A program made the translations under genes and the position numbers. This document shows, piece by piece, positions 1 to 60,673 of a stretch of DNA of 60,673 bases. A model generated the notes under the pieces. The model did no database searches and was not told the DNA's origin. It saw only the letters and a program-made list of their open reading frames with translations. Origin of the DNA: Planctomycetota bacterium. Lineage in GTDB: Bacteria; Planctomycetota; Planctomycetia; Pirellulales; UBA7805. The stretch spans positions 76,026 through 136,698 of the forward strand of contig JAIOPX010000077.1 in NCBI GenBank assembly GCA_021413705.1. The letters run 5' to 3'. How positions within the stretch are numbered: position 1 is the stretch's first letter; each line of letters opens with the position of its first letter.

Positions 1-38
1 CCGCAGCCGCGCCGGTCGATCGTTTCGGCCGGGGGATT

Positions 39-662
39 TTATTTTGGATCGGTCATAACCCTTGAAAGTTCAAGGCATCGATTGAAAATGTCAACCGTTT
101 TTTCAAGTGCTTCGGCGACCTTGTCCCAAACGTCATTCGCAGTGGCTGATTGCCGAGACGTTGTGAGTGCCTCAGCAACCTCGCTATTCATCTGTATCGC
201 AAAGCGTTCCGCTAAGCGTTTCGCCAGTTCACCTAGTTTCTCGCTCGCCATCTTTAATCTGACTACAGCACTGTTGAGGTAGTAACCGCACATCCAATTC
301 CTTGTAGCGCGATCCTGCTGAAATGTCACGGTGTTGTCAGTCAATAGTTTGTTTAATAGGTCGGAGGCATGTGAGAGTGATTCCGTTAACGGATTTTTAT
401 CATCGACATCTGTCAGAAACGCCGCGCGCCACAAAGAAAAGCCAGCGCCGACAAGCTGGCTATACACCCGCACCAGTTCTATGTCCTTAATAGTGTCCTG
501 CGGTCTTTCGCCACCAATCTTATGGATTTCCAATAGTATCCGTTGAATCCTATTCCGGGCGCCGACGGCCCATTCAAGGTGATGGAGCGGTGTGTGATGC
601 GGGCGTGACTTGGGGTTCTCGCCTTCCGGTATGGGATCGGCTTTTTGCGGCTTTTGTGACAT
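39..662 (-). CDS. Hypothetical protein, unknown function
   Basis: A 207-residue protein that I do not recognise. It has a polar N-terminus (Lys/Pro-rich to about residue 25) and then looks largely helical, with no signal peptide, no obvious membrane segment and no catalytic motif. I chose the ATG at 662 (MSQKPQ...). A TTG seven codons upstream is in frame, but a GATAAT-like -10 box lies over that segment, so the ATG may be nearly leaderless. Base composition is lower in GC than most of the window, as in the rest of the first 3.7 kb. Gene status is supported by length and the absence of a better frame on the other strand. Confidence 0.55.
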   Translation of the reverse strand: MSQKPQKADPIPEGENPKSRPHHTPLHHLEWAVGARNRIQRILLEIHKIGGERPQDTIKDIELVRVYSQLVGAGFSLWRAAFLTDVDDKNPLTESLSHASDLLNKLLTDNTVTFQQDRATRNWMCGYYLNSAVVRLKMASEKLGELAKRLAERFAIQMNSEVAEALTTSRQSATANDVWDKVAEALEKTVDIFNRCLELSRVMTDPK

Positions 663-750
663 GCGCGTATTATCGAGGTTCAAATGCCACGAGTCGAGTG
701 GCCTTAAATACTCGACCTCGGTTGTCGTCTAAATAACGAAAGGACGGGCG

Positions 751-1140
751 ATGGCCAGAGAAATTTCACGGCAACGGCAGCTATCCGGGCGCAGCATTAT
801 CGCCGACTTGCGAAAAGCCATACGGGCAACTGGCCGAGCCTTGCTAGGCGTTGCCGAGGCTGCCGGCATTCGCTCAACCTACGGGGAGAACCCGGAACTG
901 CTGGCTGAGTATATGCAAATGTGTGGGCTCAAAAGCGACACGTCGGGGGCAGAAGGGCCTTTAACCCGAGCGGGCTGCGGAACACGATTCCCGCAGACGG
1001 GCCGGGGGCTGCTCAGTTGGATCAGTGCCCCCTGCAAGGCCGCCATGCTTATCTCGCGAGCTCGCTCCGAGTCAGTCGTCGCGGCTTCCCTACTTCGACA
1101 ACCCGAAATCTTCTCGACACTTTATACCGCGCCATCATGA
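751..1140 (+). CDS. Doubtful small ORF, possibly decayed
   Basis: A 129-codon frame preceded by a good ribosome binding site (AAAGGA, six bases before the ATG). The first 60 residues look protein-like (Arg-rich, then a segment with LLGVAEAAGI), but the remainder is poor in periodic structure and its last 92 bases run antisense into the HELGH gene. Other frames open at 921 and 1025, which fits a frameshifted or truncated gene. It may be the intact beginning of a broken gene. No family recognised. Confidence 0.3.
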   Translation: MAREISRQRQLSGRSIIADLRKAIRATGRALLGVAEAAGIRSTYGENPELLAEYMQMCGLKSDTSGAEGPLTRAGCGTRFPQTGRGLLSWISAPCKAAMLISRARSESVVAASLLRQPEIFSTLYTAPS

Positions 1141-1672
1141 CCCTACTTGGATTCTTAGGGTCTGGACAGACATCTTCTATCCACATCCCCGGTGTCGGCC
1201 CGTGGTGACTCCATTGACGAGTCCTTCGCGCGCGCGATATGAAGCGACCGAATCCCCACTTATAGGCATACCAGTCCGCAGAAAGTTCACTCGCCCACTC
1301 CCCATCGGGCGCACACCGACGATCCAAGTCTTCCCGCGTGGTGCAGGCGTGTCCCAACTCATGAGCCAGCAGGCCAATCATCTCCGGCTCGCCCTTGTCC
1401 TCTGTGACAAATACCGTACCTGGCCTGGGTGAATCCCGATCCAACGTGCCCATATCATCAGCACGGAGCTTAGCTTTCACAAATTCGCCCTGCGTACCGT
1501 CGTTCCATTTCCTCGGCCGTACAGATAGCACTAGGTCTTGCAACCGGAAAAAATCACGGGGACTCTTTGCCCGAATTTGCCCCAGCACGATCCGCAAGGC
1601 GCGGCGAGCGACGGGCGTCTTGAGGGTAGACTGTATCCCAAGAATCCGTAGTCTCTGATTTGGTCGTTTCAT
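1049..1672 (-). CDS. HELGH-motif zinc metalloprotease-like protein
   Basis: A 207-residue protein with the gluzincin-type motif HELGH (His104, Glu105, His108) inside LLAHELGHAC, followed about 20 residues later by ELSADWYAYKWGF, where Glu129 or Asp133 is the likely third zinc ligand. This matches small predicted metallopeptidases that carry a lone catalytic core. No signal peptide is visible, so it is probably cytoplasmic. The start is the ATG at 1672 (MKRPNQR). Its neighbours are unknown or decayed, which gives no pathway. It could be a domesticated peptidase from a mobile element, given the island-like surroundings. The motif is seen directly; activity is inferred. Confidence 0.7.
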   Translation of the reverse strand: MKRPNQRLRILGIQSTLKTPVARRALRIVLGQIRAKSPRDFFRLQDLVLSVRPRKWNDGTQGEFVKAKLRADDMGTLDRDSPRPGTVFVTEDKGEPEMIGLLAHELGHACTTREDLDRRCAPDGEWASELSADWYAYKWGFGRFISRARRTRQWSHHGPTPGMWIEDVCPDPKNPSRVMMARYKVSRRFRVVEVGKPRRLTRSELAR

Positions 1673-1767
1673 TGAGTCACCCGTCGCTCCAAACTGAGTA
1701 CAGTACGATCATCTTACATGTGGTGCCAGCGTGAAATCAATTGACCGTCAACCGTGCATGCCTGTAG

Positions 1768-1902
1768 GGCAGCGGGTACGACATCGTGCGTGGCGCCGCC
1801 GACCTGGGCGTCGAGCTGGACGAGCACATCCAGTTCGTGATCGACGGGATGACGGGGATCACAGACGAGTTGGGGCTGGGAGGACGTCCATGGCCACAAT
1901 AG
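1768..1902 (+). pseudogene. Decayed gene tail, copy 1 of 2
   Basis: An open stretch without a start codon that reads YDIVRGAADLGVELDEHIQF, then VIDGMTGITDELGLGG, to a TAG at 1900. It aligns with the stretch at 2073-2204 (shared DIVRG, LGVEL, F-ID-M-GI, ELGL), so both are C-terminal pieces of one gene family. The amphipathic pattern resembles the C-terminal tail of short HD-superfamily hydrolases, but I am unsure of that. No intact parent gene is in the window. Confidence 0.5.
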
Positions 1903-2072
1903 TACAATCACCGTCACGTTCGTCTGGACAGATGTTCGACCGCGAGCAAAGTGGCTTTGTCCGCCGGTTGGAGCAATAGGCCAGCGGCAAGGACCGGCCA
2001 ATGTTTCGATCGGACGCTTGTTGATGGCCCGGACATCGTGTCCGGCTTGTCTGCCTTCGAGCACGGTCGAAG

Positions 2073-2204
2073 AGCAATGACATTGTGCGCGGGGTGGTCA
2101 ACCTAGGTGTTGAACTGGAAGACGGCAGACGGTTCGGTATCGACGCGATGGTGGGGATCGCCGGCGAGCTGGGACTGACCAACGAACGTGGTGCCCAGCC
2201 GTAA
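2073..2204 (+). pseudogene. Decayed gene tail, copy 2 of 2
   Basis: An open stretch reading NDIVRGVVNLGVELEDG and on to ELGLTNERGAQP, ending at TAA 2202-2204. It has no start codon; the frame is closed by a TGA at 2022. It is clearly homologous to the tail at 1768-1902 at protein and DNA level but diverged, which suggests an old tandem duplication followed by loss of both N-terminal parts. Confidence 0.5.
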
Positions 2205-2545
2205 GTCGCCGCCAGCGTTCAGAGTCGCAGGCGGCCGGCTGTAGCCTCTTAGCAAGTAACCGGAGTTCGGGGTGCATCATGCGGCGGAAACATCACCACG
2301 GCGGTCCTACGCTTCCTGAACGGCATCATACGAGCGTGGAAGCGAGGATCATGCCTTGCCAGACGATGGTAAAATGCGTTGAACGGTAATTACCGAATCT
2401 TGGCACGTCACTCGACCACAGTTACCGTAATTTCTCGAAACAAAAAGAAAGTTCGTGAAAGGTATTGATATAGTTCGCGCGGGGTGTAAAATTGCATTTC
2501 GCTCGGGAAAAACGCAGGTTTCGGCGGGATTACTGGGTTGCTCGA
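2205..2545. other. No gene seen; AT-richer spacer
   Basis: No frame here looks coding. It contains a short palindrome (CGGTAATTACCG near 2380) and an AT-rich stretch near 2440-2490. It ends at the tRNA 3' fragment, as expected for the edge of an integrated element. Confidence 0.5.
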
Positions 2546-2583
2546 CAAGGTAGGGGTCACAAGTTCGAGTCTTGTATCGCCCA
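2546..2583 (+). tRNA. 3'-terminal tRNA fragment (probable att scar)
   Basis: The sequence has a complete T arm: stem ACAAG (2559-2563), seven-base loop TTCGAGT (2564-2570), stem CTTGT (2571-2575). It is followed by a seven-base acceptor strand ATCGCCC (2576-2582) and discriminator A. The matching 5' acceptor strand GGGCGAT and a D arm are absent in the 100 bases upstream, so it is not a functional tRNA. Integrases commonly regenerate or duplicate tRNA 3' ends, so this is probably one end of an integrated element. Confidence 0.65.
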
Positions 2584-2781
2584 CTTCTTTTCAAATTCAG
2601 GACGCCCGAACATCTTGCCCCGCAAGGTGTTCGGGCGTTGCTGTTTGAGCGAAAGATTTTTCCGAATATTTTGCCCACGTCCGCCACGGTCGGAATGGAA
2701 GTGGCCTCCGGCTGAAAAATAAGCCGCTCGCCCACGAAACACGAGCGCAAACGAGTTGTTCACGTTTTTAGAACTCTGCGA

Positions 2782-2810
2782 TTGCTCGTTCGTCTTTCGA
2801 GAACTAGAAT
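2782..2810 (+). promoter_or_regulatory. Predicted sigma-70 promoter of higBA
   Basis: TTGCTC (2782-2787), 17-bp spacer, TAGAAT (2805-2810). The spacer is bounded by GTTC (2788-2791) and GAAC (2801-2804), a possible small operator. The predicted start of transcription near 2817 leaves a short leader with a CGGAG site before the ATG at 2844. Confidence 0.55.
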
Positions 2811-2843
2811 TGGCAAGGAAGCCCACAACCGGAGTCGCAATGA

Positions 2844-3209
2844 ATGCGAATCATCTCCAAGTCTCGATTGAAACTGTTCTGGTTGACACCGAGAGGAAGA
2901 AACGCAGAAGGTCCACTCAAAGCGTGGTATTCACACGTCAAGAACAAGGCCGTCACTTGGCACTCATGGGGAGACGTGAAGGCCAGCTTTGTTAATGCGA
3001 GTCTTGTTGGCAATTGCGTCGTGTTCAATATCGGTGGCAATAATTATCGACTGGTTACTCGCATTCTCTATCCGAGCCAAAAGGTTTTTATTCTCAAAGT
3101 AATGACTCACGAGGAATACGATGACGATAAGTGGAAAGAGGATTGTGGGTGCTTTACGCCGGCCCCCAAGCCGTCGAAATCCGTTAAGCGGACACAAAAG
3201 AAGCGCTAG
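2844..3209 (+). CDS. higB: HigB-type mRNA interferase toxin
   Basis: A 121-residue protein with the HigB (HigB_toxin family) pattern: MRIISKSRLKLFW at the N-terminus, KAWY, then VVFNIGGNNYRLVTRI and VFILKVMTHEEYD. In this family the toxin is a RelE-fold, ribosome-dependent endoribonuclease that cleaves mRNA during translation. The start is the ATG with CGGAG nine bases upstream. The stop lies 13 bases before the antitoxin ATG, the toxin-first order typical of higBA loci. A C-terminal Lys-rich tail after about residue 100 is longer than in many homologues. It sits immediately beside the tRNA fragment, consistent with acquisition with a mobile element. Confidence 0.85.
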   Translation: MRIISKSRLKLFWLTPRGRNAEGPLKAWYSHVKNKAVTWHSWGDVKASFVNASLVGNCVVFNIGGNNYRLVTRILYPSQKVFILKVMTHEEYDDDKWKEDCGCFTPAPKPSKSVKRTQKKR

Positions 3210-3222
3210 AAAGGGTTCAACA

Positions 3223-3654
3223 ATGGTCGCACGCACGAAATCGACCTTCCACGGCAAGGACCGAGACTTGTACCTCGATCTCGTGAAGGAGTTTCCTTTG
3301 ACCTCAATCCGATCTGCGAAGCATTTGGAAGAAGCTCAGGCCGTAATTGACAACCTGCTTGCCAAAGGCAAACTTCGCAAAGGCGAGGAATGGTATCTTG
3401 ATGCTCTGAGCGACCTAGTAGCTGCTTACGAGGACCAGAATTGCCCAATTGAAGCAGCGTCGGACGCAGACATGCTTCAACATCTGCTGGAAGCCAAAGG
3501 GATCACACAAGCCCAACTCAATCGAGACACGGGCATTGCCAAGTCAGCAATCTCAGAAGTTCTGGCTGGCAAGAAACCGTTCAGTCGGCAGATGATGCGG
3601 ACGTTCGCCGACTACTTCAAAGTAGATGTGAGCGTATTGGCAGCGAATCTGTAG
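3223..3654 (+). CDS. higA: HigA-family antitoxin with Xre-type HTH
   Basis: A 143-residue protein. Residues 1-80 form an acidic and charged N-terminal region (LVKEFPLTSIRSAKHLEEA, then VIDNLLAKG). Residues about 85-140 form a helix-turn-helix of Xre type (LLEAKGITQAQLNRDTGIAK, SAISEVLAGKKPFSRQMM). This N-terminal plus HTH architecture is the COG5499-type HigA that neutralises HigB and represses the operon. I chose ATG 3223, preceded by GAAAGG, rather than a longer in-frame start inside higB. Function is inferred from family and position directly after higB. Confidence 0.85.
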   Translation: MVARTKSTFHGKDRDLYLDLVKEFPLTSIRSAKHLEEAQAVIDNLLAKGKLRKGEEWYLDALSDLVAAYEDQNCPIEAASDADMLQHLLEAKGITQAQLNRDTGIAKSAISEVLAGKKPFSRQMMRTFADYFKVDVSVLAANL

Positions 3655-3851
3655 CTGACTCTTGCCATAATGTCTCTGTCCAAAAAAGGCGTCATCACTT
3701 CGCCTTACTGGAATGTTTATCCACGTACCGCTTAACAATTGCACAAATTCCGGCCAGGCATCGACCACGGCTTCCAGAGCCTGCCCGCCGATTCGCGCAA
3801 TACGCGATCCCAACCCGCCAACCGCACGGGTTTCAACCCGTTCGCAACGAA

Positions 3852-4334
3852 TCACCGGCAGCTCGTTGCAACTTCCTGCCGCGTAATCTGCGCCACCAGC
3901 GGATGTTCCACTTCGCAGTAGTCGTGGTAGCTGAGCCGAATCGCCTCCCGCTGGCTGCAACCTTGGAAGAACAAGTCTTCGTGCTCCGCCAACGAAGAAT
4001 CCACGATCGTCCTGATCCCCAGATGGGTACCAAAGGGAGGCAAGACACCGTGGTCGCAGCCCGGGCAGTGGGTGGCAATCTCCGTCTGCGTCGCCAGGCG
4101 AATCTCGGCCCCGCCTAGGCACTTGGAAACCAACCGCAGATCCACCTGGGCGGTTGCCGGCACTACCACCAACACACAAGCATAGCCATGATCGGCGCAC
4201 AGCAGCACCGTTTTGGCGACGTTGCGTCCGGGCACTCGCAGAGCCTCGGCCAAATGCTGGGAGTCATGCACCTCGTCATGCGCATAAGTCTTGTAGGCCA
4301 AGCGGTGCTTGTTCATAAATTCGTAAAGTGTCAT
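3852..4334 (-). CDS. YbaK/ProX-domain aminoacyl-tRNA deacylase-like
   Basis: A 160-residue protein of the YbaK/EbsC family, whose members hydrolyse mischarged aminoacyl-tRNAs in the cytoplasm. Supporting features are the N-terminal MTLYEFMNKHRLAYKTYAH, a conserved Lys41 in the AKTVLL motif, ACVLVVVPATAQVDLRLV, and GVLPPFGTHLGIRTIVDSSL corresponding to the family's GxxxPFG loop. The start is ATG 4334, with CAGGAG eight bases upstream. A C-terminal extension of about 30 residues follows the domain. It is 46 bases downstream of the CBS gene on the same strand and probably co-transcribed. The substrate amino acid cannot be told from sequence. Confidence 0.8.
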   Translation of the reverse strand: MTLYEFMNKHRLAYKTYAHDEVHDSQHLAEALRVPGRNVAKTVLLCADHGYACVLVVVPATAQVDLRLVSKCLGGAEIRLATQTEIATHCPGCDHGVLPPFGTHLGIRTIVDSSLAEHEDLFFQGCSQREAIRLSYHDYCEVEHPLVAQITRQEVATSCR

Positions 4335-4380
4335 GATCCACACTCCTGTCCGGCCAGTCCTTTGGCGTGGCGCGCCCTCT

Positions 4381-4806
4381 TCAATGGCCTTTGACCGCCA
4401 GGGCGGGCGCCACCGCTTTGCCCAGGTTGGCCATCTCCTGGGCCAACAGCCCCATCAAGTCATCCAGCGTTACCATTCCCACGAGTTCATCGTCGTGGTT
4501 GACGATTGGCAGCCGCCGCACCTTGTGTCCCATCAAATACTGCGTTGCATTGAAAACGCCTTGATCTTCCCAGATGGTCAACACGGGCGTCGTCATAATC
4601 TGGCTCACCGGCGCGTCGTTGGAAACATTGCCCCGGCCCAAGCTGAGCGCGATATCTCGATCGGTGACAATGCCCACGACTTTCTTTTCGTCCACTACCA
4701 CGACCGCCCCCACGTCGTGCAAATCCATCTTGTTGACCACCGCCACAATGCTCTCTTCCGGCTCGGCGGTAACCACCTCGCTACTGAATTGTTCTCCGAG
4801 ATTCAT
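4381..4806 (-). CDS. Tandem CBS-domain protein
   Basis: A 141-residue protein made of two CBS motifs (first about residues 5-65 with VGAVVVVDEKKVVGIVTDRD; second about 75-135 with RRLPIVNHDDELVGMVTLDD). Stand-alone CBS pairs bind adenosine nucleotides and act as regulatory modules. The start ATG 4806 is preceded by AAGGAG; longer in-frame starts lie outside the domain and lack such a site. It leads a two-gene unit with the YbaK-like gene. Target unknown. Confidence 0.85.
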   Translation of the reverse strand: MNLGEQFSSEVVTAEPEESIVAVVNKMDLHDVGAVVVVDEKKVVGIVTDRDIALSLGRGNVSNDAPVSQIMTTPVLTIWEDQGVFNATQYLMGHKVRRLPIVNHDDELVGMVTLDDLMGLLAQEMANLGKAVAPALAVKGH

Positions 4807-5139
4807 GGCCGTTCTCCTTATCCATACCCCCTGCACGGGCAAAACGTGCTTTCTTCCTTTTATCCGTTGCAAAGCACATGCCGTTGTTTCCACCTGAGGC
4901 ATGTGGCACAATCTTGTACTTGAGTCCGGAGAAAGCGTGCGAAAATGCACGGTAGCGCGACAAATGAACACCTCTTGTTGCCCTCCTGTGGTGCGGTTCT
5001 AACTCTTCTTGCGGCATCGCGGCATTTTGCCTCTTGGCATCAGAGTAGCACACTAGGTGCCGCTCATGCTCGCTAATAAAACCGGCTCTGGTTTTGTTTT
5101 GCACTAACCTAAACATTCTGGCAACGAGGGAGAACAATC
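4807..5139. other. Intergenic region between divergent genes
   Basis: No coding frame is supported. It must hold the promoters of the CBS gene (leftward) and the cytochrome gene (rightward). A small hairpin AAAACC-GGCTCT-GGTTTT followed by a T-run lies near 5078-5101. A TGGCAC-N4-TTGTA sequence at 4904-4918 weakly resembles a sigma-54 site but lacks the -12 GC. Confidence 0.4.
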
Positions 5140-5580
5140 ATGAAGAAAATTCTACTGGCCGCGACGGTTCTCGGCGCACTGCTGCTCGGCGGCAAAGCGA
5201 TCTGCGAGGAGGAGAAAGCGCCACCGGTCAGCACGGCGCCGGCCGACCAGCCCCATAACGTCTGGATGAAAATGAAGCTCAAATATGGCCAGAACATTTA
5301 TACGTCGATTGCCCAGGCCGACATCGAAGCCATCAGCTTGGACGCCAAGCGGTTGAAGGCATTGAATTGGTTTGAGGGAATCGCCCACGGCAAGGATGAG
5401 GTTTACCAGGAGCAACTCCAGGTCTTTCAACTGGCTACTGACAAGTTGATCGCGTCGGCGGAAAAGAAGAATCTCGATGGTTGCACGTTGGCGTTCATGC
5501 AGATGACCTTCAGTTGCACGGCCTGCCATCAGCGGATGCGCGATGCATCCCAGGCGCCGCGGCCGCCAAAGGCGCCCTGA
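5140..5580 (+). CDS. Cytochrome c'-like periplasmic heme protein
   Basis: A 146-residue protein with a signal peptide (MKKILLAATVLGALLLGG, cleavage about residue 20-23) and one heme-binding motif near the C-terminus, CTACH at Cys126-Cys129-His130. A single C-terminal CxxCH on a predicted helical bundle is the class II cytochrome c' arrangement. Such proteins bind NO or CO or carry electrons in the periplasm. The start is supported by GAGGGAG upstream. The C-terminal tail is Pro-rich (RPPKAP). It stands alone between the CBS pair and a DoxX gene; the partner is unknown. Confidence 0.75.
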   Translation: MKKILLAATVLGALLLGGKAICEEEKAPPVSTAPADQPHNVWMKMKLKYGQNIYTSIAQADIEAISLDAKRLKALNWFEGIAHGKDEVYQEQLQVFQLATDKLIASAEKKNLDGCTLAFMQMTFSCTACHQRMRDASQAPRPPKAP

Positions 5581-5750
5581 ATCAGACGGGGCGGCTCAAG
5601 GGAGCGATGCGTTCCTGCGGGCCTAGATGCTCCATCTCGGTTGCAAATTAAGCGGCAGTATTGCACCATATATCAGATTCCGCCAAGGTGCCGCGTTTAC
5701 GCAGCGATGGCTCAACCCAATCATCGAGAAATCCCCGGAGCCCCAACCCC

Positions 5751-6152
5751 ATGAAACTCACCAAATCACAAATCGCCGGCTGGGTATTGAGCTTTCTGAT
5801 TGCCGTCTTCCTGATCGTTCTTAGTGCCCGCGGCAAGTTCACCCAGTGGGAAGGAAAAGCTGAAATGTTCGCCAAAATGGGCTGGTCCGAAGCCACCTTG
5901 TTTTGGGTCGGCGTGGTGGAAGTCGCGATCGCACTTCTCTTCCTCATACCCAGGACAGGCTTCCTCGGCGCGGTCCTGCTGACGGCCTACCTGGGCGGGG
6001 CCACCGCCACCCATGTTCGCATCGAGGACCAATTTTTCACGACGGTCATCATGGGCGTCCTCGTCTGGATCGCCCTGGGCCTGCGACGGCCGGAAGTGTT
6101 TTCACTGGCCCTGGGTATGTCGCGGCCGGCGGTGGCTGGAACAGACAAGTAG
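5751..6152 (+). CDS. DoxX-like membrane protein
   Basis: A 133-residue integral membrane protein with four hydrophobic segments (about residues 8-25, 48-65, 72-88, 95-112). The pattern is that of the DoxX-like family: SARGKFTQWEG after helix 1, FAKMGWSEATLFWVGVVEVA before helix 2, and LGAVLLTAYLGGATATHVR in helix 3. ATG 5751 fits the start of helix 1; longer frames begin in non-coding sequence. DoxX-like proteins are linked to redox or sulfur stress in some bacteria, but the function here is not known. A second DoxX gene lies at 48762. Confidence 0.8.
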   Translation: MKLTKSQIAGWVLSFLIAVFLIVLSARGKFTQWEGKAEMFAKMGWSEATLFWVGVVEVAIALLFLIPRTGFLGAVLLTAYLGGATATHVRIEDQFFTTVIMGVLVWIALGLRRPEVFSLALGMSRPAVAGTDK

Positions 6153-6246
6153 GGGATTCGATCTATCCTCAGCCATCCTCCAGTCACGCAAACAGGTACG
6201 AGTCTAGGAACTGCGGGAACACGGCAACGATTCAAGGAGGCCACCG

Positions 6247-7017
6247 ATGCCCAAAGATCGCCAAGAAAAGAAACGGATGAAGAAGCTGGCCGAAAAAAAG
6301 CGGCAGGCACGCCAAGCGGTTTCTCTGGCCTACACGGGGAATAAATACAGGAAGGACGAACTCGTTCCGGCTTTGATGCACGCCGAGATCGGCATCTACC
6401 AGACCTACATCCTCACCGAGCGAAAGATCTTCGATCAAACCGTCGTCTCCGCGCTCGAGCGTCTGATCAAGCAGATGCGAGCAGCAGCGCTGTCGCCGCT
6501 GGTCGAAACGCCAGAGATTCATTACGACATTGGTCGGGAAGAAGATTTGCTGATTGAGAACATTCGACGTAGCTGGGCGCTGCACTTCGCCACCGAGTGG
6601 CGGCCGCCCAAGGACGACCTGATCGGTGTTCTGCGCACTATTCTTGGCTCCATCGAAACATGGCGGGCACCCGGGCCTCGGTCCCAATCCTATTTGCGGT
6701 ATATCGCCGGGTTCTTAACCAAGCAGGTTGGCGTTTCGGTCGAATTGGTGGCTGCCGAGCGGACGTTGGTGCCAGCGACCGCTGAGGACGAACTCATATT
6801 GCTCGGACGCCAATGGATTGAAGGGGGCAGCCCGGAGGCGCAAGGCGCGTTCTTGGGAATGGCCGATCGCCTGCTCAAGAATGGAGAGGCAATCCGAGTC
6901 CACGATGTTTGCCACCTGCTGACGGGAGCTGTAGCCGATCCCTCATCGGAAATAGCCATCGAATTGAACGGCTTGATCCAGCAGGCCCGTGGTTCGCTCC
7001 CCACGGAGGTGCCGTAA
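6247..7017 (+). CDS. Hypothetical protein with basic N-terminus
   Basis: A 256-residue soluble protein that I do not recognise. It begins with a strongly basic stretch (KDRQEKKRMKKLAEKKRQAR), followed by mostly helical sequence and no signal peptide. The start ATG is preceded by AGGAGG nine bases upstream. It may be co-transcribed with the small gene at 7043, 25 bases downstream. The basic start could contact nucleic acid, but this is only inference from composition. Confidence 0.6.
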   Translation: MPKDRQEKKRMKKLAEKKRQARQAVSLAYTGNKYRKDELVPALMHAEIGIYQTYILTERKIFDQTVVSALERLIKQMRAAALSPLVETPEIHYDIGREEDLLIENIRRSWALHFATEWRPPKDDLIGVLRTILGSIETWRAPGPRSQSYLRYIAGFLTKQVGVSVELVAAERTLVPATAEDELILLGRQWIEGGSPEAQGAFLGMADRLLKNGEAIRVHDVCHLLTGAVADPSSEIAIELNGLIQQARGSLPTEVP

Positions 7018-7042
7018 GGACGGTACGGGCAAGGATCCCACC

Positions 7043-7327
7043 ATGCAAATCCACCCCTGGCAGCAGATTCTGGCGCGAGAAAAGTCACCCGAGTGGACGG
7101 GTGATCTTGACGACGATTGCACAAGCCTTTGGGCGGGACTTATGCTCCGTGCCGAGCATATGCACAAATCGCACTGGTGGTGGGCCGTCAGCGACATGGA
7201 GTCTGGCGAAGAAATCGCTTCCTCGAATCAGACCAGCAAAGCCTGCCGCTCGGGTCGTGCCGCACGACTTGCCGCAGAGAACGCGGCCCGAGAATATTTG
7301 AGCGTCGAAGACGGCCGGGCAAAATAG
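7043..7327 (+). CDS. Small hypothetical protein
   Basis: A 94-residue protein (MQIHPWQQIL...) with AAGGA seven bases before ATG 7043. It contains a Trp-rich stretch HKSHWWWAVSDMESGEEIAS, followed by an Ala/Arg-rich helix (RAARLAAENAAREYL). I recognise no family. The frame extends upstream, but that part overlaps the previous gene and lacks a start signal. Probably in an operon with 6247-7017. Confidence 0.55.
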   Translation: MQIHPWQQILAREKSPEWTGDLDDDCTSLWAGLMLRAEHMHKSHWWWAVSDMESGEEIASSNQTSKACRSGRAARLAAENAAREYLSVEDGRAK

Positions 7328-7343
7328 CGTCGAACTGAGGAAC

Positions 7344-7727
7344 CTACGCCGCCACGGTTAGGAGTTGCTTGACGACACCGAGCAACTCTTCCACGTCCAC
7401 CGGCTTCGCCAACACCCGTTCGACACCGGACGAGATTGCAGGATAGACCGTATCGACGGTGGGATACCCTGTCAGGAAGATCCCGATGATCGACGGCTGG
7501 ACCAGCCGCAGTCTTTCAAACAACTCCACGCCATTCATCTTGGGCATTCGGTAGTCGAGGATCGCAAGGTGATACGTATGCTCGCTGGCGAGTTCCAACG
7601 CGCTATCGCCTCCGTCGGCCGTATCGACCTGATATCCGTGCAGCGTGAGGATCTGGGCCAGGATCAACCGCGAAGCTTCCATATCGTCTACGATCAGGAG
7701 GCGTGAGGCATCTTTGGCGACTGTCAT
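7344..7727 (-). CDS. Single-domain response regulator (receiver)
   Basis: A 127-residue CheY-like receiver domain with all conserved residues: the acidic pair Asp14-Asp15 (LLIVDDMEASR), phosphoacceptor Asp58 (LAILDYRMPKMNG), Thr in FLTGYP, and Lys in LAKPVD. There is no output domain, so it must act by protein-protein contact. ATG 7727 is chosen because AGGGAG lies upstream and the domain begins at once; longer in-frame starts add non-homologous residues. No histidine kinase is adjacent, so it is an orphan regulator. Confidence 0.85.
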   Translation of the reverse strand: MTVAKDASRLLIVDDMEASRLILAQILTLHGYQVDTADGGDSALELASEHTYHLAILDYRMPKMNGVELFERLRLVQPSIIGIFLTGYPTVDTVYPAISSGVERVLAKPVDVEELLGVVKQLLTVAA

Positions 7728-8089
7728 AGATAAGCTCCCTGCGTTGAATTGCGGATACCATGCCTCGCCGACTAATTCTACGCCACAGCAGGCTCGTGGG
7801 CAAAAACAACCCGCAATGCCGCTACTGGAGTGCAAGTTGCCAACATGTAACGGTCATTCAGCGCTTCAACGTATCCTCCCACCTCACGTTGCTCCAGGGC
7901 AGAACTCCCCTATAGTAGCTGTCTGACGGTGCGCGCCGGGCCTCCGTGGGAAGCCTCGTTTCGGCCTGCGGAATATTCTCGACCGTGGACTACGAAGAAC
8001 TGGCGGAGTCCGGGAGCCATCCGCTTCGGGACAAATGCCAGCATGTTCGCTTCCCTGTCGTGTCACCACCTAGGAAAGTCGCGATACCG
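7728..8089. other. Intergenic region before the macroglobulin gene
   Basis: No gene is supported. The macroglobulin frame extends upstream to 7946, but those codons precede the signal peptide and lack homology-like features. The region presumably holds divergent promoters; none stood out clearly. Confidence 0.4.
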
Positions 8090-11000
8090 ATGAAGGCCCG
8101 CCTTCGTATTTTTGGGATGCTACATTCGTTGGCCATGCTGCCAGCCGCGATGTGGTACCTCTTGGTTTGTGGCTATGCGCCGGCGTTCGCCGCGGAGTTG
8201 CCGGCAGAGCAACGGCGGGCACTTGAGGCGTTGACGCAGGATATTGTCCCTGCGGAAGGCGCTGCCCGGCCTCCCTATCAGCTCGCCCGCTACGATCTCG
8301 GCGAAACATCACTGCTTCAAAAGGAAGACATGGCGGGGCCGTCGCTGGGTGCGTTGACTGAACTGGCCGAAGCACGACAAGACCGCCTGGAAAAATCGTG
8401 GCGGTCGCTAAAGGGAATCGCGCCCGGCGATTTGACGGCGGCGGAACTGGCCGACTGGCGACTCCTCGCCTACGCCTTCGACGAAATGCCGCTTCAAGAG
8501 GCGCTGCACGCAGCGACGGCGGCGGGTCCAATGGCCCAGTATCGCCTGGCGCGGCTGCTCATGGCCGAGTGTCGATTCGATCCGGCCGTAACACTGTTGG
8601 CCTCCGTGGCCGATGCGCCCCAACCGGGTAAGCAAGACATCGTTGCGGGCGACCTCCGACGAGATGCACTGGTGCTACTGGTGCGCCACGACGTTGAGCG
8701 CCGTTTTCTGGAAGAGCAGGTGATGCTCTTACCTCTGCAATTTGATCTGTCCGGCTATCTGCAGCGAAGGGCGAGCGAACCGGCCATCGGGCGTCTGATC
8801 GAAGGGTTGCGCCACACGACAGCCATTCGGCTCCCTGAAGGGTTGGCACACCCTGGCGATCTCCAACAACCCAAGGAGTCGCCTACGGAGATCGATCTTA
8901 CATTATCCGCAGAAGAAATTGCCTCGGAGGATGGCGGGTTCGACTCATCGCTTCTGAACCTGCCGGTCAACGATCTTCGCCGCCGCTATTTGACGCTTTC
9001 CAGCCAGGAGTTCGTGCTGAAGTGTGACGTAGTAAAACCCGGCGACGATCGGCCCAGTCTGACGCTGCATTCTCAGTTCCACGGTCCCATTGCCTTTCGA
9101 CTCTATCGCTTCGCATCGAAGCAAGAATGGGAAACGGCGACCGGCTCGGTGCTGGCCGCGCGAAAGCCGGATCGCTCGTGGACCAAGACGTATCATTCCC
9201 TGCGCGAGAACAATCGCCAGGGGGAGCACGATGGGCTCGTGGCCATGGAACCCCTGGGCGAAGGATATTACTTGGTGACGGCGGAAGCTCGCTATGCCCC
9301 GCTCCTGCCGGCCTGCAAGTTTTGCGTGAGCCATGTGGCGGTCTATGTGCGCGCCAACCGCAATCAGGCCGTCGTGGTCGCCGTGGACCGGCGCACCGGC
9401 AGCCCTGTAGCAGATCTGCCGTTGAAACTTACGGTCACAGGTGAACCCGGCATCGACCGACTGCTGCCGCCCGGTGAAACCGACTCACACAAAATCTTCG
9501 AGCGAGGCTTCCGTGGCCAGCCCGCCGAAGAAATCCGCTCCACCGGACCCGAGGCGCCGTCCGATCCAGGAACAGAAGATGCGTTTGGCGGTGATTCCAG
9601 ATCGACCGCCAGCGACAATCCGACTCCCGCCGCCGCGCGTGGCGATGACCTGCGGAAGGCGGCGAAGGAGATCCCGCCTCAGCAGCAGCTTCGCGAGGCG
9701 GAAACCTATCTTCGCGGAGTCGAGGCCCGGCGTCTTTTTCCCGACTTCAAGCAGCAACACACGTTGCGAACGGGGCTCGATGGCAGCGCTACGGTGAAAC
9801 TCGATCTGGCCGATCCCCGCTACCGCTATCAGCTTCGGGTGCAACGCGTGGCGGACGATCTCGATGCCGGGCCGCTGTCGCAAACGCAGGTGGACTACCA
9901 AGAACCTCAGCCCGATCCCGAGCGCGATAAAGTGACGGTTTGGCTGGCTCAGCCGATCTATCGGCCGGGTAGCCAGGTCGATTTCAAGGGTATCGTGCGG
10001 AAATTTAACGGAGTCCGCATCGCGCCGAGCCGCCCGAACGACAGTCGGCAAGTGACGGTTTGCGTGGAGAACCACGACGGCAAACTCTGGGAAGGGAGTT
10101 GCGAACTGTCCAAAGCCGGAACTTTTCAAGGCCGGTTTCATGTGCCACGCAGAGCAGCCGTCGGTGCGTACTGGTTGCGCATTGATGGCCAGGTGGCGTC
10201 GCCACGCCATGTGTTGTTCGTAGACGAGTTCCGCCCGCCTACCTTTAAGGTGGACATCAAGACGGCTCAGGCCGGCTATGTGGGTGGAGAACCGATCGAG
10301 GGAACCGTGACCGTCGAATACTTGACGGGCAAACCGGTGGCCGGCGCCGATGTGGAACTGAGATTGGAAGCCAATAGCTTTGGGCGACGAGATGATCGGC
10401 CGATAGCGCTGGGGACATCGGGATGTGCGAATAACGAAGGCGTATTTCGATTTACCACCCCCGCACCACGCGACAGTTATTCCCGAAACTTGAAGATTCT
10501 CGCCACTGCGAGAGACATATCAGGGCAATCGTATACAGCGATGCATGCCATCGTCTGCCAGCCTGGCCCCTTCCAGGTCACGGTTGCGCCTTCGCCAGGC
10601 AAAGCGATTGCGGGAGCGATGGTCGATCTGAAAGTACGAGTATCTACCTGGGGCGATCAGCCGATCGCCGACGCACTAGTGATCGCTGACGGCGTTAGCG
10701 AATGCGTCAAGACAGATCGCAGCGGCAAAGCCGTATTGCGACTCACAGCGCGGCGAGAACATGGCGAACATAAGATTAACGTCAAAGTAGTATCCGCGGG
10801 TAAGGTCGTCCACGCGGATTGCAGCTCACTTACCCTGCTGGAGGAGAGGTCGGCCAAAGAGGGTGCTGTCGCTACGGTGCCTGTCGCAATCAAGCCAGCT
10901 ATTGCGCAATTGCGCCTGCCAGACCGCTTGGACGCAGGAAATCCTTTGCCTTGTTCCTTCGAAGTCGAAGGTGAACGTGGACGGCGACAGTTGGTGGGCA

Positions 11001-13612
11001 TGTTTGTCGAAAGCAACCGACTGCTCTACAGCAAACTGCTTCACTTGTTGCCAGGAGAGCAGCGAGTGATCGTCCCTACGGAACCCGACTGGGCGCCAGG
11101 TGTGCATGTCACCGTCGTGCTGCTCGACGGCCTCACGGTCTCACACAAGACACAATCCTGCCTGCTCCATCCATTGGAAAAATCTCTGAAGCTGGAGCTG
11201 ACAACCGACAAGCCGGAATATCGGCCGGGTGAGCCGTGCCGCGTGGAGATCACGGCGACGGATCATCGCGGCCAACCCGTCCAAGGCGCGGAGATCAGCT
11301 TGGGAGTCGTCGATGAATCGTTGTATGAATTGATGGAGGATCCGACCGGGAACCTGTTCCGCTTCTTTCACGAATACCAGTTGCCCCACACAGCCCGGAA
11401 TGAGTTTGACGCACGATTGCCGGATGCCCAGTCCTTATCGTTTTGGCTCGGACCGCGGTATGCGTGGGGGTACTATGACTATCCACTCGGCGAGATTGCT
11501 TTAGGGAGGCACTTGTCCCTAATCGTTCGCGCTGGCGGTCGCGGAGCTTCCAACCGCAGCCCAAGGCCAAATCCTCGTGCGCGATTTACGACGGCGGCAC
11601 ATTGGGCGGCAAATCTGGTGGCCGACGGCAGCGGAAAAACTCACGCCGATTTCACCTTTCCCGATACGCTGACCACCTGGCGTTTCACGGCCCGCGGCGT
11701 GACGGCGGACACCGCTCTGGGTGAGATTCGAATTCAGAGGCGGACACTGTTGCCGCTGCAAGTCGAGGTGGCTCTGCCGCGCGCCTTGCGCGTGGGGGAT
11801 CGCATCGACTTGCCTGTCGTGATTCATAACCACGAAACAATCGACCGAATGGTTGGTGGCACGACGCGCGTCGGCCTCTTGGAGCAGACCTGGGCCTCTC
11901 GGCGATTGCCGGCGGAAGGTCAGCAACGATTCACCATCCCTGTTGTAGCCGGCAGCCGACAGCCGATTGAAGTGCAAGCCACTGTGCGTGATGATCGCCA
12001 CAGCGATTCAGATGCCGTGCGCAAGACCCTGGAACCATTGCCGCGCAGCAGGCCATCCGTCCTGACCTACTCGGGCGCTGTCGGCCGCTCGGCCACCATC
12101 GAAGTGGACCCGATCGCAGGCGAGGAAGATGCCGAGGGGGCAGGCATGGTGACATTGCTCATTCGGCGCGAAAGCGGCTTGGTGGGGCCGGTCCAGTCGG
12201 CTCTTGATGGATTGATCGAATATCCCTACGGCTGTGTCGAGCAAACGATGAGTCGCTTCATGCCGGCTGTGGTGGCGGGCAGCGCGATGAAGGAGTCAGG
12301 CATCGTCGCTCCGCACGCCAAACGGCTCTCTCGAGTGCTGACGGACGGAATGGCTCGGGTGGAGGACTTTCAGCACGGCGATGGCGGTTGGGGTTGGTGG
12401 AAGGAGGACAAAACGAATGATTTCATGACGGCCTATGTGTTGGAGGGTCTGGCTCGATGTCGGCGTCTGAATCAACCCGTGCCAGATGCCATGCTCGACG
12501 GAGGCACGCGACGACTGCTCGCTGCCTTCAAGGATGCTGACCTCAGCGGTCGTCGGCCCGAAAGTATCGGCGACGTCCACCTCCCAGTTTATGCGGCCCA
12601 TGCGCTCGCCTTGGCGCATTCCTGCCGGCAGCAAAAATCTCAACAGGCCGACGCATTGACCCTGCGCGGCCTGCTGCAAGATATCGAAGACAGCCGCGTT
12701 GCCGCGAGCCTTCTGGATCAAATCTTGTTTGCCGATGCCTGGCGGCTGGTGGGCGAAAAACAACGTGCGGAAGCTCGGCTCGACCAACTGGCGGCCCGCG
12801 TGGAGCCCAAGCGCAACGACCGTCAGTCTATTTTTGCGACGGCCGCGCTGCTGGAACTGGGCGCTGCGGTGCGCCCGAAGGACGCTCGCTGGCCTCCCTT
12901 AAGCCGGCAACTGGTGGCTGCCCGAAGCGGTGCCGATTGGGGCGACACGCTGACTACGTCAGCGGCGGTACGCGGACTGGCGGCCGTGCTCGTGGCCCCA
13001 CAGTCCGACGAAATGCCGATTGTGGTTCGGATCGATGGTCGTGACGTCGGAGAACTCAACCGCACCAACGGCAATAGCATGAAGCTGAAACTGCCCCAGG
13101 TGAAGACAGTGGTGTTATCCGCCCAAGGGATGTGCGAGGATTCATACACGATTCGCGTGGAAGGAATCGCGAACGGTGCGCCGCCAACGGCCGTCGCCGC
13201 GCCCGTGGCTATTCGTACCAGGGTTATCGGTACTCAGCCTGCAAGCAAGGAGATCCCCGCCGACGGAGCGGGCCGGATCATCGTACCCAGGGGCGCGACC
13301 TGCGAGGTGCGCGTGGACATACGTCTCAAGCAGGCTGTTTCTCATGCGCGGTTAACCATCCCGCGGCCCTGCGGCGTGGAGTGGATACGGCTGCCGGAGC
13401 GTGTTGATGGCGTTGCGGAGGTGGAAAGTCGCGACGATGCTCTTCATCTTTTCATCGAACACTGGGAGGCGGGGGAACATTCGATCCGCTTGCTCGCCAG
13501 GGCAGAAGTGAGCGGCGTCATCTCCGCCCCGCCTCCGGAGCTCGTGCCGATGTACGGCAACTCACTTCCAACGGCCATCGAGGGGGCGACTCAATGGAAC
13601 GTGAAGGATTAG
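8090..13612 (+). CDS. Bacterial alpha-2-macroglobulin family protein
   Basis: A protein of about 1840 residues with a signal peptide (MKARLRIFGMLHSLAMLPAA...AFAAE). The family traps proteases in the periplasm or at the cell surface. Macroglobulin beta domains run through the middle, including VWLAQPIYRPGSQVDFKGIV and LTTDKPEYRPGEPCRVEITA. The FTTAAHWAANLVADGSGKTH region, which precedes DFTFPDTLTTWRFTARGV, is typical of the bait-adjacent part. The thioester motif is present as CxEQ (Cys1382-Val-Glu-Gln1385 in YPYGCVEQTMSR), followed by the helical thioester domain (GDGGWGWWKEDKTNDFMTAY). Some 300 N-terminal residues precede the first beta domains. I chose ATG 8090 over an in-frame start at 7946 because the signal peptide starts there. 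No penicillin-binding protein 1C gene, the usual Proteobacterial partner, is adjacent. Confidence 0.88.
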   Translation: MKARLRIFGMLHSLAMLPAAMWYLLVCGYAPAFAAELPAEQRRALEALTQDIVPAEGAARPPYQLARYDLGETSLLQKEDMAGPSLGALTELAEARQDRLEKSWRSLKGIAPGDLTAAELADWRLLAYAFDEMPLQEALHAATAAGPMAQYRLARLLMAECRFDPAVTLLASVADAPQPGKQDIVAGDLRRDALVLLVRHDVERRFLEEQVMLLPLQFDLSGYLQRRASEPAIGRLIEGLRHTTAIRLPEGLAHPGDLQQPKESPTEIDLTLSAEEIASEDGGFDSSLLNLPVNDLRRRYLTLSSQEFVLKCDVVKPGDDRPSLTLHSQFHGPIAFRLYRFASKQEWETATGSVLAARKPDRSWTKTYHSLRENNRQGEHDGLVAMEPLGEGYYLVTAEARYAPLLPACKFCVSHVAVYVRANRNQAVVVAVDRRTGSPVADLPLKLTVTGEPGIDRLLPPGETDSHKIFERGFRGQPAEEIRSTGPEAPSDPGTEDAFGGDSRSTASDNPTPAAARGDDLRKAAKEIPPQQQLREAETYLRGVEARRLFPDFKQQHTLRTGLDGSATVKLDLADPRYRYQLRVQRVADDLDAGPLSQTQVDYQEPQPDPERDKVTVWLAQPIYRPGSQVDFKGIVRKFNGVRIAPSRPNDSRQVTVCVENHDGKLWEGSCELSKAGTFQGRFHVPRRAAVGAYWLRIDGQVASPRHVLFVDEFRPPTFKVDIKTAQAGYVGGEPIEGTVTVEYLTGKPVAGADVELRLEANSFGRRDDRPIALGTSGCANNEGVFRFTTPAPRDSYSRNLKILATARDISGQSYTAMHAIVCQPGPFQVTVAPSPGKAIAGAMVDLKVRVSTWGDQPIADALVIADGVSECVKTDRSGKAVLRLTARREHGEHKINVKVVSAGKVVHADCSSLTLLEERSAKEGAVATVPVAIKPAIAQLRLPDRLDAGNPLPCSFEVEGERGRRQLVGMFVESNRLLYSKLLHLLPGEQRVIVPTEPDWAPGVHVTVVLLDGLTVSHKTQSCLLHPLEKSLKLELTTDKPEYRPGEPCRVEITATDHRGQPVQGAEISLGVVDESLYELMEDPTGNLFRFFHEYQLPHTARNEFDARLPDAQSLSFWLGPRYAWGYYDYPLGEIALGRHLSLIVRAGGRGASNRSPRPNPRARFTTAAHWAANLVADGSGKTHADFTFPDTLTTWRFTARGVTADTALGEIRIQRRTLLPLQVEVALPRALRVGDRIDLPVVIHNHETIDRMVGGTTRVGLLEQTWASRRLPAEGQQRFTIPVVAGSRQPIEVQATVRDDRHSDSDAVRKTLEPLPRSRPSVLTYSGAVGRSATIEVDPIAGEEDAEGAGMVTLLIRRESGLVGPVQSALDGLIEYPYGCVEQTMSRFMPAVVAGSAMKESGIVAPHAKRLSRVLTDGMARVEDFQHGDGGWGWWKEDKTNDFMTAYVLEGLARCRRLNQPVPDAMLDGGTRRLLAAFKDADLSGRRPESIGDVHLPVYAAHALALAHSCRQQKSQQADALTLRGLLQDIEDSRVAASLLDQILFADAWRLVGEKQRAEARLDQLAARVEPKRNDRQSIFATAALLELGAAVRPKDARWPPLSRQLVAARSGADWGDTLTTSAAVRGLAAVLVAPQSDEMPIVVRIDGRDVGELNRTNGNSMKLKLPQVKTVVLSAQGMCEDSYTIRVEGIANGAPPTAVAAPVAIRTRVIGTQPASKEIPADGAGRIIVPRGATCEVRVDIRLKQAVSHARLTIPRPCGVEWIRLPERVDGVAEVESRDDALHLFIEHWEAGEHSIRLLARAEVSGVISAPPPELVPMYGNSLPTAIEGATQWNVKD

Positions 13613-13795
13613 CCGCGCTGCTTTTTCCCTAGCCGCTAGTCAAGCGAGCTTTACTAGCCGTGGACCACTTATGTGCTTAACTGGGCTGATTGCCCGTCAA
13701 GTTCAACGAACCTAAAATGGGTCGAAGCCTATCGAGCCATGCTTCGTATATGCCCTGTCGCTATGGCCTGATCCCGAACGTGGAGGAGTTGCGTC

Positions 13796-14113
13796 TTGAC
13801 CAATCTTTACGAAACACCGGCCGCGACGCCAGGCAGCACGCCCGGCTATCCAGACTGGTACCAGTTTTTTTGTCGCATCTATAGTCCGGTCTGGTGGATG
13901 GGCACAAGACTGGTCGTCTTGAGTTGGATACGCGTTGTGCCACCCCTGGTCGTTTGGATTGGGTTTGGCATCACTCTGGCCATCTGGGCTGGCGGCTCAG
14001 TGCTTCCGAAACTGGTAGGAATCAAGGCGGAAGATTTTGGCACGGGTTCCAAGGAAATCTGTCGCGTCGTGGGGGATGATATTGAGTGGCAGGAAGCCCA
14101 GCCGCGGGATTGA
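13796..14113 (+). CDS. Small membrane protein, unknown
   Basis: A 105-residue protein with a polar N-terminus (TNLYETPAATPGSTPGYPDW) and two hydrophobic stretches (about residues 36-48 and 50-68), ending in a soluble tail. The start is TTG 13796, supported by a strong GGAGGAG seven bases upstream. No family recognised. The N-terminal NLYETPxxTPG resembles the short Pro-rich leaders common in planctomycete membrane proteins. Confidence 0.55.
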   Translation: MTNLYETPAATPGSTPGYPDWYQFFCRIYSPVWWMGTRLVVLSWIRVVPPLVVWIGFGITLAIWAGGSVLPKLVGIKAEDFGTGSKEICRVVGDDIEWQEAQPRD

Positions 14114-14175
14114 GCGGACTTGGAGCAGGGCCGGCACTCTGCAAACTCTTTCTATAGGGAGATGAGGAAGGTTGG

Positions 14176-14622
14176 ATGGAACTTCACTTGCTGGAAATCC
14201 TCGCGGACGGTCGTCCTGACACGGAAGTTTCTCTCAGCGAAGTGGCCCGCGGCGTGTGTGACGCAATGGCCGCCCTGTATCGGCAGACTGGCTACCTGCC
14301 TCCGTGGATTGGTTATCTGGCACTGCTTGATGGAGAGATCGTCGGCACATGCGCCTTCAAGTCACCGCCGCGCGATGGTTGCGCGGAGATAGCCTACTTC
14401 ACATTTCCAGGCCATGAACGCCGCGGCATCGCCACCGAGATGGCGCGGCGGCTTGTGGAGCTCGCTCGGAACGCAGATCAACGCGTCATCCCGACGGCTC
14501 AAACCTTGCCGGAAGAGAATGCTTCCACAGCCATCTTGCGCCGGCTGGGATTCATTCAAACCGGAATTGCCCACGACCCGGAAGTGGGCGAAGTGTGGGC
14601 GTGGGAGCGACTGCCGAACTGA
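14176..14622 (+). CDS. GNAT-family N-acetyltransferase
   Basis: A 148-residue protein with the GNAT fold signature: LLDGEIVGTCAFK (strand 4 region), EIAYFTFPGHERRGIATEMA (motif A, with the acetyl-CoA pyrophosphate loop as HERRGIA), then NASTAILRRLGF (motif B). The start ATG is preceded by GAGGAAGG. The acceptor substrate cannot be inferred. It is 62 bases after the small membrane gene and may be co-transcribed with it. Confidence 0.82.
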   Translation: MELHLLEILADGRPDTEVSLSEVARGVCDAMAALYRQTGYLPPWIGYLALLDGEIVGTCAFKSPPRDGCAEIAYFTFPGHERRGIATEMARRLVELARNADQRVIPTAQTLPEENASTAILRRLGFIQTGIAHDPEVGEVWAWERLPN

Positions 14623-14650
14623 TATCGAGCGTCGCTTCGCTGCACTGCGT

Positions 14651-14674
14651 CACGGGCTGGGAAGCCCATGCTAC
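14651..14674 (-). repeat. Single GTAG-headed REP-like unit
   Basis: Read on the minus strand it is GTAG followed by CATGGGCT-TCCC-AGCCCGTG, an imperfect hairpin. It is nearly identical to each arm of the pair at 55338-55405. It lies 28 bases after the GNAT stop codon. Confidence 0.7.
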
Positions 14675-14768
14675 GGGGATTAGACTAGGTATGTGACTAT
14701 CTCGGCATGAAAAGCGCTGGGCTAACCACGATTCATTCCCAGCCCGACGCTACCCCGTTGCCCGCACC

Positions 14769-16046
14769 ATGCCTGAGATTGTCGAAGACTTTGCCTGCAC
14801 GGTTTGTGGCTGCGTTTGCGATGATCTACGTCTGACAATTCAGCAGGGGCGGATTACGGAGGCGGTGGGCGCCTGTCATCTCTCTCGTCAGTGGTTTCTA
14901 GACCAGGATTCGCGCCGCCCGGCCGTGGCCGAGATCGACGGACGCGAGGCGGCGCTGGAGACGGCGCTCGATCGGGCGGCCGGCATTCTTCGCGGGGCAC
15001 GCTATCCGCTCATCTACGGCCTGTCGCGCAGCAGCACGCCTGGGCAGCGGGCTGCGGTGGCTTTGGCCGAGCAACTCCTGGCGAACATCGACACGACCGC
15101 ATCTCTCTGCCATGCGCCGTCGATCATGGCCATTCAAGAAGTCGGCGAATCGACCTGCACGCTCGGTGAGATCCGCAATCGGGCCGATCTGGTGATCTTC
15201 TGGGGGGTGAACCCTGCCCAGAGTCATCCGCGGCATTTGGAACGCTATAGCGGCGACCCGGTCGGTCTGTTCGTGCCACGCGGCCGGGCGGATCGCACGG
15301 TGATCGTCATCGATTCGCACCGCACCGAAAGCGCCGACCTGGCCGATCTGTTCATCCAGGTCGAGCCAGGGCGTGACTTCGAGGCGCTCTGGACGCTGCG
15401 CGGATTGACGCGCGGCATCCTGCCAGCGCCCGGGACCGACACCGGGTTGCCGCTCGAAGTTTTGCAAGACTTAATGCGGCGCATGACTTCCTGCCGCTGC
15501 GGCGTGTTCTTCTTCGGCCTGGGCTTGGCCAGTCGCGGCCTGGGGCATCGCAATGTCGAAGCCCTGTTGCAGTTGACGCGCGACCTGAACGCCCACACGC
15601 GGTTTCACGCCCGGCGGATGCGGATCCCGGGCGACGTGACCGGGGCCGACGCCGTGCTCTGCTGGCAGACCGGCTATCCGTTCAGCGTCAACCTCAGCCG
15701 CGGCTATCCGCGCTACAACCCTGGCGAGTTCTCGGCCAACGACATGCTCGAGCGCGGCGAAGTGGACGCCTGCCTGCTGCTGGGAAGCGAAGGAGTGCGC
15801 GATATGTCACCCGCAGCGCAGGAGCAGTTGCGGCGGATTCCCACCATCGCGCTCGATCATCCCACGGTCGATTCCGCCGTGAAACCCGACGTGCGTTTCA
15901 CCACGGCGGTCTACGGCATTCACCTGGCAGGCACCGCCTACCGAATGGACGAAGTCCCCATCCCGCTCCGCCCCGTGCTGAAGGCCAGCTACCCTAGCGA
16001 TGAAGAGATACTCACACATATTCGCCAGCGGATTGGTAATATGTAG
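14769..16046 (+). CDS. fhcB: Formylmethanofuran dehydrogenase subunit B homologue
   Basis: A 425-residue protein. The start MPEIVEDFACTVCGCVCDDL carries a Cys cluster (Cys10, 13, 15, 17) typical of FwdB/FmdB/FhcB, followed by GACHLSRQWF and a molybdopterin-oxidoreductase-like body (LYGLSRSSTPGQRAA; DLVIFWGVNPAQSHPRHLER; VIDSHRTESADLADLFIQVEPG). In bacteria with the tetrahydromethanopterin C1 pathway, FhcB belongs to the formyltransferase/hydrolase complex with FhcA, FhcC and FhcD, which releases formate from formyl-methanofuran. None of these partners is in the window, so the gene is physically separated from them here. The next gene, yjbQ, is 297 bases downstream. Confidence 0.85.
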   Translation: MPEIVEDFACTVCGCVCDDLRLTIQQGRITEAVGACHLSRQWFLDQDSRRPAVAEIDGREAALETALDRAAGILRGARYPLIYGLSRSSTPGQRAAVALAEQLLANIDTTASLCHAPSIMAIQEVGESTCTLGEIRNRADLVIFWGVNPAQSHPRHLERYSGDPVGLFVPRGRADRTVIVIDSHRTESADLADLFIQVEPGRDFEALWTLRGLTRGILPAPGTDTGLPLEVLQDLMRRMTSCRCGVFFFGLGLASRGLGHRNVEALLQLTRDLNAHTRFHARRMRIPGDVTGADAVLCWQTGYPFSVNLSRGYPRYNPGEFSANDMLERGEVDACLLLGSEGVRDMSPAAQEQLRRIPTIALDHPTVDSAVKPDVRFTTAVYGIHLAGTAYRMDEVPIPLRPVLKASYPSDEEILTHIRQRIGNM

Positions 16047-16058
16047 GGAAGGAGGATT

Positions 16059-16303
16059 GAACCACAGAGACACCGAGGGCACAGAGGTTCGCAATGCGGA
16101 CCATTTGCAGTCTGCGGGTCTCTGTACCACAATCGATCGAAGTCTTGTTCGTGCAAGAAGATTTATGGAACAGGAGGAAGCAGAGTGAGCAGAGCCAGGC
16201 AACTGAACGAACTCTGCTGCCTCTGCTTCCTCCTGTTCAAACTGTTTTTTCCTTTGGTTGTGGCCTTACGGCCGTCTCTGTGTTCTCCGTGCCTCTGTGG
16301 TTC
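16059..16303. repeat. Nested inverted repeats, CACAGAGACAC type
   Basis: The outer arms are 16059-16087 (GAACCACAGAGACACCGAGG...) and 16275-16303, its near-perfect reverse complement. Inside is a second perfect 18-bp pair, 16168-16185 (GAACAGGAGGAAGCAGAG) and 16221-16238. No gene is seen between 16047 and 16343. The outer arm also occurs at 32041, 43264-43446 and 48523-48690. Confidence 0.75.
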
Positions 16304-16343
16304 AAATTTTTTCCGTGCCTACCGTAGAATGGTTTCCCTCACC

Positions 16344-16766
<423 letters not shown>

Positions 16767-16771
16767 AAACA

Positions 16772-18043
16772 ATGGATCAAGTAGAAATGCCGACAGATGC
16801 TCGTGCCGCATGTGCAGACTATCTGCGGTACATACGGGACGGAGAGCAAATCTGCGAAGAGGCCAATCGCCGCGTTACCGAGTGGCGCTACGCCACGCAT
16901 CGTATGTATAGCCCGGAGCCATTCTTCGATACTCATGACGTGTCCGGCCACAACGGTTGGAAACGAATCCAGAGGAAGTGGGTGGACGATCCAGCCAAAG
17001 CGGGTTTCTTTGGACCCCATGGCTATGATGCTGCAGAAAAACTTGTGTGCGTTTCTGACAGGTTGTTCTATTTTTTCACCGATTCAGGCGTTGACGTTGT
17101 CGATTATCTATCGCCCACCAAGGTGCAATACCTGGAACGCTTCGTCCTCGACAGCGCCGGGTCCGTTCGGGTCAAAATAAACGCGTCGGAAGGGGGTGTC
17201 AGCCGACAGGAGTTTGTTAAAGCGGACGGCAGATACGCGTCGTCAACAGAACGGCGGTGGCTGTTGAATGACGACGGCACAGTTAAGGAAGGGTATGGTG
17301 GCCAATATCACTATGAATATGATGACGCCGGGGAGCTTCGTCGGGCGTGGTCGAAGTTTCACGTTCCACCCCACCGCCCACGCCGGACATTGCTATTCGA
17401 CACATCGCCACTGGCCGAATTTGACGATGCGCTAGTCGCGCTCGAAAAGATGTTGGTCGAAATGATTCCTGCCGCCGTGCGAGATCGCGGGCCGATGCCC
17501 TCTCCGCTCTACGCGGTGATGATCAATTACTGCGGGGAGGATCTCATCCCCACTCTCCCGCCCGAATTGGTGCTCGGTTTCAGTTCACTGCGTGACGAAA
17601 TCGTTGCAAAGCATGGCGAAGGTGTAACCTATTACGCTTGGGCACCGGATGAAATCAAAAATCTGAGTACCGAGGTGCGGCTCGACTGGGGACAAGAACG
17701 AGAGTCAGCCCTGCAAGACTTATGTTTTCGCATCAAGCGATTAGAGGATGCTACAGAGGATGCAGTTGACGAGCTCTCCGGCTTGAAACGCTTCCTCGCA
17801 ATGACGTGGCGGGTTAGTCTGGCCCTGACTGGAAACTCACAGTTTCAAAAAGTGCGAACGATGCTCTGCAAAGTGGCTCGGGAACTGAACGACTATCCGT
17901 GGGATACGATAACGCCGGTCACCGATGACTTTGTCGTGTTTGCAGTCGATGGATCGCAGGAACTGGACGTGCTTTCCGATTTTCGCAAGAGCATTCCGGC
18001 AGACAAACGGACGTTATTGAAGAGTCGTCGATTGATACGATAA
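16772..18043 (+). CDS. Hypothetical protein between yjbQ and its remnant
   Basis: A 423-residue soluble protein that I do not recognise. It starts at ATG 16772, five bases after the yjbQ stop codon. A segment YHYEYDDAGELRRAWSKFHV resembles a YD-type repeat, and YAWAPDEIKNLSTEV, ALQDLCFRIKRLEDATEDAV suggest a mixed alpha/beta N-terminal part and a helical C-terminal part. No signal peptide is present. Its codon use is less GC-rich than fhcB and yjbQ. The gene is flanked by intact and broken yjbQ copies, so it was probably inserted with, or trapped in, a duplication. Confidence 0.6.
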   Translation: MDQVEMPTDARAACADYLRYIRDGEQICEEANRRVTEWRYATHRMYSPEPFFDTHDVSGHNGWKRIQRKWVDDPAKAGFFGPHGYDAAEKLVCVSDRLFYFFTDSGVDVVDYLSPTKVQYLERFVLDSAGSVRVKINASEGGVSRQEFVKADGRYASSTERRWLLNDDGTVKEGYGGQYHYEYDDAGELRRAWSKFHVPPHRPRRTLLFDTSPLAEFDDALVALEKMLVEMIPAAVRDRGPMPSPLYAVMINYCGEDLIPTLPPELVLGFSSLRDEIVAKHGEGVTYYAWAPDEIKNLSTEVRLDWGQERESALQDLCFRIKRLEDATEDAVDELSGLKRFLAMTWRVSLALTGNSQFQKVRTMLCKVARELNDYPWDTITPVTDDFVVFAVDGSQELDVLSDFRKSIPADKRTLLKSRRLIR

Positions 18044-18049
18044 TCCGTG

Positions 18050-18175
18050 GCGTTCTACGATACCTCACCCAAGCCCTACCAGCACAACCGCACCGGCGAA
18101 GACAATGCCGACGCCCACATGAAGCGGGAGATCAACCCAGGCAGAGAGAGACTATGCAGCCGCCATGCGTTATAA
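18050..18175 (+). pseudogene. Remnant of a second yjbQ
   Basis: An in-frame stretch [20 protein letters not shown], then AHMKREI, with only a few differences from the corresponding part of the intact yjbQ ([20 protein letters not shown]). Beyond that the reading runs into unrelated sequence and ends at TAA 18173. No start codon exists. It is the middle third of a duplicated gene. Confidence 0.8.
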
Positions 18176-18229
18176 TTACGGGTACGGGTTACGCAACCAA
18201 ATCTTGATTCTTTGAACGAGGCCAAGCCG

Positions 18230-18457
18230 ATGTCCACCGTTCCCATCGAAGAAGCTCAGGCTCATTTGGTAGAGTTGATCGGGACGCTGTCTCCCGGCAA
18301 AGAAATTGTCATTACGCGGAACAATCAGCCGGTGGCCCAGTTGACCGGCCTGCCTGCGGAACTGCCGCGTCCCGTTCCGGGGCGATGCCAGGGTAAGCTC
18401 ACCGTCGTGTCTGAGGATGACGACCATCTGCAAGATTGGACCGAGTACATGCCATGA
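18230..18457 (+). CDS. Phd/YefM-type antitoxin (VapB-like)
   Basis: A 75-residue protein with the Phd/YefM pattern: STVPIEEAQAHLVELIGTL, GKEIVITRNNQPVAQLTGL, then an acidic tail that should wrap the toxin. The stop codon overlaps the toxin start as ATGA, so translation is coupled. ATG 18230 has ACGAGG eight bases upstream. A perfect TATAAT lies at 18171-18176, partly overlapping the end of the yjbQ remnant, and may be its -10 box although no clear -35 was seen. Antitoxins of this class normally repress their own operon. Confidence 0.85.
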   Translation: MSTVPIEEAQAHLVELIGTLSPGKEIVITRNNQPVAQLTGLPAELPRPVPGRCQGKLTVVSEDDDHLQDWTEYMP

Positions 18458-18840
18458 GGCTATTGCTCGATACGCACGCACTGCTGTGGTTTGCGCAGAA
18501 TCCTCCGCGTCTGAGTCCCCAGGCCATGTTGGCGATCATGGACCCGGCAAACGAGAAACTTGTTAGCCCCGCCAGCTATTGGGAAATCGCCATCAAAATC
18601 AGTTTGGGCAAATATGTCCTGTCCCAGCCGTACGAAGAGTTCATGAGCAAAGCGATCGATGCGAATGGCTTTCAATACCTGCACATCGAGCCGCGTCACA
18701 CTGCGGCGTTACTCTCACTCCCGCAACATCACCGCGATCCGTTCGATCGACTCATGATCGCGCAGTCGATAGTGGAAGGAATTTCGATGGTCAGCAACGA
18801 TGCAGGGCTTGATGCGTATCCGATCACTCGCATCTGGTGA
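18454..18840 (+). CDS. vapC: VapC-type PIN-domain toxin
   Basis: A 128-residue PIN domain ribonuclease. The metal-binding acids are in place: Asp6 (MRLLLDTHALLWF), Glu44 (SPASYWEIAIK), Asp95 and Asp98 (HHRDPFDRLMIAQ), Asp116 (VSNDAGL). VapC toxins cleave tRNA or rRNA. I chose ATG 18454, which overlaps the antitoxin stop codon, rather than the upstream in-frame start. Complete and apparently functional. Confidence 0.9.
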   Translation: MRLLLDTHALLWFAQNPPRLSPQAMLAIMDPANEKLVSPASYWEIAIKISLGKYVLSQPYEEFMSKAIDANGFQYLHIEPRHTAALLSLPQHHRDPFDRLMIAQSIVEGISMVSNDAGLDAYPITRIW

Positions 18841-19078
18841 TGAGGCCGCGCTATGCCGGTTAACCACCAGCGGGCCGGACATGCTTCGTCTGTTCTGCGC
18901 CGCACAATCCCTACCACCCCACCGTGCAAGGTTTTCGTGACCGTTGCAATTTGACAACATCCATCCACGGTGTACGTTTCCCTGGCGTCGCGTTGTGATT
19001 GTGCAACATACCGCCCCTGCCGGTCCGCTTGCTCCCTCCGCGGACCTGAATACCAGCCACCTGCGGTGAGGATACGCC

Positions 19079-19510
19079 ATGTGGGACCAGCCTGCGGCCG
19101 TGCTTGAGCCGGCCTGCGTCGAGACGAAACAGCGGCGCGAGATTCTGATCATCGAGGACGATGATTCGCAACGTGAAGTGCTCAGCCTCCGCCTCCGCGC
19201 TCAAGGGTTCAAGACGCTCCAGGCAGCCACCGCCATGGAAGGGTTGCAGTTGGCGGAAGAGCGCCGGCCGCACCTGGTGTTGCTCGACGTGCGGCTGCCC
19301 GACATCGACGGCTTTCGCGTCTGCCGGCACCTCGATGAAAATCCTGGCACCAGCAGCATCCCGGTCATTATCCTTAGTGGCATGGAGCGGCCCGATATCA
19401 TCCGCCGCGCCCGCCGCGCGGGTTGCCACTATTTCGTCCGCAAGCCATACGATCCCAATGCCCTGCTGTGCCTCGTGGAGCAGGCGATGACGGAACGGGG
19501 CGAATCGTAG
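19079..19510 (+). CDS. Single-domain response regulator (receiver)
   Basis: A 143-residue protein with an N-terminal extension of about 20 residues and a CheY-like receiver domain: acidic Glu26-Asp27-Asp28 (ILIIEDDDSQ), phosphoacceptor Asp70 (LVLLDVRLPDIDGF), Ser in IILSGM, and Lys in FVRKPYDP. There is no output domain. No kinase is nearby. TGAGG lies before the ATG. Confidence 0.85.
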   Translation: MWDQPAAVLEPACVETKQRREILIIEDDDSQREVLSLRLRAQGFKTLQAATAMEGLQLAEERRPHLVLLDVRLPDIDGFRVCRHLDENPGTSSIPVIILSGMERPDIIRRARRAGCHYFVRKPYDPNALLCLVEQAMTERGES

Positions 19511-19647
19511 GACGCATTGCCCTATTGTCTGTTCCACCCTGGGCGTGATACATTGGCGGCGTATCGAGGGACCCCGAAAGGTGTGCCGACGGGCGGCGTC
19601 GGACTGCGGGACTTCCATTCTTTCCAACCGCCGCAGCGGAGTATCGT

Positions 19648-19737
19648 GTGGGTACCAAAAGAACAGGCAAGGGCCGGCGCAAGTTGGGCCAAAAGAAGCG
19701 CCGGATGCGTTCCAAGATTCGCCATCGCAAACGATAA
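19648..19737 (+). CDS. 29-residue highly basic protein, bS22/COX24-like?
   Basis: A short frame starting at GTG 19648 with CGGAG upstream: M-GTKRTGKGRRKLGQKKRR, then MRSKIRHRKR. More than half the residues are Lys or Arg, and there are no acidic residues. This composition is that of a ribosomal small protein, and the KKRRMRSKIRHRKR segment resembles the AURKAIP1/COX24 (mS38, bS22) domain. It ends six bases before the GTG of the acylase gene, so translation may be coupled. A sequence this short can arise by chance, but the Lys/Arg run with the start signal and tight spacing argues for a gene. Confidence 0.5.
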   Translation: MGTKRTGKGRRKLGQKKRRMRSKIRHRKR

Positions 19738-19743
19738 AGTTAC

Positions 19744-21948
19744 GTGAAGCGCATCGAAACGCGACATGCCCGGCGGCCGTTTGAAGCCGTCCGGGACGAG
19801 AATGGTGTCCCGCGCGTCGAGGCCGATTCCTTTCGCACAGCACTCTACGCGCTGGGCTTTCTGCACGCACTGGATCGGCCTACCCAGTTGCTGTTTGCCC
19901 GCACTATCGCCCAGGGTACGGCGGCCGCACAAATCAAAGATCGGCAGCGGCTGCGCGATACCGACCGCTTCTTTCGCCGGGCCGGACTCTATCTGCGGCT
20001 GGAAGAGGAAGTCCGGCTGCTGGACGACGAGACGTTCGAACTGCTGACGGTCTATTGTGAAGGAGTCAACGACGGGTTGAAAGACTCGGGCCGTTCGTTG
20101 GCGATGTGGGCGACCGGTTTTCATCCTGAACCGTGGAACCAGCAGGCTGTGATGCTGGTGGGAAACCTGCTGAGCTTTGGTGGCTTGGCAGTGGGGCAAC
20201 AGCAGAATGAGCGGCTGCTGCTGGAGTTGATTCAGTTAGGGATCGACGACGAGCGGCTCCACGAGTTGTTTGCGCCATTGTTGGACGACGCTGACATGGC
20301 CCTGTTGCGGCAGGTGAAGGTTCCGCACCAGATTTCCGATGAAGCCCTGGAACTCATCAGCGACTTGCCGCGGCTGGCCGGCAGCAACGCCTGGGCAGTG
20401 TCCCCGCGGCGCAGCGCCAGCGGCGGTGCGCTTTTGGCCTGCGACCCGCACTTGGAGGTGAACCGTCTGCCGGCCATCTGGTATGAAGCGTCGCTCCGGT
20501 GGGGAGACGACTATGTGATGGGGGCATCACTGCCGGGTTGTCCGTTATTCGCCGTGGCCCGCACGCCGCGGCTGGCCTGGGGCGTGACCTATCTCAAGGG
20601 GGACACGAGCGACCTGTTCATCGAAGACTGCCGCGCCGGCGGTGACACTGGCTGGCAATATCGCCGCGGCAATACCTGGCACGACTTTCGACTTCGCGTG
20701 GAAGAGATCCATCACAAGGACGGCTCCGGCGAGACGTTGCGGATCTACTCCAACGATGTCGGCACGCTCGAAGGAAATCTCGACGAGGCTGGACCTGGCT
20801 TGCATCTTTCGGTCGCCTGGACAGGACATTCACAGGGCACGGGAGCCGCGATCGGAACCTGGCTGAAGGTAATACCTTGCCGCGGCGCGGCGGAAGGAAT
20901 GGAAGTAGTGCGCCGCAGCCCGCAGCCGACGCTGAATTGGCTGTTTGCAGATCGCGAAGGACACATCGGAATGCAAACCAGCGGCTGGTTTCCGCGCCGC
21001 CCGCACGGCTACAGCGGCGCGCTCCCCATCCCGGCCTGGGACGAAGGGAATCACTGGCAGGGTTGGCTTCCAGAGACCGTATTGCCGCGGGTGTACGATC
21101 CGCCGGAAGGATTTGTCGCCTCGGCCAATGAGAACGTCAACACACCCGGCGGCCCCCGGTTGGTGACGCTGCCGGTGCCCGAGTATCGCAAGCGGCGGAT
21201 TGTGGAGCGGCTGCGCGAGTTGCCGCAGGCCACGCTTGATGACATGCAGAAGTTGCAGTACGACGTGCTGAGCACACAGGCTCGCGATCTGTTGACCGTC
21301 TTCCTGCCCCAACTGACCGATGGGCCGATAAAGCAGCGGTTGAGCGATTGGGATTTGCGCTACACGGCGGAGAGTTACGAAGCGACTCTGTTTCAACGGC
21401 TCTACCGTAATGTAATCCTGGAGACGTTTGGCGAGTCGCGCGTGCGCGACGGCGGCCTCGGCTGGCGGCGTGTGCTCTATCTCTGTTCGCGCGTCGGCTA
21501 TTCGACGATGGTGCTGACGGCCGTCGATCGGGTGCTGATGAAAGAGCGCTCCAGTTGGTGGCGCGGACGCGACAAGGGAGAGTTGATCCGCCGTGCAGCC
21601 GCGCGGCTGGATCTCGAGCCTGAACAGACCTGGGGAGAGTTCAATTCGTTCCGAATGACGAACCGCTATTTCGAGCAAGCGCGTGGAGGCCGCATGTTGG
21701 GCTTCAAGAGTGGCGAGTTGCCCATGCCCGGCTGCCATGCCACGCCGTTCCAGGGCCACCTGCTGCGTGCGGCCAACCGCGAGGAGACGTTTGCGCCAAG
21801 CTATCACTTTGTCACCGACTTGACGGTGGATGAAGCGTGGACCAACTTGCCCGGCGGGCCGAGCGAGAGCCGATTTTCCAAATACTACCGCAGCGATGTG
21901 GCCCGGTGGTTTGCCGGGGAGTACAAGCGGATTGCACCGGCAACGTAG
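19744..21948 (+). CDS. Penicillin acylase family Ntn-hydrolase
   Basis: A 734-residue member of the S45 penicillin amidase family, amide hydrolases that mature by self-cleavage to expose an N-terminal Ser. The candidate nucleophile is Ser214 in LAGSNAWAVSPRRSASGGAL, followed by LLACDPHLEVNRLPAIWYEA and the C-terminal ANENVNTPGG, all typical. Alpha-chain features (RDENGVPRVEADSFRTALYA, LHALDRPTQLLFAR) are present. Unlike most family members there is no signal peptide: the protein begins MKRIETRHARRPFEAVRD, which suggests a cytoplasmic enzyme or a missed upstream start. The start is GTG 19744. The TAG stop codon is part of the GTAG head of the REP-like element at 21945. Confidence 0.82.
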   Translation: MKRIETRHARRPFEAVRDENGVPRVEADSFRTALYALGFLHALDRPTQLLFARTIAQGTAAAQIKDRQRLRDTDRFFRRAGLYLRLEEEVRLLDDETFELLTVYCEGVNDGLKDSGRSLAMWATGFHPEPWNQQAVMLVGNLLSFGGLAVGQQQNERLLLELIQLGIDDERLHELFAPLLDDADMALLRQVKVPHQISDEALELISDLPRLAGSNAWAVSPRRSASGGALLACDPHLEVNRLPAIWYEASLRWGDDYVMGASLPGCPLFAVARTPRLAWGVTYLKGDTSDLFIEDCRAGGDTGWQYRRGNTWHDFRLRVEEIHHKDGSGETLRIYSNDVGTLEGNLDEAGPGLHLSVAWTGHSQGTGAAIGTWLKVIPCRGAAEGMEVVRRSPQPTLNWLFADREGHIGMQTSGWFPRRPHGYSGALPIPAWDEGNHWQGWLPETVLPRVYDPPEGFVASANENVNTPGGPRLVTLPVPEYRKRRIVERLRELPQATLDDMQKLQYDVLSTQARDLLTVFLPQLTDGPIKQRLSDWDLRYTAESYEATLFQRLYRNVILETFGESRVRDGGLGWRRVLYLCSRVGYSTMVLTAVDRVLMKERSSWWRGRDKGELIRRAAARLDLEPEQTWGEFNSFRMTNRYFEQARGGRMLGFKSGELPMPGCHATPFQGHLLRAANREETFAPSYHFVTDLTVDEAWTNLPGGPSESRFSKYYRSDVARWFAGEYKRIAPAT

Positions 21949-22045
21949 GTCAGGCTATTGCCTGACGCGATCCTCGCTAACTCCCGACTGCTTGCAACCT
22001 CCCGGTTCGCCCAGCCGCTATTCGTCAGGCAATAGCCTGACCTAC
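21945..22045. repeat. REP-like inverted pair, family GTAG-GTCAGGC
   Basis: The left arm (21945-21967) is GTAG + GTCAGGC-TATT-GCCTGAC + G, itself a hairpin. The right arm (22023-22045) is its exact reverse complement, so heads point outward. The same pair recurs at 26465-26555. The TAG of the head is the stop codon of the acylase gene. Confidence 0.85.
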
Positions 22046-22082
22046 GAAACCTTCCCACCGTCTGCTATTCTTGAAGGTAGTA

Positions 22083-23162
22083 ATGAGCACGAGCCCGCCC
22101 CCCGACGATCCCCTGCCTGCCGATCCGGCCTTGTTGCCGAATCCACTCCCCGTGGCGGAGTCCCTATCGCCGTTGTCCACTGTCGCTGAGCCGGCCCAGG
22201 CTTCGGTAGTCGGCCAGGATATTGTCGGATCACTGCACGACGATCGCTTGCCGTCACAGAACCGTCGTCGTTTCTGGTTGCCGCTATGTTTGTTTGTGGC
22301 TACTTGTGCCACCACTTTTTTGGCCGGTTGCTACCACTGGTATCCGGCTTTTCTCGGGGAACCCCTTCCCGACGTGATCAACGGGTCCATGGTGCGGGAT
22401 ATTCATGGTGAATTCGTATATCTCTCCCTGCCAGAAATCATTCACAAGAACTGGCTCGATGGACTGACGTTCATGGCCTGCGTGATCAGCGTGTTGATGA
22501 TGCACGAGATGGGGCACTTTCTGATGACCATTCGGCATCGCATCCCGGCCAGTTATCCCTATTTTATCCCGATGCCGATCATGATTACGGGCACGATGGG
22601 CGCAGTCATCAGCATGGACGGCTCGAAGGCGAATCGCAAGGAACTGTTCGATATTGGACTGGCCGGGCCCCTGGCCGGTTTGGTGCTGACGATTCCGCTG
22701 GTGATCATCGGCATCATGAAAGCCGACATACAACCCATTCAGCCCGGAACCCACTTTGGCAATCCGCTGTTGGTGCAGTTGCTGACTCCCTGGCTCAAGC
22801 CGATGCCACCGCACTTTCAGATTCAGTACAACGCCATCTATATGGCCGGCTGGGTGGGCATGTTGATCACCGGCCTGAACATGCTCCCCGTAAGCCAACT
22901 CGACGGCGGGCACGTCGCCTATGCCGTGCTGGGGCCTTTTGCTCGCTGGCTGGGGCGCGCCTTGTTGATAACCGCCATCTGCTTCATTCTCTGGGCACGC
23001 GCCTGGAATTGGATCCTGATGCTGCTGATCGTGATTCTGATCGGGCTGGATCACCCACCGACGGCGGACGACGCTGTTCGAATCGGCCCCGCGCGGTGGC
23101 TCTTGGGATTGGTGTCACTGATGATTCCCATTTTTTGCTTCACGCCAGTGCCGATGTCGTGA
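22083..23162 (+). CDS. M50 (site-2 protease type) membrane peptidase
   Basis: A 359-residue polytopic membrane protein. Zinc-binding motif HEMGH (His141-Glu142-His145) sits in a transmembrane helix (VLMMHEMGHFLM), and the third ligand is Asp274 in NMLPVSQLDGGH, the two signatures of site-2 proteases that cleave substrates inside the membrane. The first 60 residues are Pro-rich and cytoplasmic, followed by a helix (FWLPLCLFVATCATTFLAG). About seven hydrophobic segments in all. I chose ATG 22083; an in-frame TTG at 22071 is possible. No PDZ domain is seen. The substrate is unknown. Confidence 0.85.
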   Translation: MSTSPPPDDPLPADPALLPNPLPVAESLSPLSTVAEPAQASVVGQDIVGSLHDDRLPSQNRRRFWLPLCLFVATCATTFLAGCYHWYPAFLGEPLPDVINGSMVRDIHGEFVYLSLPEIIHKNWLDGLTFMACVISVLMMHEMGHFLMTIRHRIPASYPYFIPMPIMITGTMGAVISMDGSKANRKELFDIGLAGPLAGLVLTIPLVIIGIMKADIQPIQPGTHFGNPLLVQLLTPWLKPMPPHFQIQYNAIYMAGWVGMLITGLNMLPVSQLDGGHVAYAVLGPFARWLGRALLITAICFILWARAWNWILMLLIVILIGLDHPPTADDAVRIGPARWLLGLVSLMIPIFCFTPVPMS

Positions 23163-23174
23163 GATAGAGAGGAA

Positions 23175-23254
23175 GGGGTGAGAGGCTAGGGAATAGGGAT
23201 GAGGGGTTAGGGCATGCCTACACCCTCGCCCCTCATCCCTATTCCCTCACCCCT
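23175..23254. repeat. Long inverted repeat between convergent genes
   Basis: The left arm (23175-23212) and right arm (23223-23254) are near-complementary purine-rich/pyrimidine-rich sequences (GGGAATAGGGATGAGGGG pairing with CCCCTCATCCCTATTCCC). It separates the M50 gene from the oppositely oriented zinc-ribbon gene and may terminate transcription both ways. Confidence 0.65.
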
Positions 23255-23891
23255 ACCGCATGCTGTGCAACATCATGCCGATGAACATCGCCAGCACCAG
23301 CACGCCGGCGACGATGGCCCAGGTCAGCCATTTCTGACCGAGCTTCTGTTCCCGGATCTCTTCTTTCAACTGGTGCTTGGTCTTGTATTCCACGGTATCC
23401 GGATACCGAAGCAGGAATTGCTCCCCGCAGTGGGGACAGAGCACGTCCTGCCCCATGGTCTCAAACGGTGTAATCAGCTCGTGCCCTTGCGGGCAATGGA
23501 GATGCACCAGCCGTGGGCCGGAATCGAGGCCACCTAACGTCGAATGGCTGCCGACCGCCGGTTCAGGGATACCTGCTTCTACAACCTCGTGTTCAGCAAC
23601 CTCACCTGCATCGGGAAGTCCGATATCGAGATGCGCGCGGCGGCGACCACGGCGGCCGCGCAGATTGAGATCAAGCGGATCATCGTCCTCGGACTCTGCG
23701 GATTCCGCCGGCTCAGGCGCCGCCGGGGGTGCCATGGGTGGCACCTGGATCACAGGCTGCACCGCGGCGGCCGTGGTCACCGTCGGCACGACGAACAGCA
23801 CGCCGCAGGTGGGGCAGTTGATTGTGCGTCCCATCTGCGAAGCATCCGCTTGCAGCAAATGGCCTTGGGGACAGAGGAACTGAAATGCCAT
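23253..23891 (-). CDS. Double zinc-ribbon protein with C-terminal anchor
   Basis: A 212-residue protein with two zinc ribbons: an N-terminal one (FLCPQGHLLQADASQMGRTI, then NCPTCG) and a second near residue 135 (HCPQGHELITPFETMGQDVL, then CPHCG). Between them is an acidic/Pro/Ala-rich linker with an RGRRGRRRAH patch. A single transmembrane helix (WAIVAGVLVLAMFIGMMLH) ends the protein. The ribbons should therefore be cytoplasmic with the tail in the membrane. This architecture is common in Planctomycetes; function unknown. Confidence 0.75.
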   Translation of the reverse strand: MAFQFLCPQGHLLQADASQMGRTINCPTCGVLFVVPTVTTAAAVQPVIQVPPMAPPAAPEPAESAESEDDDPLDLNLRGRRGRRRAHLDIGLPDAGEVAEHEVVEAGIPEPAVGSHSTLGGLDSGPRLVHLHCPQGHELITPFETMGQDVLCPHCGEQFLLRYPDTVEYKTKHQLKEEIREQKLGQKWLTWAIVAGVLVLAMFIGMMLHSMR

Positions 23892-23935
23892 CGCAGGATC
23901 AATTGCGTATCAGGTGGGCCAGGCGGGACGATCAG

Positions 23936-24433
23936 TCATGAGCCTTCTGACAATAAGCCGGCGGCTGAAAGTTCGTGGCAAGTGGGTGGTGTTAATTTCT
24001 CGCTCCGGGCCAGGTTTTCGCGAACGCGGCCCAGCAGTGTGCGCAGCGTCTCCAACTCATCGCCGCTGAGTCCGGCAATGGCCTGCCCGCGCACACGTTT
24101 GGCGCACTCGATCATTTTGCTCCACACCGGCTCTACCCTCTCCGTCGCTCGAATGATCTTGCGGCGTTTGTCATGGGGGTCGGCGGTGCGCACAATCCAG
24201 CCGTCGCGTTCCATGCGGTCCAGCACGCCGACGAGCGTCGGGGCTTCAATCTTCAACCGTTCAGCCAACTCACTCTGAGCCTGTTCGCCGCAGAAGGAGA
24301 GCATGGCCAGCACTTCCCACTGACGCAACGTGATGCCGTGGGCGCTGAGTTCTTCGTTGAGCATCCGGGCCAGATCGTGCGCCGTCGCACAAACCCAAAA
24401 ACCTATGCTGTTTTCAAAGTCATATTCCAGCAT
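23936..24433 (-). CDS. MarR-family transcriptional regulator
   Basis: A 165-residue winged-helix regulator. The MarR pattern is clear: NEELSAHGITLRQWEVLAML, SELAERLKIEAPTLVGVLDR (recognition helix) and MERDGWIVRTADPHDKRRKI (wing with DPxDKRRK). I chose ATG 24433 (MLEYDF); the frame continues upstream into a GGGGACTGTCCC-type repeat. Members bind a palindrome and respond to small ligands. No efflux or detoxification gene is adjacent, so its target cannot be named. Confidence 0.88.
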   Translation of the reverse strand: MLEYDFENSIGFWVCATAHDLARMLNEELSAHGITLRQWEVLAMLSFCGEQAQSELAERLKIEAPTLVGVLDRMERDGWIVRTADPHDKRRKIIRATERVEPVWSKMIECAKRVRGQAIAGLSGDELETLRTLLGRVRENLARSEKLTPPTCHELSAAGLLSEGS

Positions 24434-24602
24434 GACGGCGGTTACCTGAGTTGGGGGACTGTCCCAATTTTGCCCCAGCACAGGGATACTGGCTTGCGGA
24501 GCAAGCGTGGGACTGTCCCCTTAGGTTACTCGTATTACTCTCGTATCTATCTTACGCCGTGCCAGCGCTTCGCTCAAGTTCGCCACTTCTGCTTTAAACG
24601 CA

Positions 24603-25184
24603 TCATTTTTCGATATTCTGTCCCACAGCGCCGCGGTAGCAATAATCCAGCAGCAATTCCCATTCCCGCCGCGCAATCAGGCGGCAAATCATCGCCGTGC
24701 TGTCGCTAGCCTTGCCGGCCACGACGGAGCGCACCACTTCGACAAACGCCGCCGGATCCCAAGTTGAACCCTGCGTGAGGCGCGCCAGCGCCCGGTCGTT
24801 GACCGTCGAGGCAGCAGCGTCACACTCGGCTGCAGCCCGTTGAAGCGCGAAGTAAACCTCATGACTGCGCACACGGCAAAACCAGTAACAGGCGTTGTCA
24901 AAATCCCCCTCGCGGCGGTGCATGATCGCGTGCCAGAAGCTGCCCGTGGGCGTTTCAATACCCTGGCTGATTGCGTGCGATTCGTCCAGGTAATTGTGCG
25001 CCAGCCACAGCCCGCAACGGCAAGCGTCGGCCAGCGATGGATCGACCAGTTTGCGTGGAGCGATTGCCGCAGCCAAATCAAAGCGAGCGAGCGCCTCGCG
25101 CATCGGCGATTGCGGCTGGCCGGCGGCCAACTCCATCTCGGTCCCCCCGGGTATCAACGCCTGCAGCGGCTCAGGATAGTTCAT
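24603..25184 (-). CDS. Conserved-looking hypothetical protein
   Basis: A 193-residue soluble protein. The most distinctive part is CGLWLAHNYLDESHAISQGI, followed by GSFWHAIMHRREGDFDNACY and WFCRVRSHEVY; the His/Trp/Asp-rich pattern looks like a conserved active or binding site. I have seen similar sequences in Planctomycetes and Acidobacteria but know no function. It has no signal peptide. The intergenic space upstream to 25366 separates it from a divergent gene. Confidence 0.6.
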   Translation of the reverse strand: MNYPEPLQALIPGGTEMELAAGQPQSPMREALARFDLAAAIAPRKLVDPSLADACRCGLWLAHNYLDESHAISQGIETPTGSFWHAIMHRREGDFDNACYWFCRVRSHEVYFALQRAAAECDAAASTVNDRALARLTQGSTWDPAAFVEVVRSVVAGKASDSTAMICRLIARREWELLLDYCYRGAVGQNIEK

Positions 25185-25366
25185 GCGAGCTCCAAACTTG
25201 GTCTTGTCTCAGTTCATAGCATACCTCGTCGCAAGCAAAACCGCGCAACCGCTACGACCCCTACGACTGCATAGCATCGGTAACATAGCCCAACCAACTC
25301 GCCGCACACCTTGCGGGGCGCACTTATGCTTACCAGAAGACCGTCCCCAGGCAATGAGCGGCAGCT

Positions 25367-26485
25367 ATGAAACTGACAATACTGGACAACGTGGATCAAT
25401 TGCGAGACCGTGCCGCGGAGTGGGACGATCTGTGGCGACGCAGCGAAGTGGCGCTTCCCACAACCCGGGCTGCCCTGGTCGCATTGTGGATCGACCGCTT
25501 CGCCCCTGACGCCACGTTCCGCGCCCTGACGATCGAAGACGGCGGACGGCTGGTGGCCGCTCTGCCGCTGGTAGGTGAATCCCACGGCGGCGTCTGCCGC
25601 GTGGGCACGCTCCCGAACAACGATTGGACCGTCAGCGGCGAGATCCTGCTCGACCCCGCAGCCGATCGGCAGCAGATCATCGACCTGTTGGTCGCTGGAC
25701 TGCGTGCGCTCCCCTGGCCGATCTTGTGGCTGCGGCTGATGCGCAGCGATCGCAGCAGTTGGCAGGTTCTGGCCGCGGCCTGCCAGCGCGCACGACTCAG
25801 CACGTTCCAACATCAACAGCATGAAGTGGGCGTGATCGACCTGCCGGCAAATTTCGCGGCCTTCGAGGCAAGCTGGTCGGGCAACCATCGTCGCCACATG
25901 GGTAAGGCCCAGCGGCGGCTGGTGCGCGAAGGGGGCGCCGAGTTGCACGTCTATTCGGCACTGCAACCGGACGAAGTGGAGCCCCTGCTGGCCACTGGAT
26001 TTCAGATCGAACATCGCGGCTGGAAAGGAACCGAAGGCACCAGCGTGCTGGCCACACCCGGCATGTTCGAGTTCTTCCTGCGACAGGCCGAGCAGCTTGC
26101 CGCCTGGGGTCATTTGCAATTGGTGTTCCTCGTTCATAAAAATCAGCCCATCGCTTTCGAATACGGCTGGCGAGCCAAGGGCGTCTACTTCACGCCCAAG
26201 GTGGCCTTCGACGAAGCGTTCTCGCAATACACGCCCAGCCAGGTTCTGCGCTATAAACTCTACGAGCGGTTCTGTGCCGAACCGGCGCCGCCGACGGTGG
26301 ACTACATGGGACCACTGGCCGACGCCACGGCAAAGTGGGTCACCGGCCAATACGAAGTAGGGGCCACGATGATCGCCTTGTCAGGCGTGGTGGGACGCAC
26401 GATGCTCGGCGCCTATCGCCTCGCTCGGGCCACCCGTCACCGCCTGCGCCGCAAACCAGCGCCCGTAGGTCAGGCTATTGCCTGA
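25367..26485 (+). CDS. BioF2/CelD-like GNAT acyltransferase
   Basis: A 372-residue protein with the double-GNAT (BioF2-like, Acetyltransf_6) layout: an N-terminal half with WDDLWRRSEVALPTTRAALV and LVAALPLVGE, then the core SWSGNHRRHMGKAQRRLVRE and LVFLVHKNQPIAFEYGWRAK, VDYMGPLADATAKWVTG. Such enzymes are linked to polysaccharide or cell-envelope acylation (CelD). No signal peptide is seen. The last residues (PVGQAIA) and the stop codon are encoded by the REP-like element at 26465, so the natural C-terminus has been altered by that insertion. Confidence 0.75.
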   Translation: MKLTILDNVDQLRDRAAEWDDLWRRSEVALPTTRAALVALWIDRFAPDATFRALTIEDGGRLVAALPLVGESHGGVCRVGTLPNNDWTVSGEILLDPAADRQQIIDLLVAGLRALPWPILWLRLMRSDRSSWQVLAAACQRARLSTFQHQQHEVGVIDLPANFAAFEASWSGNHRRHMGKAQRRLVREGGAELHVYSALQPDEVEPLLATGFQIEHRGWKGTEGTSVLATPGMFEFFLRQAEQLAAWGHLQLVFLVHKNQPIAFEYGWRAKGVYFTPKVAFDEAFSQYTPSQVLRYKLYERFCAEPAPPTVDYMGPLADATAKWVTGQYEVGATMIALSGVVGRTMLGAYRLARATRHRLRRKPAPVGQAIA

Positions 26486-26555
26486 CGCAATACGCCTGAA
26501 CTTTTAGAGTGATCACAACAAAGGCCGTCAATCGTCAGGCAATAGCCTGACCTAC
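26465..26555. repeat. REP-like inverted pair, second copy
   Basis: Arms 26465-26487 and 26533-26555 are identical to those of the 21945-22045 element (GTAG + GTCAGGC-TATT-GCCTGAC). The left arm encodes the last codons of the acyltransferase gene and its TGA; the right arm ends two bases short of the lipoprotein stop codon on the other strand. Confidence 0.85.
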
Positions 26556-26557
26556 GG

Positions 26558-27061
26558 CTACTGCCCTGTAATCGTCAAATTGACAATCGTGGTTCCCTCT
26601 TTGTCCGCCGAGACCTGAACCGCCAGAATACGAGAACCTTTCTTGGCGCCGATCAGCGTGCCCGTCTTTCCGTCGGCTTGCGTGACCACGTACTGAGATT
26701 CCTCCCAGCCTTGGCTCTTTAGTTCAGCGCGATAATACTCACCCACTTTTTCGGTCGCGGCCGGAACTTGCATGTGCAACATGCCGGTGGCCTGCTCTCC
26801 CTTGCCGGTCATCAGATTGGCCTTGATGTTCGCACCGGTGTAGATCGGCACATCCTTGGAGAACTCGGCCGGTAGTTTCAAACCGGCCGTGCTTCCTCCC
26901 GTCTGAATCTGCACGTCCGTGTTGCCAACCTTGATATCGATGCCGCCATTGTTGGCCGGCGGCTGGTTGCTCGGCGTGGATGTGCCACATCCAGCTACCG
27001 CGGCCGACGCCAATAAAATCGCGAAGCTGCCAAGCGGGAAGCTGCCAGTCATACGTTTCAT
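26558..27061 (-). CDS. Predicted lipoprotein
   Basis: A 167-residue protein with a signal peptide ending in a lipobox (LLASAAVAGC), so the mature Cys should be lipid-modified. After a Ser/Pro/Asn linker come VPIYTGANIKANL and a C-terminal domain (YYRAELKSQGWEESQYVVTQ; ILAVQVSADKEGTTIVNLTI) that looks like a small beta-rich fold. ATG 27061 has AAGGA nine bases upstream; a TTG two codons earlier is less likely. It is divergent from floA. Role unknown. Confidence 0.75.
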   Translation of the reverse strand: MKRMTGSFPLGSFAILLASAAVAGCGTSTPSNQPPANNGGIDIKVGNTDVQIQTGGSTAGLKLPAEFSKDVPIYTGANIKANLMTGKGEQATGMLHMQVPAATEKVGEYYRAELKSQGWEESQYVVTQADGKTGTLIGAKKGSRILAVQVSADKEGTTIVNLTITGQ

Positions 27062-27296
27062 GGTCAATGGTCCTTCAGATCTATAGATATTTGACGCTCT
27101 GGGACGAAAAGGGTTCCCGTGGTTGAAAGTATGGCCGCTGCAACATCAGCGATGCAAGCCGAACCTGGCGGCCGGCACTTGCGCCGGTTGTGCTTTGACG
27201 CGCAGCAGCCTATGCTACCGGGCGTGTCCACAACGCGGGCTCGCCCACTTCCTGGTGGTTGCCGACCGCCAAACACTTCGCATAAGGAGCCGGGGC

Positions 27297-28274
27297 ATGA
27301 AACCCGATTTCGTCCTGCTGGCGGCCGATCCCACGTTGTTTGTGGTCGCGATCGCCGCGGTCGTCCTCTTCTTCTTCATCGCCGCCGTCGTCACCATGGC
27401 CTATGGCAACCTCTGGCTGCGGGCTTACATGTCCAACGCCAGGGTGAGCCTCTTGAGCTTGATCGGGATGACGTTTCGCCAGGTCAACGCCACCACGATC
27501 GTCAATGCCAAGATCATGGCCATGCAAGCCGGCGTCGGTTCCGATCCTCGCAACAACATCACCACCGCCCGGCTGGAGGCGCACTATCTGGCCAACGGCG
27601 ACGTTCCCATAGTCGTGCAGGCGCTGGTCGCCGCCCATCGCGCGGGCATGGACCAGGACTTCGACCGAGCCGCCGCCATCGATCTGGCCGGCCGCGACGT
27701 GCTCGACGCCGTCCGCACGAGCGTCTATCCCAAAGTGATCGACTGTCCCGACTCGCGCCGCTCGACCACCGGCACGCTCAGCGCCATCGCCAAGGACGGC
27801 ATCCAGTTGAACGTCAAAGCCCGAGTGACGGTGCGCACCAACTTGGCTCAGCTCATCGGCGGGGCGACGGAAGACACCGTTATCGCCCGCGTCGGTGAAG
27901 GAATCGTCAGCGCCATCGGTTCCTCCGAGACGCACAAACATGTGCTCGAGCATCCCGATCGAATCTCCAAAGCCGTGCTGGCCCGCGGGCTCGATGCCCA
28001 GACGGCATTTGAGATCGTCTCGATCGACATCGCTCATATCACGGTCGGAGAAAACATTGGTGCCAGGCTCCAAGCCGATCAGGCCGAAGCCGACACGCGC
28101 GTCGCCCGCGCCCGGGCCGAACAGCGCCGCGCCGAGGCCATCGCCCGGGAGCAGGAGATGCGGGCCAAAGTGGCCGACAACCGGGCCCATGTGGTGCTGG
28201 CCGAAGCCGAAGTCCCCATTGCCATGGCCGAAGCTTTCCGCGCAGGCAATTTCCTCGGCAACAGCAAGGGCTAA
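27297..28274 (+). CDS. floA: Flotillin-like protein FloA
   Basis: A 325-residue protein. An N-terminal hydrophobic hairpin ([20 protein letters not shown]) anchors it on the inner face of the membrane; it is followed by [20 protein letters not shown], the SPFH-like region [20 protein letters not shown], and [20 protein letters not shown] with an Ala/Glu/Arg-rich coiled coil. These match the YqfA/FloA family that organises membrane microdomains. AAGGAG precedes ATG 27297. The usual upstream partner, an NfeD-family gene, is absent. The gene ends 12 bases from the convergent Pro/Ala-rich gene. Confidence 0.9.
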
Positions 28275-28286
28275 ACCGTCGGCCAA

Positions 28287-29783
28287 CTACTTTTCGTCGC
28301 CAAACGGCGTGGCCTCATCACTGGCCGGAGCTTTTTTCACTTCGGCTTTCGGAGCTTCAGCCTTGGGAGCGGGCTCGGTGCCAAAGCCATCATCCGCGGC
28401 AGGAGCGGGAGCGGCCTTCTTCTCCTCGGCCTTCGGGGCTGGAGCGGGTGCCGCACCAAATCCGTCTTCCGCAGCGGGTGCAGGTGCAGCCTTCTTCACT
28501 TCTGCTTTTGGTGCTGCTGGGGCCGCACCAAAACCATCATCCGCAATTGGTGCAGCCGGAGCCGTTTTGACTTCAGGCGCCTTCGGTGCTTTGCCCTTGT
28601 CGCCGCCAATAATCGCCGCGCGGATGCCACCCAACACTGCGCCACCTACGGCCGCAGGGGGAGCCTTCGCACCGCCAGCAGCACCAGGCGCGGCAGCCGG
28701 AGGGGTCGCTGCACCAAATCCGTCATCGGCTGCCGGAGCAGCAGGTGCCGGCGCGGGGGCTGGTGCAGGTGCAGGAGCGACAGGTGCAGGTGCGGGAGCC
28801 GGTGCAGCCCCAGCATCGGGAGCCAGCGGATCGTTCACAGGCATATCGGGCACAACCACCGCCGGCTTGGCCGGGTCAGCAGCAGGAGCCGCAGCAGCAG
28901 GGGCCGCCGCAGGTGATTCTCCAAACACATCGCCACCTGCAGGAGCCGCAGGCGCGGGTGCCGGAGCTGGAGCAGGGGCAGCAGCGGGTGCGGCAGGCGC
29001 ACCGAATCCATCATCAGCGGGAGCAGCTTCCGGCTTCTTCGCAGGAGCCGCAGCCGGCGCGCCAAATCCGTCATCGGCAGGAGCAGCCTCCGGCTTCTTC
29101 GCAGGCGCCGCCTTGGGAGCCGCCGGCGTCGAACCAAACTCGTCGCCACCAAAGCCATCCGCCGGCTTGGCAGGGGCCGCAGGAGCAGCCGCTTTCGGCG
29201 CGCCAAACAGATCATCGGCTGGCTCCTTCGCAGGAGCAGCGGGAGGTGCAGCCGGTGGGGCTGGTGGCGTTGGCGGCGCGTCCATCGGCGGCGAAGTGGT
29301 CGTCGCGGGCGGCGCATCGGGCTCCCCGCTCTTCGGTTCGCCGTAGCGCTGCTTATTCACATTGCCTGCCCGCACTTGGGCAACCAGCGTGGCTTCCGTA
29401 CGATAGGCGTCGATGTTCATCCGCACCTGGCCTTGCACGCGTTCCAACGAACGCGACACCGGATAGAGATTGTTCACATCAGCCGCTTCGAGTTCGGCGC
29501 CGCGCTGAAAATCGGCCTTCGCTTGTTCGGGACGTCCCAGTTGAATAAAAGTCAGGCCGCGGAAGTAAAACGCTCGCGGATCCTGATAGCCGGCATCGAT
29601 CACTTTGGTCAGCCGCGCGTGAGCTTCGACCGGCTGACCGGCGAAGTAACAATGCACCGCGCTGCCGTAGACGTTCGACAACACATCCTGTTGGGCCGTG
29701 GCCTGATGAGTCAGAGTGGCCAACCCCATCACTGCGCTCAGCCAAGTTACAGCGCCTAGCGCGACCGCCAATGTCCGATGCAT
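28287..29783 (-). CDS. Secreted TPR protein with Pro/Ala-rich DDGFG repeats
   Basis: A 498-residue protein with a signal peptide (to about residue 30). A TPR-like region occupies about residues 35-105 (SAVHCYFAGQPVEAHARLTK, AFYFRGLTFIQLGRPEQAKA). From residue 150 to the end it is almost wholly Pro/Ala/Lys, punctuated by at least seven DDGFG or DDLFG motifs. Such linkers span the periplasm or cell wall and the regular Gly-Phe motifs may be binding beads. The low-complexity DNA produces long open frames on the opposite strand that I consider shadows. No homologue recognised for the tail. Confidence 0.8.
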   Translation of the reverse strand: MHRTLAVALGAVTWLSAVMGLATLTHQATAQQDVLSNVYGSAVHCYFAGQPVEAHARLTKVIDAGYQDPRAFYFRGLTFIQLGRPEQAKADFQRGAELEAADVNNLYPVSRSLERVQGQVRMNIDAYRTEATLVAQVRAGNVNKQRYGEPKSGEPDAPPATTTSPPMDAPPTPPAPPAAPPAAPAKEPADDLFGAPKAAAPAAPAKPADGFGGDEFGSTPAAPKAAPAKKPEAAPADDGFGAPAAAPAKKPEAAPADDGFGAPAAPAAAPAPAPAPAPAAPAGGDVFGESPAAAPAAAAPAADPAKPAVVVPDMPVNDPLAPDAGAAPAPAPAPVAPAPAPAPAPAPAAPAADDGFGAATPPAAAPGAAGGAKAPPAAVGGAVLGGIRAAIIGGDKGKAPKAPEVKTAPAAPIADDGFGAAPAAPKAEVKKAAPAPAAEDGFGAAPAPAPKAEEKKAAPAPAADDGFGTEPAPKAEAPKAEVKKAPASDEATPFGDEK

Positions 29784-30226
29784 AAACTCATGCTCCGTAG
29801 TACGATCCGGTCGGCAGCAAGGCGCCGGATTTTTTGATTCCTGTTCCCACGAGCCACGCCGCGACAGACGAGCGGGCGAACAAAAACTGATTATAACTAG
29901 AACGAATCAAACCGCTACTAATTGCCGCAAAACCATGAAAATTCCTTTCCACACCCGTCGTTATCAACCGTATATCCCGAATTTGGGCTTGTTTTGAGGA
30001 GATAGCGCTGCCGTCCCCCGAATCTCAACCCGAAACGGCTGACACCTCGTAACTACCTATAACCACAAGACTTGCGAATCCCCGTGAGCGGAATGGCGCT
30101 AGCCACCGGCCTTCCAAGCAACCGAATTGTCACCAGCCACCCCATTTCACCCCAAGTGCGAAGTAGGAACCGGCGGCTAGCGCCGTGCCGCTCACAAGCC
30201 CTGCTCAGCTTAGAATCAACGGACCC
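29784..30226. other. Intergenic region between divergent genes
   Basis: No coding frame is supported. It must contain promoters for the Pro/Ala-rich gene (left) and the phosphoesterase gene (right). It also holds the REP-like pair at 30084-30195, whose right end is 32 bases from the phosphoesterase ATG. Confidence 0.5.
30084..30195. repeat. REP-like inverted pair, family GTGAGCGG
   Basis: The left arm (30084-30109) is GTGAGCGG + AATGGCGCTAGCCACCGG; the right arm (30170-30195) is the reverse complement of GTGAGCGGCACGGCGCTAGC + CGCCGG. The palindromic core is GGCGCTAGCC. Related units lie at 38924-38950 and 54852-54966. Confidence 0.75.
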
Positions 30227-31303
30227 ATGAAAAGTTCCCAAGCCATGCCCCGCCTCCGCCGTCATCTTGCCGCTGCCTGCTGCTTGCTTGTCGCTGCGCT
30301 TGCCGTTCCTGTTTTCGGCGCTGAACCAGACACCAAGCCCGCCGCCACTGCTCCTGCCGACCAACCCAGCGATCGCTGGACCATCGGCGTGGTAGCCGAC
30401 AATCGCGGCGGCACGGGCACGCACGGCGCCATCTTGAAGCACTTTCAAAAAGCCAACGTGGAGCTGATTCTCAACCTGGGCGATATAGTCTACCCTGCAC
30501 CCGGCGGCGAATGGGAAGGAATCGTCAAGCAGTTTCGCGAACTGTATGGCGAAAAAGCAGGCGACGAGTTTCTCGCCCGCCGCGTCCTGGTCACCGCCGG
30601 CGGCTGGGACGAACAATTCATGAACCAAGCGCAGAAGCTCAAGGATCGCGGCCAGACCGAAGCCACGCGCCCCAAGCGGAGCCGCCCTGGCTACGAGCCC
30701 GACAACGCCGCAGGACAAGAGTTCTATTCGCGCTACCTCCACTACAAAGACCGCGCCGGCAAACCGGGTGATGCGATCGTCGAATACACGCCGCAGGGAG
30801 ATTACCACGGCAAGTTCCACGGCGCGCATTTTATCTCGCTGTACATTACCGACGAGTGGACGAACCTCGGGAAGAAATATCACGACCGGGACGATCCGGA
30901 AGTCCGCCGCGCGGCGATCGCGCAGCAATGCGTCTGGCTCCGCGCCAAGCTCAAGGCTATCCGGGCCGCCGAGCCTCGCGCGCCACTGATCGTGATGGCC
31001 CACAAGGGGAGCTGGTACAACGGCGGCGGCCCGCTGGCCGACATGGCCAAGGCGCTGGCCGAGTACAAAGTGGACGTGGCCCTGTGCGGCGATGGGCACA
31101 TCTACAACTTCGCCCGGGATCCGCGGACGCTGAAGCTGATGGTCCCCGGCGCATTTTCGGACAGTTCCGACGGCTACTTCCTGATTCATATCACCCCCTC
31201 CAGCGGCGCCATCGAGCTGGACCATTTTCGTTTTACCGGCGAACTGAAACACCAACACCGTAAAACCGCCGGCGAGCCCCTGCCGCCTTCGCCAAAGAAA
31301 TAG
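30227..31303 (+). CDS. Metallophosphoesterase-fold protein, degenerate site
   Basis: A 358-residue exported protein (signal peptide to about residue 31, cut near VFGAE). The calcineurin-like fold is visible: TIGVVADNRGGTGTH (site I), ELILNLGDIVYP (site II, GD intact), a site III region VTAGGWDEQF, IVMAHKGSW (site IV His) and ALCGDGHIYNF (site V). In the usual family site I is DxH, site III is GNH[DE] and site V is GHxH. Here they read DNR, GGWD and GDGH, so the catalytic His of site III and several metal ligands are lost. It may be a pseudo-enzyme or binding protein. Start ATG 30227 (MKSSQAMPR) is chosen because the signal peptide follows directly. Confidence 0.75.
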   Translation: MKSSQAMPRLRRHLAAACCLLVAALAVPVFGAEPDTKPAATAPADQPSDRWTIGVVADNRGGTGTHGAILKHFQKANVELILNLGDIVYPAPGGEWEGIVKQFRELYGEKAGDEFLARRVLVTAGGWDEQFMNQAQKLKDRGQTEATRPKRSRPGYEPDNAAGQEFYSRYLHYKDRAGKPGDAIVEYTPQGDYHGKFHGAHFISLYITDEWTNLGKKYHDRDDPEVRRAAIAQQCVWLRAKLKAIRAAEPRAPLIVMAHKGSWYNGGGPLADMAKALAEYKVDVALCGDGHIYNFARDPRTLKLMVPGAFSDSSDGYFLIHITPSSGAIELDHFRFTGELKHQHRKTAGEPLPPSPKK

Positions 31304-31650
31304 TGTGACCGCCGTCGCCGCTATCTCCTCTTGTTCTCCGGCGCAACTTGTTGCTCGGCAACAGGTTGCTGATTTTGTTCTCCGGTTGTTCTCCGCTCTG
31401 TTCTCCTGTTGTTCTCCCGATTTATTCGCACCCTCAATACCCTCGTTTTCCAGAAGCCTCCAGCTTTCGTTCTCTCAACCGCCGCAACCTTATCGCAGTT
31501 TTCACCCCTTCCCATTTTTTCCTTTTCGCGCTTCCTCGTATTTCGATTTTCGTGATCGCTTTCCTTTCTTCTTTGCGCGTAGCATGTCCCGGCGCGCCGG
31601 GGTCTTTGCAACTTAGCGCCTTTGCGTCGAAATTCCCTCCCGCTCCACCA

Positions 31651-31675
31651 AAGCAGCCTGAAGGCTGTACTCCAA
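31651..31675 (-). repeat. GGAG-headed REP-like unit
   Basis: Read on the minus strand it is TTGGAGTACAGCC-TT-CAGG, then CTGCTT: a GGAG head with an AGCCT/AGGCT hairpin. The same 25 bases occur at 38830-38855 and a variant at 51548-51568. Confidence 0.7.
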
Positions 31676-31808
31676 CTCGCGCGCGCACCGCAAGCCAGTT
31701 GTGAAACATGCTTGCAGCCCCGGCCCGCTTACGCCCAGAACTACCCCGATGCGATCCCTCGCGATCCGGCAGAGCTACGCTCTATAACGATAGAGAGCAA
31801 CGCTCTCA

Positions 31809-31852
31809 ATCAATCGAGCAACCGCTCCATATCAATCGAGCAACCGCTCCAT
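31809..31852 (+). repeat. Perfect 22-bp tandem duplication
   Basis: Two directly adjacent identical copies (31809-31830 and 31831-31852) of a 22-bp unit beginning ATCAATCGAGCAACC and ending GCTCCAT. A partial match (AACGCTCTCAATC) precedes it. Confidence 0.8.
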
Positions 31853-32227
31853 GCCGGTGCCGTCGTATGCAACATTCACCCTACAGCAAACCCTGGCAAA
31901 TGCAATACTTAAAAAAAGCCGCTTGCCATTTTTGCTGCGTCTATGACAGAAGCCAGCACCACCCTCATTGAAAATATGGTGAAAATATTTCCAGAATTCC
32001 GCGCCGAAAATCAGCCACCTGCGAACTCGATTTGTTTTTCACCACAGAGACACTGAGGGCATAGAGAAGGCGATCAAGAATGGTCGCTAAATGCCGAAGA
32101 TCGAAACAGCACCATCCATGCTGTTTCGTCATCGACAACGGTCACAACCTTGCCTTGTCACGCGACGGGATCGGCTGCCGTATCGCCGGTAGCAAGCAGG
32201 AGGAAAGCGACGGCGATCGACAACCCA

Positions 32228-32464
32228 TTACATAAAAGCCGCTAAGACCATTAGCAACGCCAATGCTCCCACACCGACGAACATGCCCCAATAGGTCTGC
32301 CCTAAAAGCGCTCCTAACGCAATGAAGGGACAGACGATCAAAAGTCCGACACCTAGACTGATATTGTGTTTGGCTGCCATTACCCAACCGCCCGCGCTGA
32401 CCGCGATCCAGAACGTGGCCCACAGCATGCCGGCGATCGTGAACTGGAAGCGGGGCTGAGTCAT
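32228..32464 (-). CDS. Small membrane protein
   Basis: A 78-residue protein with an N-terminal RFQFTIAGMLWATFWIAVSA and two or three hydrophobic segments in all, ending in LALLMVLAAFM. The TQPRFQF start resembles the FSLRTLL-type N-terminus of neighbouring genes but the rest is purely membrane-embedded. It starts nine bases after the stop codon of 32474-32848 on the same strand and is probably co-transcribed. Function unknown. Confidence 0.6.
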   Translation of the reverse strand: MTQPRFQFTIAGMLWATFWIAVSAGGWVMAAKHNISLGVGLLIVCPFIALGALLGQTYWGMFVGVGALALLMVLAAFM

Positions 32465-32473
32465 TGCTAAATC

Positions 32474-32848
32474 CTATGGATAGTTGACTGGATCGGGCCG
32501 AAATCCAGCGTCTTGGGCAAAGACAAACTCGATTTCTGGGAATGCTTCCTTGAATTGTCGCACTTCATCATCAGAGAAGGCGTTGCGATCTAAGTAAACT
32601 CCGCCCGTCGTCATGTCTCCTAACCACACTCGATAGAAAGGCAGCGACGGGTCGTTATTGGTAAAGGCCGGCAGGCCGCTTAGCCCCTTATTTCTTTGCT
32701 TGAGGACGGCCCTTAGCCCCTTACGATGGGACACCATTCTGACTTGCCAACCAATCCAAGCAAATCCGAGGGCACAGATTGTCACCAACACGAACAGCGT
32801 TCTCAGGCTGAACCTAAACCAGCGGGGCTTCCGAGGATTCTCTTCCAT
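32474..32848 (-). CDS. FSLRTLL-type single-span membrane protein
   Basis: A 124-residue protein beginning MEENPRKPRWFRFSLRTLFV, followed by a transmembrane helix (VLVTICALGFAWIGW) and an extracytoplasmic domain of about 80 residues (DRNAFSDDEVRQFKEAFPEI, EFVFAQDAGF). The FSLRTLF motif immediately before the helix is shared with genes at 33261, 33839, 34459 and 49867. No enzymatic motif is seen. The MEENP start is also used by the next gene upstream (32980-33192). Confidence 0.65.
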   Translation of the reverse strand: MEENPRKPRWFRFSLRTLFVLVTICALGFAWIGWQVRMVSHRKGLRAVLKQRNKGLSGLPAFTNNDPSLPFYRVWLGDMTTGGVYLDRNAFSDDEVRQFKEAFPEIEFVFAQDAGFRPDPVNYP

Positions 32849-32979
32849 GCCGGCATTCTATGACTAAGTCGATGGGGTTCGATTATCTGGCTGGCACCGG
32901 GAAGTGCATTTCAGTTAGGTGGATGTACGTCAAATGGTAGTGCGGCGTTAGTGTGTCGGTAGCCGGAAGTCGGGCGGGG

Positions 32980-33192
32980 TCATGGGGGGTGCTTGGCGTT
33001 GTTCGGGGTGGCGGGAGCGGGCCTCGCGGGGTGGGAGTGGACGATAGGCGAAGCGGGAACGAACATCATCCCCAATAACAACGCCAACACGACCCCCAAG
33101 AAAACAAATGCAATCCAGTTTGTCGATCTGCGCGAACTGCCGTAAGGCGATAGCCCCGGGTCTTTCGGCGACTTGTACGGATTCTCTTCCAT
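32980..33192 (-). CDS. Small MEENPYKSP membrane protein
   Basis: A 70-residue protein: MEENPYKSPKDPGLSPYGSS, one transmembrane helix (WIAFVFLGVVLALLLGMMFV) and a Pro/Ala/His-rich tail. The NPYKSP/NPYQSP opening is frequent in short planctomycete membrane proteins of unknown role. It shares MEENP and the upstream bases (ATTCTCTTCCATG on the plus strand) with 32474-32848, so the two genes have related 5' ends. Confidence 0.55.
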   Translation of the reverse strand: MEENPYKSPKDPGLSPYGSSRRSTNWIAFVFLGVVLALLLGMMFVPASPIVHSHPARPAPATPNNAKHPP

Positions 33193-33260
33193 GCCCTGAT
33201 TCTACATGGAATGGAATTAACTTTAGGAAATGGCCAACATCCTGACAATGATCAAAGGGG

Positions 33261-33794
33261 TCAGCGAAGGCTGGGCAGCGATCTGCGCAGGCGCGCTTCG
33301 CCCTGGTCGCTGATCTGCGTACCTCCCAGGTACACTCCCCGGAGTTGGGTTAGACCTTTCAAGTGTTCCAGCCCCGCATCCGTGACATAGGCCGCGCTCC
33401 CCAATTCCAGACGTTCCAGTTTGGACAGACCTTTCAGATTTTCCAGGCCGGCGTCCGTGATTTTGGTGTTGAAGAGGTTGAGCCATCGCATTTCCGCCAA
33501 ACACTTCAGATGTTCCAGGTCAGCGTCTGTAACGTCCGTGCCATCGAGATTCACCCGCACAACATTTGAGAAGTAATCAACATCCAGCCACGTTGGTATG
33601 GTCGGCGGTGCATTGGCCACCAGTTGGCCAGATTGATCGACCATAAAGTCGTAGGTCACGAACCCTCCCAGTCGGGTGACGACGCGCACCACCTCCCTCT
33701 GCTGCCGTGCCTTGTACGACCACCAGCCGATCCAGACGGCGATGATCGTCGTGAGGATCAGGATCGTTCTGAGGCGGAATTGGAAGCGGGGCAT
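33261..33794 (-). CDS. FSLRTLL-type membrane LRR protein
   Basis: A 177-residue protein: MPRFQFRLRTILILTTIIAV, a transmembrane helix ending in WIGWW, a linker with QQREVVRVVTRLGGFVTYDF, then three to four 24-residue leucine-rich repeats of the TDAGLEHLKGL-x-L-x-x-L-x-L type. The repeat class (bacterial RNI-like, TDAGL) usually makes protein contacts. The domain should lie outside the cytoplasmic membrane. Divergent from 33839 with only 44 bases between the two start codons. Confidence 0.75.
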   Translation of the reverse strand: MPRFQFRLRTILILTTIIAVWIGWWSYKARQQREVVRVVTRLGGFVTYDFMVDQSGQLVANAPPTIPTWLDVDYFSNVVRVNLDGTDVTDADLEHLKCLAEMRWLNLFNTKITDAGLENLKGLSKLERLELGSAAYVTDAGLEHLKGLTQLRGVYLGGTQISDQGEARLRRSLPSLR

Positions 33795-33838
33795 GGATTG
33801 ATTCTAGCAGTTCCAGCCAGAGCCGCTATAACAACAGC

Positions 33839-34273
33839 ATGACCACCGAACTAATCAAGCCCCGACCGAACCGCCGCTGGTTTCAATTCAGCCTGCGAGC
33901 ACTGCTGATCCTCACGACAATCTGTGCGGTATTGCTAGGGTTGTTGGCTCGCGTGACGTACAAAGGGCAACAGCAATTGGCGGCAATCGAGATGTTGGAA
34001 GCGGCAGGAGCGGAAATGTATTTCGGGCAATTCTCGGTTCGTGAAACGAAGCAACATCCAAATCCCGACTTGTCAATTCGCTTCATTTGGTTCTGGTATG
34101 GTCCAGCAGAAGTCATGTTGCGCAACGCTGCCGGCGACAAAGAATTGGCCGCCCTCAAATCTCTGGGAAAGCTAGAAATTATTTACGTCTCGCGTAAACT
34201 TCCAGGTGAAAAAGATCGACTGAGAAAAGAGTTTCCCGGCTTGCGTGTCGAAGATTGGCCGGATAACTACTGA
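33839..34273 (+). CDS. FSLRTLL-type single-span membrane protein
   Basis: A 144-residue protein. It starts MTTELIKPRPNRRWFQFSLR, has the motif FSLRALLILTT leading a transmembrane helix (ICAVLLGLLARV), then KGQQQLAAIEMLEAAGAEMY, matching the QQR-VxxLxxxGG-V-Y linker of the LRR relatives, but ends in a short alpha/beta domain without LRRs (KELAALKSLGKLEIIYVSRK). It may be an LRR relative reduced to one repeat. Confidence 0.65.
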   Translation: MTTELIKPRPNRRWFQFSLRALLILTTICAVLLGLLARVTYKGQQQLAAIEMLEAAGAEMYFGQFSVRETKQHPNPDLSIRFIWFWYGPAEVMLRNAAGDKELAALKSLGKLEIIYVSRKLPGEKDRLRKEFPGLRVEDWPDNY

Positions 34274-34458
34274 CCCCTCTCCTGTCTTCTTCTTTTTCTG
34301 CCAGCCGGACTATGCTGATCCGTAGCTCAGCATTTCTGCCCCTTTTTCGTGTTTTCGCCCCATCGTGTTTTCGTGATCCCTCTTTGCCCTTCGCGCCCAT
34401 TCTCCCCTGCGCTACAATACCCCGGCATAACTGAAGTTCTTCTCCGAGGGGCTCGTAG

Positions 34459-35250
34459 ATGACGCTCGAAGCACCAGTAGGCTTGTCTCTCGGCCGAGTG
34501 AGATTTCACTGGCGACGGCTGTTGCAATTCCGGCTGCGCACGCTGCTGATCCTCACCACGCTGGCGGCGATCGGCCTGGGTTGGTGGTCGCACACCGCGC
34601 GGCGGCAGCAACGGGCCGTCGCGGCGCTCCGGCAATCGGGAGGCAGGGTCCAGTACTATTTCGAGATGTACCAGATAGGGAATTGCCCCACCTCGGAAAA
34701 CCTGATCTGGCCCATGTGGCTGGTGGATGCCGTAGGGGTGGACTACTTTGCCTGCGTCGCCATGGTGACGATGCCACCCAGCATGGTGAACGACGATCTA
34801 CGGCACTTGGCCGATTTGCCCCAGCTCGAGTGGGTGGACCTGGACAACACGAAAGTCACCGACGCAGGGCTGAAGCTTGTCGCCTGTGCGACCAGCCTGG
34901 AAAGCGTCTCGCTCAATGGAACGCAAATTTCCGATGCCGGGCTAAAACACTTGGAACCCCTTGCTCGCTTGCGGTGTCTTTATCTGAACAAGACGACCGT
35001 CGGTGACCAGAGCTTGGCCATCCTTGCCAACCACAAGAGCATGTTCTGGCTGACACTCAACGGGACGCGCGTGACCGATGCGGGGCTAAAGCACCTTCGC
35101 GAGTTGCCGGATTTGGCAATCTTGGAGGTGACGGACTTGAAGGTGACGGCTCAAGGCGCAGAGAAATTGCAGAAGTCGCATCCGGGTATCTCGATCATCG
35201 GGCGGTCGTTTTTTGATTCCGCGTTGAATCCCGCCAATTCCGATGATTAG
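34459..35250 (+). CDS. FSLRTLL-type membrane LRR protein
   Basis: A 263-residue protein: LQFRLRTLLILTTLAAIGLG at about residues 22-41, a transmembrane helix, then RRQQRAVAALRQSGGRVQYY and about five TDAGLKLV/TDAGLKHL-type leucine-rich repeats (for example LEWVDLDNTKVTDAGLKLVA). It is the largest of the local cluster and the closest relative of 33261-33794. GAGGGG precedes ATG 34459. An upstream spacer repeats TTTTCGTG motifs that also occur at 43360-43400. Confidence 0.75.
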   Translation: MTLEAPVGLSLGRVRFHWRRLLQFRLRTLLILTTLAAIGLGWWSHTARRQQRAVAALRQSGGRVQYYFEMYQIGNCPTSENLIWPMWLVDAVGVDYFACVAMVTMPPSMVNDDLRHLADLPQLEWVDLDNTKVTDAGLKLVACATSLESVSLNGTQISDAGLKHLEPLARLRCLYLNKTTVGDQSLAILANHKSMFWLTLNGTRVTDAGLKHLRELPDLAILEVTDLKVTAQGAEKLQKSHPGISIIGRSFFDSALNPANSDD

Positions 35251-35333
35251 TGAAGGGCACTCGAAATGAGCAAGCATCTGATTCCAACCGAGACTTTGAC
35301 GAAATCGCGGCCATCATTGCGGCTCACCCATGC

Positions 35334-36173
35334 CTAATCCAGAAACGCCACCGCGGCCATCGCACGGGATTGATGCTCTGTGTTCATCACGACGCGATGC
35401 CAACCATCCAAACGGATCGTGGCGTGGTCGCTATGGGAGATTTTGCCGCGGACGTAGACTACCGGATCGCGCTGCATGCTTCGCCAGTTCCAGCGGGCGG
35501 CGGCGGGATTGTTTCTGAGCAGTTTGTGGTACGCAGGCGAAAGCAGGCCGTTGGGATACCGGCCGCAGACGTAGACCAGATTGCCGCCGAGCCGGTAGAG
35601 GAACTCGCAGAGGTGGGGCTTGCCTCGGCCGCGGCGGATCGGCTCGTGGCGCAGCACGAGTTTTTCGTCGGCACGCACTTCGGGGGCCGGGAGGAAGAAC
35701 CACTCACCCTGGCGGACGAAAACGTCGGTCTTGCGGCGGAGCCGGTGCTGCCGCTTTCCCTTCCGGCCGCGCTCCAGGATCCGCACGATGTCGGGCTTGA
35801 GCGCCTCCTTGGCGGTGACCACCGTGCTGACGGACTTTCCTTCGGGAATGGCGGCGACGAACCAGTGACGTTCGTCGTGGCCGCAGAGGAACTTGTCCTT
35901 GAGGTCCGGGCGACCGGGACGCGTGGCTGGCTGGCGGACCATCAACAGCAGATGGCGGTCCTTGGCCTGCACGTCGAGCACTTCGACGTCGGCTTGCCCG
36001 CGCGTTTGAATGTCGAAGAACTCGCCGCGGCGGTCGTGGCCGATGTCGATGACGACGGGCTGCGGGGCTTCCATCCGGCCGCCGACATACCGCGGCGCGG
36101 AATGCCCCACCGCGCGAACCTTGGCCCGTGCGCCGAGCGTGTCGAACTTCGAGGTGAGTAATGACGTGTCCAT
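35334..36173 (-). CDS. Conserved-looking hypothetical protein, 279 aa
   Basis: A soluble protein starting MDTSLLTSKFDTLGARAKVR. Notable segments are FDIQTRGQADVEVLDVQAKD, KFLCGHDERHWFVAAIPEG and, at the C-terminus, VRGKISHSDHATIRLDGWHR. The Cys-Gly-His-Asp-x-x-His and SDHATI stretches are rich in potential metal ligands, but I know no family function. Residues 120-190 are basic. I have an impression of similar sequences in other Planctomycetes. No strong ribosome binding site is seen before ATG 36173; GTG 36188 is an alternative. Confidence 0.6.
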   Translation of the reverse strand: MDTSLLTSKFDTLGARAKVRAVGHSAPRYVGGRMEAPQPVVIDIGHDRRGEFFDIQTRGQADVEVLDVQAKDRHLLLMVRQPATRPGRPDLKDKFLCGHDERHWFVAAIPEGKSVSTVVTAKEALKPDIVRILERGRKGKRQHRLRRKTDVFVRQGEWFFLPAPEVRADEKLVLRHEPIRRGRGKPHLCEFLYRLGGNLVYVCGRYPNGLLSPAYHKLLRNNPAAARWNWRSMQRDPVVYVRGKISHSDHATIRLDGWHRVVMNTEHQSRAMAAVAFLD

Positions 36174-36296
36174 GATCAGGATGGACACGGGGGCGGGTTG
36201 CCGGGTTCGCGTGAATTTGTGGGATGGTTGTTATGGTTCCCTCCGGGCCTGAAGATTCGCTGGCCGGCGTTCTCACAGAACTGGCGGCTAACAAGA

Positions 36297-36444
36297 GTAG
36301 GTCCGCCTTGCCGAGGCGGACCTGAAGTTGACGCAGTAGGTGGTTGACGCAGTAGGTGGCAGAAAGACGCCAATCCGTGTTCCGGCGCTACCATCTCCGA
36401 TTGGCGCTTGAATCAAAAGGTCCAGTCCGGCAGACGGGACCTAC
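36297..36444. repeat. REP-like inverted pair, family GTAG-GTCC
   Basis: The left arm starts GTAG (36297) + GTCCGCC-TTGCCGA-GGCGGAC; the right arm (36417-36444) is the reverse complement of GTAG + GTCCCGTC-TGCC-GGACTGGAC. Between them CGCAGTAGGTGG is directly repeated. On the minus strand the TAG of the right head is the stop codon of the glycosidase gene. Confidence 0.8.
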
Positions 36445-38816
36445 TTTTCCACCTTCACTCGCTCCAGCACCAAAACCCAATCTTGCGGCGCTGGGAGTCG
36501 CGAAGGTTGATACGTCCCGTCGGGCAGGATCGTCAGGTCAGTCTCAGTGACGGCCGGTACGACATTCGGGTTCTCCTCGCGGATCAGCGGCAATTCTCGC
36601 GGGTCGCGCTTGGGAGGGCCGCCGGGCAGGCCCTTGAGCTGATTCTGCACGGGCTCAAAACGCTCGCGCGAAACTTCGAAGTTCGCAAACTCCTGGCGCT
36701 GGCCACCTGCCCAGAGGAGCACGCCGACAGCGCCGGGTGACGTGTTGCTCACCGCCACGGCGGGCGTGGACCAGGTTTGCTTGCCGTCGGTGACCACCAG
36801 GGCGGCGTACTTCCCACTGGCGGCGGCGGTGAGGCGGATGTTCGGGCCGACATTGGCCACGGATATTCGGCCGAGCATGTCGCCGAAGCTGCCGTCGCGC
36901 CGATCTTTGATGTAGATCGCTTTGCGCTCGGCGCTGTAGATGGCCACCACATAGTTGTCGGCGTCCTGGAATCGCAGGATGACGCCTGCCTCGGAGTCGC
37001 TCTTGGCGTCCACGCTGGCCATCACGTCGGCCTCGTTGATCTTGCTGACGACTGTGGCCGTCTGCTGGCCGACCATCAGCCGGCCGCCGGCGCGCTTCGT
37101 CGGCCGGCCGTGGTCCTTCCACTCCGCGGTGTCGGCGGTCTCAAAGCGATCTTGAAACAGTCGCGGCTGCGTGTGACCTGCGAAGGGGAGCGGCTGGGGG
37201 CCGCCGTTGATGATCGTGCCCAGGCGATAGCGCTTGGCCGTGGCCGGATCGAAGAGAAACGCGCGATAGGGGACGTCGCGCTCCAGGTTTTTGACGACGG
37301 GCATGTCCCACTTGTAGTAATGGCCGGGCAGGTAGATCATCCGCACCTCGCCCGGAATTCCGGCGGCATAGGGAAGATCCCACTTTCCACCGCGCTTCTG
37401 AAACTCTTTGTTCTCGTCGTACCACTTGTCGTGCGACTCAAAGAGCGTGGTGCTGTGGGGCTCGACCCATTCCGGGTGGGGCTCAAAACGCCACCAGGGA
37501 TAATCTTCCAGTAGCTTCTTGCCCAGGCCAAGCTGCGTCGAGCCTGGCAGCCGCATCGCTTCATGCCAGGGTGTGAATTCATATTCTCCGCCGCGGACCG
37601 TGTCGGAATTCATCTGCCAGATTCCGCCTGCTCCGTAGGTGTGTCCGGCGGCTCCACAGAGAATGGACGACCAGAACACCTGGCGCTGCGCTTCAGGGCC
37701 GTTGGTGAGCATGTGCCCTTCGTAGACCACTTCGCCGACCACCACGGGCATGGTTGGCGTTTTCGAGTAAGCGGTCATCAGCTTGGCCACCGTACTGGCC
37801 GCCGTTTTGGGCCAGGAACCAAATGCTTCGTGCCAATCGCCTCCGTGCCCCGTTTGCAGCATGTCGAAGTCGAGGTTCTTATCATCGGTGAGCGATTTGC
37901 GCCCCGAGCCAGGGTAGGGATGGACGGTAATCAGCCGGTGATAGGGATCGTTCTTCCGGACGTGCGCAACGACCTCGGTCCATTGCGGGCCGCCCGCTTC
38001 GCCGCCAACGATCCAAACGACAGGCTGGGCGCCGTAGCGGGCGATCAGATAGCGCCAGTGCCGGTTGAAATTCTCCACGCCCACCTTCGGCATGTGCCAA
38101 CCCCAGCCGCCGACGATCGCCGGCACGATGCCAGCGTCGAGCAGGTGCTGAATCCGCCGATCGGCCATGTCGAAGTACGCCGGGTTCACATGCTGGTAGT
38201 CTTTGAGGTAGGGCATGCCTCCTTCGTTGGCCCAGCGGGGATCGAACGGCCGCTCGTCGGGATAGGGACCGGCGATGATCTGGGCAACGGTAAAGCCTTT
38301 GGCCTTCCGGTCGGCGGTGAGCTTTTGAAAACCGTCCCACGGGATACGATCGCAGAGGCTCTTCCACCAGGTATCGCCAAGCCAGAAGAAGGGTGTGCCG
38401 TCGGCATACTCGAAGTGCCGCTTGTCCTTGGCCACGCGAAGTGGTCCGCGGCGGTAGAGCGGATTGTCGCCGGAGTAGGCCACGACTTCCAACTCGCCGC
38501 GCACGCCGTGCAATCCCTTCTCTTCGGCTGCGGAGCATTCGGTGAGAAAAGTGTGGACGCCGACGCGAGGAGATGCGTAGCGCACCTTCCAGGTATTCCC
38601 GCCCGCCCAAAAAGCTGGGATGCGGAGTTTCCCGCCAGCGGGGTCCGTGAAGACTACATCCACCGTGACATCTAGCGACGGGTTCGCAATGTTCTTCGTG
38701 GCGGTCAGCGTATGCTCAAACAGGCGGTTGGCCTCGACGCGCGGCGCGGCCGAGGCTTGCTCGACAGTGAGTAAAGCGAGGAAGGAGGCGAGAGCCAGAG
38801 TTGCGCATGGTTTCAT
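36441..38816 (-). CDS. Secreted DUF5060/DUF4038 glycoside hydrolase
   Basis: A 791-residue exported protein (signal peptide MKPCATLALASFLALLTVEQ, cut near ASAAP). Residues 25-125 fit a DUF5060 beta domain (FTDPAGGKLRIPAFWAGGNT). Residues 135-480 fit the DUF4038 TIM barrel (FEYADGTPFFWLGDTWWKSL). Likely acid/base and nucleophile are Glu273 (WIVGGEAGG) and Glu362 (MPVVVGEVVYEGH). A C-terminal beta domain from about 550 (FETADTAEWKDHGR; VILRFQDADNYVVAIYSAER) looks like a laminin-G/GH16-type carbohydrate-binding fold. The family includes apiosidases and other pectin side-chain enzymes. The stop codon is supplied by a REP-like element. Confidence 0.82.
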   Translation of the reverse strand: MKPCATLALASFLALLTVEQASAAPRVEANRLFEHTLTATKNIANPSLDVTVDVVFTDPAGGKLRIPAFWAGGNTWKVRYASPRVGVHTFLTECSAAEEKGLHGVRGELEVVAYSGDNPLYRRGPLRVAKDKRHFEYADGTPFFWLGDTWWKSLCDRIPWDGFQKLTADRKAKGFTVAQIIAGPYPDERPFDPRWANEGGMPYLKDYQHVNPAYFDMADRRIQHLLDAGIVPAIVGGWGWHMPKVGVENFNRHWRYLIARYGAQPVVWIVGGEAGGPQWTEVVAHVRKNDPYHRLITVHPYPGSGRKSLTDDKNLDFDMLQTGHGGDWHEAFGSWPKTAASTVAKLMTAYSKTPTMPVVVGEVVYEGHMLTNGPEAQRQVFWSSILCGAAGHTYGAGGIWQMNSDTVRGGEYEFTPWHEAMRLPGSTQLGLGKKLLEDYPWWRFEPHPEWVEPHSTTLFESHDKWYDENKEFQKRGGKWDLPYAAGIPGEVRMIYLPGHYYKWDMPVVKNLERDVPYRAFLFDPATAKRYRLGTIINGGPQPLPFAGHTQPRLFQDRFETADTAEWKDHGRPTKRAGGRLMVGQQTATVVSKINEADVMASVDAKSDSEAGVILRFQDADNYVVAIYSAERKAIYIKDRRDGSFGDMLGRISVANVGPNIRLTAAASGKYAALVVTDGKQTWSTPAVAVSNTSPGAVGVLLWAGGQRQEFANFEVSRERFEPVQNQLKGLPGGPPKRDPRELPLIREENPNVVPAVTETDLTILPDGTYQPSRLPAPQDWVLVLERVKVEK

Positions 38817-38829
38817 GGCATGGCCTTTT

Positions 38830-38951
38830 GTTGGAGTACAGCCTTCAGGCTGCTTGACTATTTAGTCCCGGCGCGCCAGGAGACTCCAACGGGAGGCTCG
38901 GGTCCAGCAAACGCCCACTCAGGACCGGCGGCTAGCGCCGTGCCGCTCACA
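38830..38951. repeat. REP-like units of two families
   Basis: 38830-38855 is TTGGAGTACAGCCTT + CAGGCTGCTT (GGAG type, same as 31651-31675). 38924-38950 is the reverse complement of a GTGAGCGG-type unit with core GGCGCTAGCC. Between them lies TCCCGGCGCGCCAGGAGACT, related to the arm at 39083-39105. No gene is present. Confidence 0.65.
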
Positions 38952-38965
38952 AAAAACGGTCCGCA

Positions 38966-39105
38966 GTAGGTCCGCCTTGCCGAGGCGGACCTTTTGCTAA
39001 CGCGTAATGCGACAACAACGCGCCAACCCGAGTTCCATCGCCGCCACTTGTACTTGTCCCCAACCCAAAAGGTCCAGTCCGGTCCCGGCGCGCCGGGAGA
39101 CCTAC
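38966..39105. repeat. REP-like inverted pair, family GTAG-GTCC
   Basis: The left arm from 38966 is GTAG + GTCCGCC-TTGCCGA-GGCGGAC, same as at 36297. The right arm (39069-39105) is the reverse complement of GTAG + GTCTCCCGGCGCGCCGGG and GACTGGACC. The TAG in the right head is the stop codon of the cytochrome-like gene on the minus strand. Confidence 0.8.
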
Positions 39106-39509
39106 TGCGGCAGTTTGTGTTGTTTGAGCAGTTCGCCATAGGTCGGACCAGCGGGCGACTTTTCGGCTTCCACTTTGGAAAATGCGGCTTCCAACTCCTT
39201 CAGCACCTTGGCAGTTTCTGCCGCTTTGTTGCCGGCCTTGGCAGCGTCTTTGATTCGGTGTTCGGCGTCGCCGTCAATGAGTTTGGCCAGCGCTTCGCCG
39301 TAGGGGTTGCGGACGTTCTTCTTTTGTCCTTTGACGTGGCAGATCATGCAGCCGGCGGCTTCGGCAGCCGTCGTAAACGCCGGGTTGTTGGCCGGTTGCA
39401 CGTACTTCGCGTCAAATGCCTTTTTGAAGGGAGGTAGAGCGTCGGCCGTTGGGGAATAAACACCGCAGATGATCAGACCACTCAGCACTATCAAACTGAT
39501 TTTTCGCAT
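39102..39509 (-). CDS. Exported c-type heme protein
   Basis: A 135-residue protein with a signal peptide (MRKISLIVLSGLIICGVYSP, cut near DALP) and one heme-binding motif CMICH (Cys54, Cys57, His58). Downstream NPYGEAL and a long charged helix (KVLKELEAAFSKVEAEKSPA) follow. Small monoheme proteins of this form are abundant in Planctomycetes. No distal Met ligand is obvious. The start is ATG 39509; the frame extends upstream but without a signal peptide. The last sense codon CAG abuts a TAG that belongs to a REP-like head. Confidence 0.75.
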   Translation of the reverse strand: MRKISLIVLSGLIICGVYSPTADALPPFKKAFDAKYVQPANNPAFTTAAEAAGCMICHVKGQKKNVRNPYGEALAKLIDGDAEHRIKDAAKAGNKAAETAKVLKELEAAFSKVEAEKSPAGPTYGELLKQHKLPQ

Positions 39510-39639
39510 GATGAATCCTTGCCTTGACCATAGAGAGTTTGGGGACGTAGGGGACCGAAGTGTTGGAATTATGACCTGACCGCCATCCTTTCGCAATTTC
39601 CCACACTTTTCCCCGTCCAGCGGGGCTGGTAGGCTGGGG

Positions 39640-39784
39640 GCACATTTGCACTGCCGTTGGTAGTCGGCCTGCATGATGGTGCGGCCGTTTTGGCGAGACG
39701 GCCTGCACCCCAAGAGCGGCATATCAGGCCACTACCGCTGCGGATTGCTCGACCCCAACAGGGGGCTTATGCCCCCCGCTCGCC
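39640..39784. repeat. REP-like units before pyruvate carboxylase
   Basis: GTAG at 39660 heads a GC-rich palindromic stretch (GTAGTCGGCCTGCATG...CGGCCG), with a facing CACTAC near 39730. 39751-39784 holds CCCCAACAGGGGGCTTATGC + CCCCCGCTCGCC, repeated with one change at 51571-51600. It ends five bases before an ATG in frame with pyruvate carboxylase. Confidence 0.6.
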
Positions 39785-39804
39785 TTCAGATGCCGTCTAC
39801 AACT

Positions 39805-42800
39805 ATGAAAAAAATCCGCCGACTGCTCGTTGCAAATCGCAGTGAAATCGCCATCCGCGTGTTCCGCAGCGCCCACGAGCTGGGTGTCCGCACCATTGCG
39901 GTCTACAGCTACGAAGACCGTTTTGCCCTGCACCGTTTCAAGGCCGACGAAGCCTACATGATGGGGCACGGCGGCGAGCCGATCCGGGCCTATCTCGACG
40001 TGCCGCGGCTGATCGAGCTGTGCCTCGAACACAACATCGACGCTATCCACCCTGGCTATGGGTTTCTGTCGGAGAATCCGGCGCTGGCCCGAGCGTGTCA
40101 CGAGGCAGGCGTGATCTTCGTCGGCCCGCCGGCAGAGGTGCTCGAATCGCTCGGTGACAAAACGACCGCCCGCGAAATCGCCCGCAAGGCCGGAGTGCCG
40201 ATCCTTGGCGGCAGCGCGGAGGCGGTGAAGACCGCGGCCGAAGCCAAAGAGGCGGCGGAGAAGCTGGGTTACCCGATCATTCTCAAGGCGGCGCACGGCG
40301 GCGGCGGGCGCGGGATGCGCGTGGTCGAGAAGGCCGAAGACTTGGCCGGCTCGCTGGAGCAGGCGCAACGCGAAGCCCAGATGGCGTTTGGCAATCCTGA
40401 GATCTTTTTGGAGAAGTTCATTCGCCGCGCCCGGCATATCGAAGTGCAGTTGCTCGGCGATCATCACGGCAACTTGGTGCATTTGCGGGAGCGCGATTGC
40501 AGCGTACAGCGGCGGCATCAGAAAGTGGCCGAGATCGCCCCGGCGCCGGCGCTCGATGAAAAGATTCGCAACGAGATTCTCAATGCCGCGTTGGCCGTGG
40601 GACGGGCGGTGGACTATCGCAACGCGGGCACGGTCGAGTTTCTGCTGAACGAAGAGACCGGCAAGTTCTACTTCATCGAGGTCAACCCGCGCATCCAGGT
40701 GGAGCACACGGTGACCGAGGAAGTAACCGGAATCGACCTGGTGAAGTCGCAGATTCTGGTTGCCCAGGGGACGCCGCTTTCGGATCCCGATATTGGGCTC
40801 TCGTCGCAGGACGACGTGCGGGCCACCGGTTTCGCGCTGCAATGCCGCGTGACGACCGAGGACCCGATGAACGGCTTTGCTCCGGACTATGGCCGCGTCT
40901 CGCACTATCGCTCCGCCAGCGGGATGGGCATTCGGCTCGACGCCGGCAGCGCGTTTTCCGGGGCGATTGTCACGCCGTTTTACGATTCGCTGCTGGTAAA
41001 GGTCACGGCGCGGGGCCGGCGCCTGATCGACGCGGCCCGACGGATGGAACGCTGCCTGAGCGAGTTCCGTGTGCGCGGGGTGAAGACGAATCTACCGTTC
41101 TTGCTGAAGCTGGTGACTAATCCCACGTTTCTGGAAGGCAAAACCACCACGCGGTTCATCGACGAGACGCCGGAGTTGTTCAACCTGCCTCGGCGGCGCG
41201 ACCGGGCAACGCGGATTTTGACGTACATGGCCGAGGTGATCGTGGACGGTAATCCCACCGTGCGGGATCGTCCCGTGGCCACCCGACGCGAGCCGGCGCC
41301 TCTGCCGGAGATGAAGCATGTGGGTCCACCGCCGGAGGGGATGAAGCAGAAGTTGCAAGCGCTCGGTCCGCAGAAGTTCGCCGCCTGGGTGCGCGATCAG
41401 AAGCGATTGCTCCTGACCGACACCACAATGCGCGACGCGCATCAATCGCTGCTGGCCACACGGCTGCGGACGTACGACATGGTGGCCGTGGCCGATGTCT
41501 ATGCCCGGCTTTGCCCGGAATTGTTCTCGCTCGAGATGTGGGGGGGCGCGACGTTCGATACCTCAATGCGGTTCCTCTATGAATCGCCCTGGGATCGGCT
41601 GGCCGAGATGCGCGAGCGTGTTCCCAACATTCTGTTGCAGATGCTGTTGCGGGCCAACAACGCGGTCGGTTACACGAACTATCCGGACAACGTAGTGCAG
41701 GCGTTTGTCCGCGAGGCCGCGGCGGCGGGGATCGACGTGTTCCGAGTGTTCGACGCGCTGAACTGGTTGCCCAACATGCAGGTGGCCATGGACGCCGTGC
41801 TGGAAAGCGGCGCGCTGTGCGAAGCGGCCATTTGCTACAGCGGCGACATTTTGGATCCCAAGCGGCCTAAGTACAACTTGAAGTACTACGTGGAGCTGGC
41901 CCGCGAGTTGGAAAAGATGGGCGCCCACGTATTGGCCATCAAGGACATGGCCGGGCTCTGCAAGCCGGCGGCGGCCGGGAAGCTGGTCGCGGCGCTGAAG
42001 CAGGAGATCGGTATCCCGATCCATTTCCACACGCACGATACGGCCGGTATCCAGGCGGCCTCCGTGCTGGAAGCGGCCAAGGCGGGCGTGGACATTGTCG
42101 ACGCGGCCATGGCCCCGCTTTCGGGAGGCACCTCGCAGCCGAACCTCAATACGCTGGTTGAGGCGCTGCGCGGTTCGGATCGCGATACGGGACTCAGCGG
42201 AGAATATCTCGACAGCATCGCCGTCTACTGGCGCGCGGTGCGCGAGTTCTACTTGCCGTTCGAAAGCGAGACGCTGCCGGCCACCTCCGATCTGTATCGC
42301 CACGAGATGCCCGGCGGGCAGTATACGAATCTCTTCGAGCAAGCCAGGGCGTTGGGTTTGGCCGATCGCTGGAGCGATATCTGCCGTTTGTATGCCGAAG
42401 TCAACCAGATGCTTGGCGACATTATCAAGGTCACGCCAACGTCGAAGGCGGTCGGCGACATGGCCCTGTTCATGGTGGCCAACAATCTCAGTTGCGACGA
42501 CGTGCTAAGCGGGGAGAAGCAACTGGCCTACCCTGCCTCAGTGGTCGATCTGGTAGCGGGGCGGATGGGTCAGCCACCGGGTGGATTCCCGCCGTTGGTG
42601 CGGGAGCGGATATTGCGCGACGTGAAGCCGGTCGAAGGACGCCCTGGTGAGTCGCTGCCGCCGGCCGATTTCAGTGCAGCTACGGAGAAGGTAGAAAAGC
42701 TGATTAAGCGGAAGCCGACGGGGGCGGAGGTGGTCACATGGCTCCTCTATCCCAAGGTTTTCGAGGAGTTCGTCGCCCACTACCAGGCCAACTCCGACGT

Positions 42801-43248
42801 GAGCCGACTGCCGACGCCGGTGTTTTTCTATGGCCTGCAATCGGCCGAGGAAATTTCGATCGAGATCGAGCAAGGGAAGACGCTGATCGTCAAGTTCCTC
42901 ACCGTGGGGCAGCCGCACCCTGACGGCCGCCGCACGATCTTTTTCGAGCTCAACGGTGTGCCGCGCGATGTAACGGTGGTGGACACGGCCTTGAAGCCCG
43001 ATGCGCCGGCGGCGCAGAAGGCCGACCCGAATAACGAGAAGCAGGTGGGGGCATCCATGCCGGGTATGGTGGTGACGCTGGCGGTGGTGGAAGGAGAGCC
43101 GATCGTCAAAGGACAAAAACTGCTGACGCTCGAAGCGATGAAGATGGAAACGAACTTAAGCGCCCCCTGCGACGGCCGAGTAGCGAAGATCCTGGTCAAA
43201 CCTGGCAGCCAGGTGGATACGGGGGATTTGTTGATGGTGCTGGAGTGA
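39805..43248 (+). CDS. pyc: Pyruvate carboxylase
   Basis: A 1147-residue biotin enzyme that carboxylates pyruvate to oxaloacetate for anaplerosis in the cytoplasm; usual length is about 1150. Order of domains: biotin carboxylase (about 1-450; KKIRRLLVANRSEIAIRVF, HGGGGRGMRVV, EVNPRIQVEHTVTEE), carboxyltransferase (about 525-800; LLLTDTTMRDAHQSLLATRL with the metal-binding Asp, IHFHTHDTAG), a PYC/OADA region, and the biotinyl domain (1075-1147) with Lys1113 in LEAMKMET. All key motifs are intact. ATG 39805 is chosen by comparison with the family start MKKIR; ATG 39790 is in frame but neither has a good ribosome binding site. The biotin ligase gene follows 209 bases downstream. Confidence 0.93.
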   Translation: MKKIRRLLVANRSEIAIRVFRSAHELGVRTIAVYSYEDRFALHRFKADEAYMMGHGGEPIRAYLDVPRLIELCLEHNIDAIHPGYGFLSENPALARACHEAGVIFVGPPAEVLESLGDKTTAREIARKAGVPILGGSAEAVKTAAEAKEAAEKLGYPIILKAAHGGGGRGMRVVEKAEDLAGSLEQAQREAQMAFGNPEIFLEKFIRRARHIEVQLLGDHHGNLVHLRERDCSVQRRHQKVAEIAPAPALDEKIRNEILNAALAVGRAVDYRNAGTVEFLLNEETGKFYFIEVNPRIQVEHTVTEEVTGIDLVKSQILVAQGTPLSDPDIGLSSQDDVRATGFALQCRVTTEDPMNGFAPDYGRVSHYRSASGMGIRLDAGSAFSGAIVTPFYDSLLVKVTARGRRLIDAARRMERCLSEFRVRGVKTNLPFLLKLVTNPTFLEGKTTTRFIDETPELFNLPRRRDRATRILTYMAEVIVDGNPTVRDRPVATRREPAPLPEMKHVGPPPEGMKQKLQALGPQKFAAWVRDQKRLLLTDTTMRDAHQSLLATRLRTYDMVAVADVYARLCPELFSLEMWGGATFDTSMRFLYESPWDRLAEMRERVPNILLQMLLRANNAVGYTNYPDNVVQAFVREAAAAGIDVFRVFDALNWLPNMQVAMDAVLESGALCEAAICYSGDILDPKRPKYNLKYYVELARELEKMGAHVLAIKDMAGLCKPAAAGKLVAALKQEIGIPIHFHTHDTAGIQAASVLEAAKAGVDIVDAAMAPLSGGTSQPNLNTLVEALRGSDRDTGLSGEYLDSIAVYWRAVREFYLPFESETLPATSDLYRHEMPGGQYTNLFEQARALGLADRWSDICRLYAEVNQMLGDIIKVTPTSKAVGDMALFMVANNLSCDDVLSGEKQLAYPASVVDLVAGRMGQPPGGFPPLVRERILRDVKPVEGRPGESLPPADFSAATEKVEKLIKRKPTGAEVVTWLLYPKVFEEFVAHYQANSDVSRLPTPVFFYGLQSAEEISIEIEQGKTLIVKFLTVGQPHPDGRRTIFFELNGVPRDVTVVDTALKPDAPAAQKADPNNEKQVGASMPGMVVTLAVVEGEPIVKGQKLLTLEAMKMETNLSAPCDGRVAKILVKPGSQVDTGDLLMVLE

Positions 43249-43263
43249 GACCGGTGAGTGATT

Positions 43264-43446
43264 TAACCACGGAGACGCAGAGACACAGAGAAAACACGGA
43301 GGGGACTTGATCGGGTTATAGCTTTACTTCCTCTGGGCTCCCAGCTTAAGACCTTTTCCTTTTCGTGCTTTCGTCATTTCGTGTTTTCGTGATCCTCTTT
43401 CACTTCGCTCCTTATTGTCTCCGCGCCTCCGTGTCTCCGTGGTGAT
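43264..43446. repeat. Inverted repeat, CACGGAGACGC type
   Basis: The left arm near 43264-43301 (AACCACGGAGACGCAGAGAC...) pairs with the right arm near 43413-43444 (GTCTCCGCGCCTCCGTGTCT...CGTGGT). Between them TTTTCGTGCTTTCGTCATTT recurs from 34340-34380. It fills the gap between pyc and birA. Confidence 0.65.
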
Positions 43447-43457
43447 CTTGGCTTTTC

Positions 43458-44243
43458 ATGGTACTGATTGCAGATCAACTCCATCGCCTTCCCGCCGAGA
43501 CGTTCGTCCGCGCCGTCGAGTGGCACGAGGAGATTGGCTCGACGAGCGATCGGGCAATTGAGTTGGCCGCGACCGCCGAGCAGGAGTTGCCGCTGTTGGT
43601 CATTGCCGGGCAGCAGACCGCCGGCCGAGGGCGGGGGGCCAATCGTTGGTGGGCCGCTCCGGGGGCGCTCACGTTTTCGCTAGTGCTCGACGGCGCCGCC
43701 CTGGGAGTGCCTCAAGATCGCTGGCCGCGGCTGTCGCTCGCCACGGCGCTGGTCGTGGGAGAAGTCATCCGGCAACTTGCGCCGAAGGCCGACGTGCAAC
43801 TCAAGTGGCCCAACGATCTTTACATTGCCGGCCGCAAGGTGTGTGGCATCCTGCTCGAAGCCCCGGCATCCGCGCCGGGACGCATCGTGCTGGGCTTGGG
43901 ACTGAACGTCAACAACAGCCTGGCCGCCGCACCGCCGGAGATTCGCGATACGGCTATTGCTTTGTGCGACGTGATTGGGCAACCCCTGGATCTGAGCTAC
44001 GTACTGAGCAGGCTGTTGCTGGGGATGGAAAGGGAACTATTGCTCCTGGCGCGTAACGAGTTGCGGCTGGCCGAACGATGGCGGCCCTATTGTCTGCTGG
44101 AAGGACGAACGGTCACGCTACTGCAGGGGCGCGAAGAAATCACTGGCATCTGCGAGAGCATCGATTCCGACGGTGCGTTGCTGTTGCGCACAGCCGCTGG
44201 CGCGGGCCGTTACATTTCCGGCACCGTCGCGGATTATCGGTAG
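43458..44243 (+). CDS. birA: Biotin--[acetyl-CoA-carboxylase] ligase
   Basis: A 261-residue monofunctional biotin protein ligase. Family motifs: WHEEIGSTSDRAIELA, the biotinyl-AMP loop GQQTAGRGRGANRWWAAPGA, KWPNDLYIAGRKVCGILLEA, and the C-terminal SH3-like piece (LLEGRTVTLLQGREEITGIC). It attaches biotin to Lys of carboxyl-carrier domains; the adjacent pyruvate carboxylase is the obvious substrate. Unlike E. coli BirA there is no N-terminal helix-turn-helix, so it cannot repress biotin genes. Confidence 0.92.
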   Translation: MVLIADQLHRLPAETFVRAVEWHEEIGSTSDRAIELAATAEQELPLLVIAGQQTAGRGRGANRWWAAPGALTFSLVLDGAALGVPQDRWPRLSLATALVVGEVIRQLAPKADVQLKWPNDLYIAGRKVCGILLEAPASAPGRIVLGLGLNVNNSLAAAPPEIRDTAIALCDVIGQPLDLSYVLSRLLLGMERELLLLARNELRLAERWRPYCLLEGRTVTLLQGREEITGICESIDSDGALLLRTAAGAGRYISGTVADYR

Positions 44244-44283
44244 GGTGGCATCTCACATATCGCCGCATAAATCGCGTCATGAT

Positions 44284-44312
44284 TTGACGTAACAAGAAAT
44301 ACAACATATACT
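44284..44312 (+). promoter_or_regulatory. Near-consensus sigma-70 promoter for hipA-like gene
   Basis: TTGACG (44284-44289), exactly 17 bp, TATACT (44307-44312). Two direct copies of ATCGCGTCAT flank it (about 44270 and 44327), placed like operator half-sites. The predicted transcript starts near 44319. Confidence 0.75.
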
Positions 44313-44351
44313 TAAGGAGATAATATCGCGTCATTTATGTAGGCATTCTTT

Positions 44352-45641
44352 GTGCTCAACCTCAATTCTCTCATCGCCGAAATTGCCGTCCGGGGTGGGG
44401 CGGGCACCAAGGAACTGGCCACCGCGTTGGGGGCTTCCTCCTCCACGGTACAGCGTCTGATTCGGGCCTCCCAGGATCGCATTTGTATCATGGGCCGTGG
44501 GCGTGCAACTCGCTACGCACTGAGCCGCTCGATCGCGGGACTCGCAGCAGAACTCCCCATCCGCCGAATTGACGAGCATGGTCAAGTTGAAACTTATGGC
44601 ACGCTGCATCTGTTGGTCAACTACCGGCATTGGCTCGAGCACCCCAGCGGGCGCGGCGAATTGTTCCAGGGTCTGCCGCCGTTTGTCGAAGACATGCGGC
44701 CCCAAGGATACATGGGGCGAACCTTCTCGGCGCTCAACCCGGAACTTGGATTGCCGGCGCGGGTTAACGATTGGACCAACGACCAACGGCTCATTGCGCT
44801 GGCCCGACGCGGCGAGGATTGCGTCGGCAATCTCATTCTCGGAGACGAGTCATTCACCCGCTTCCTCGCAGCCACGGTGCAGCCTGTCGATCGCCAGGAA
44901 TATCCTGAACTGGCTCGCCGTTCTCTGCTAAGCCAACCTGGATCCTCGGCCGGTGGCGAGCAGCCGAAGTTCGCGGTGTACTCGGGTGGCCGGCATGTCC
45001 TGGTCAAGTTCGCCGCAGGTGAGCCTAACTCAGTAACCGCACGATGGCAGGATTTGTTGCTATGCGAGTTCGAAGCGCTGCAGATCGTCCAAGGAGCAGG
45101 CATCGCCGCGTCAGCGGCCGAATTGCTCGACACGGATGGCGCGCGTTTCCTGCAACTCGACCGCTTCGATCGTATCGGACCTCGCGGACGACGGGGGGTG
45201 CTTTCCCTCTACGCTCTGGCCGCCGAACGCCTGGGCTATCTGGACGACTGGACCAAAGCCGCCCACGACCTGCACGCCGAGAGTGTTATCGATGCCCAGG
45301 ATGCCCGGCGGATCCGCTGGCTAGATGCTTTCGGGCAACTCATCGGAAACACCGACCGGCACTTTGGGAACCTGGCGTTCTTCGTGCAGGACGATGGTCG
45401 GCTGCGCCTGGCGCCGGTCTATGACATGCTGCCGATGATCTTCGCGCCCCAGGACACCAGCATCGTGGAGCGGCCATTTGTGCCTCGTAGGCCGACGGCG
45501 GAAAACCACGACGTCTGGTCCGATGCCGCCCGCCAGGCCGTTGACTATTGGTACCGGCTGGCTCAACTTGAGCAACTTAGCGACGATCTGCGGACGCGCT
45601 GCGCGGAACATGGTCGAGCGGTGCAGGCGGAGATTCGGTAG
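44352..45641 (+). CDS. HipA-family Ser/Thr kinase (YjjJ-like)
   Basis: A 429-residue protein. The first 60 residues contain a winged-helix/HTH region (KELATALGASSSTVQRLIRA); then comes an N-terminal subdomain and the HipA kinase core: AGGEQPKFAVYSGGRHVLVK, LIGNTDRHFGNLAFFV (catalytic Asp) and APVYDMLPM (metal-binding Asp). HTH fused to HipA is the layout of E. coli YjjJ, a HipA-type toxin without a classical adjacent antitoxin. The only usable start is GTG 44352 because an in-frame TAG lies at 44340; no ribosome binding site precedes it. Target proteins are unknown; HipA itself phosphorylates a tRNA synthetase. Confidence 0.85.
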   Translation: MLNLNSLIAEIAVRGGAGTKELATALGASSSTVQRLIRASQDRICIMGRGRATRYALSRSIAGLAAELPIRRIDEHGQVETYGTLHLLVNYRHWLEHPSGRGELFQGLPPFVEDMRPQGYMGRTFSALNPELGLPARVNDWTNDQRLIALARRGEDCVGNLILGDESFTRFLAATVQPVDRQEYPELARRSLLSQPGSSAGGEQPKFAVYSGGRHVLVKFAAGEPNSVTARWQDLLLCEFEALQIVQGAGIAASAAELLDTDGARFLQLDRFDRIGPRGRRGVLSLYALAAERLGYLDDWTKAAHDLHAESVIDAQDARRIRWLDAFGQLIGNTDRHFGNLAFFVQDDGRLRLAPVYDMLPMIFAPQDTSIVERPFVPRRPTAENHDVWSDAARQAVDYWYRLAQLEQLSDDLRTRCAEHGRAVQAEIR

Positions 45642-45706
45642 GTATCTCGAATCCCCTATGACTGCGATTCTCTCGCACGACGCGCATCTCGCTGCTTGTC
45701 CCGCAT

Positions 45707-46048
45707 CTATGCCAATACTTGCTTGTAAATTCTGGCTGGTCCCGGATACGGGCTGCACTTGCGAACGGCCGATTGCGGCATGCGCTGGGGCCATGTGGCT
45801 TTCACCACACATGCTTCTTCAAGGCCGGTAATCTCGTGGCCACCCGGACGGGCAGGCATGTCATACCATCCAGAGGGCAACGGATATGAAAAAGAGGTGC
45901 TGATTACGACAACACGAAGATCCAAACCCGCATCAATACCGGCTTGAGGACTGAGCACGAGAGCTGGATGTTCGCCTGCGGGCGTGCCACTGGGCTCACA
46001 AACTTCGGCCCAAACAACACTCCCCAGCATGATCTTCAATTTGCCCAC
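45707..46048 (-). CDS. MazF/PemK-like toxin candidate
   Basis: A 113-residue protein. The pattern IMLGSVVWAEVCEPSGTPAG, EHPALVLSPQAG, then VVVISTSFSYPLPSGWYDMP resembles the PemK/MazF ribonuclease fold (GDIVW, GHRPALVLS, VPITS). The usual Arg of the first loop region is not obvious. The start is GTG 46048 or ATG 46030. It is the last gene of a three-gene unit: DUF6941-like, small protein, this one, with six bases to the gene before. If it is a toxin, the 93-residue upstream product would be its antitoxin. Confidence 0.68.
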   Translation of the reverse strand: MGKLKIMLGSVVWAEVCEPSGTPAGEHPALVLSPQAGIDAGLDLRVVVISTSFSYPLPSGWYDMPARPGGHEITGLEEACVVKATWPQRMPQSAVRKCSPYPGPARIYKQVLA

Positions 46049-46054
46049 GAGAAA

Positions 46055-46336
46055 TCATGCCGATTCTTGTCCAGTGGCCTTGAGATACGCCGCAATTTCA
46101 TCAAACTCAGCGGCCGAAAACGCCTCTTGATCGAGGGATTTCCACACTGCGGGGTCGTCGTGGATCGGCTGATTCCGGTTCGGGCGAATCAAAGGCCTCG
46201 ACTCCCCAAGTAAATTCTCAATTGCTCGGAACGGCGGCGCCACGGAAATCGCGCTGACATTCGTCGTCGGTTGCTCTCCTTGAGCGTGAACGATTGTTGT
46301 GTCAGACACATGTTCTGCTATGGAGACATTAGCCAT
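46055..46336 (-). CDS. Small protein, candidate antitoxin
   Basis: A 93-residue protein without a recognised family. The N-terminal half is Thr/Ser/Val-rich, the middle has GESRPLIRPNRNQPIHDDPA and the C-terminus is an acidic helix (VWKSLDQEAFSAAEFDEIAA), the kind of tail that type II antitoxins use to cover a toxin. The start ATGGCTAA overlaps the stop codon of the DUF6941-like gene by eight bases, so it is translationally coupled to it. No DNA-binding motif was found. Confidence 0.62.
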   Translation of the reverse strand: MANVSIAEHVSDTTIVHAQGEQPTTNVSAISVAPPFRAIENLLGESRPLIRPNRNQPIHDDPAVWKSLDQEAFSAAEFDEIAAYLKATGQESA

Positions 46337-46751
46337 TTTTCAATCCTTCATCACCCACTGTAGGAAGCGTGGCAACCAATAGCCTGCGCGACATTAAAGG
46401 CTTGTCGTTTGCGTACAATTCGCAGTGGTATACGCCCTGGCTCTCAAACTTGAGTCCTATGCTGGCAACTGTTTCTAAAACAACGAGCGGACTTTGAATC
46501 ATAACCGGCTCGGTTTCAATGAAAAAGATTTCGTTGGCCTCGCTGCCTAAAGCCGAGTCAACGACTCGAAGTCGAAACTTGGTTGGTCCAATGCCATCCG
46601 TAACGGCGTAATAAATGCAAAACTTTGATTCCGCTGGAAATGACTGGGCGTGAAAGGTGCTGAATGTTCCCAGCAAATAACATTTCCCGTTTCCTTGGTC
46701 CCGATGAACCGCGTCGCACAGGACCATCGCTAGGCAATAGGGTTCTGCCAT
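46329..46751 (-). CDS. DUF6941-like protein
   Basis: A 140-residue protein. The N-terminal half, LAMVLCDAVHRDQGNGKCYL, then LGTFSTFHAQSFPAESKFCI, matches my memory of the DUF6941 family, a small beta-sandwich-like domain; the second half (ESQGVYHCELYANDKPLMSR) continues the sandwich. Proteins of this type occur singly in many bacteria without known role. Here it leads a three-gene operon with a candidate toxin pair, behind a strong predicted promoter about 100 bases upstream. Confidence 0.7.
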   Translation of the reverse strand: MAEPYCLAMVLCDAVHRDQGNGKCYLLGTFSTFHAQSFPAESKFCIYYAVTDGIGPTKFRLRVVDSALGSEANEIFFIETEPVMIQSPLVVLETVASIGLKFESQGVYHCELYANDKPLMSRRLLVATLPTVGDEGLKNG

Positions 46752-46860
46752 TCAATTCACACCCGCGCAAAAACAAAGCTGCCCTGTCCTGAGCAGCCCA
46801 AAATCCGTATCAGTCGGCGGACTCCTTCTGCCGTGTGCATCCCTACAGACATCGGATGTA

Positions 46861-46893
46861 ATCATAGCAGATATTGAGCCCAAGTCAATATCT
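46861..46893 (-). promoter_or_regulatory. Promoter with 9-bp inverted-repeat operator
   Basis: On the minus strand: TTGACT (46888-46883), 16-bp spacer, TATGAT (46866-46861). A perfect inverted repeat AGATATTGA (46869-46877) / TCAATATCT (46885-46893) covers the -35 box and most of the spacer, so a repressor bound there would block RNA polymerase. It faces the DUF6941-like operon. Confidence 0.75.
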
Positions 46894-47128
46894 TGAAACA
46901 ACTTGCGCCGATTCGCACCGAACTCCATGAGCGATAACCGTTTGGGAGAAGCCTACTGCGGATGCGGATCGCCACTGAAACGGCGATGGCAATTGCCGTC
47001 ATGGTTTTGGTATCTGATTTGGTCCAGTTCCAATTTGGGCTTGGGATATGTGGGCACGGTCAGCACAGCTTCTCTTTGTGTCGCTACAATTAAAGCCATG
47101 ATTGTCCGTTCCCCAGGCAGGATTCATC
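46894..47128. other. Intergenic region, no gene seen
   Basis: Together with 46752-46860, this spacer between the divergent DUF6941 operon and the oxidoreductase gene contains no supported coding frame. Apart from the promoter described above, nothing stands out. Confidence 0.4.
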
Positions 47129-48469
47129 ATGGCACACCCCAGCACTGAAGCGGCTCGCGAAACTTCTCCCCCAGCACTTCGGCCCAACCGGCGGCAATTC
47201 GTCAAGACTTCGGCTGCCGCGGGCGCGGCCCTGTTGGCTGGTGGTTTCTGGAGCGAACTGCGTGCGGAGGAGTCTCGCTCCCCCAATGAGAAGCTCAACA
47301 TCGCCTGCATCGGCACAGCCAACCGGGCCGCCGCTAACGTCGGTGGCGTAGCGGGGGAGAACATCGTGGCGCTATGCGATATCGACGACAACTATCTTGG
47401 CGCCGCCGGCCAGCGGTTTGCCAAGGCCACGCGTTACAACGATTTCCGCAAGCTGCTGGAGACCGAGAAAACGCTCGACGCCGTCGTGGTCAGCACGGCC
47501 GATCACGTTCACGCGCCGGCCAGCGTGATGGCCATGCGGCTGGGCAAGCACTGCTACTGCGAGAAGCCGCTTTCGCACAGTGTGTATGAATCGCGCGTGG
47601 CCGCCCAAGTGGCCCGTGAGAAAAAGTTGGCCACGCAGATGGGGACTCAAATCCACGAAGGAAACAACTACCGCCGCGTGGTCGAGCTGATCCAGTCGGA
47701 TGCGATTGGCCCGGTAACTGAAGTCCACGTCTGGGTAGGCAAAGGTTGGGGAGGAGGCGAGCGGCCGAAGGAGTCGCAGCCGGTGCCGAAGAATCTACAC
47801 TGGGACTTGTGGCTTGGCCCAGCGCCCGAGCGGCCGTACGTCGCGGGGCGCTATCACCCTGCCAATTGGCGGCGGTGGTGGGATTTTGGCAGCGGCACGC
47901 TCGGAGACATGGCCTGTCACTTTATGGACCTGCCGTTCTGGGCGCTCCATCTGCGGCATCCCACGAGCATCGCAGCCGAAGGCCCGCCGGTCCATCCAGA
48001 AACTTGCCCGCTGGGTTTGATCGTGCGCTATGAGTTTCCCGCCCGGGACAAAATGCCGCCGGTGAAACTGACCTGGTACGACGGCAACCTGATTCCTCGC
48101 CAAGTGGCGGGGCATAACGTACCCGGCAGCGGCATTATGTTTGTCGGCAGCGAAGGTCAGATGTTCGCGGACTATGGCAGCCATCGCCTGTATCCGCAAG
48201 AGAAGTTCAAAGACTTCAAACCGCCCGCGCCGACGATACCCAACTCCATCGGCCACTACCAGGAGTGGATTAAGGCTTGCAAAGAAGGGACGCCAACGAC
48301 GTGCAATTTTGATTACAGCGGCGCGCTGAGCGAAGCCGTGCTCCTGGGCAATGTGGCCTATCGCACCGGCAAGAAGCTGGATTGGAACGGCGAGCAACTC
48401 AAAGCCACCAATACTCCCGAGGCCGATCAATATGTCCGCCGGGAGTATCGAAAAGGTTGGACACTGTAG
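47129..48469 (+). CDS. Tat-exported Gfo/Idh/MocA oxidoreductase
   Basis: A 446-residue NAD(P)-dependent oxidoreductase family protein. The N-terminus carries a twin-arginine signal (PNRRQFVKTSAAAGAALLAG). The Rossmann part reads LNIACIGTANRAAANVGGVA, VALCDIDDNYLGAAGQRFAK, AVVVSTADHVHAPASVMAMR, and the family lysine is in CYCEKPLSHSVYESR. The C-terminal domain has HWDLWLGPAPERPY and GSGTLGDMACHFMDLP. Planctomycetes hold dozens of such exported enzymes, which act on sugars or inositols; the substrate is not evident. ATG 47129 is chosen because the signal starts there. Confidence 0.9.
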   Translation: MAHPSTEAARETSPPALRPNRRQFVKTSAAAGAALLAGGFWSELRAEESRSPNEKLNIACIGTANRAAANVGGVAGENIVALCDIDDNYLGAAGQRFAKATRYNDFRKLLETEKTLDAVVVSTADHVHAPASVMAMRLGKHCYCEKPLSHSVYESRVAAQVAREKKLATQMGTQIHEGNNYRRVVELIQSDAIGPVTEVHVWVGKGWGGGERPKESQPVPKNLHWDLWLGPAPERPYVAGRYHPANWRRWWDFGSGTLGDMACHFMDLPFWALHLRHPTSIAAEGPPVHPETCPLGLIVRYEFPARDKMPPVKLTWYDGNLIPRQVAGHNVPGSGIMFVGSEGQMFADYGSHRLYPQEKFKDFKPPAPTIPNSIGHYQEWIKACKEGTPTTCNFDYSGALSEAVLLGNVAYRTGKKLDWNGEQLKATNTPEADQYVRREYRKGWTL

Positions 48470-48522
48470 CGGGAACCGTTTCAGGTTAGCCAACACGGAT
48501 GAAACGAATCGAAATCAAGGAA

Positions 48523-48690
48523 TTTGAACCACAGAGACACAGAAGCACAGAGAAAACAATAAGAGAGAAGGAACACTAATAATCGCTAATAACCACTAAT
48601 CCGATTAGCGGAGATTAGCGCTTATTAGCGTTCCCAAAACCCTTCTTTCTTCTTTCTCTGTGTCCTCGGTGCCGCTGTGGTGAAAAAAAC
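48523..48690. repeat. Nested inverted repeats, CACAGAGACAC type
   Basis: The outer left arm (from 48523, GAACCACAGAGACACAGAAG...) pairs with the outer right arm ending near 48683 (TTTCTCTGTGTCCTCGGTGC...TGTGGTG). The inner part is a palindromic cluster of TAATCGCTAATAA / TTATTAGCG and GATTAGCGG units (48579-48630). The layout matches 16059-16303. Confidence 0.7.
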
Positions 48691-48761
48691 AGGATCGCCA
48701 TAGAGCGTGACGTTGCAGCCATCTGAAGCATGTCGAACCCCGAATAACCAAGGAGCCCATC

Positions 48762-49247
48762 GTGACCAACTCATCTTCAGGCAAGTGCTGGACCGCCGAT
48801 GTGGGACTGCTGATGATCCGCGCCATCCTGTGCGTGGTGCTTGTCTACCACGGCAGCCAGAAAGTGTTTGGGGCATTCGATGGCAAAGGAATGGCGGATT
48901 TCATCGCTGGCACGGTGAAGATGCAAATGCCGATGCCGGTAGCCGCCGCCTGGGCGGCTGCTTTGGCCGAGCTGGTCGGCGGCGCGCTGATCGGCCTCGG
49001 CCTACTAACGCGGCTGGCCGCTGTGCCGGCGGCATTCACGATGTTCGTGGCGGCGGTGGTCGTCCATGGACATGCCTTCTCCGTCCAAGCGAAGCCGTTC
49101 ATGGGCATGGAATATCCCCTGACCCTCGGCATTATCCTGGCGGGCTTGATCCTGACCGGCCCTGGGCGGCTGTCATTGGACGCCCTGCTGTTTGGCCGCT
49201 GTTGTGGCAGTAAATGCGAAACGCCGGCCGTGACGCCGGCAAAGTAG
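48762..49247 (+). CDS. DoxX family membrane protein
   Basis: A 161-residue protein with four hydrophobic helices and the DoxX pattern: LLMIRAILCVVLVYHGSQKV (helix 1), AAALAELVGGALIGLGLLTR (helix 2), VPAAFTMFVAAVVVHGHAF (helix 3), LTLGIILAGLILTGPGRLSL (helix 4, ending in the conserved GxGxxSLD). The C-terminus has a Cys pair CCGSKC. GTG 48762 has AAGGAG upstream. It is of the classical DoxX type, distinct from the DoxX-like protein at 5751. Confidence 0.88.
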   Translation: MTNSSSGKCWTADVGLLMIRAILCVVLVYHGSQKVFGAFDGKGMADFIAGTVKMQMPMPVAAAWAAALAELVGGALIGLGLLTRLAAVPAAFTMFVAAVVVHGHAFSVQAKPFMGMEYPLTLGIILAGLILTGPGRLSLDALLFGRCCGSKCETPAVTPAK

Positions 49248-49366
49248 TCGCATTTTGGTGCGGCTTACGGTAATATTGCGCAAGTTCGGATCGTGACTGT
49301 CGGGGGTCGGATCGTGAACCAGGATCCTCTTTTCTCATCCATCGAATTCATTTCAAGGGCAACACC

Positions 49367-49816
49367 ATGAGCTACTCCATGCGATTTATTCTGACCGATG
49401 GTCCCGCGCCGACGCTGGACGAGATCGAGCGCGATGTGCGCAAGAAAGACACCGACTACTCGATCGACCGCGAGCCCGGCTCGGCGACGGGAGACGTACG
49501 CTATGAGGGTGAAGTCTACGGTGAGATCGAAGTCGGCGAAGTGGGAAGCACCACGGTCGATCAGGATCTAGCCGACCTGGCCGCGTTGCTGCCCAACGCC
49601 GACGACGGCGATCCTGCCGCCGTGGAGGCGCTCTTGAAATCCGCCACCTCGATGGTGAAAGTGCGGTTCCCTTCGGAAGACCAGGCCAGCGAACAGTCGC
49701 TGCAAACGGTCTACCCCATCTGGCAAGGGCTGTTCGCCAGCCGCCAAGGCGTGCTGCAAGCCGACGACGATGGTTACTTCGACAAGAACGGCCGGATCCT
49801 GGGCTTTCCGCAGTGA
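49367..49816 (+). CDS. Hypothetical protein, acidic
   Basis: A 149-residue acidic soluble protein (SYSMRFILTDGPAPTLDEIE...). The first half reads EVYGEIEVGEVGSTTVDQDL and the end DGYFDKNGRILGFP. I recognise no family; it looks like a compact alpha/beta protein. AAGGG precedes the ATG. Nothing in its neighbours suggests a role. Confidence 0.6.
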   Translation: MSYSMRFILTDGPAPTLDEIERDVRKKDTDYSIDREPGSATGDVRYEGEVYGEIEVGEVGSTTVDQDLADLAALLPNADDGDPAAVEALLKSATSMVKVRFPSEDQASEQSLQTVYPIWQGLFASRQGVLQADDDGYFDKNGRILGFPQ

Positions 49817-49866
49817 AGAAAGTGCGTCGAACAAGGTTCATGCATTAGAGAAATGACAAAACGACT

Positions 49867-50961
49867 ATGACGTTTGCCGGGCGCTTTCAATTTCGTCTTC
49901 GCACGGTTCTCATCTTCACCGCCTTCATTGCTACCGTCGCTGCTTGGGGCAGCGCGAAATGGCGCGCCGCGGTTCGCGAAGCGGAGGTAGTTGCAAGCCT
50001 TCGAAGCTCGGGTGTTCGCGTTCATTACGAGTATCAGGGCGACTGTTACTACATGAGTCATCGTCAGGAGGATGCAAAAGACGTGCCACCTTGGCTAGTT
50101 CAAAAGGGAGTAAAAAAAGAACTGGTGTCCCATGCGACATGTCTTTGCATTAGTGCAGGACTAAACACTCTTAAGTCTCTTCAAACCTGTGACTTTCTCG
50201 CACTTCCTGAATTGTCTTCCTTAGTGATTCACAATGAGGAAGTCACCGATAGTGACTTGGTGGCCTTGAAATTCATGCCATCCTTACAAAGGCTGCTTCT
50301 CATAGACGCAAAGAACGTAAGGGGTGCGGGTCTTAGAATGCTTACTCGGCCGCAAAGACTACGAGATCTGAATTGCAGCGGAGCCAGCCTAAATGAATCC
50401 GGTATGAAGCAGATATCGCAGTTTGCTAATTTAGATTCTCTGAACATGGACAACCAAACGATCAGCGCAGAGGGAATGAAGGAACTGTCGAGCCTCAAGA
50501 ATTTGAAATCTCTAAGCCTGAATCGCTCGACTATTCACAAAGATGGCTGGCCTTTGGTAAAGAACCTGGAAAAACTTGAGTATTTGAGCTTGAACGGCTC
50601 GCCCGTTACTGAATCAGACCTCGCGTACGTGGCGAGCTTGCCGCGATTGCAATGGCTGGAACTCGGTTACACTAGGGTTGGCGATGTTGCCGCGGAGCAT
50701 CTTACGAAGTGCAGGCGGCTCGAATATCTCGACTTGAGCGCCACCGGAATTACGAACCTGGGACTACGCCGACTGACTTACCTTAAATCGCTGAAGACAC
50801 TCAAGCTCGGCCACATCAAGATCGACGACGAAGGAGCCCGAGAACTCATGGCCCTACCAAGCATCGAACGAATAGATCTTTCCAATGCAGCGATAGTGGG
50901 CAATGCTGGCACTGATCTAAAAAAGGTATTGGGGGATAGGGTCAGTCTCCCTGATTCTTAA
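49867..50961 (+). CDS. FSLRTLL-type membrane LRR protein (distant copy)
   Basis: A 364-residue protein with the same opening as the 33-35 kb cluster: FAGRFQFRLRTVLIFTAFIA, one transmembrane helix, then EAEVVASLRSSGVRVHYEY and about nine leucine-rich repeats (for example LEYLSLNGSPVTESDLAYVA, LQWLELGYTRVGDVAAEHL). GC content is visibly lower than in the 33-35 kb relatives, so it may have a different history. Its 3' end overlaps the convergent gene 50917-51186 by 45 bases. Confidence 0.75.
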   Translation: MTFAGRFQFRLRTVLIFTAFIATVAAWGSAKWRAAVREAEVVASLRSSGVRVHYEYQGDCYYMSHRQEDAKDVPPWLVQKGVKKELVSHATCLCISAGLNTLKSLQTCDFLALPELSSLVIHNEEVTDSDLVALKFMPSLQRLLLIDAKNVRGAGLRMLTRPQRLRDLNCSGASLNESGMKQISQFANLDSLNMDNQTISAEGMKELSSLKNLKSLSLNRSTIHKDGWPLVKNLEKLEYLSLNGSPVTESDLAYVASLPRLQWLELGYTRVGDVAAEHLTKCRRLEYLDLSATGITNLGLRRLTYLKSLKTLKLGHIKIDDEGARELMALPSIERIDLSNAAIVGNAGTDLKKVLGDRVSLPDS

Positions 50962-51186
50962 ACCAGTCCCCAAGTGGAAGGCGGCGTCGTGACCAACGCG
51001 CATAACAAAGGATTTGCGATCCGGATAGGCATTCTTAGCCGCCAGGGCCGCGTCTATGAAAGCACCGCCAAGGAAAAATGACTCCGAAACCGGCTCTATC
51101 GCCACGAATTGGTCGCGGTGATTTGCTTCCAACTCCTTTTTGAGCCGCAACTCGTAAACGCTTTTTGCCTGTTCTGCGAGTGTCAT
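50917..51186 (-). CDS. Small conserved-looking protein
   Basis: An 89-residue protein: MTLAEQAKSVYELRLKKELE, DQFVAIEPVSESFFLGGAFI, then SFVMRVGHDAAFHLG. I recall this type (a small protein ending RVGH-x-A) upstream of predicted aspartyl-protease-like genes. Here its downstream side is occupied by the convergent LRR gene, so no partner follows. AAAGGA precedes ATG 51186. Confidence 0.65.
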   Translation of the reverse strand: MTLAEQAKSVYELRLKKELEANHRDQFVAIEPVSESFFLGGAFIDAALAAKNAYPDRKSFVMRVGHDAAFHLGTGLRIRETDPIPQYLF

Positions 51187-51299
51187 GCTTGGTCCTTTGG
51201 GCGACGTACTGAAACTCAAGCTGAAGCCTGACCAACCGGCCATCGTTGGCGATCTTCTTCAGGCGGGCAATCCCGATTCTGCGAGAATCCGACCGCAAA

Positions 51300-51497
51300 C
51301 TACCCGGAAACTTGTGCCCGCTTCGACTCCATCGCCTCACTCACTTGAATGCTCTGTGGTTGGCGGATCAATCTGTCGCCATGTGCAGCCTGACGATTCC
51401 GCAGATCAGCAAAAATTGCCTTGACATCAAATCCGAATTTTGCCGAGAGTTGTTCTCTCGCGCGTCGGACTTCGGAAACGATTGGGGCTTCCCACAT
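51300..51497 (-). CDS. Small antitoxin-like protein
   Basis: A 65-residue protein MWEAPIVSEVRRAREQLSAK, FGFDVKAIFADLRNRQAAHG, of a type common in Planctomycetes, Cyanobacteria and Chloroflexi as the first gene of small toxin-antitoxin-like units. It is 113 bases upstream of 50917-51186 on the same strand. The function is unknown; the assignment is by pattern memory only. Confidence 0.5.
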   Translation of the reverse strand: MWEAPIVSEVRRAREQLSAKFGFDVKAIFADLRNRQAAHGDRLIRQPQSIQVSEAMESKRAQVSG

Positions 51498-51547
51498 GGC
51501 GTCAGCTTCCCATGAGTTCTTGGGCCTTCAGACCTATAGGCAAAAAG

Positions 51548-51600
51548 AAGGCTGAAGCCTGGACTCCCAAACAACAGGGGGCTTACGCCCCCCGCTCGCC
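51548..51600 (-). repeat. GGAG-type and GGCGAGCGG-type REP-like units
   Basis: 51548-51568 on the minus strand is GGAG + TCCAGGCTTCAGCCTTC, a variant of the unit at 31651 and 38830. 51571-51600 on the minus strand is GGCGAGCGGGGGGCGTAAGC + CCCCTGTTGT, matching 39751-39784. They lie just beyond the stop codon of the DUF1501 gene. Confidence 0.65.
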
Positions 51601-51616
51601 ATCGTCATCGCAAAGT

Positions 51617-52888
51617 CTACGCGAACAGCTCTTTGATCAACCGGCCGCCGTTGGCGATTTTCATTGGGCGGCCGTTGCGGGCGGTGAAACGGGTGTCGAG
51701 CGAGATGCCGATGCTGTGCAGCACCGAGGCCATCAGGTCTTCGGACGTGTAGGGATCCGTCGTCACTTGCGTGCCGTCTTCGTTGGTGGCGCCTACCGTG
51801 ATGCCGCGTTTGAAGCCGGCGCCGCCGACGACGGCGCTCCAGCTTCTGGCCCAGTGGTCGCGGCCGGCGTTGCCGTTGATCCGCGGCGTGCGGCCGAACT
51901 CACCCATCCAGATGATCGCCGTGGTGTCCAACAAGCCGCGCTGGGCGAGGTCGGCCACCAAGCCACCCATTGCTTTGTCCAGCTCGGGCAGTTTGGTGTT
52001 TTGCAGCGTGGTGAAGTTGCCGCTGTGCGTGTCCCAGCCGCCGAGATCGACTTCGACAAACGGAACTCCCTGCTCCACCAGCCGCCGCGCCATCAGGCAG
52101 CCGCGGCCAAAGTTGGTGTTGCCGTACAGGTCTCGCGTCTGTTGCGACTCCTTGGCGACCTTGAACGCATCCATTTGCTTGCTGGTCATCAGGTCGTACG
52201 TCTTGTCGAGCACCTTGGCGTGCTCGTCGGCCGAACTGCCGCGCTCGGTCTTGATGAATCCACTCTCCAGCGAGGCCAGCAACTGCATCCGCTGATCGAC
52301 GCGCATCGCGTCAATGCCCATCGCCAGGTCTTTGATCTGGCCGTTGGAGTTGACCACGAACGGCGCGAAGGTCATGCCGAGGAAACCAGGGCCGACGCTG
52401 CCGCCGCCGATCGACACGAACGGCGGAATTTCCAGTTCTTTGCGCGACGTGGCTAGTTCATGGGCGACCACGCTGCCGTAGCTGGGATGTTCGACGTTGG
52501 GATTCGGCACATAGCCGGTGTGCATGTAGTAGCGGCCGCGATCGTGATCAGCCTCCCGGGTGCTCATCGAGCGGACGATGCTCAGGTGCTTCATCTGCTT
52601 GGCGACCAGCGGCAGATGCTCGCTGATCTGCATGTCGCCGGTGGTGGCAATCGCCTTGAACGGCCCGCCGTTGGGATTGCCCGGCTTGAGATCCCAGAGG
52701 TCGATCGTGGCCGGTCCGCCACCCATCCACAGCAGGATGGCAGCCTTCTGGTTTTTCTTGAGCGTCTTGGCGTTGGCGGCCAGCGCGTTGGTGAACTGGA
52801 TGGCTGGCAGAGCTAACGCTGAGGCACCCGCCAGATGCTTGACGAAATGCCGCCGGGTCATGCCGGTGGGAGTGTCGAAGAGATTCAT
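51617..52888 (-). CDS. DUF1501 family protein, Tat-exported
   Basis: A 423-residue protein of the planctomycete DUF1501 family, related to alkaline-phosphatase-fold sulfatases. The N-terminus carries a Tat signal (MTRRHFVKHLAGASALALPA). Core motifs: AAILLWMGGGPATIDLWDLK, SMSTREADHDRGRYYMHTGY, GVPFVEVDLGGWDTHSGNF, TAIIWMGEFGRTPRINGNAG. The nearly universal pairing with a DUF1549/DUF1553 gene is seen here: the partner is upstream on the same strand, 84 bases away. The role of the pair is unknown. Confidence 0.92.
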   Translation of the reverse strand: MNLFDTPTGMTRRHFVKHLAGASALALPAIQFTNALAANAKTLKKNQKAAILLWMGGGPATIDLWDLKPGNPNGGPFKAIATTGDMQISEHLPLVAKQMKHLSIVRSMSTREADHDRGRYYMHTGYVPNPNVEHPSYGSVVAHELATSRKELEIPPFVSIGGGSVGPGFLGMTFAPFVVNSNGQIKDLAMGIDAMRVDQRMQLLASLESGFIKTERGSSADEHAKVLDKTYDLMTSKQMDAFKVAKESQQTRDLYGNTNFGRGCLMARRLVEQGVPFVEVDLGGWDTHSGNFTTLQNTKLPELDKAMGGLVADLAQRGLLDTTAIIWMGEFGRTPRINGNAGRDHWARSWSAVVGGAGFKRGITVGATNEDGTQVTTDPYTSEDLMASVLHSIGISLDTRFTARNGRPMKIANGGRLIKELFA

Positions 52889-52898
52889 GGGTACTCCA

Positions 52899-52970
52899 AG
52901 GTCGGAGGTCCGAAGTCGGAGGTCGGTATCGGATCCTTATTTCCGACCTCCGACCTCCGATTTCCGACCT
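52899..52970. repeat. Inverted repeat between the DUF1549 and DUF1501 genes
   Basis: The left arm (52899-52926, AAGGTCGGAGGTCCGAAGTC...) pairs with the right arm (52943-52970). It is almost the whole spacer between the two genes, so a hairpin in the shared mRNA would tune the ratio of the two products or protect one end. Confidence 0.75.
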
Positions 52971-52972
52971 CG

Positions 52973-54670
52973 CTAGTGGTTCAAAATAAACTCGTTGGGT
53001 CGGCCGCGGAGGATCTTGTTGGCGGCGGTGCGCTCCTGCGTGGTGGCCGATCGGGCGAGCGCTGCCCTGAACAAGTAGTCGATCTTCTGATTTGGATTGA
53101 GCTTGGCGTCGGAGGCCACGCGCTCCAGCAGCGTCCCCTTCTCGCCGCTGGTGGCCCCTTTGATCAGCTCGCCGTTGAACATCATCAGCGTCTGCGGGAT
53201 CGTGCCGTTGAATGTCGTGGTCTCGTCGTTCTCGTCGGTGCCGAAGGCGATCACAAATTGATCGAGCCACTTGCGACGGGCGGCTTCCTGCTCTTCGACC
53301 TTGCCGCGCGTCCGATCGGCAGCCGTGGCGGACAGGAGCGAGTTGTAGAGTTCTTCGGCCCGCATCTGCCGCAGATAGAACCGGCTGAACATCGGCTTCT
53401 CGCCGAGTGTGGGATCGTCCAGCTTGTTGCCGCTGGTGGCGCGGCTGGCCAGGCTATAGGCTTCGCTGAGCGTGATCCAGCGAATCAGCTTCTTCAGATC
53501 AAAGCTTTCGCTCTTGAAGTCGGCCGCCAGGCGATCCAACAACTCAGGGTGCGTCGGCGTATTGTGCGGACCCAGGTCGTCCATCGGCTTGGTCATGCCA
53601 TAGCCGAGGAAATGAGCCCACATGCGGTTGACGATCGCCCGAGGCATATATTGCGATTTCGCGACCAGCTGCGCCAGTTCCTTGCGGCGGTTGACCTGCG
53701 CCACATAGCCGCTCTTGGCCAATTCCGTCTTATTTCCGTCGGCGTCGATGAAGACTGGATAGGCCACTTTGAGCAGGCCGTTGCGTTGTTCGTAGTAGAC
53801 TTCCGCTTCCTCGGGGTCTTTCCCTTCGCCGGCATAATCCTGATCTACCAGTTCGATGTAGGCGATGTCGCGGCCTCCTTCAAAGCGGCGCAAAGCAGCC
53901 GTCTGTCGAAAGAAGGAGTTGAACTGCCAAAACTGGTCCTGCTGCCAGTTGTTGAAAGGATGATCGTGGCACTGCGTGCATTGCACGCGGACGCCGAGGA
54001 ACACCTGCGAAGTCTGGGCAGCGGCCTGAGCGCCGTTTTCTTCCAGCTTCATCGCCAGGAAGTTCACCGCGCCGTTGAAGTCTTTTCCACCCGGCTTGCT
54101 GGTGCCGGTGGCGCTAATCAATTCGCGAACGAGATGATCATACGGCTTGCCGGTTTGGAACGAGCGCCGCAGATACTGGGTCAGGCCGGCGCGATTAGTG
54201 CGAGTCATCCGTTCGTTGCCGCCGCTACGGCCAATGAGAATGTTCGTCCACAGCGTCGCCCAGTTGGCGGCGTACTCATCGACGTATTCATCCGAGAGCA
54301 GGCGATCGACCAACACGAGCTTCTTGTCGGAAGCATGGGCGCTGACAAACTTGTCGAGTTCCTCAACCGTGGGTGTGCGGCCCAGGATGTCGAGATAAAC
54401 GCGGCGACACCATTCACCGTCACTGGCGGCTGGCGACGGCGTAAGCTCGTGATCCTTCCAACCACGGCGGATCTGCTGGTTGATGAACTCGACCTGGGGG
54501 ATGTCAAACGACCGGGGGACCAATTGTTGGCCAGTGGCGCCGGGCGCGGCCTCTCCCTTAGCGATCCGGTTGGTGCCGGGCTCGGCGGCCGGGGCATGCA
54601 GCGCCCAGCCAATACCCAGGAGCAAGATCGCCGCGATTGAACCGATGCGTGCCATAGCGACGTTCGTCAT
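52973..54670 (-). CDS. DUF1549/DUF1553 family protein
   Basis: A 565-residue exported protein. After a signal peptide (MTNVAMARIGSIAAILLLGI...APAAE) come the DUF1549 domain (VEFINQQIRRGWKDHELTPS; RRVYLDILGRTPTVEELDKF; CTQCHDHPFNNWQQDQFWQF, with a CxxCH heme-like motif) and the DUF1553 domain (AQLVAKSQYMPRAIVNRMWA; LIRWITLSEAYSLASRA; RTRGKVEEQEAARRKWLDQF). No N-terminal cytochrome domain is fused here, unlike many relatives. Start ATG 54670 is chosen; ATG 54685 is also in frame. First gene of the pair with DUF1501. Confidence 0.9.
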   Translation of the reverse strand: MTNVAMARIGSIAAILLLGIGWALHAPAAEPGTNRIAKGEAAPGATGQQLVPRSFDIPQVEFINQQIRRGWKDHELTPSPAASDGEWCRRVYLDILGRTPTVEELDKFVSAHASDKKLVLVDRLLSDEYVDEYAANWATLWTNILIGRSGGNERMTRTNRAGLTQYLRRSFQTGKPYDHLVRELISATGTSKPGGKDFNGAVNFLAMKLEENGAQAAAQTSQVFLGVRVQCTQCHDHPFNNWQQDQFWQFNSFFRQTAALRRFEGGRDIAYIELVDQDYAGEGKDPEEAEVYYEQRNGLLKVAYPVFIDADGNKTELAKSGYVAQVNRRKELAQLVAKSQYMPRAIVNRMWAHFLGYGMTKPMDDLGPHNTPTHPELLDRLAADFKSESFDLKKLIRWITLSEAYSLASRATSGNKLDDPTLGEKPMFSRFYLRQMRAEELYNSLLSATAADRTRGKVEEQEAARRKWLDQFVIAFGTDENDETTTFNGTIPQTLMMFNGELIKGATSGEKGTLLERVASDAKLNPNQKIDYLFRAALARSATTQERTAANKILRGRPNEFILNH

Positions 54671-54851
54671 TGCAGAAATTTCCATGATGCCGCGCAAGGA
54701 TGAAACCCCGCAAATCAGGCTTAGTTTCGAGAAGAGGGCTACGATTTCCGGGGTAGCCGGAGTCGTGAGACTTCGGTGATCCGAGAACCGAACTCTTACG
54801 AGTCCGGCTATGATCCATCGTAGAGTGGGCCGCCGCGACAGAACAGTGCGC

Positions 54852-54966
54852 GGTGAGCGGACGGGCGCTAGCCCCCGGTTTCTTGAATTGGCGAGCAAGC
54901 TGAACCGGACGCTAGCGCGTGCCGGCTGATCAGCACAGACCGGTGGCTAGCGCCAAACCGCTCACC
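54852..54966. repeat. REP-like triple, family GTGAGCGG
   Basis: The left arm 54852-54879 (GGTGAGCGGACGGGCGCTAG + CCCCCGG) and right arm 54939-54966 (reverse complement of GGTGAGCGGTTTGGCGCTAG + CCACCGG) face each other. A third unit with core GACGCTAGCGCGTGCCGG lies between at 54902-54925. Confidence 0.75.
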
Positions 54967-55087
54967 AGAAAAAAATGCTGCAAAAGTACAAAAATTCTCA
55001 ACAGGTACCCCAAAAGACGGCCCCCCTTGTGGGCCAAATGAAAGTATCGAAATGAAACAGGTGTTGCATTTTGATACAGCAAAGCAA

Positions 55088-55134
55088 GACAGGCGAGCTG
55101 GTAGCCGTTCTCGCTGGCTCCCAACTCGCCTGTC
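55088..55134. repeat. Perfect 10-bp stem hairpin
   Basis: GACAGGCGAG (55088-55097) pairs with CTCGCCTGTC (55125-55134); inside, AGCC and GGCT can form a second stem. It could be a terminator for leftward transcripts or a structured RNA. No T-run follows directly. Confidence 0.55.
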
Positions 55135-55337
55135 AACAAGTGGATGCTGGTCCGTGCCACCCACCCGTATTTAGCCTCTTCTCTTGAAGTGGACCTCGAA
55201 TATGCCTCTTCTGTAAACCGACCCCGCTACAACAAACCTCTTCTCTGTTCCGGCCCCGGTTTGTATGCCTTACTTCTCTCACACACCGCCGGTTGCGGCG
55301 AAATAGAGAGAATGCAAACAGTGTGCCAGAAGTACTT

Positions 55338-55405
55338 GTAGCATGGGCTTCCAGCCCGTGTTTGTTAGCTCACTTCAAGATCACGGGCTTGGAAGCCCAT
55401 GCTAC
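55338..55405. repeat. REP-like inverted pair, family GTAG-CATGGGCT
   Basis: The left arm (55338-55360) is GTAG + CATGGGCT-TCC-AGCCCGTG; the right arm (55382-55405) is the reverse complement with one added base. The single unit at 14651-14674 belongs to the same family. Confidence 0.85.
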
Positions 55406-55579
55406 GTGGCGAGACTTCGACTCGGCGAATTGCTGGAACTGGCGCGCATCCGGCCCCCCTCCAGCAACTTTCAACCCATCCGTTTCCCCAGTAGACTAAC
55501 ATGGTTGTACCCAAACGACTTTGGGTATTGCTTTCTGGTCGGTGCAGGGACCGTCCGCAGATAACTCGGGGAGTGGTTG

Positions 55580-58500
55580 ATGACGCGCGTTCGCCGGACC
55601 GGCTCGTTGGGGACACTGGTTGCTTGTTTTGCACTTGCCTGGGCAGCGGCCGGGCAGGCGGCTGATCCTCCCTCTTCCGACGCGGCCAAGCGGAGTTTCA
55701 GCAGCGCCGTTGGGATGCAGCGAGAGAAGCAATTCGGCCTGGCGATCGACGAGTATCGCGACTTTCTCAAGAAGTTTCCCGAAGATCCGCTGGCCGCCAG
55801 GGCACGCCACTATCTGGGCGTCTGCTTGATCGAAGAGAAGCGGAGCCCGGAAGCGGTTGAGGTGCTCACTGAACTGGTCGAGAAGAAGCCCGATTTTGAA
55901 TGGCTCGACGAAGTCTTGTTGAACCTTGGCAACGCTCAATACAACATTGCCCTGGCGGATAAGAAGCAGGCAGGTTTTGCCGCCGCCGCCGAGTCCTACG
56001 GGAAACTGCTGAAGAAGTATCCCGACAGCCGCTTTGCCGCCATCGCAAACTACAGCCAAGGCGAGTGTTATTTCGCTCAGGGGAACAAAGATTTGGCTGC
56101 GGCGGCTTATGCCAAAGCACTCGAGAAGACCGCCAAGAAACAACCCGGCGACAAGAAACCTGACGACAAAGCCGATCTACGGCCCGACGTGCTGTATGCG
56201 TTGGGGGCCACGCAATTGGACCTCAATCAACCGGCCCCAGCCTCGACGACCTTCGCCACTTTTTTGGCCGAGTTCCCAGACCATCCTCTGATCACGCGGA
56301 TCGTCATGCTCCAGGGGGATGCGCTCTACCAACAGCAGAAGTTTGACGAGGCGGCCAAGATGTTCGCCCGGGCGGCAGCCGACGCGAAGTTTGTGGAGGC
56401 CGACCGCGCCATGATGCGGCAAGGAGATTGCCTCACGGCACTGAAGCAGTTTGCGGCAGCGGCGGAACTGTTTGCCTCGGTGGCCAGCAAGTTTCCGCAA
56501 TCGGCTTCGGCTAAGAAAGTGCCGCTGCTGGCTGGCAATCGGTACTACCTGGCGGGGGACTGGGCCAATTCCGTCAAGTGGTTGAAGCAGGTTGTGGAAG
56601 CCGGCGGGGCTGATGCGCCGCAAGCGGGGCACTGGCTCGCCCGGGCCTACCTGCAAGTGAAGCAACCGGCCGAAGCGCTGGCCGTGGTGGACAAGCTGCT
56701 TCCGCAAGCGGCGAAGAGCGAATTTGCGGTCGATCTCAAAATGGACCGTGCAGACGCCTTGTACGATCTGCCGGCGCGGCGGCCGGAAGCAGTTGCAGCT
56801 TTCGCAGAGGTCGCCAAGGAATATCCCAAGTCGCAACAGGCATCGCAGGCGCTGTTCAACGCGGCCTGGGCGGCGCTTAACATTGAAAAGTACGACGAAG
56901 CTCTGCAACATGCTCAAGCGTTCGTCGCGGCCTATCCCAAGAGCCCCCTGCTGACTTCCGCCAAGACAATCGAAGCGGACAGCCTGCTGCATTTGAACAA
57001 GCCAGGCGAAGCCGCCGCACTCTACAAGGAATTGATCGACAAGAACGAATCTCATGCGGAACGAGACGGCTGGCACGTTCTGCTCGCCTGGTCCTTGCGG
57101 CGCGATCAGAAACATGCGGATGTTGTCACGCTGCTGGAGCCGATAGCCCCCAAGATCAAGGCCGACCGGAAGGCCGAAACGTATTACCTGCTGGGGGCCA
57201 GCCGATTTGCTCAAAAGCAATATGCCAAAGCCGGCGACGACTTGAAGGCCTCGCTGACCGCCGATCCCAAGTGGGCTCAAGCGGATGAAGTGGGATTGCT
57301 GCTGGCGCGTTGCCAACTACAGCTTGGCAACACCAAGGATGCGGAAGCCGGCCTGCGCCGCGTGCTGGCCGAACATCCCCAAAGTCCGGCCCTGGATCGG
57401 GTTCATCTGTTTCTCGGCGAGTTGCTCTCGTCCGCCAAAAACTATCCAGCGGCAGCGGCTGAGTTCGAGAATGTATTGAAGAATTGGCCGCAGAGTAGCG
57501 TCGTGCCGCAAGTGTTGTACTCCTTGGGCTGGACCCAGTTGCTGCGGCAACAATACGCCCCGGCCAGCGAGACCTTCACCACGCTGATCGAAAAGCACCC
57601 GAAGAGCGAATTGTTGCCTTTGGCGCGGTTTGCACGCGGCCAGGCGCTGCGGGCCTCGGGCAAGAATGCCGAAGCGGTGGCCGATCTGACTGCGTTTCTG
57701 GCAACCCAACCGTCACGCGAAGACAAGTCGGGTGCTTTGCTGGAGCGGGGACTGGCGGAGATCGATCTGGGTCGTCCTGGCGACGCGGCCAAGTCACTGG
57801 AACTCGTGCTGACGGAAGACCCCAAGTACAAGAGCTTGGACAAAGTGCTCTACAACCTCGGCTGGGCACAGCGCGGAATCAAAAAAGAGAGCGATGCAGC
57901 AGCCACGTTTGGCCGACTGGCCAAGGAATATCCAGACAGCGCTTTGATTGCCGGGGCGCTACTCCAGGTGGGCGAATATCAATCGGCCCAGAAGGATTTT
58001 GCAGCGGCCACCAAGAGCTATGCCGCCTCCCTGGAAAAAGCCCGGGCGAACAATCAGCGGGAACTGCTGGAACTAGGAACTCATAAGCTGGCCTGGTCCC
58101 ATTACTATCAAGGCAATCACGAAAAAGCGCAGGAGGCATTCGCGGCACAGCTCAAGGAATTTCCGCAAGGCCCGTTGGCCGTTGATGCGACGTTCATGGA
58201 GGCCGAGTGCCTGCTGAAACTGGAAAAACTGTCCGAAGCCGCTGCCGCCTACAAGCGCGTGCTGGCCAACCCACCCAAATCGGCAACCAACCAAGTGCTG
58301 GCCATGTTGCACGCCGCCCAGGTGGCCGCGCAGCAGAAGCAATGGGACGACGCACTGGCCCTGCTGACCGACGCGAACAAGAAGTTTCCCGATGCGCCTT
58401 GCAAAGCGGAACTGCTCTACGAATTGGGCTGGGTCAACCAGAACCAAAAACAACTGGATGACGCCAACAAGTTCTACGAACAAGTCGTCGATCTGACCGA

Positions 58501-58798
58501 CAGCGAAATCGGCGCTCGGGCGCGGTTGATGCTCGGCGAAATCAAGTTTGAAAAGGGAGACCATGCCGGTGCCGTTCGAGACTTTTTCAAGGTCTTCCGC
58601 TCCGGCTATCCCAACGCTCCGGCTTCCTACAATCGCTGGAAGGCGCAAGCGACCTTCGAGGCGGCCCGCTGCTTCGAGGCGATGAAGAAGCCGAGCGAGG
58701 CACTGACGTACTATCAAGAAGTTCTCGAGAAGTATCCCAAGAGCGAAGTGGCCCCGTTCGCCCGTAAACGAGTGGCCGACCTCAAACGACCCTCCTAA
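55580..58798 (+). CDS. Large exported TPR-repeat protein
   Basis: A 1072-residue protein with a signal peptide (TRVRRTGSLGTLVACFALAW, cut near AGQAAD). The remainder is a chain of roughly 25 tetratricopeptide-type repeats of 34-38 residues (for example AIDEYRDFLKKFPEDPLAAR; AVEVLTELVEKKPDFEWLDE). The YPDSxxA / FPxSxxA spacing matches the periplasmic Tol-Pal-associated TPR class (CpoB/YbgF-like). It leads an operon with ExbB/TolQ and ExbD/TolR homologues, so it probably serves that energised complex from the periplasm. ATG 55580 is preceded by GGGGAG; a TTG codon just before is in frame. Confidence 0.85.
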   Translation: MTRVRRTGSLGTLVACFALAWAAAGQAADPPSSDAAKRSFSSAVGMQREKQFGLAIDEYRDFLKKFPEDPLAARARHYLGVCLIEEKRSPEAVEVLTELVEKKPDFEWLDEVLLNLGNAQYNIALADKKQAGFAAAAESYGKLLKKYPDSRFAAIANYSQGECYFAQGNKDLAAAAYAKALEKTAKKQPGDKKPDDKADLRPDVLYALGATQLDLNQPAPASTTFATFLAEFPDHPLITRIVMLQGDALYQQQKFDEAAKMFARAAADAKFVEADRAMMRQGDCLTALKQFAAAAELFASVASKFPQSASAKKVPLLAGNRYYLAGDWANSVKWLKQVVEAGGADAPQAGHWLARAYLQVKQPAEALAVVDKLLPQAAKSEFAVDLKMDRADALYDLPARRPEAVAAFAEVAKEYPKSQQASQALFNAAWAALNIEKYDEALQHAQAFVAAYPKSPLLTSAKTIEADSLLHLNKPGEAAALYKELIDKNESHAERDGWHVLLAWSLRRDQKHADVVTLLEPIAPKIKADRKAETYYLLGASRFAQKQYAKAGDDLKASLTADPKWAQADEVGLLLARCQLQLGNTKDAEAGLRRVLAEHPQSPALDRVHLFLGELLSSAKNYPAAAAEFENVLKNWPQSSVVPQVLYSLGWTQLLRQQYAPASETFTTLIEKHPKSELLPLARFARGQALRASGKNAEAVADLTAFLATQPSREDKSGALLERGLAEIDLGRPGDAAKSLELVLTEDPKYKSLDKVLYNLGWAQRGIKKESDAAATFGRLAKEYPDSALIAGALLQVGEYQSAQKDFAAATKSYAASLEKARANNQRELLELGTHKLAWSHYYQGNHEKAQEAFAAQLKEFPQGPLAVDATFMEAECLLKLEKLSEAAAAYKRVLANPPKSATNQVLAMLHAAQVAAQQKQWDDALALLTDANKKFPDAPCKAELLYELGWVNQNQKQLDDANKFYEQVVDLTDSEIGARARLMLGEIKFEKGDHAGAVRDFFKVFRSGYPNAPASYNRWKAQATFEAARCFEAMKKPSEALTYYQEVLEKYPKSEVAPFARKRVADLKRPS

Positions 58799-58827
58799 AT
58801 CGCGGGTTTTGCGTCGGAGAAATAAGT

Positions 58828-59778
58828 ATGAGTGTTCCTAGCAGATTCCATCGACACTTGGCCGTGGCGTGTTGCCTCGTGTTGGCGCTAACGACGTGCG
58901 GGGTGAGACAAGTCCATGCGGCCGATCCGGCGCCGACCGCTCCCCCGGCCGCCAAGCCCGACGCCGCGGCAGAATTGGAAAAATCGCTCAGCACGCCCGC
59001 TGAAGCGCCGCCACCCAAAAAGGCCATCTTGCCCGAGATGAACGTGCTCGACCTGCTGCATGCAGGTGGAAAGGTGATGTATCCCATCGGCGTGATGGGT
59101 CTGATTGCCATCATCTTTGTGATCGAGCGGCTGATCGGTCTGCGACGAGGGAAGATTCTTCCTCGCGGGCTGAACCAAGAACTGACGGAACTGGCGAGCC
59201 GCGCCGCGGACGTGGATCCGCGCGAAATCTATCGCGTCTGCCAAAAATATCCCAGCGCGGCGGCCAATATGTTTCGCGCGATGCTTCTAAAAATCGGCCG
59301 GTCACCGGGTGAAGTCGAAGCGGCCGTGGATGCGGTGCGGCAGCGCGAAGGAACGCAGTTGTTCAACAATGTTCGCTGGCTCTATCTGGCGGTCTCCGTG
59401 GCGCCGATGCTCGGCCTGCTGGGAACCGTCTGGGGGATGATCGAGATCTTCCACAAGACGGCCGCCAGCCAAATCGTGCAGGGCAACCGGACGCAAGATC
59501 TTGCCGGCGGCATCTATGTGGCGCTGGTGGCCACGTTCGGCGGGTTGGCCGTGGCCATTCCCTCCGCGTTCGCCGCCCACTACTTCGAATCTCGGATTCA
59601 AGGGATGTTCCATCGCATCGACGGGTTGCTGTTGAGCTTCCACCCGTTGGTGGAACGCTATGAGGGACGCGCTCAGGTTCGTCACAAGGCAGCCGCCGAG
59701 GATGGAGAGCGAGAGCCCGCAGTTCCTCCACGTCCTGATAACAAAGTGGTTAAGCAAACTCGCGAGGCGAAGGTATAA
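58828..59778 (+). CDS. MotA/TolQ/ExbB family proton channel protein
   Basis: A 316-residue inner-membrane protein. It has an N-terminal signal-like segment and a Pro/Ala-rich periplasmic extension (residues 1-75), as in extended ExbB proteins, then the first channel helix (VMYPIGVMGLIAIIFVIERL), a cytoplasmic domain, and two helices carrying the family core (LYLAVSVAPMLGLLGTVWGM; GIYVALVATFGGLAVAIPSA). With ExbD it forms a proton-driven motor that energises outer-membrane or envelope work. It begins 29 bases after the TPR gene and ends five bases before exbD. Confidence 0.9.
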   Translation: MSVPSRFHRHLAVACCLVLALTTCGVRQVHAADPAPTAPPAAKPDAAAELEKSLSTPAEAPPPKKAILPEMNVLDLLHAGGKVMYPIGVMGLIAIIFVIERLIGLRRGKILPRGLNQELTELASRAADVDPREIYRVCQKYPSAAANMFRAMLLKIGRSPGEVEAAVDAVRQREGTQLFNNVRWLYLAVSVAPMLGLLGTVWGMIEIFHKTAASQIVQGNRTQDLAGGIYVALVATFGGLAVAIPSAFAAHYFESRIQGMFHRIDGLLLSFHPLVERYEGRAQVRHKAAAEDGEREPAVPPRPDNKVVKQTREAKV

Positions 59779-59783
59779 CTGCG

Positions 59784-60203
59784 ATGGCGCTGCAACTGAA
59801 AAAAGGAACGGCGATGGAAGTGGCGACAATCACGTCGCTGATCGATTGCGTATTCTTCCTGTTGATCTTCTTCGTCCTGGCCACCCGGTTCGACGAGGAA
59901 GCGAAGCTGGCCAAGGAGATGGAGGTCAATCTGGCCGTGGCCAGCTCTGCCAAGCCGCTCACCTCGCCGCCGCACGAAATCGTGGTCAGCTTTGACGCCA
60001 AGGGCAAGTACATCGTCGAGAACAAGCAGGTGACCCTTTCGCAAATGCTCTCGGCCCTGAAAGCCGCGGCCCAGTCCAATCCCACGCAGTCCGTGCTGGT
60101 GCGGGCCGACAAAGGTTGTAGCTGGGAACAGGGGGTCGCCGTGATGAACAACTGCCGACAAGCAGGCTTGCACGTTCGTATCGCCACAGGGGGAGATAAG
60201 TAG
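59784..60203 (+). CDS. ExbD/TolR family protein
   Basis: A 139-residue protein with one N-terminal transmembrane helix (TSLIDCVFFLLIFFVLATRF) that contains the conserved Asp (SLIDCVF) for proton passage, followed by a periplasmic domain (EIVVSFDAKGKYIVENKQVT; VLVRADKGCSWEQGVAVMNN) of TolR type. It partners the ExbB protein encoded just upstream. No TonB-like gene is visible before the window ends. The stop codon is TAG within GATAAGTAGTTATC, 8 bases before a REP-like element. Confidence 0.9.
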   Translation: MALQLKKGTAMEVATITSLIDCVFFLLIFFVLATRFDEEAKLAKEMEVNLAVASSAKPLTSPPHEIVVSFDAKGKYIVENKQVTLSQMLSALKAAAQSNPTQSVLVRADKGCSWEQGVAVMNNCRQAGLHVRIATGGDK

Positions 60204-60210
60204 TTATCTG

Positions 60211-60269
60211 CCGCCGGGCGCAAGCCCCGGTTCGAGCGGCAAAAACACCGGGGGCTAGCGCCCGGCGAC
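60211..60269. repeat. REP-like inverted pair in the exbD downstream gap
   Basis: The left part 60211-60231 (CCGCCGGGCGCAAGCCCCGG) and right part 60246-60269 (reverse complement of GTCGCCGGGCGCTAGCCCCC + GGTG) can pair with each other and each has a GGGC/GCCC core. It lies within the operon, between exbD and the next gene. Confidence 0.7.
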
Positions 60270-60324
60270 TGATCCCAAAATTAAGCGTTGAGAAAGCAGC
60301 AGCGGAACCGGCAGGGAGCCTTAC

Positions 60325-60673
60325 GTGTCCACAACAGATCGCACGCCAACAACTCGCCGGCCCACTGCCGAGAGGTTGCCGATCGACGAGCAATTCTGGC
60401 CCGTCAATCTGCTGCTGTTGGTGCTCGGCGCCGTCGTCAGTGGCGCGATTGCGGTCCGCGCGGATTTCTTCACGCCGCGCCTCCTGGGTAGTGGCTGGAC
60501 CTGGCTGGCAACCGTGTGGCTGATCGTCGGCTTGGTGACTCTGGGCGCCTGGCGTCTGGGAGACCGCGCCGCCAGACGATTGCAGCTCTCGGCCGTGCTG
60601 GCCATCTTGCTGATCCTGTTTCTTTTGACCTATTTCGGCGATCGGGAAGTCTTGTGGCTCGACCTAGCGCAAC
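60325..60673 (+). CDS. Membrane protein, 3' end cut by window
   Basis: A partial frame of 116 codons open to the window edge. GTG 60325 has AGGGAG six bases upstream. After a polar start (STTDRTPTTRRPTAERLPID) come three hydrophobic helices (VNLLLLVLGAVVSGAIAV; WLATVWLIVGLVTLGAWRLG; LSAVLAILLILFLLTYFG). It follows exbD and is likely in the same operon. It does not look like TonB at this end. The rest of the gene lies outside the window. Confidence 0.7.
   Translation, partial: MSTTDRTPTTRRPTAERLPIDEQFWPVNLLLLVLGAVVSGAIAVRADFFTPRLLGSGWTWLATVWLIVGLVTLGAWRLGDRAARRLQLSAVLAILLILFLLTYFGDREVLWLDLAQ

Follow-up and report, generated by a model that had tools for sequence, protein, structure and literature searches.

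Five open-reading frames in the window, the 60,673-nucleotide stretch of planctomycete DNA analyzed here, encode proteins that have an N-terminal module, RRxFQF(S/R)LRTLLxxTTxxAxxLGWW, in common and continue into a helical linker. They are best read as members of a paralogous family of single-pass, inner-membrane binding proteins that carry leucine-rich repeats (LRRs) outside the membrane, belongs to one order (probably Pirellulales), and is old with a fast turnover, a reading to which we give a probability of about 0.6. The anchor is an undescribed module, while the LRR part is of a known kind: scans of Pfam and NCBIfam found no curated model covering the anchor, a PDB search found no chain with a credible match to it, and neither a description of it nor the string "FSLRTLL" was found in the open-access literature, a scope that does not allow priority to be claimed.

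All five genes of the original prediction were present, with the motif common to all of them. The gene at 32474-32848 (minus strand), examined in the ORF list, by Pfam scan and by alignment, encodes a short anchored protein of 124 aa (MEENPRKPRWFRFSLRTLFVLVTICALGFAWIGW) in which the Pfam scan found no domain and whose C-terminal region (VxL...FPEIEF) matches that of other short members in alignment. At 33261-33794 (minus strand) lies an anchored LRR protein of 177 aa, with PRFQFRLRTILILTTIIAVWIGWWSYKARQQR and about 3-4 LRRs by Pfam and profile. It is oriented divergently to the gene at 33839-34273 (plus strand), a short anchored protein of 144 aa modeled with AlphaFold2, and the 44-bp gap that had been proposed between the two was confirmed at 33795-33838, with no sigma-70-like promoter match inside it. 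The fourth neighbor, at 34459-35250 (plus strand), is an anchored LRR protein of 263 aa supported by Pfam, AlphaFold2 and a PDB fold search, and the distant fifth member, at 49867-50961 (plus strand), is an anchored LRR protein of 364 aa whose LRRs, by Pfam and profile, form a long and degenerate series. The cluster had been described as holding four genes; it also contains a small multi-TM protein of 78 aa (MTQPRFQFTIAGMLWATFW; 32228-32464, minus strand), a variant of the anchor according to hhalign, which starts 9 nt past the end of 32474-32848, and a 70-aa ORF (MEENPYKSPKDPG...NWIAFVFLGVVLALLLGMMF; 32980-33192, minus strand) with one TM. Position 32228, given as the start of the cluster, is actually the stop codon of the former, previously undescribed neighbor. 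The 70-aa ORF begins with MEENPYKSP, and because the MEENP leader is common to this ORF, to 32474 and to short anchored genes, it suggests a possible second recurring N-terminal signature.

Conservation of the anchor was measured as column frequencies in 72 proteins from the host genome and a congener, numbering the F/Y of FxLR as position 1. On the N-terminal side, R is found at -4 in 77% and at -3 in 88%, Q at 0 in 88% and F/Y at +1 in 99%; the core follows with R/S at +2 (96%), L at +3 (86%), R at +4 (97%), T at +5 (80%) and L at both +6 and +7 (86% each), and the TM with T at +10 (77%), A at +14 (81%) and G/A at +18 (91%). When the stripe of small residues is counted with F as 0, its three positions are +9, +13 and +17; 68 of 72 members have a small residue at each of the last two, and a small-xxx-small pattern occurs within the TM in 69 of 72, compared to a mean of 50 and a maximum of 59 after shuffling. 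Small-xxx-small stripes are a helix-packing feature of TM interfaces, and the TxxxAxxx(G/A) stripe favors packing of this helix, as judged from its residues, with itself or with a partner. The predicted linker, QQRxAVxxLRxxGGxVxY, held as a consensus of the family; among the window genes it fits well only in 33261 and 34459 and loosely in 49867 and 33839, and 32474 is without it.

The host genome is a 6.58-Mb planctomycete MAG of 457 contigs (89% complete, 6% contamination) and the congener a MAG of 520 contigs (5% contamination); with both fragmented and contaminated, the numbers of copies and the absence of orthologues can only be taken as approximate. A profile built from the N-termini of the five window proteins matched 43 places in the host genome at E ≤ 1e-3 (best 4.9e-28), indicating that the motif is shared far beyond chance. 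With a 31-sequence profile of anchor and linker, about 41 matches were found in the host, 63 in the congener and 0-50 copies in other genomes of the order, with 39 of 58 genomes positive in all, which supports a large family. A shorter profile of the anchor gave 56 matches in the host and about 81 in the congener at E ≤ 1e-3. Across 98 sampled Planctomycetota genomes it gave 57 in the host, at most 30 in any other member of the order and 0-3 weak matches per genome outside the order, several of these last being prepilin N-termini. The anchor is thus almost absent from the sampled planctomycetes outside the order. One candidate count scored 23 per genome, so those counts are lower bounds, and one narrow pattern searched in named genomes, [LFH][GA]WWS[YH][KRT]A[RL], was found at 14 loci, all in LakeFargette_0920_ALND_MAG_62_14 (Planctomycetia).

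Orthology was assessed on whole proteins, comparing 34 host members with 40 from the congener, the latter restricted to the stronger matches. Only 5 reciprocal best pairs were recovered, at 46-51% identity; the DNA flanking the genes in the window is 68-78% identical to that of the congener at the nucleotide level. The genes are therefore not invariant single-copy orthologues, an outcome that the original prediction had named as its refutation, and the family is old with fast turnover. Anchors are clustered in the host genome, with 25 pairs within 3 kb against 1.4 expected (p about 1e-22) and 28 of 56 anchors having a neighboring anchor, and the proposed diversification by duplication and divergence agrees with the copy numbers, the few reciprocal pairs and this clustering. 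The four neighbors in the window have their closest relatives elsewhere and none is another's best match, which indicates that this cluster is old and excludes recent local tandem duplication as its origin. In another genus of the order, genes for anchored LRR proteins of ~555 aa, with 28-54% pairwise identity, stand in a tandem array at L238 (G246 C5:110500-124500). Two short stretches of the window, 30165-30212 and 38922-39002, have 30-40-bp matches (89-100%) in several parts of the congener genome and are possible dispersed repeats.

Behind the constant anchor the repeat domain does vary, as had been claimed. Among the five window genes, Pfam found LRRs only in 33261, 34459 and 49867; across host and congener members it found them in 57 of 95, and profile-based repeat counts run from 0 to 12 per member. 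The family consensus, LxLxxTxVTDAGLxHLxxL, has the 24-26-residue repeats, the (I/V)TD motif and the LRR fold of the CC/GL-LRR class; the F-box partner domain, optional for that class, was not found in the family by Pfam scans. The AlphaFold2 model of 34459 (pLDDT 90) has a continuous helix over residues 17-59, comprising TM and linker, and then an LRR horseshoe with a C-cap, and a PDB fold search with it retrieved FBXL2, FBXL17, NLRP1, internalins and RipG4 (E down to 4e-7). In the model of 33839 (pLDDT 87), a TM-linker helix (19-55) leads into a strand/helix mini-solenoid. The earlier description of this protein as having no LRR therefore stands at the Pfam level only, as the alternating strands and helices of the model suggest a mini-LRR, a reading that draws on this pattern and on alignment of the C-cap, since the model had no significant fold match in the PDB. 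The C-terminal consensus is LPxC in short members and LPNCxI in long ones, and a C-cap-like pattern is present in 51 of 74 proteins. Short ORFs at L182, L174 (2805-) and L155 were considered as broken copies, and their downstream frames gave no LRR.

LRRs are not the only domains that the anchor precedes. Members of other genera, 88 in total and almost all within the order, were scanned as well: Pfam assigned LRRs to about 42 of them, ankyrin repeats to 7 and a WD40 propeller to a single one, which comes from G113, a genome further away in the phylum. DUF1559 lies behind the anchor in 1 of the 95 host and congener members. A second family, of small multi-TM proteins with the sequence RFQFT(I/L)xGxLWATFW, numbers about 17 copies in the host genome and aligns with the anchor profile (hhalign probability 89, E 2e-6). 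Because the anchor precedes such unrelated domains, it is a general membrane-anchor module of the lineage and no mark of recognition proteins, and the proposed role in surface recognition or adhesion is not supported in the form in which it was put forward. The objection that the motif might be found equally in unrelated membrane proteins holds in part, within the lineage. Genes of the RFQFT(I/L)xGxLWATFW family adjoin short anchored genes at 32228-32464 of the window and at L184, L056, L161 and L159, and at L239 (G246 C5:461000-478500), in another genus of the order, genes for anchored ankyrin-repeat proteins are arranged in tandem.

The orientation of the proteins was judged from flanking charge and from related proteins. 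The N-terminal flank of the TM is more positive than the C-terminal flank in 54 of 74 proteins and less so in 12, and most LRR proteins of the host genome that lack the anchor, found as homologues by their LRR sequence, have N-termini with the look of a Sec signal peptide or of a lipoprotein signal when judged by eye, indicating that this domain type is normally exported. For these two reasons an N-in/C-out topology is favored, though not proved, and positive residues on both sides of the TM, as in KARQQR, leave it only moderately supported. The opposite arrangement, in which the LRR domain would be an intracellular scaffold, is consistent with the positive KARQQR segment behind the TM and with a 1404-aa LRR protein of the host genome whose N-terminus looks cytoplasmic, but is quite unlikely given the charge bias of the N-flank and the apparent export of most related LRR proteins. 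Five LRR proteins of the host genome (L190, L191, L193, L197 and L206) combine apparent signal peptides with a linker like that of the anchored family (e.g., VVAAWEQAGARVGW), and it is possible that anchor and signal peptide have been exchanged on one ectodomain. In the preferred N-in/C-out reading, the N-terminal tail would stay cytoplasmic, FQFxLRTLL...TTxxAxxLGWW would act as an uncleaved signal anchor, the KARQQREAVAALR linker would prolong the TM helix, and an LRR horseshoe of the GL/CC type, varying in length and closed by a conserved C-cap (LPxCxI), would stand outside the inner membrane, where it could contact other proteins or ligands, with the TM stripe TxxxAxxx(G/A) packing the anchor against its own copy or a shared partner. 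As a catalytic domain is absent, the family should act by binding; the occurrence of the anchor on proteins without a binding domain counts against this explanation.

The anchor is also conserved at the level of codons. Synonymous identity among paralogues peaks at the LRTLL core, where it is 0.55 compared to 0.23 after permuting synonymous codons within genes; between the two genomes the corresponding values are 0.52 and 0.22. The relatedness of the sequences makes the magnitude of the effect uncertain. Segments beside the core have smaller excesses. When fourfold sites are considered, values of 0.68-0.86 are found in the core columns, where about 0.30 would be expected; DUF1559 genes of the host genome have 0.40 in their prepilin core. 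CGG, TTT and CAA exceed their genome share at fixed positions of the anchor, with CGG favored over commoner codons. This conservation covers anchor codons +2 to +6 in 70 genes of the host (G000) and the congener (G001), and other genera show it weakly. Recent gene conversion within a genome is not favored as its cause, as cross-genome values nearly equal those within genomes.

These data bear on what the anchor is for. It might be an ordinary signal anchor with no special role, conserved by the ancestry of the paralogues alone. This agrees with the homology of the paralogues over their full length and with the synonymous identity that is left in the 5′ region and shows shared descent. We consider it rather unlikely: key anchor residues keep 80-97% conservation in proteins that often share less than 50% identity overall, the module appears again in different genera and ahead of other domains, and the small-residue stripe exceeds shuffles. 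Somewhat more doubtful is the idea that FQFSLRTLL is a signal for targeting or assembly peculiar to the lineage, read on many unrelated proteins by one partner such as an insertase, adaptor or membrane scaffold, with LRR proteins as the largest client group. The spread of the module over LRR, ankyrin (7/88), DUF1559, small multi-TM and one WD40 protein points in this direction, as do the conservation of Q, F, R and T beyond what hydrophobicity would account for and the near absence of the module from sampled planctomycetes outside the order, but shared descent of the 5′ segment predicts the same pattern and some of the non-LRR matches are weak. A more speculative and improbable extension would make FQFxLRTLL a lineage-specific membrane plug whose code is read by a dedicated partner, joining LRR, ankyrin, DUF1559 and multi-TM proteins to one assembly; were this true, the synonymous-codon conservation of LRTLL would be a further layer at the nucleic-acid level.

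Two known signal types fit poorly. A Tat signal anchor, RRx(F/L) before a TM, is suggested by RRx(F/L/I) in 46 of 72 core members and, by eye, by the Tat-like TRRHFVKH on the DUF1501-type ORF of the window at 51617-52888, yet we regard it as very unlikely: RRx(F/L/I) is missing from the other 26, window members 33261, 49867 and 32474 among them, the TM has a strong hydrophobicity, and the motif also stands before multi-TM proteins. The invariant RRx(F/L) and moderately hydrophobic h-region of a strict Tat signal are thus not found. A degenerate type IV prepilin signal is scarcely credible, despite a similar outline (RRxFxLxxLL), a weak match to ComGE and the prepilin-type N-termini that are the nearest background matches outside the order, as the hhalign probability is 11% and neither G/A/S at -1 nor E at +5, which define the type IV prepilin, occurs in any of the 72 members. 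A family of paralogous anchored LRR proteins remains the preferred reading.

The 30-residue module heads about 56 proteins in the host and about 81 in the congener, most of them otherwise hypothetical or annotated as bare "LRR protein", so that naming the domain would organize many planctomycete unknowns. The family also offers a bacterial example of membrane LRR proteins that evolve fast and have no kinase. Membership in anti-phage defense was excluded with PADLOC for 47 members, a single weak Csx19 match (E 8e-4) being the only one. In the part of the published account considered here, the GL/CC-LRR class is reported from Rhodopirellula baltica and Gemmata (PMC2244805), and its bacterial, planctomycete proteins share with the present family 24-residue repeats, LxxLxLxxTxVTDxGLxHL, and the (I/V)TD signature, whereas the FQFSLRTLL anchor, the family size and the short members are not described in that part. 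The internalins of Listeria also have an exported LRR horseshoe, and NCBIfam internalin models and PDB internalins were among the matches, but their repeats are of a different class and the matches fall far below curated cut-offs (e.g., 22.6 against 1600 bits), which excludes membership, and no homology is claimed. The DUF1559 prepilin-like proteins of Planctomycetes, with 45 matches in the host genome, likewise form a large paralogous family with an N-terminal RRxFxLxxLL and a TM; unlike them, the anchor is without the prepilin G-1 and E+5, and the ectodomain is different. Plant LRR receptor-like proteins without a kinase resemble the family by analogy only, as single-pass proteins with an exported LRR and many fast-diverging paralogues, but there is no homology, the order of anchor and LRR is reversed, and the LRRs are of another subfamily.
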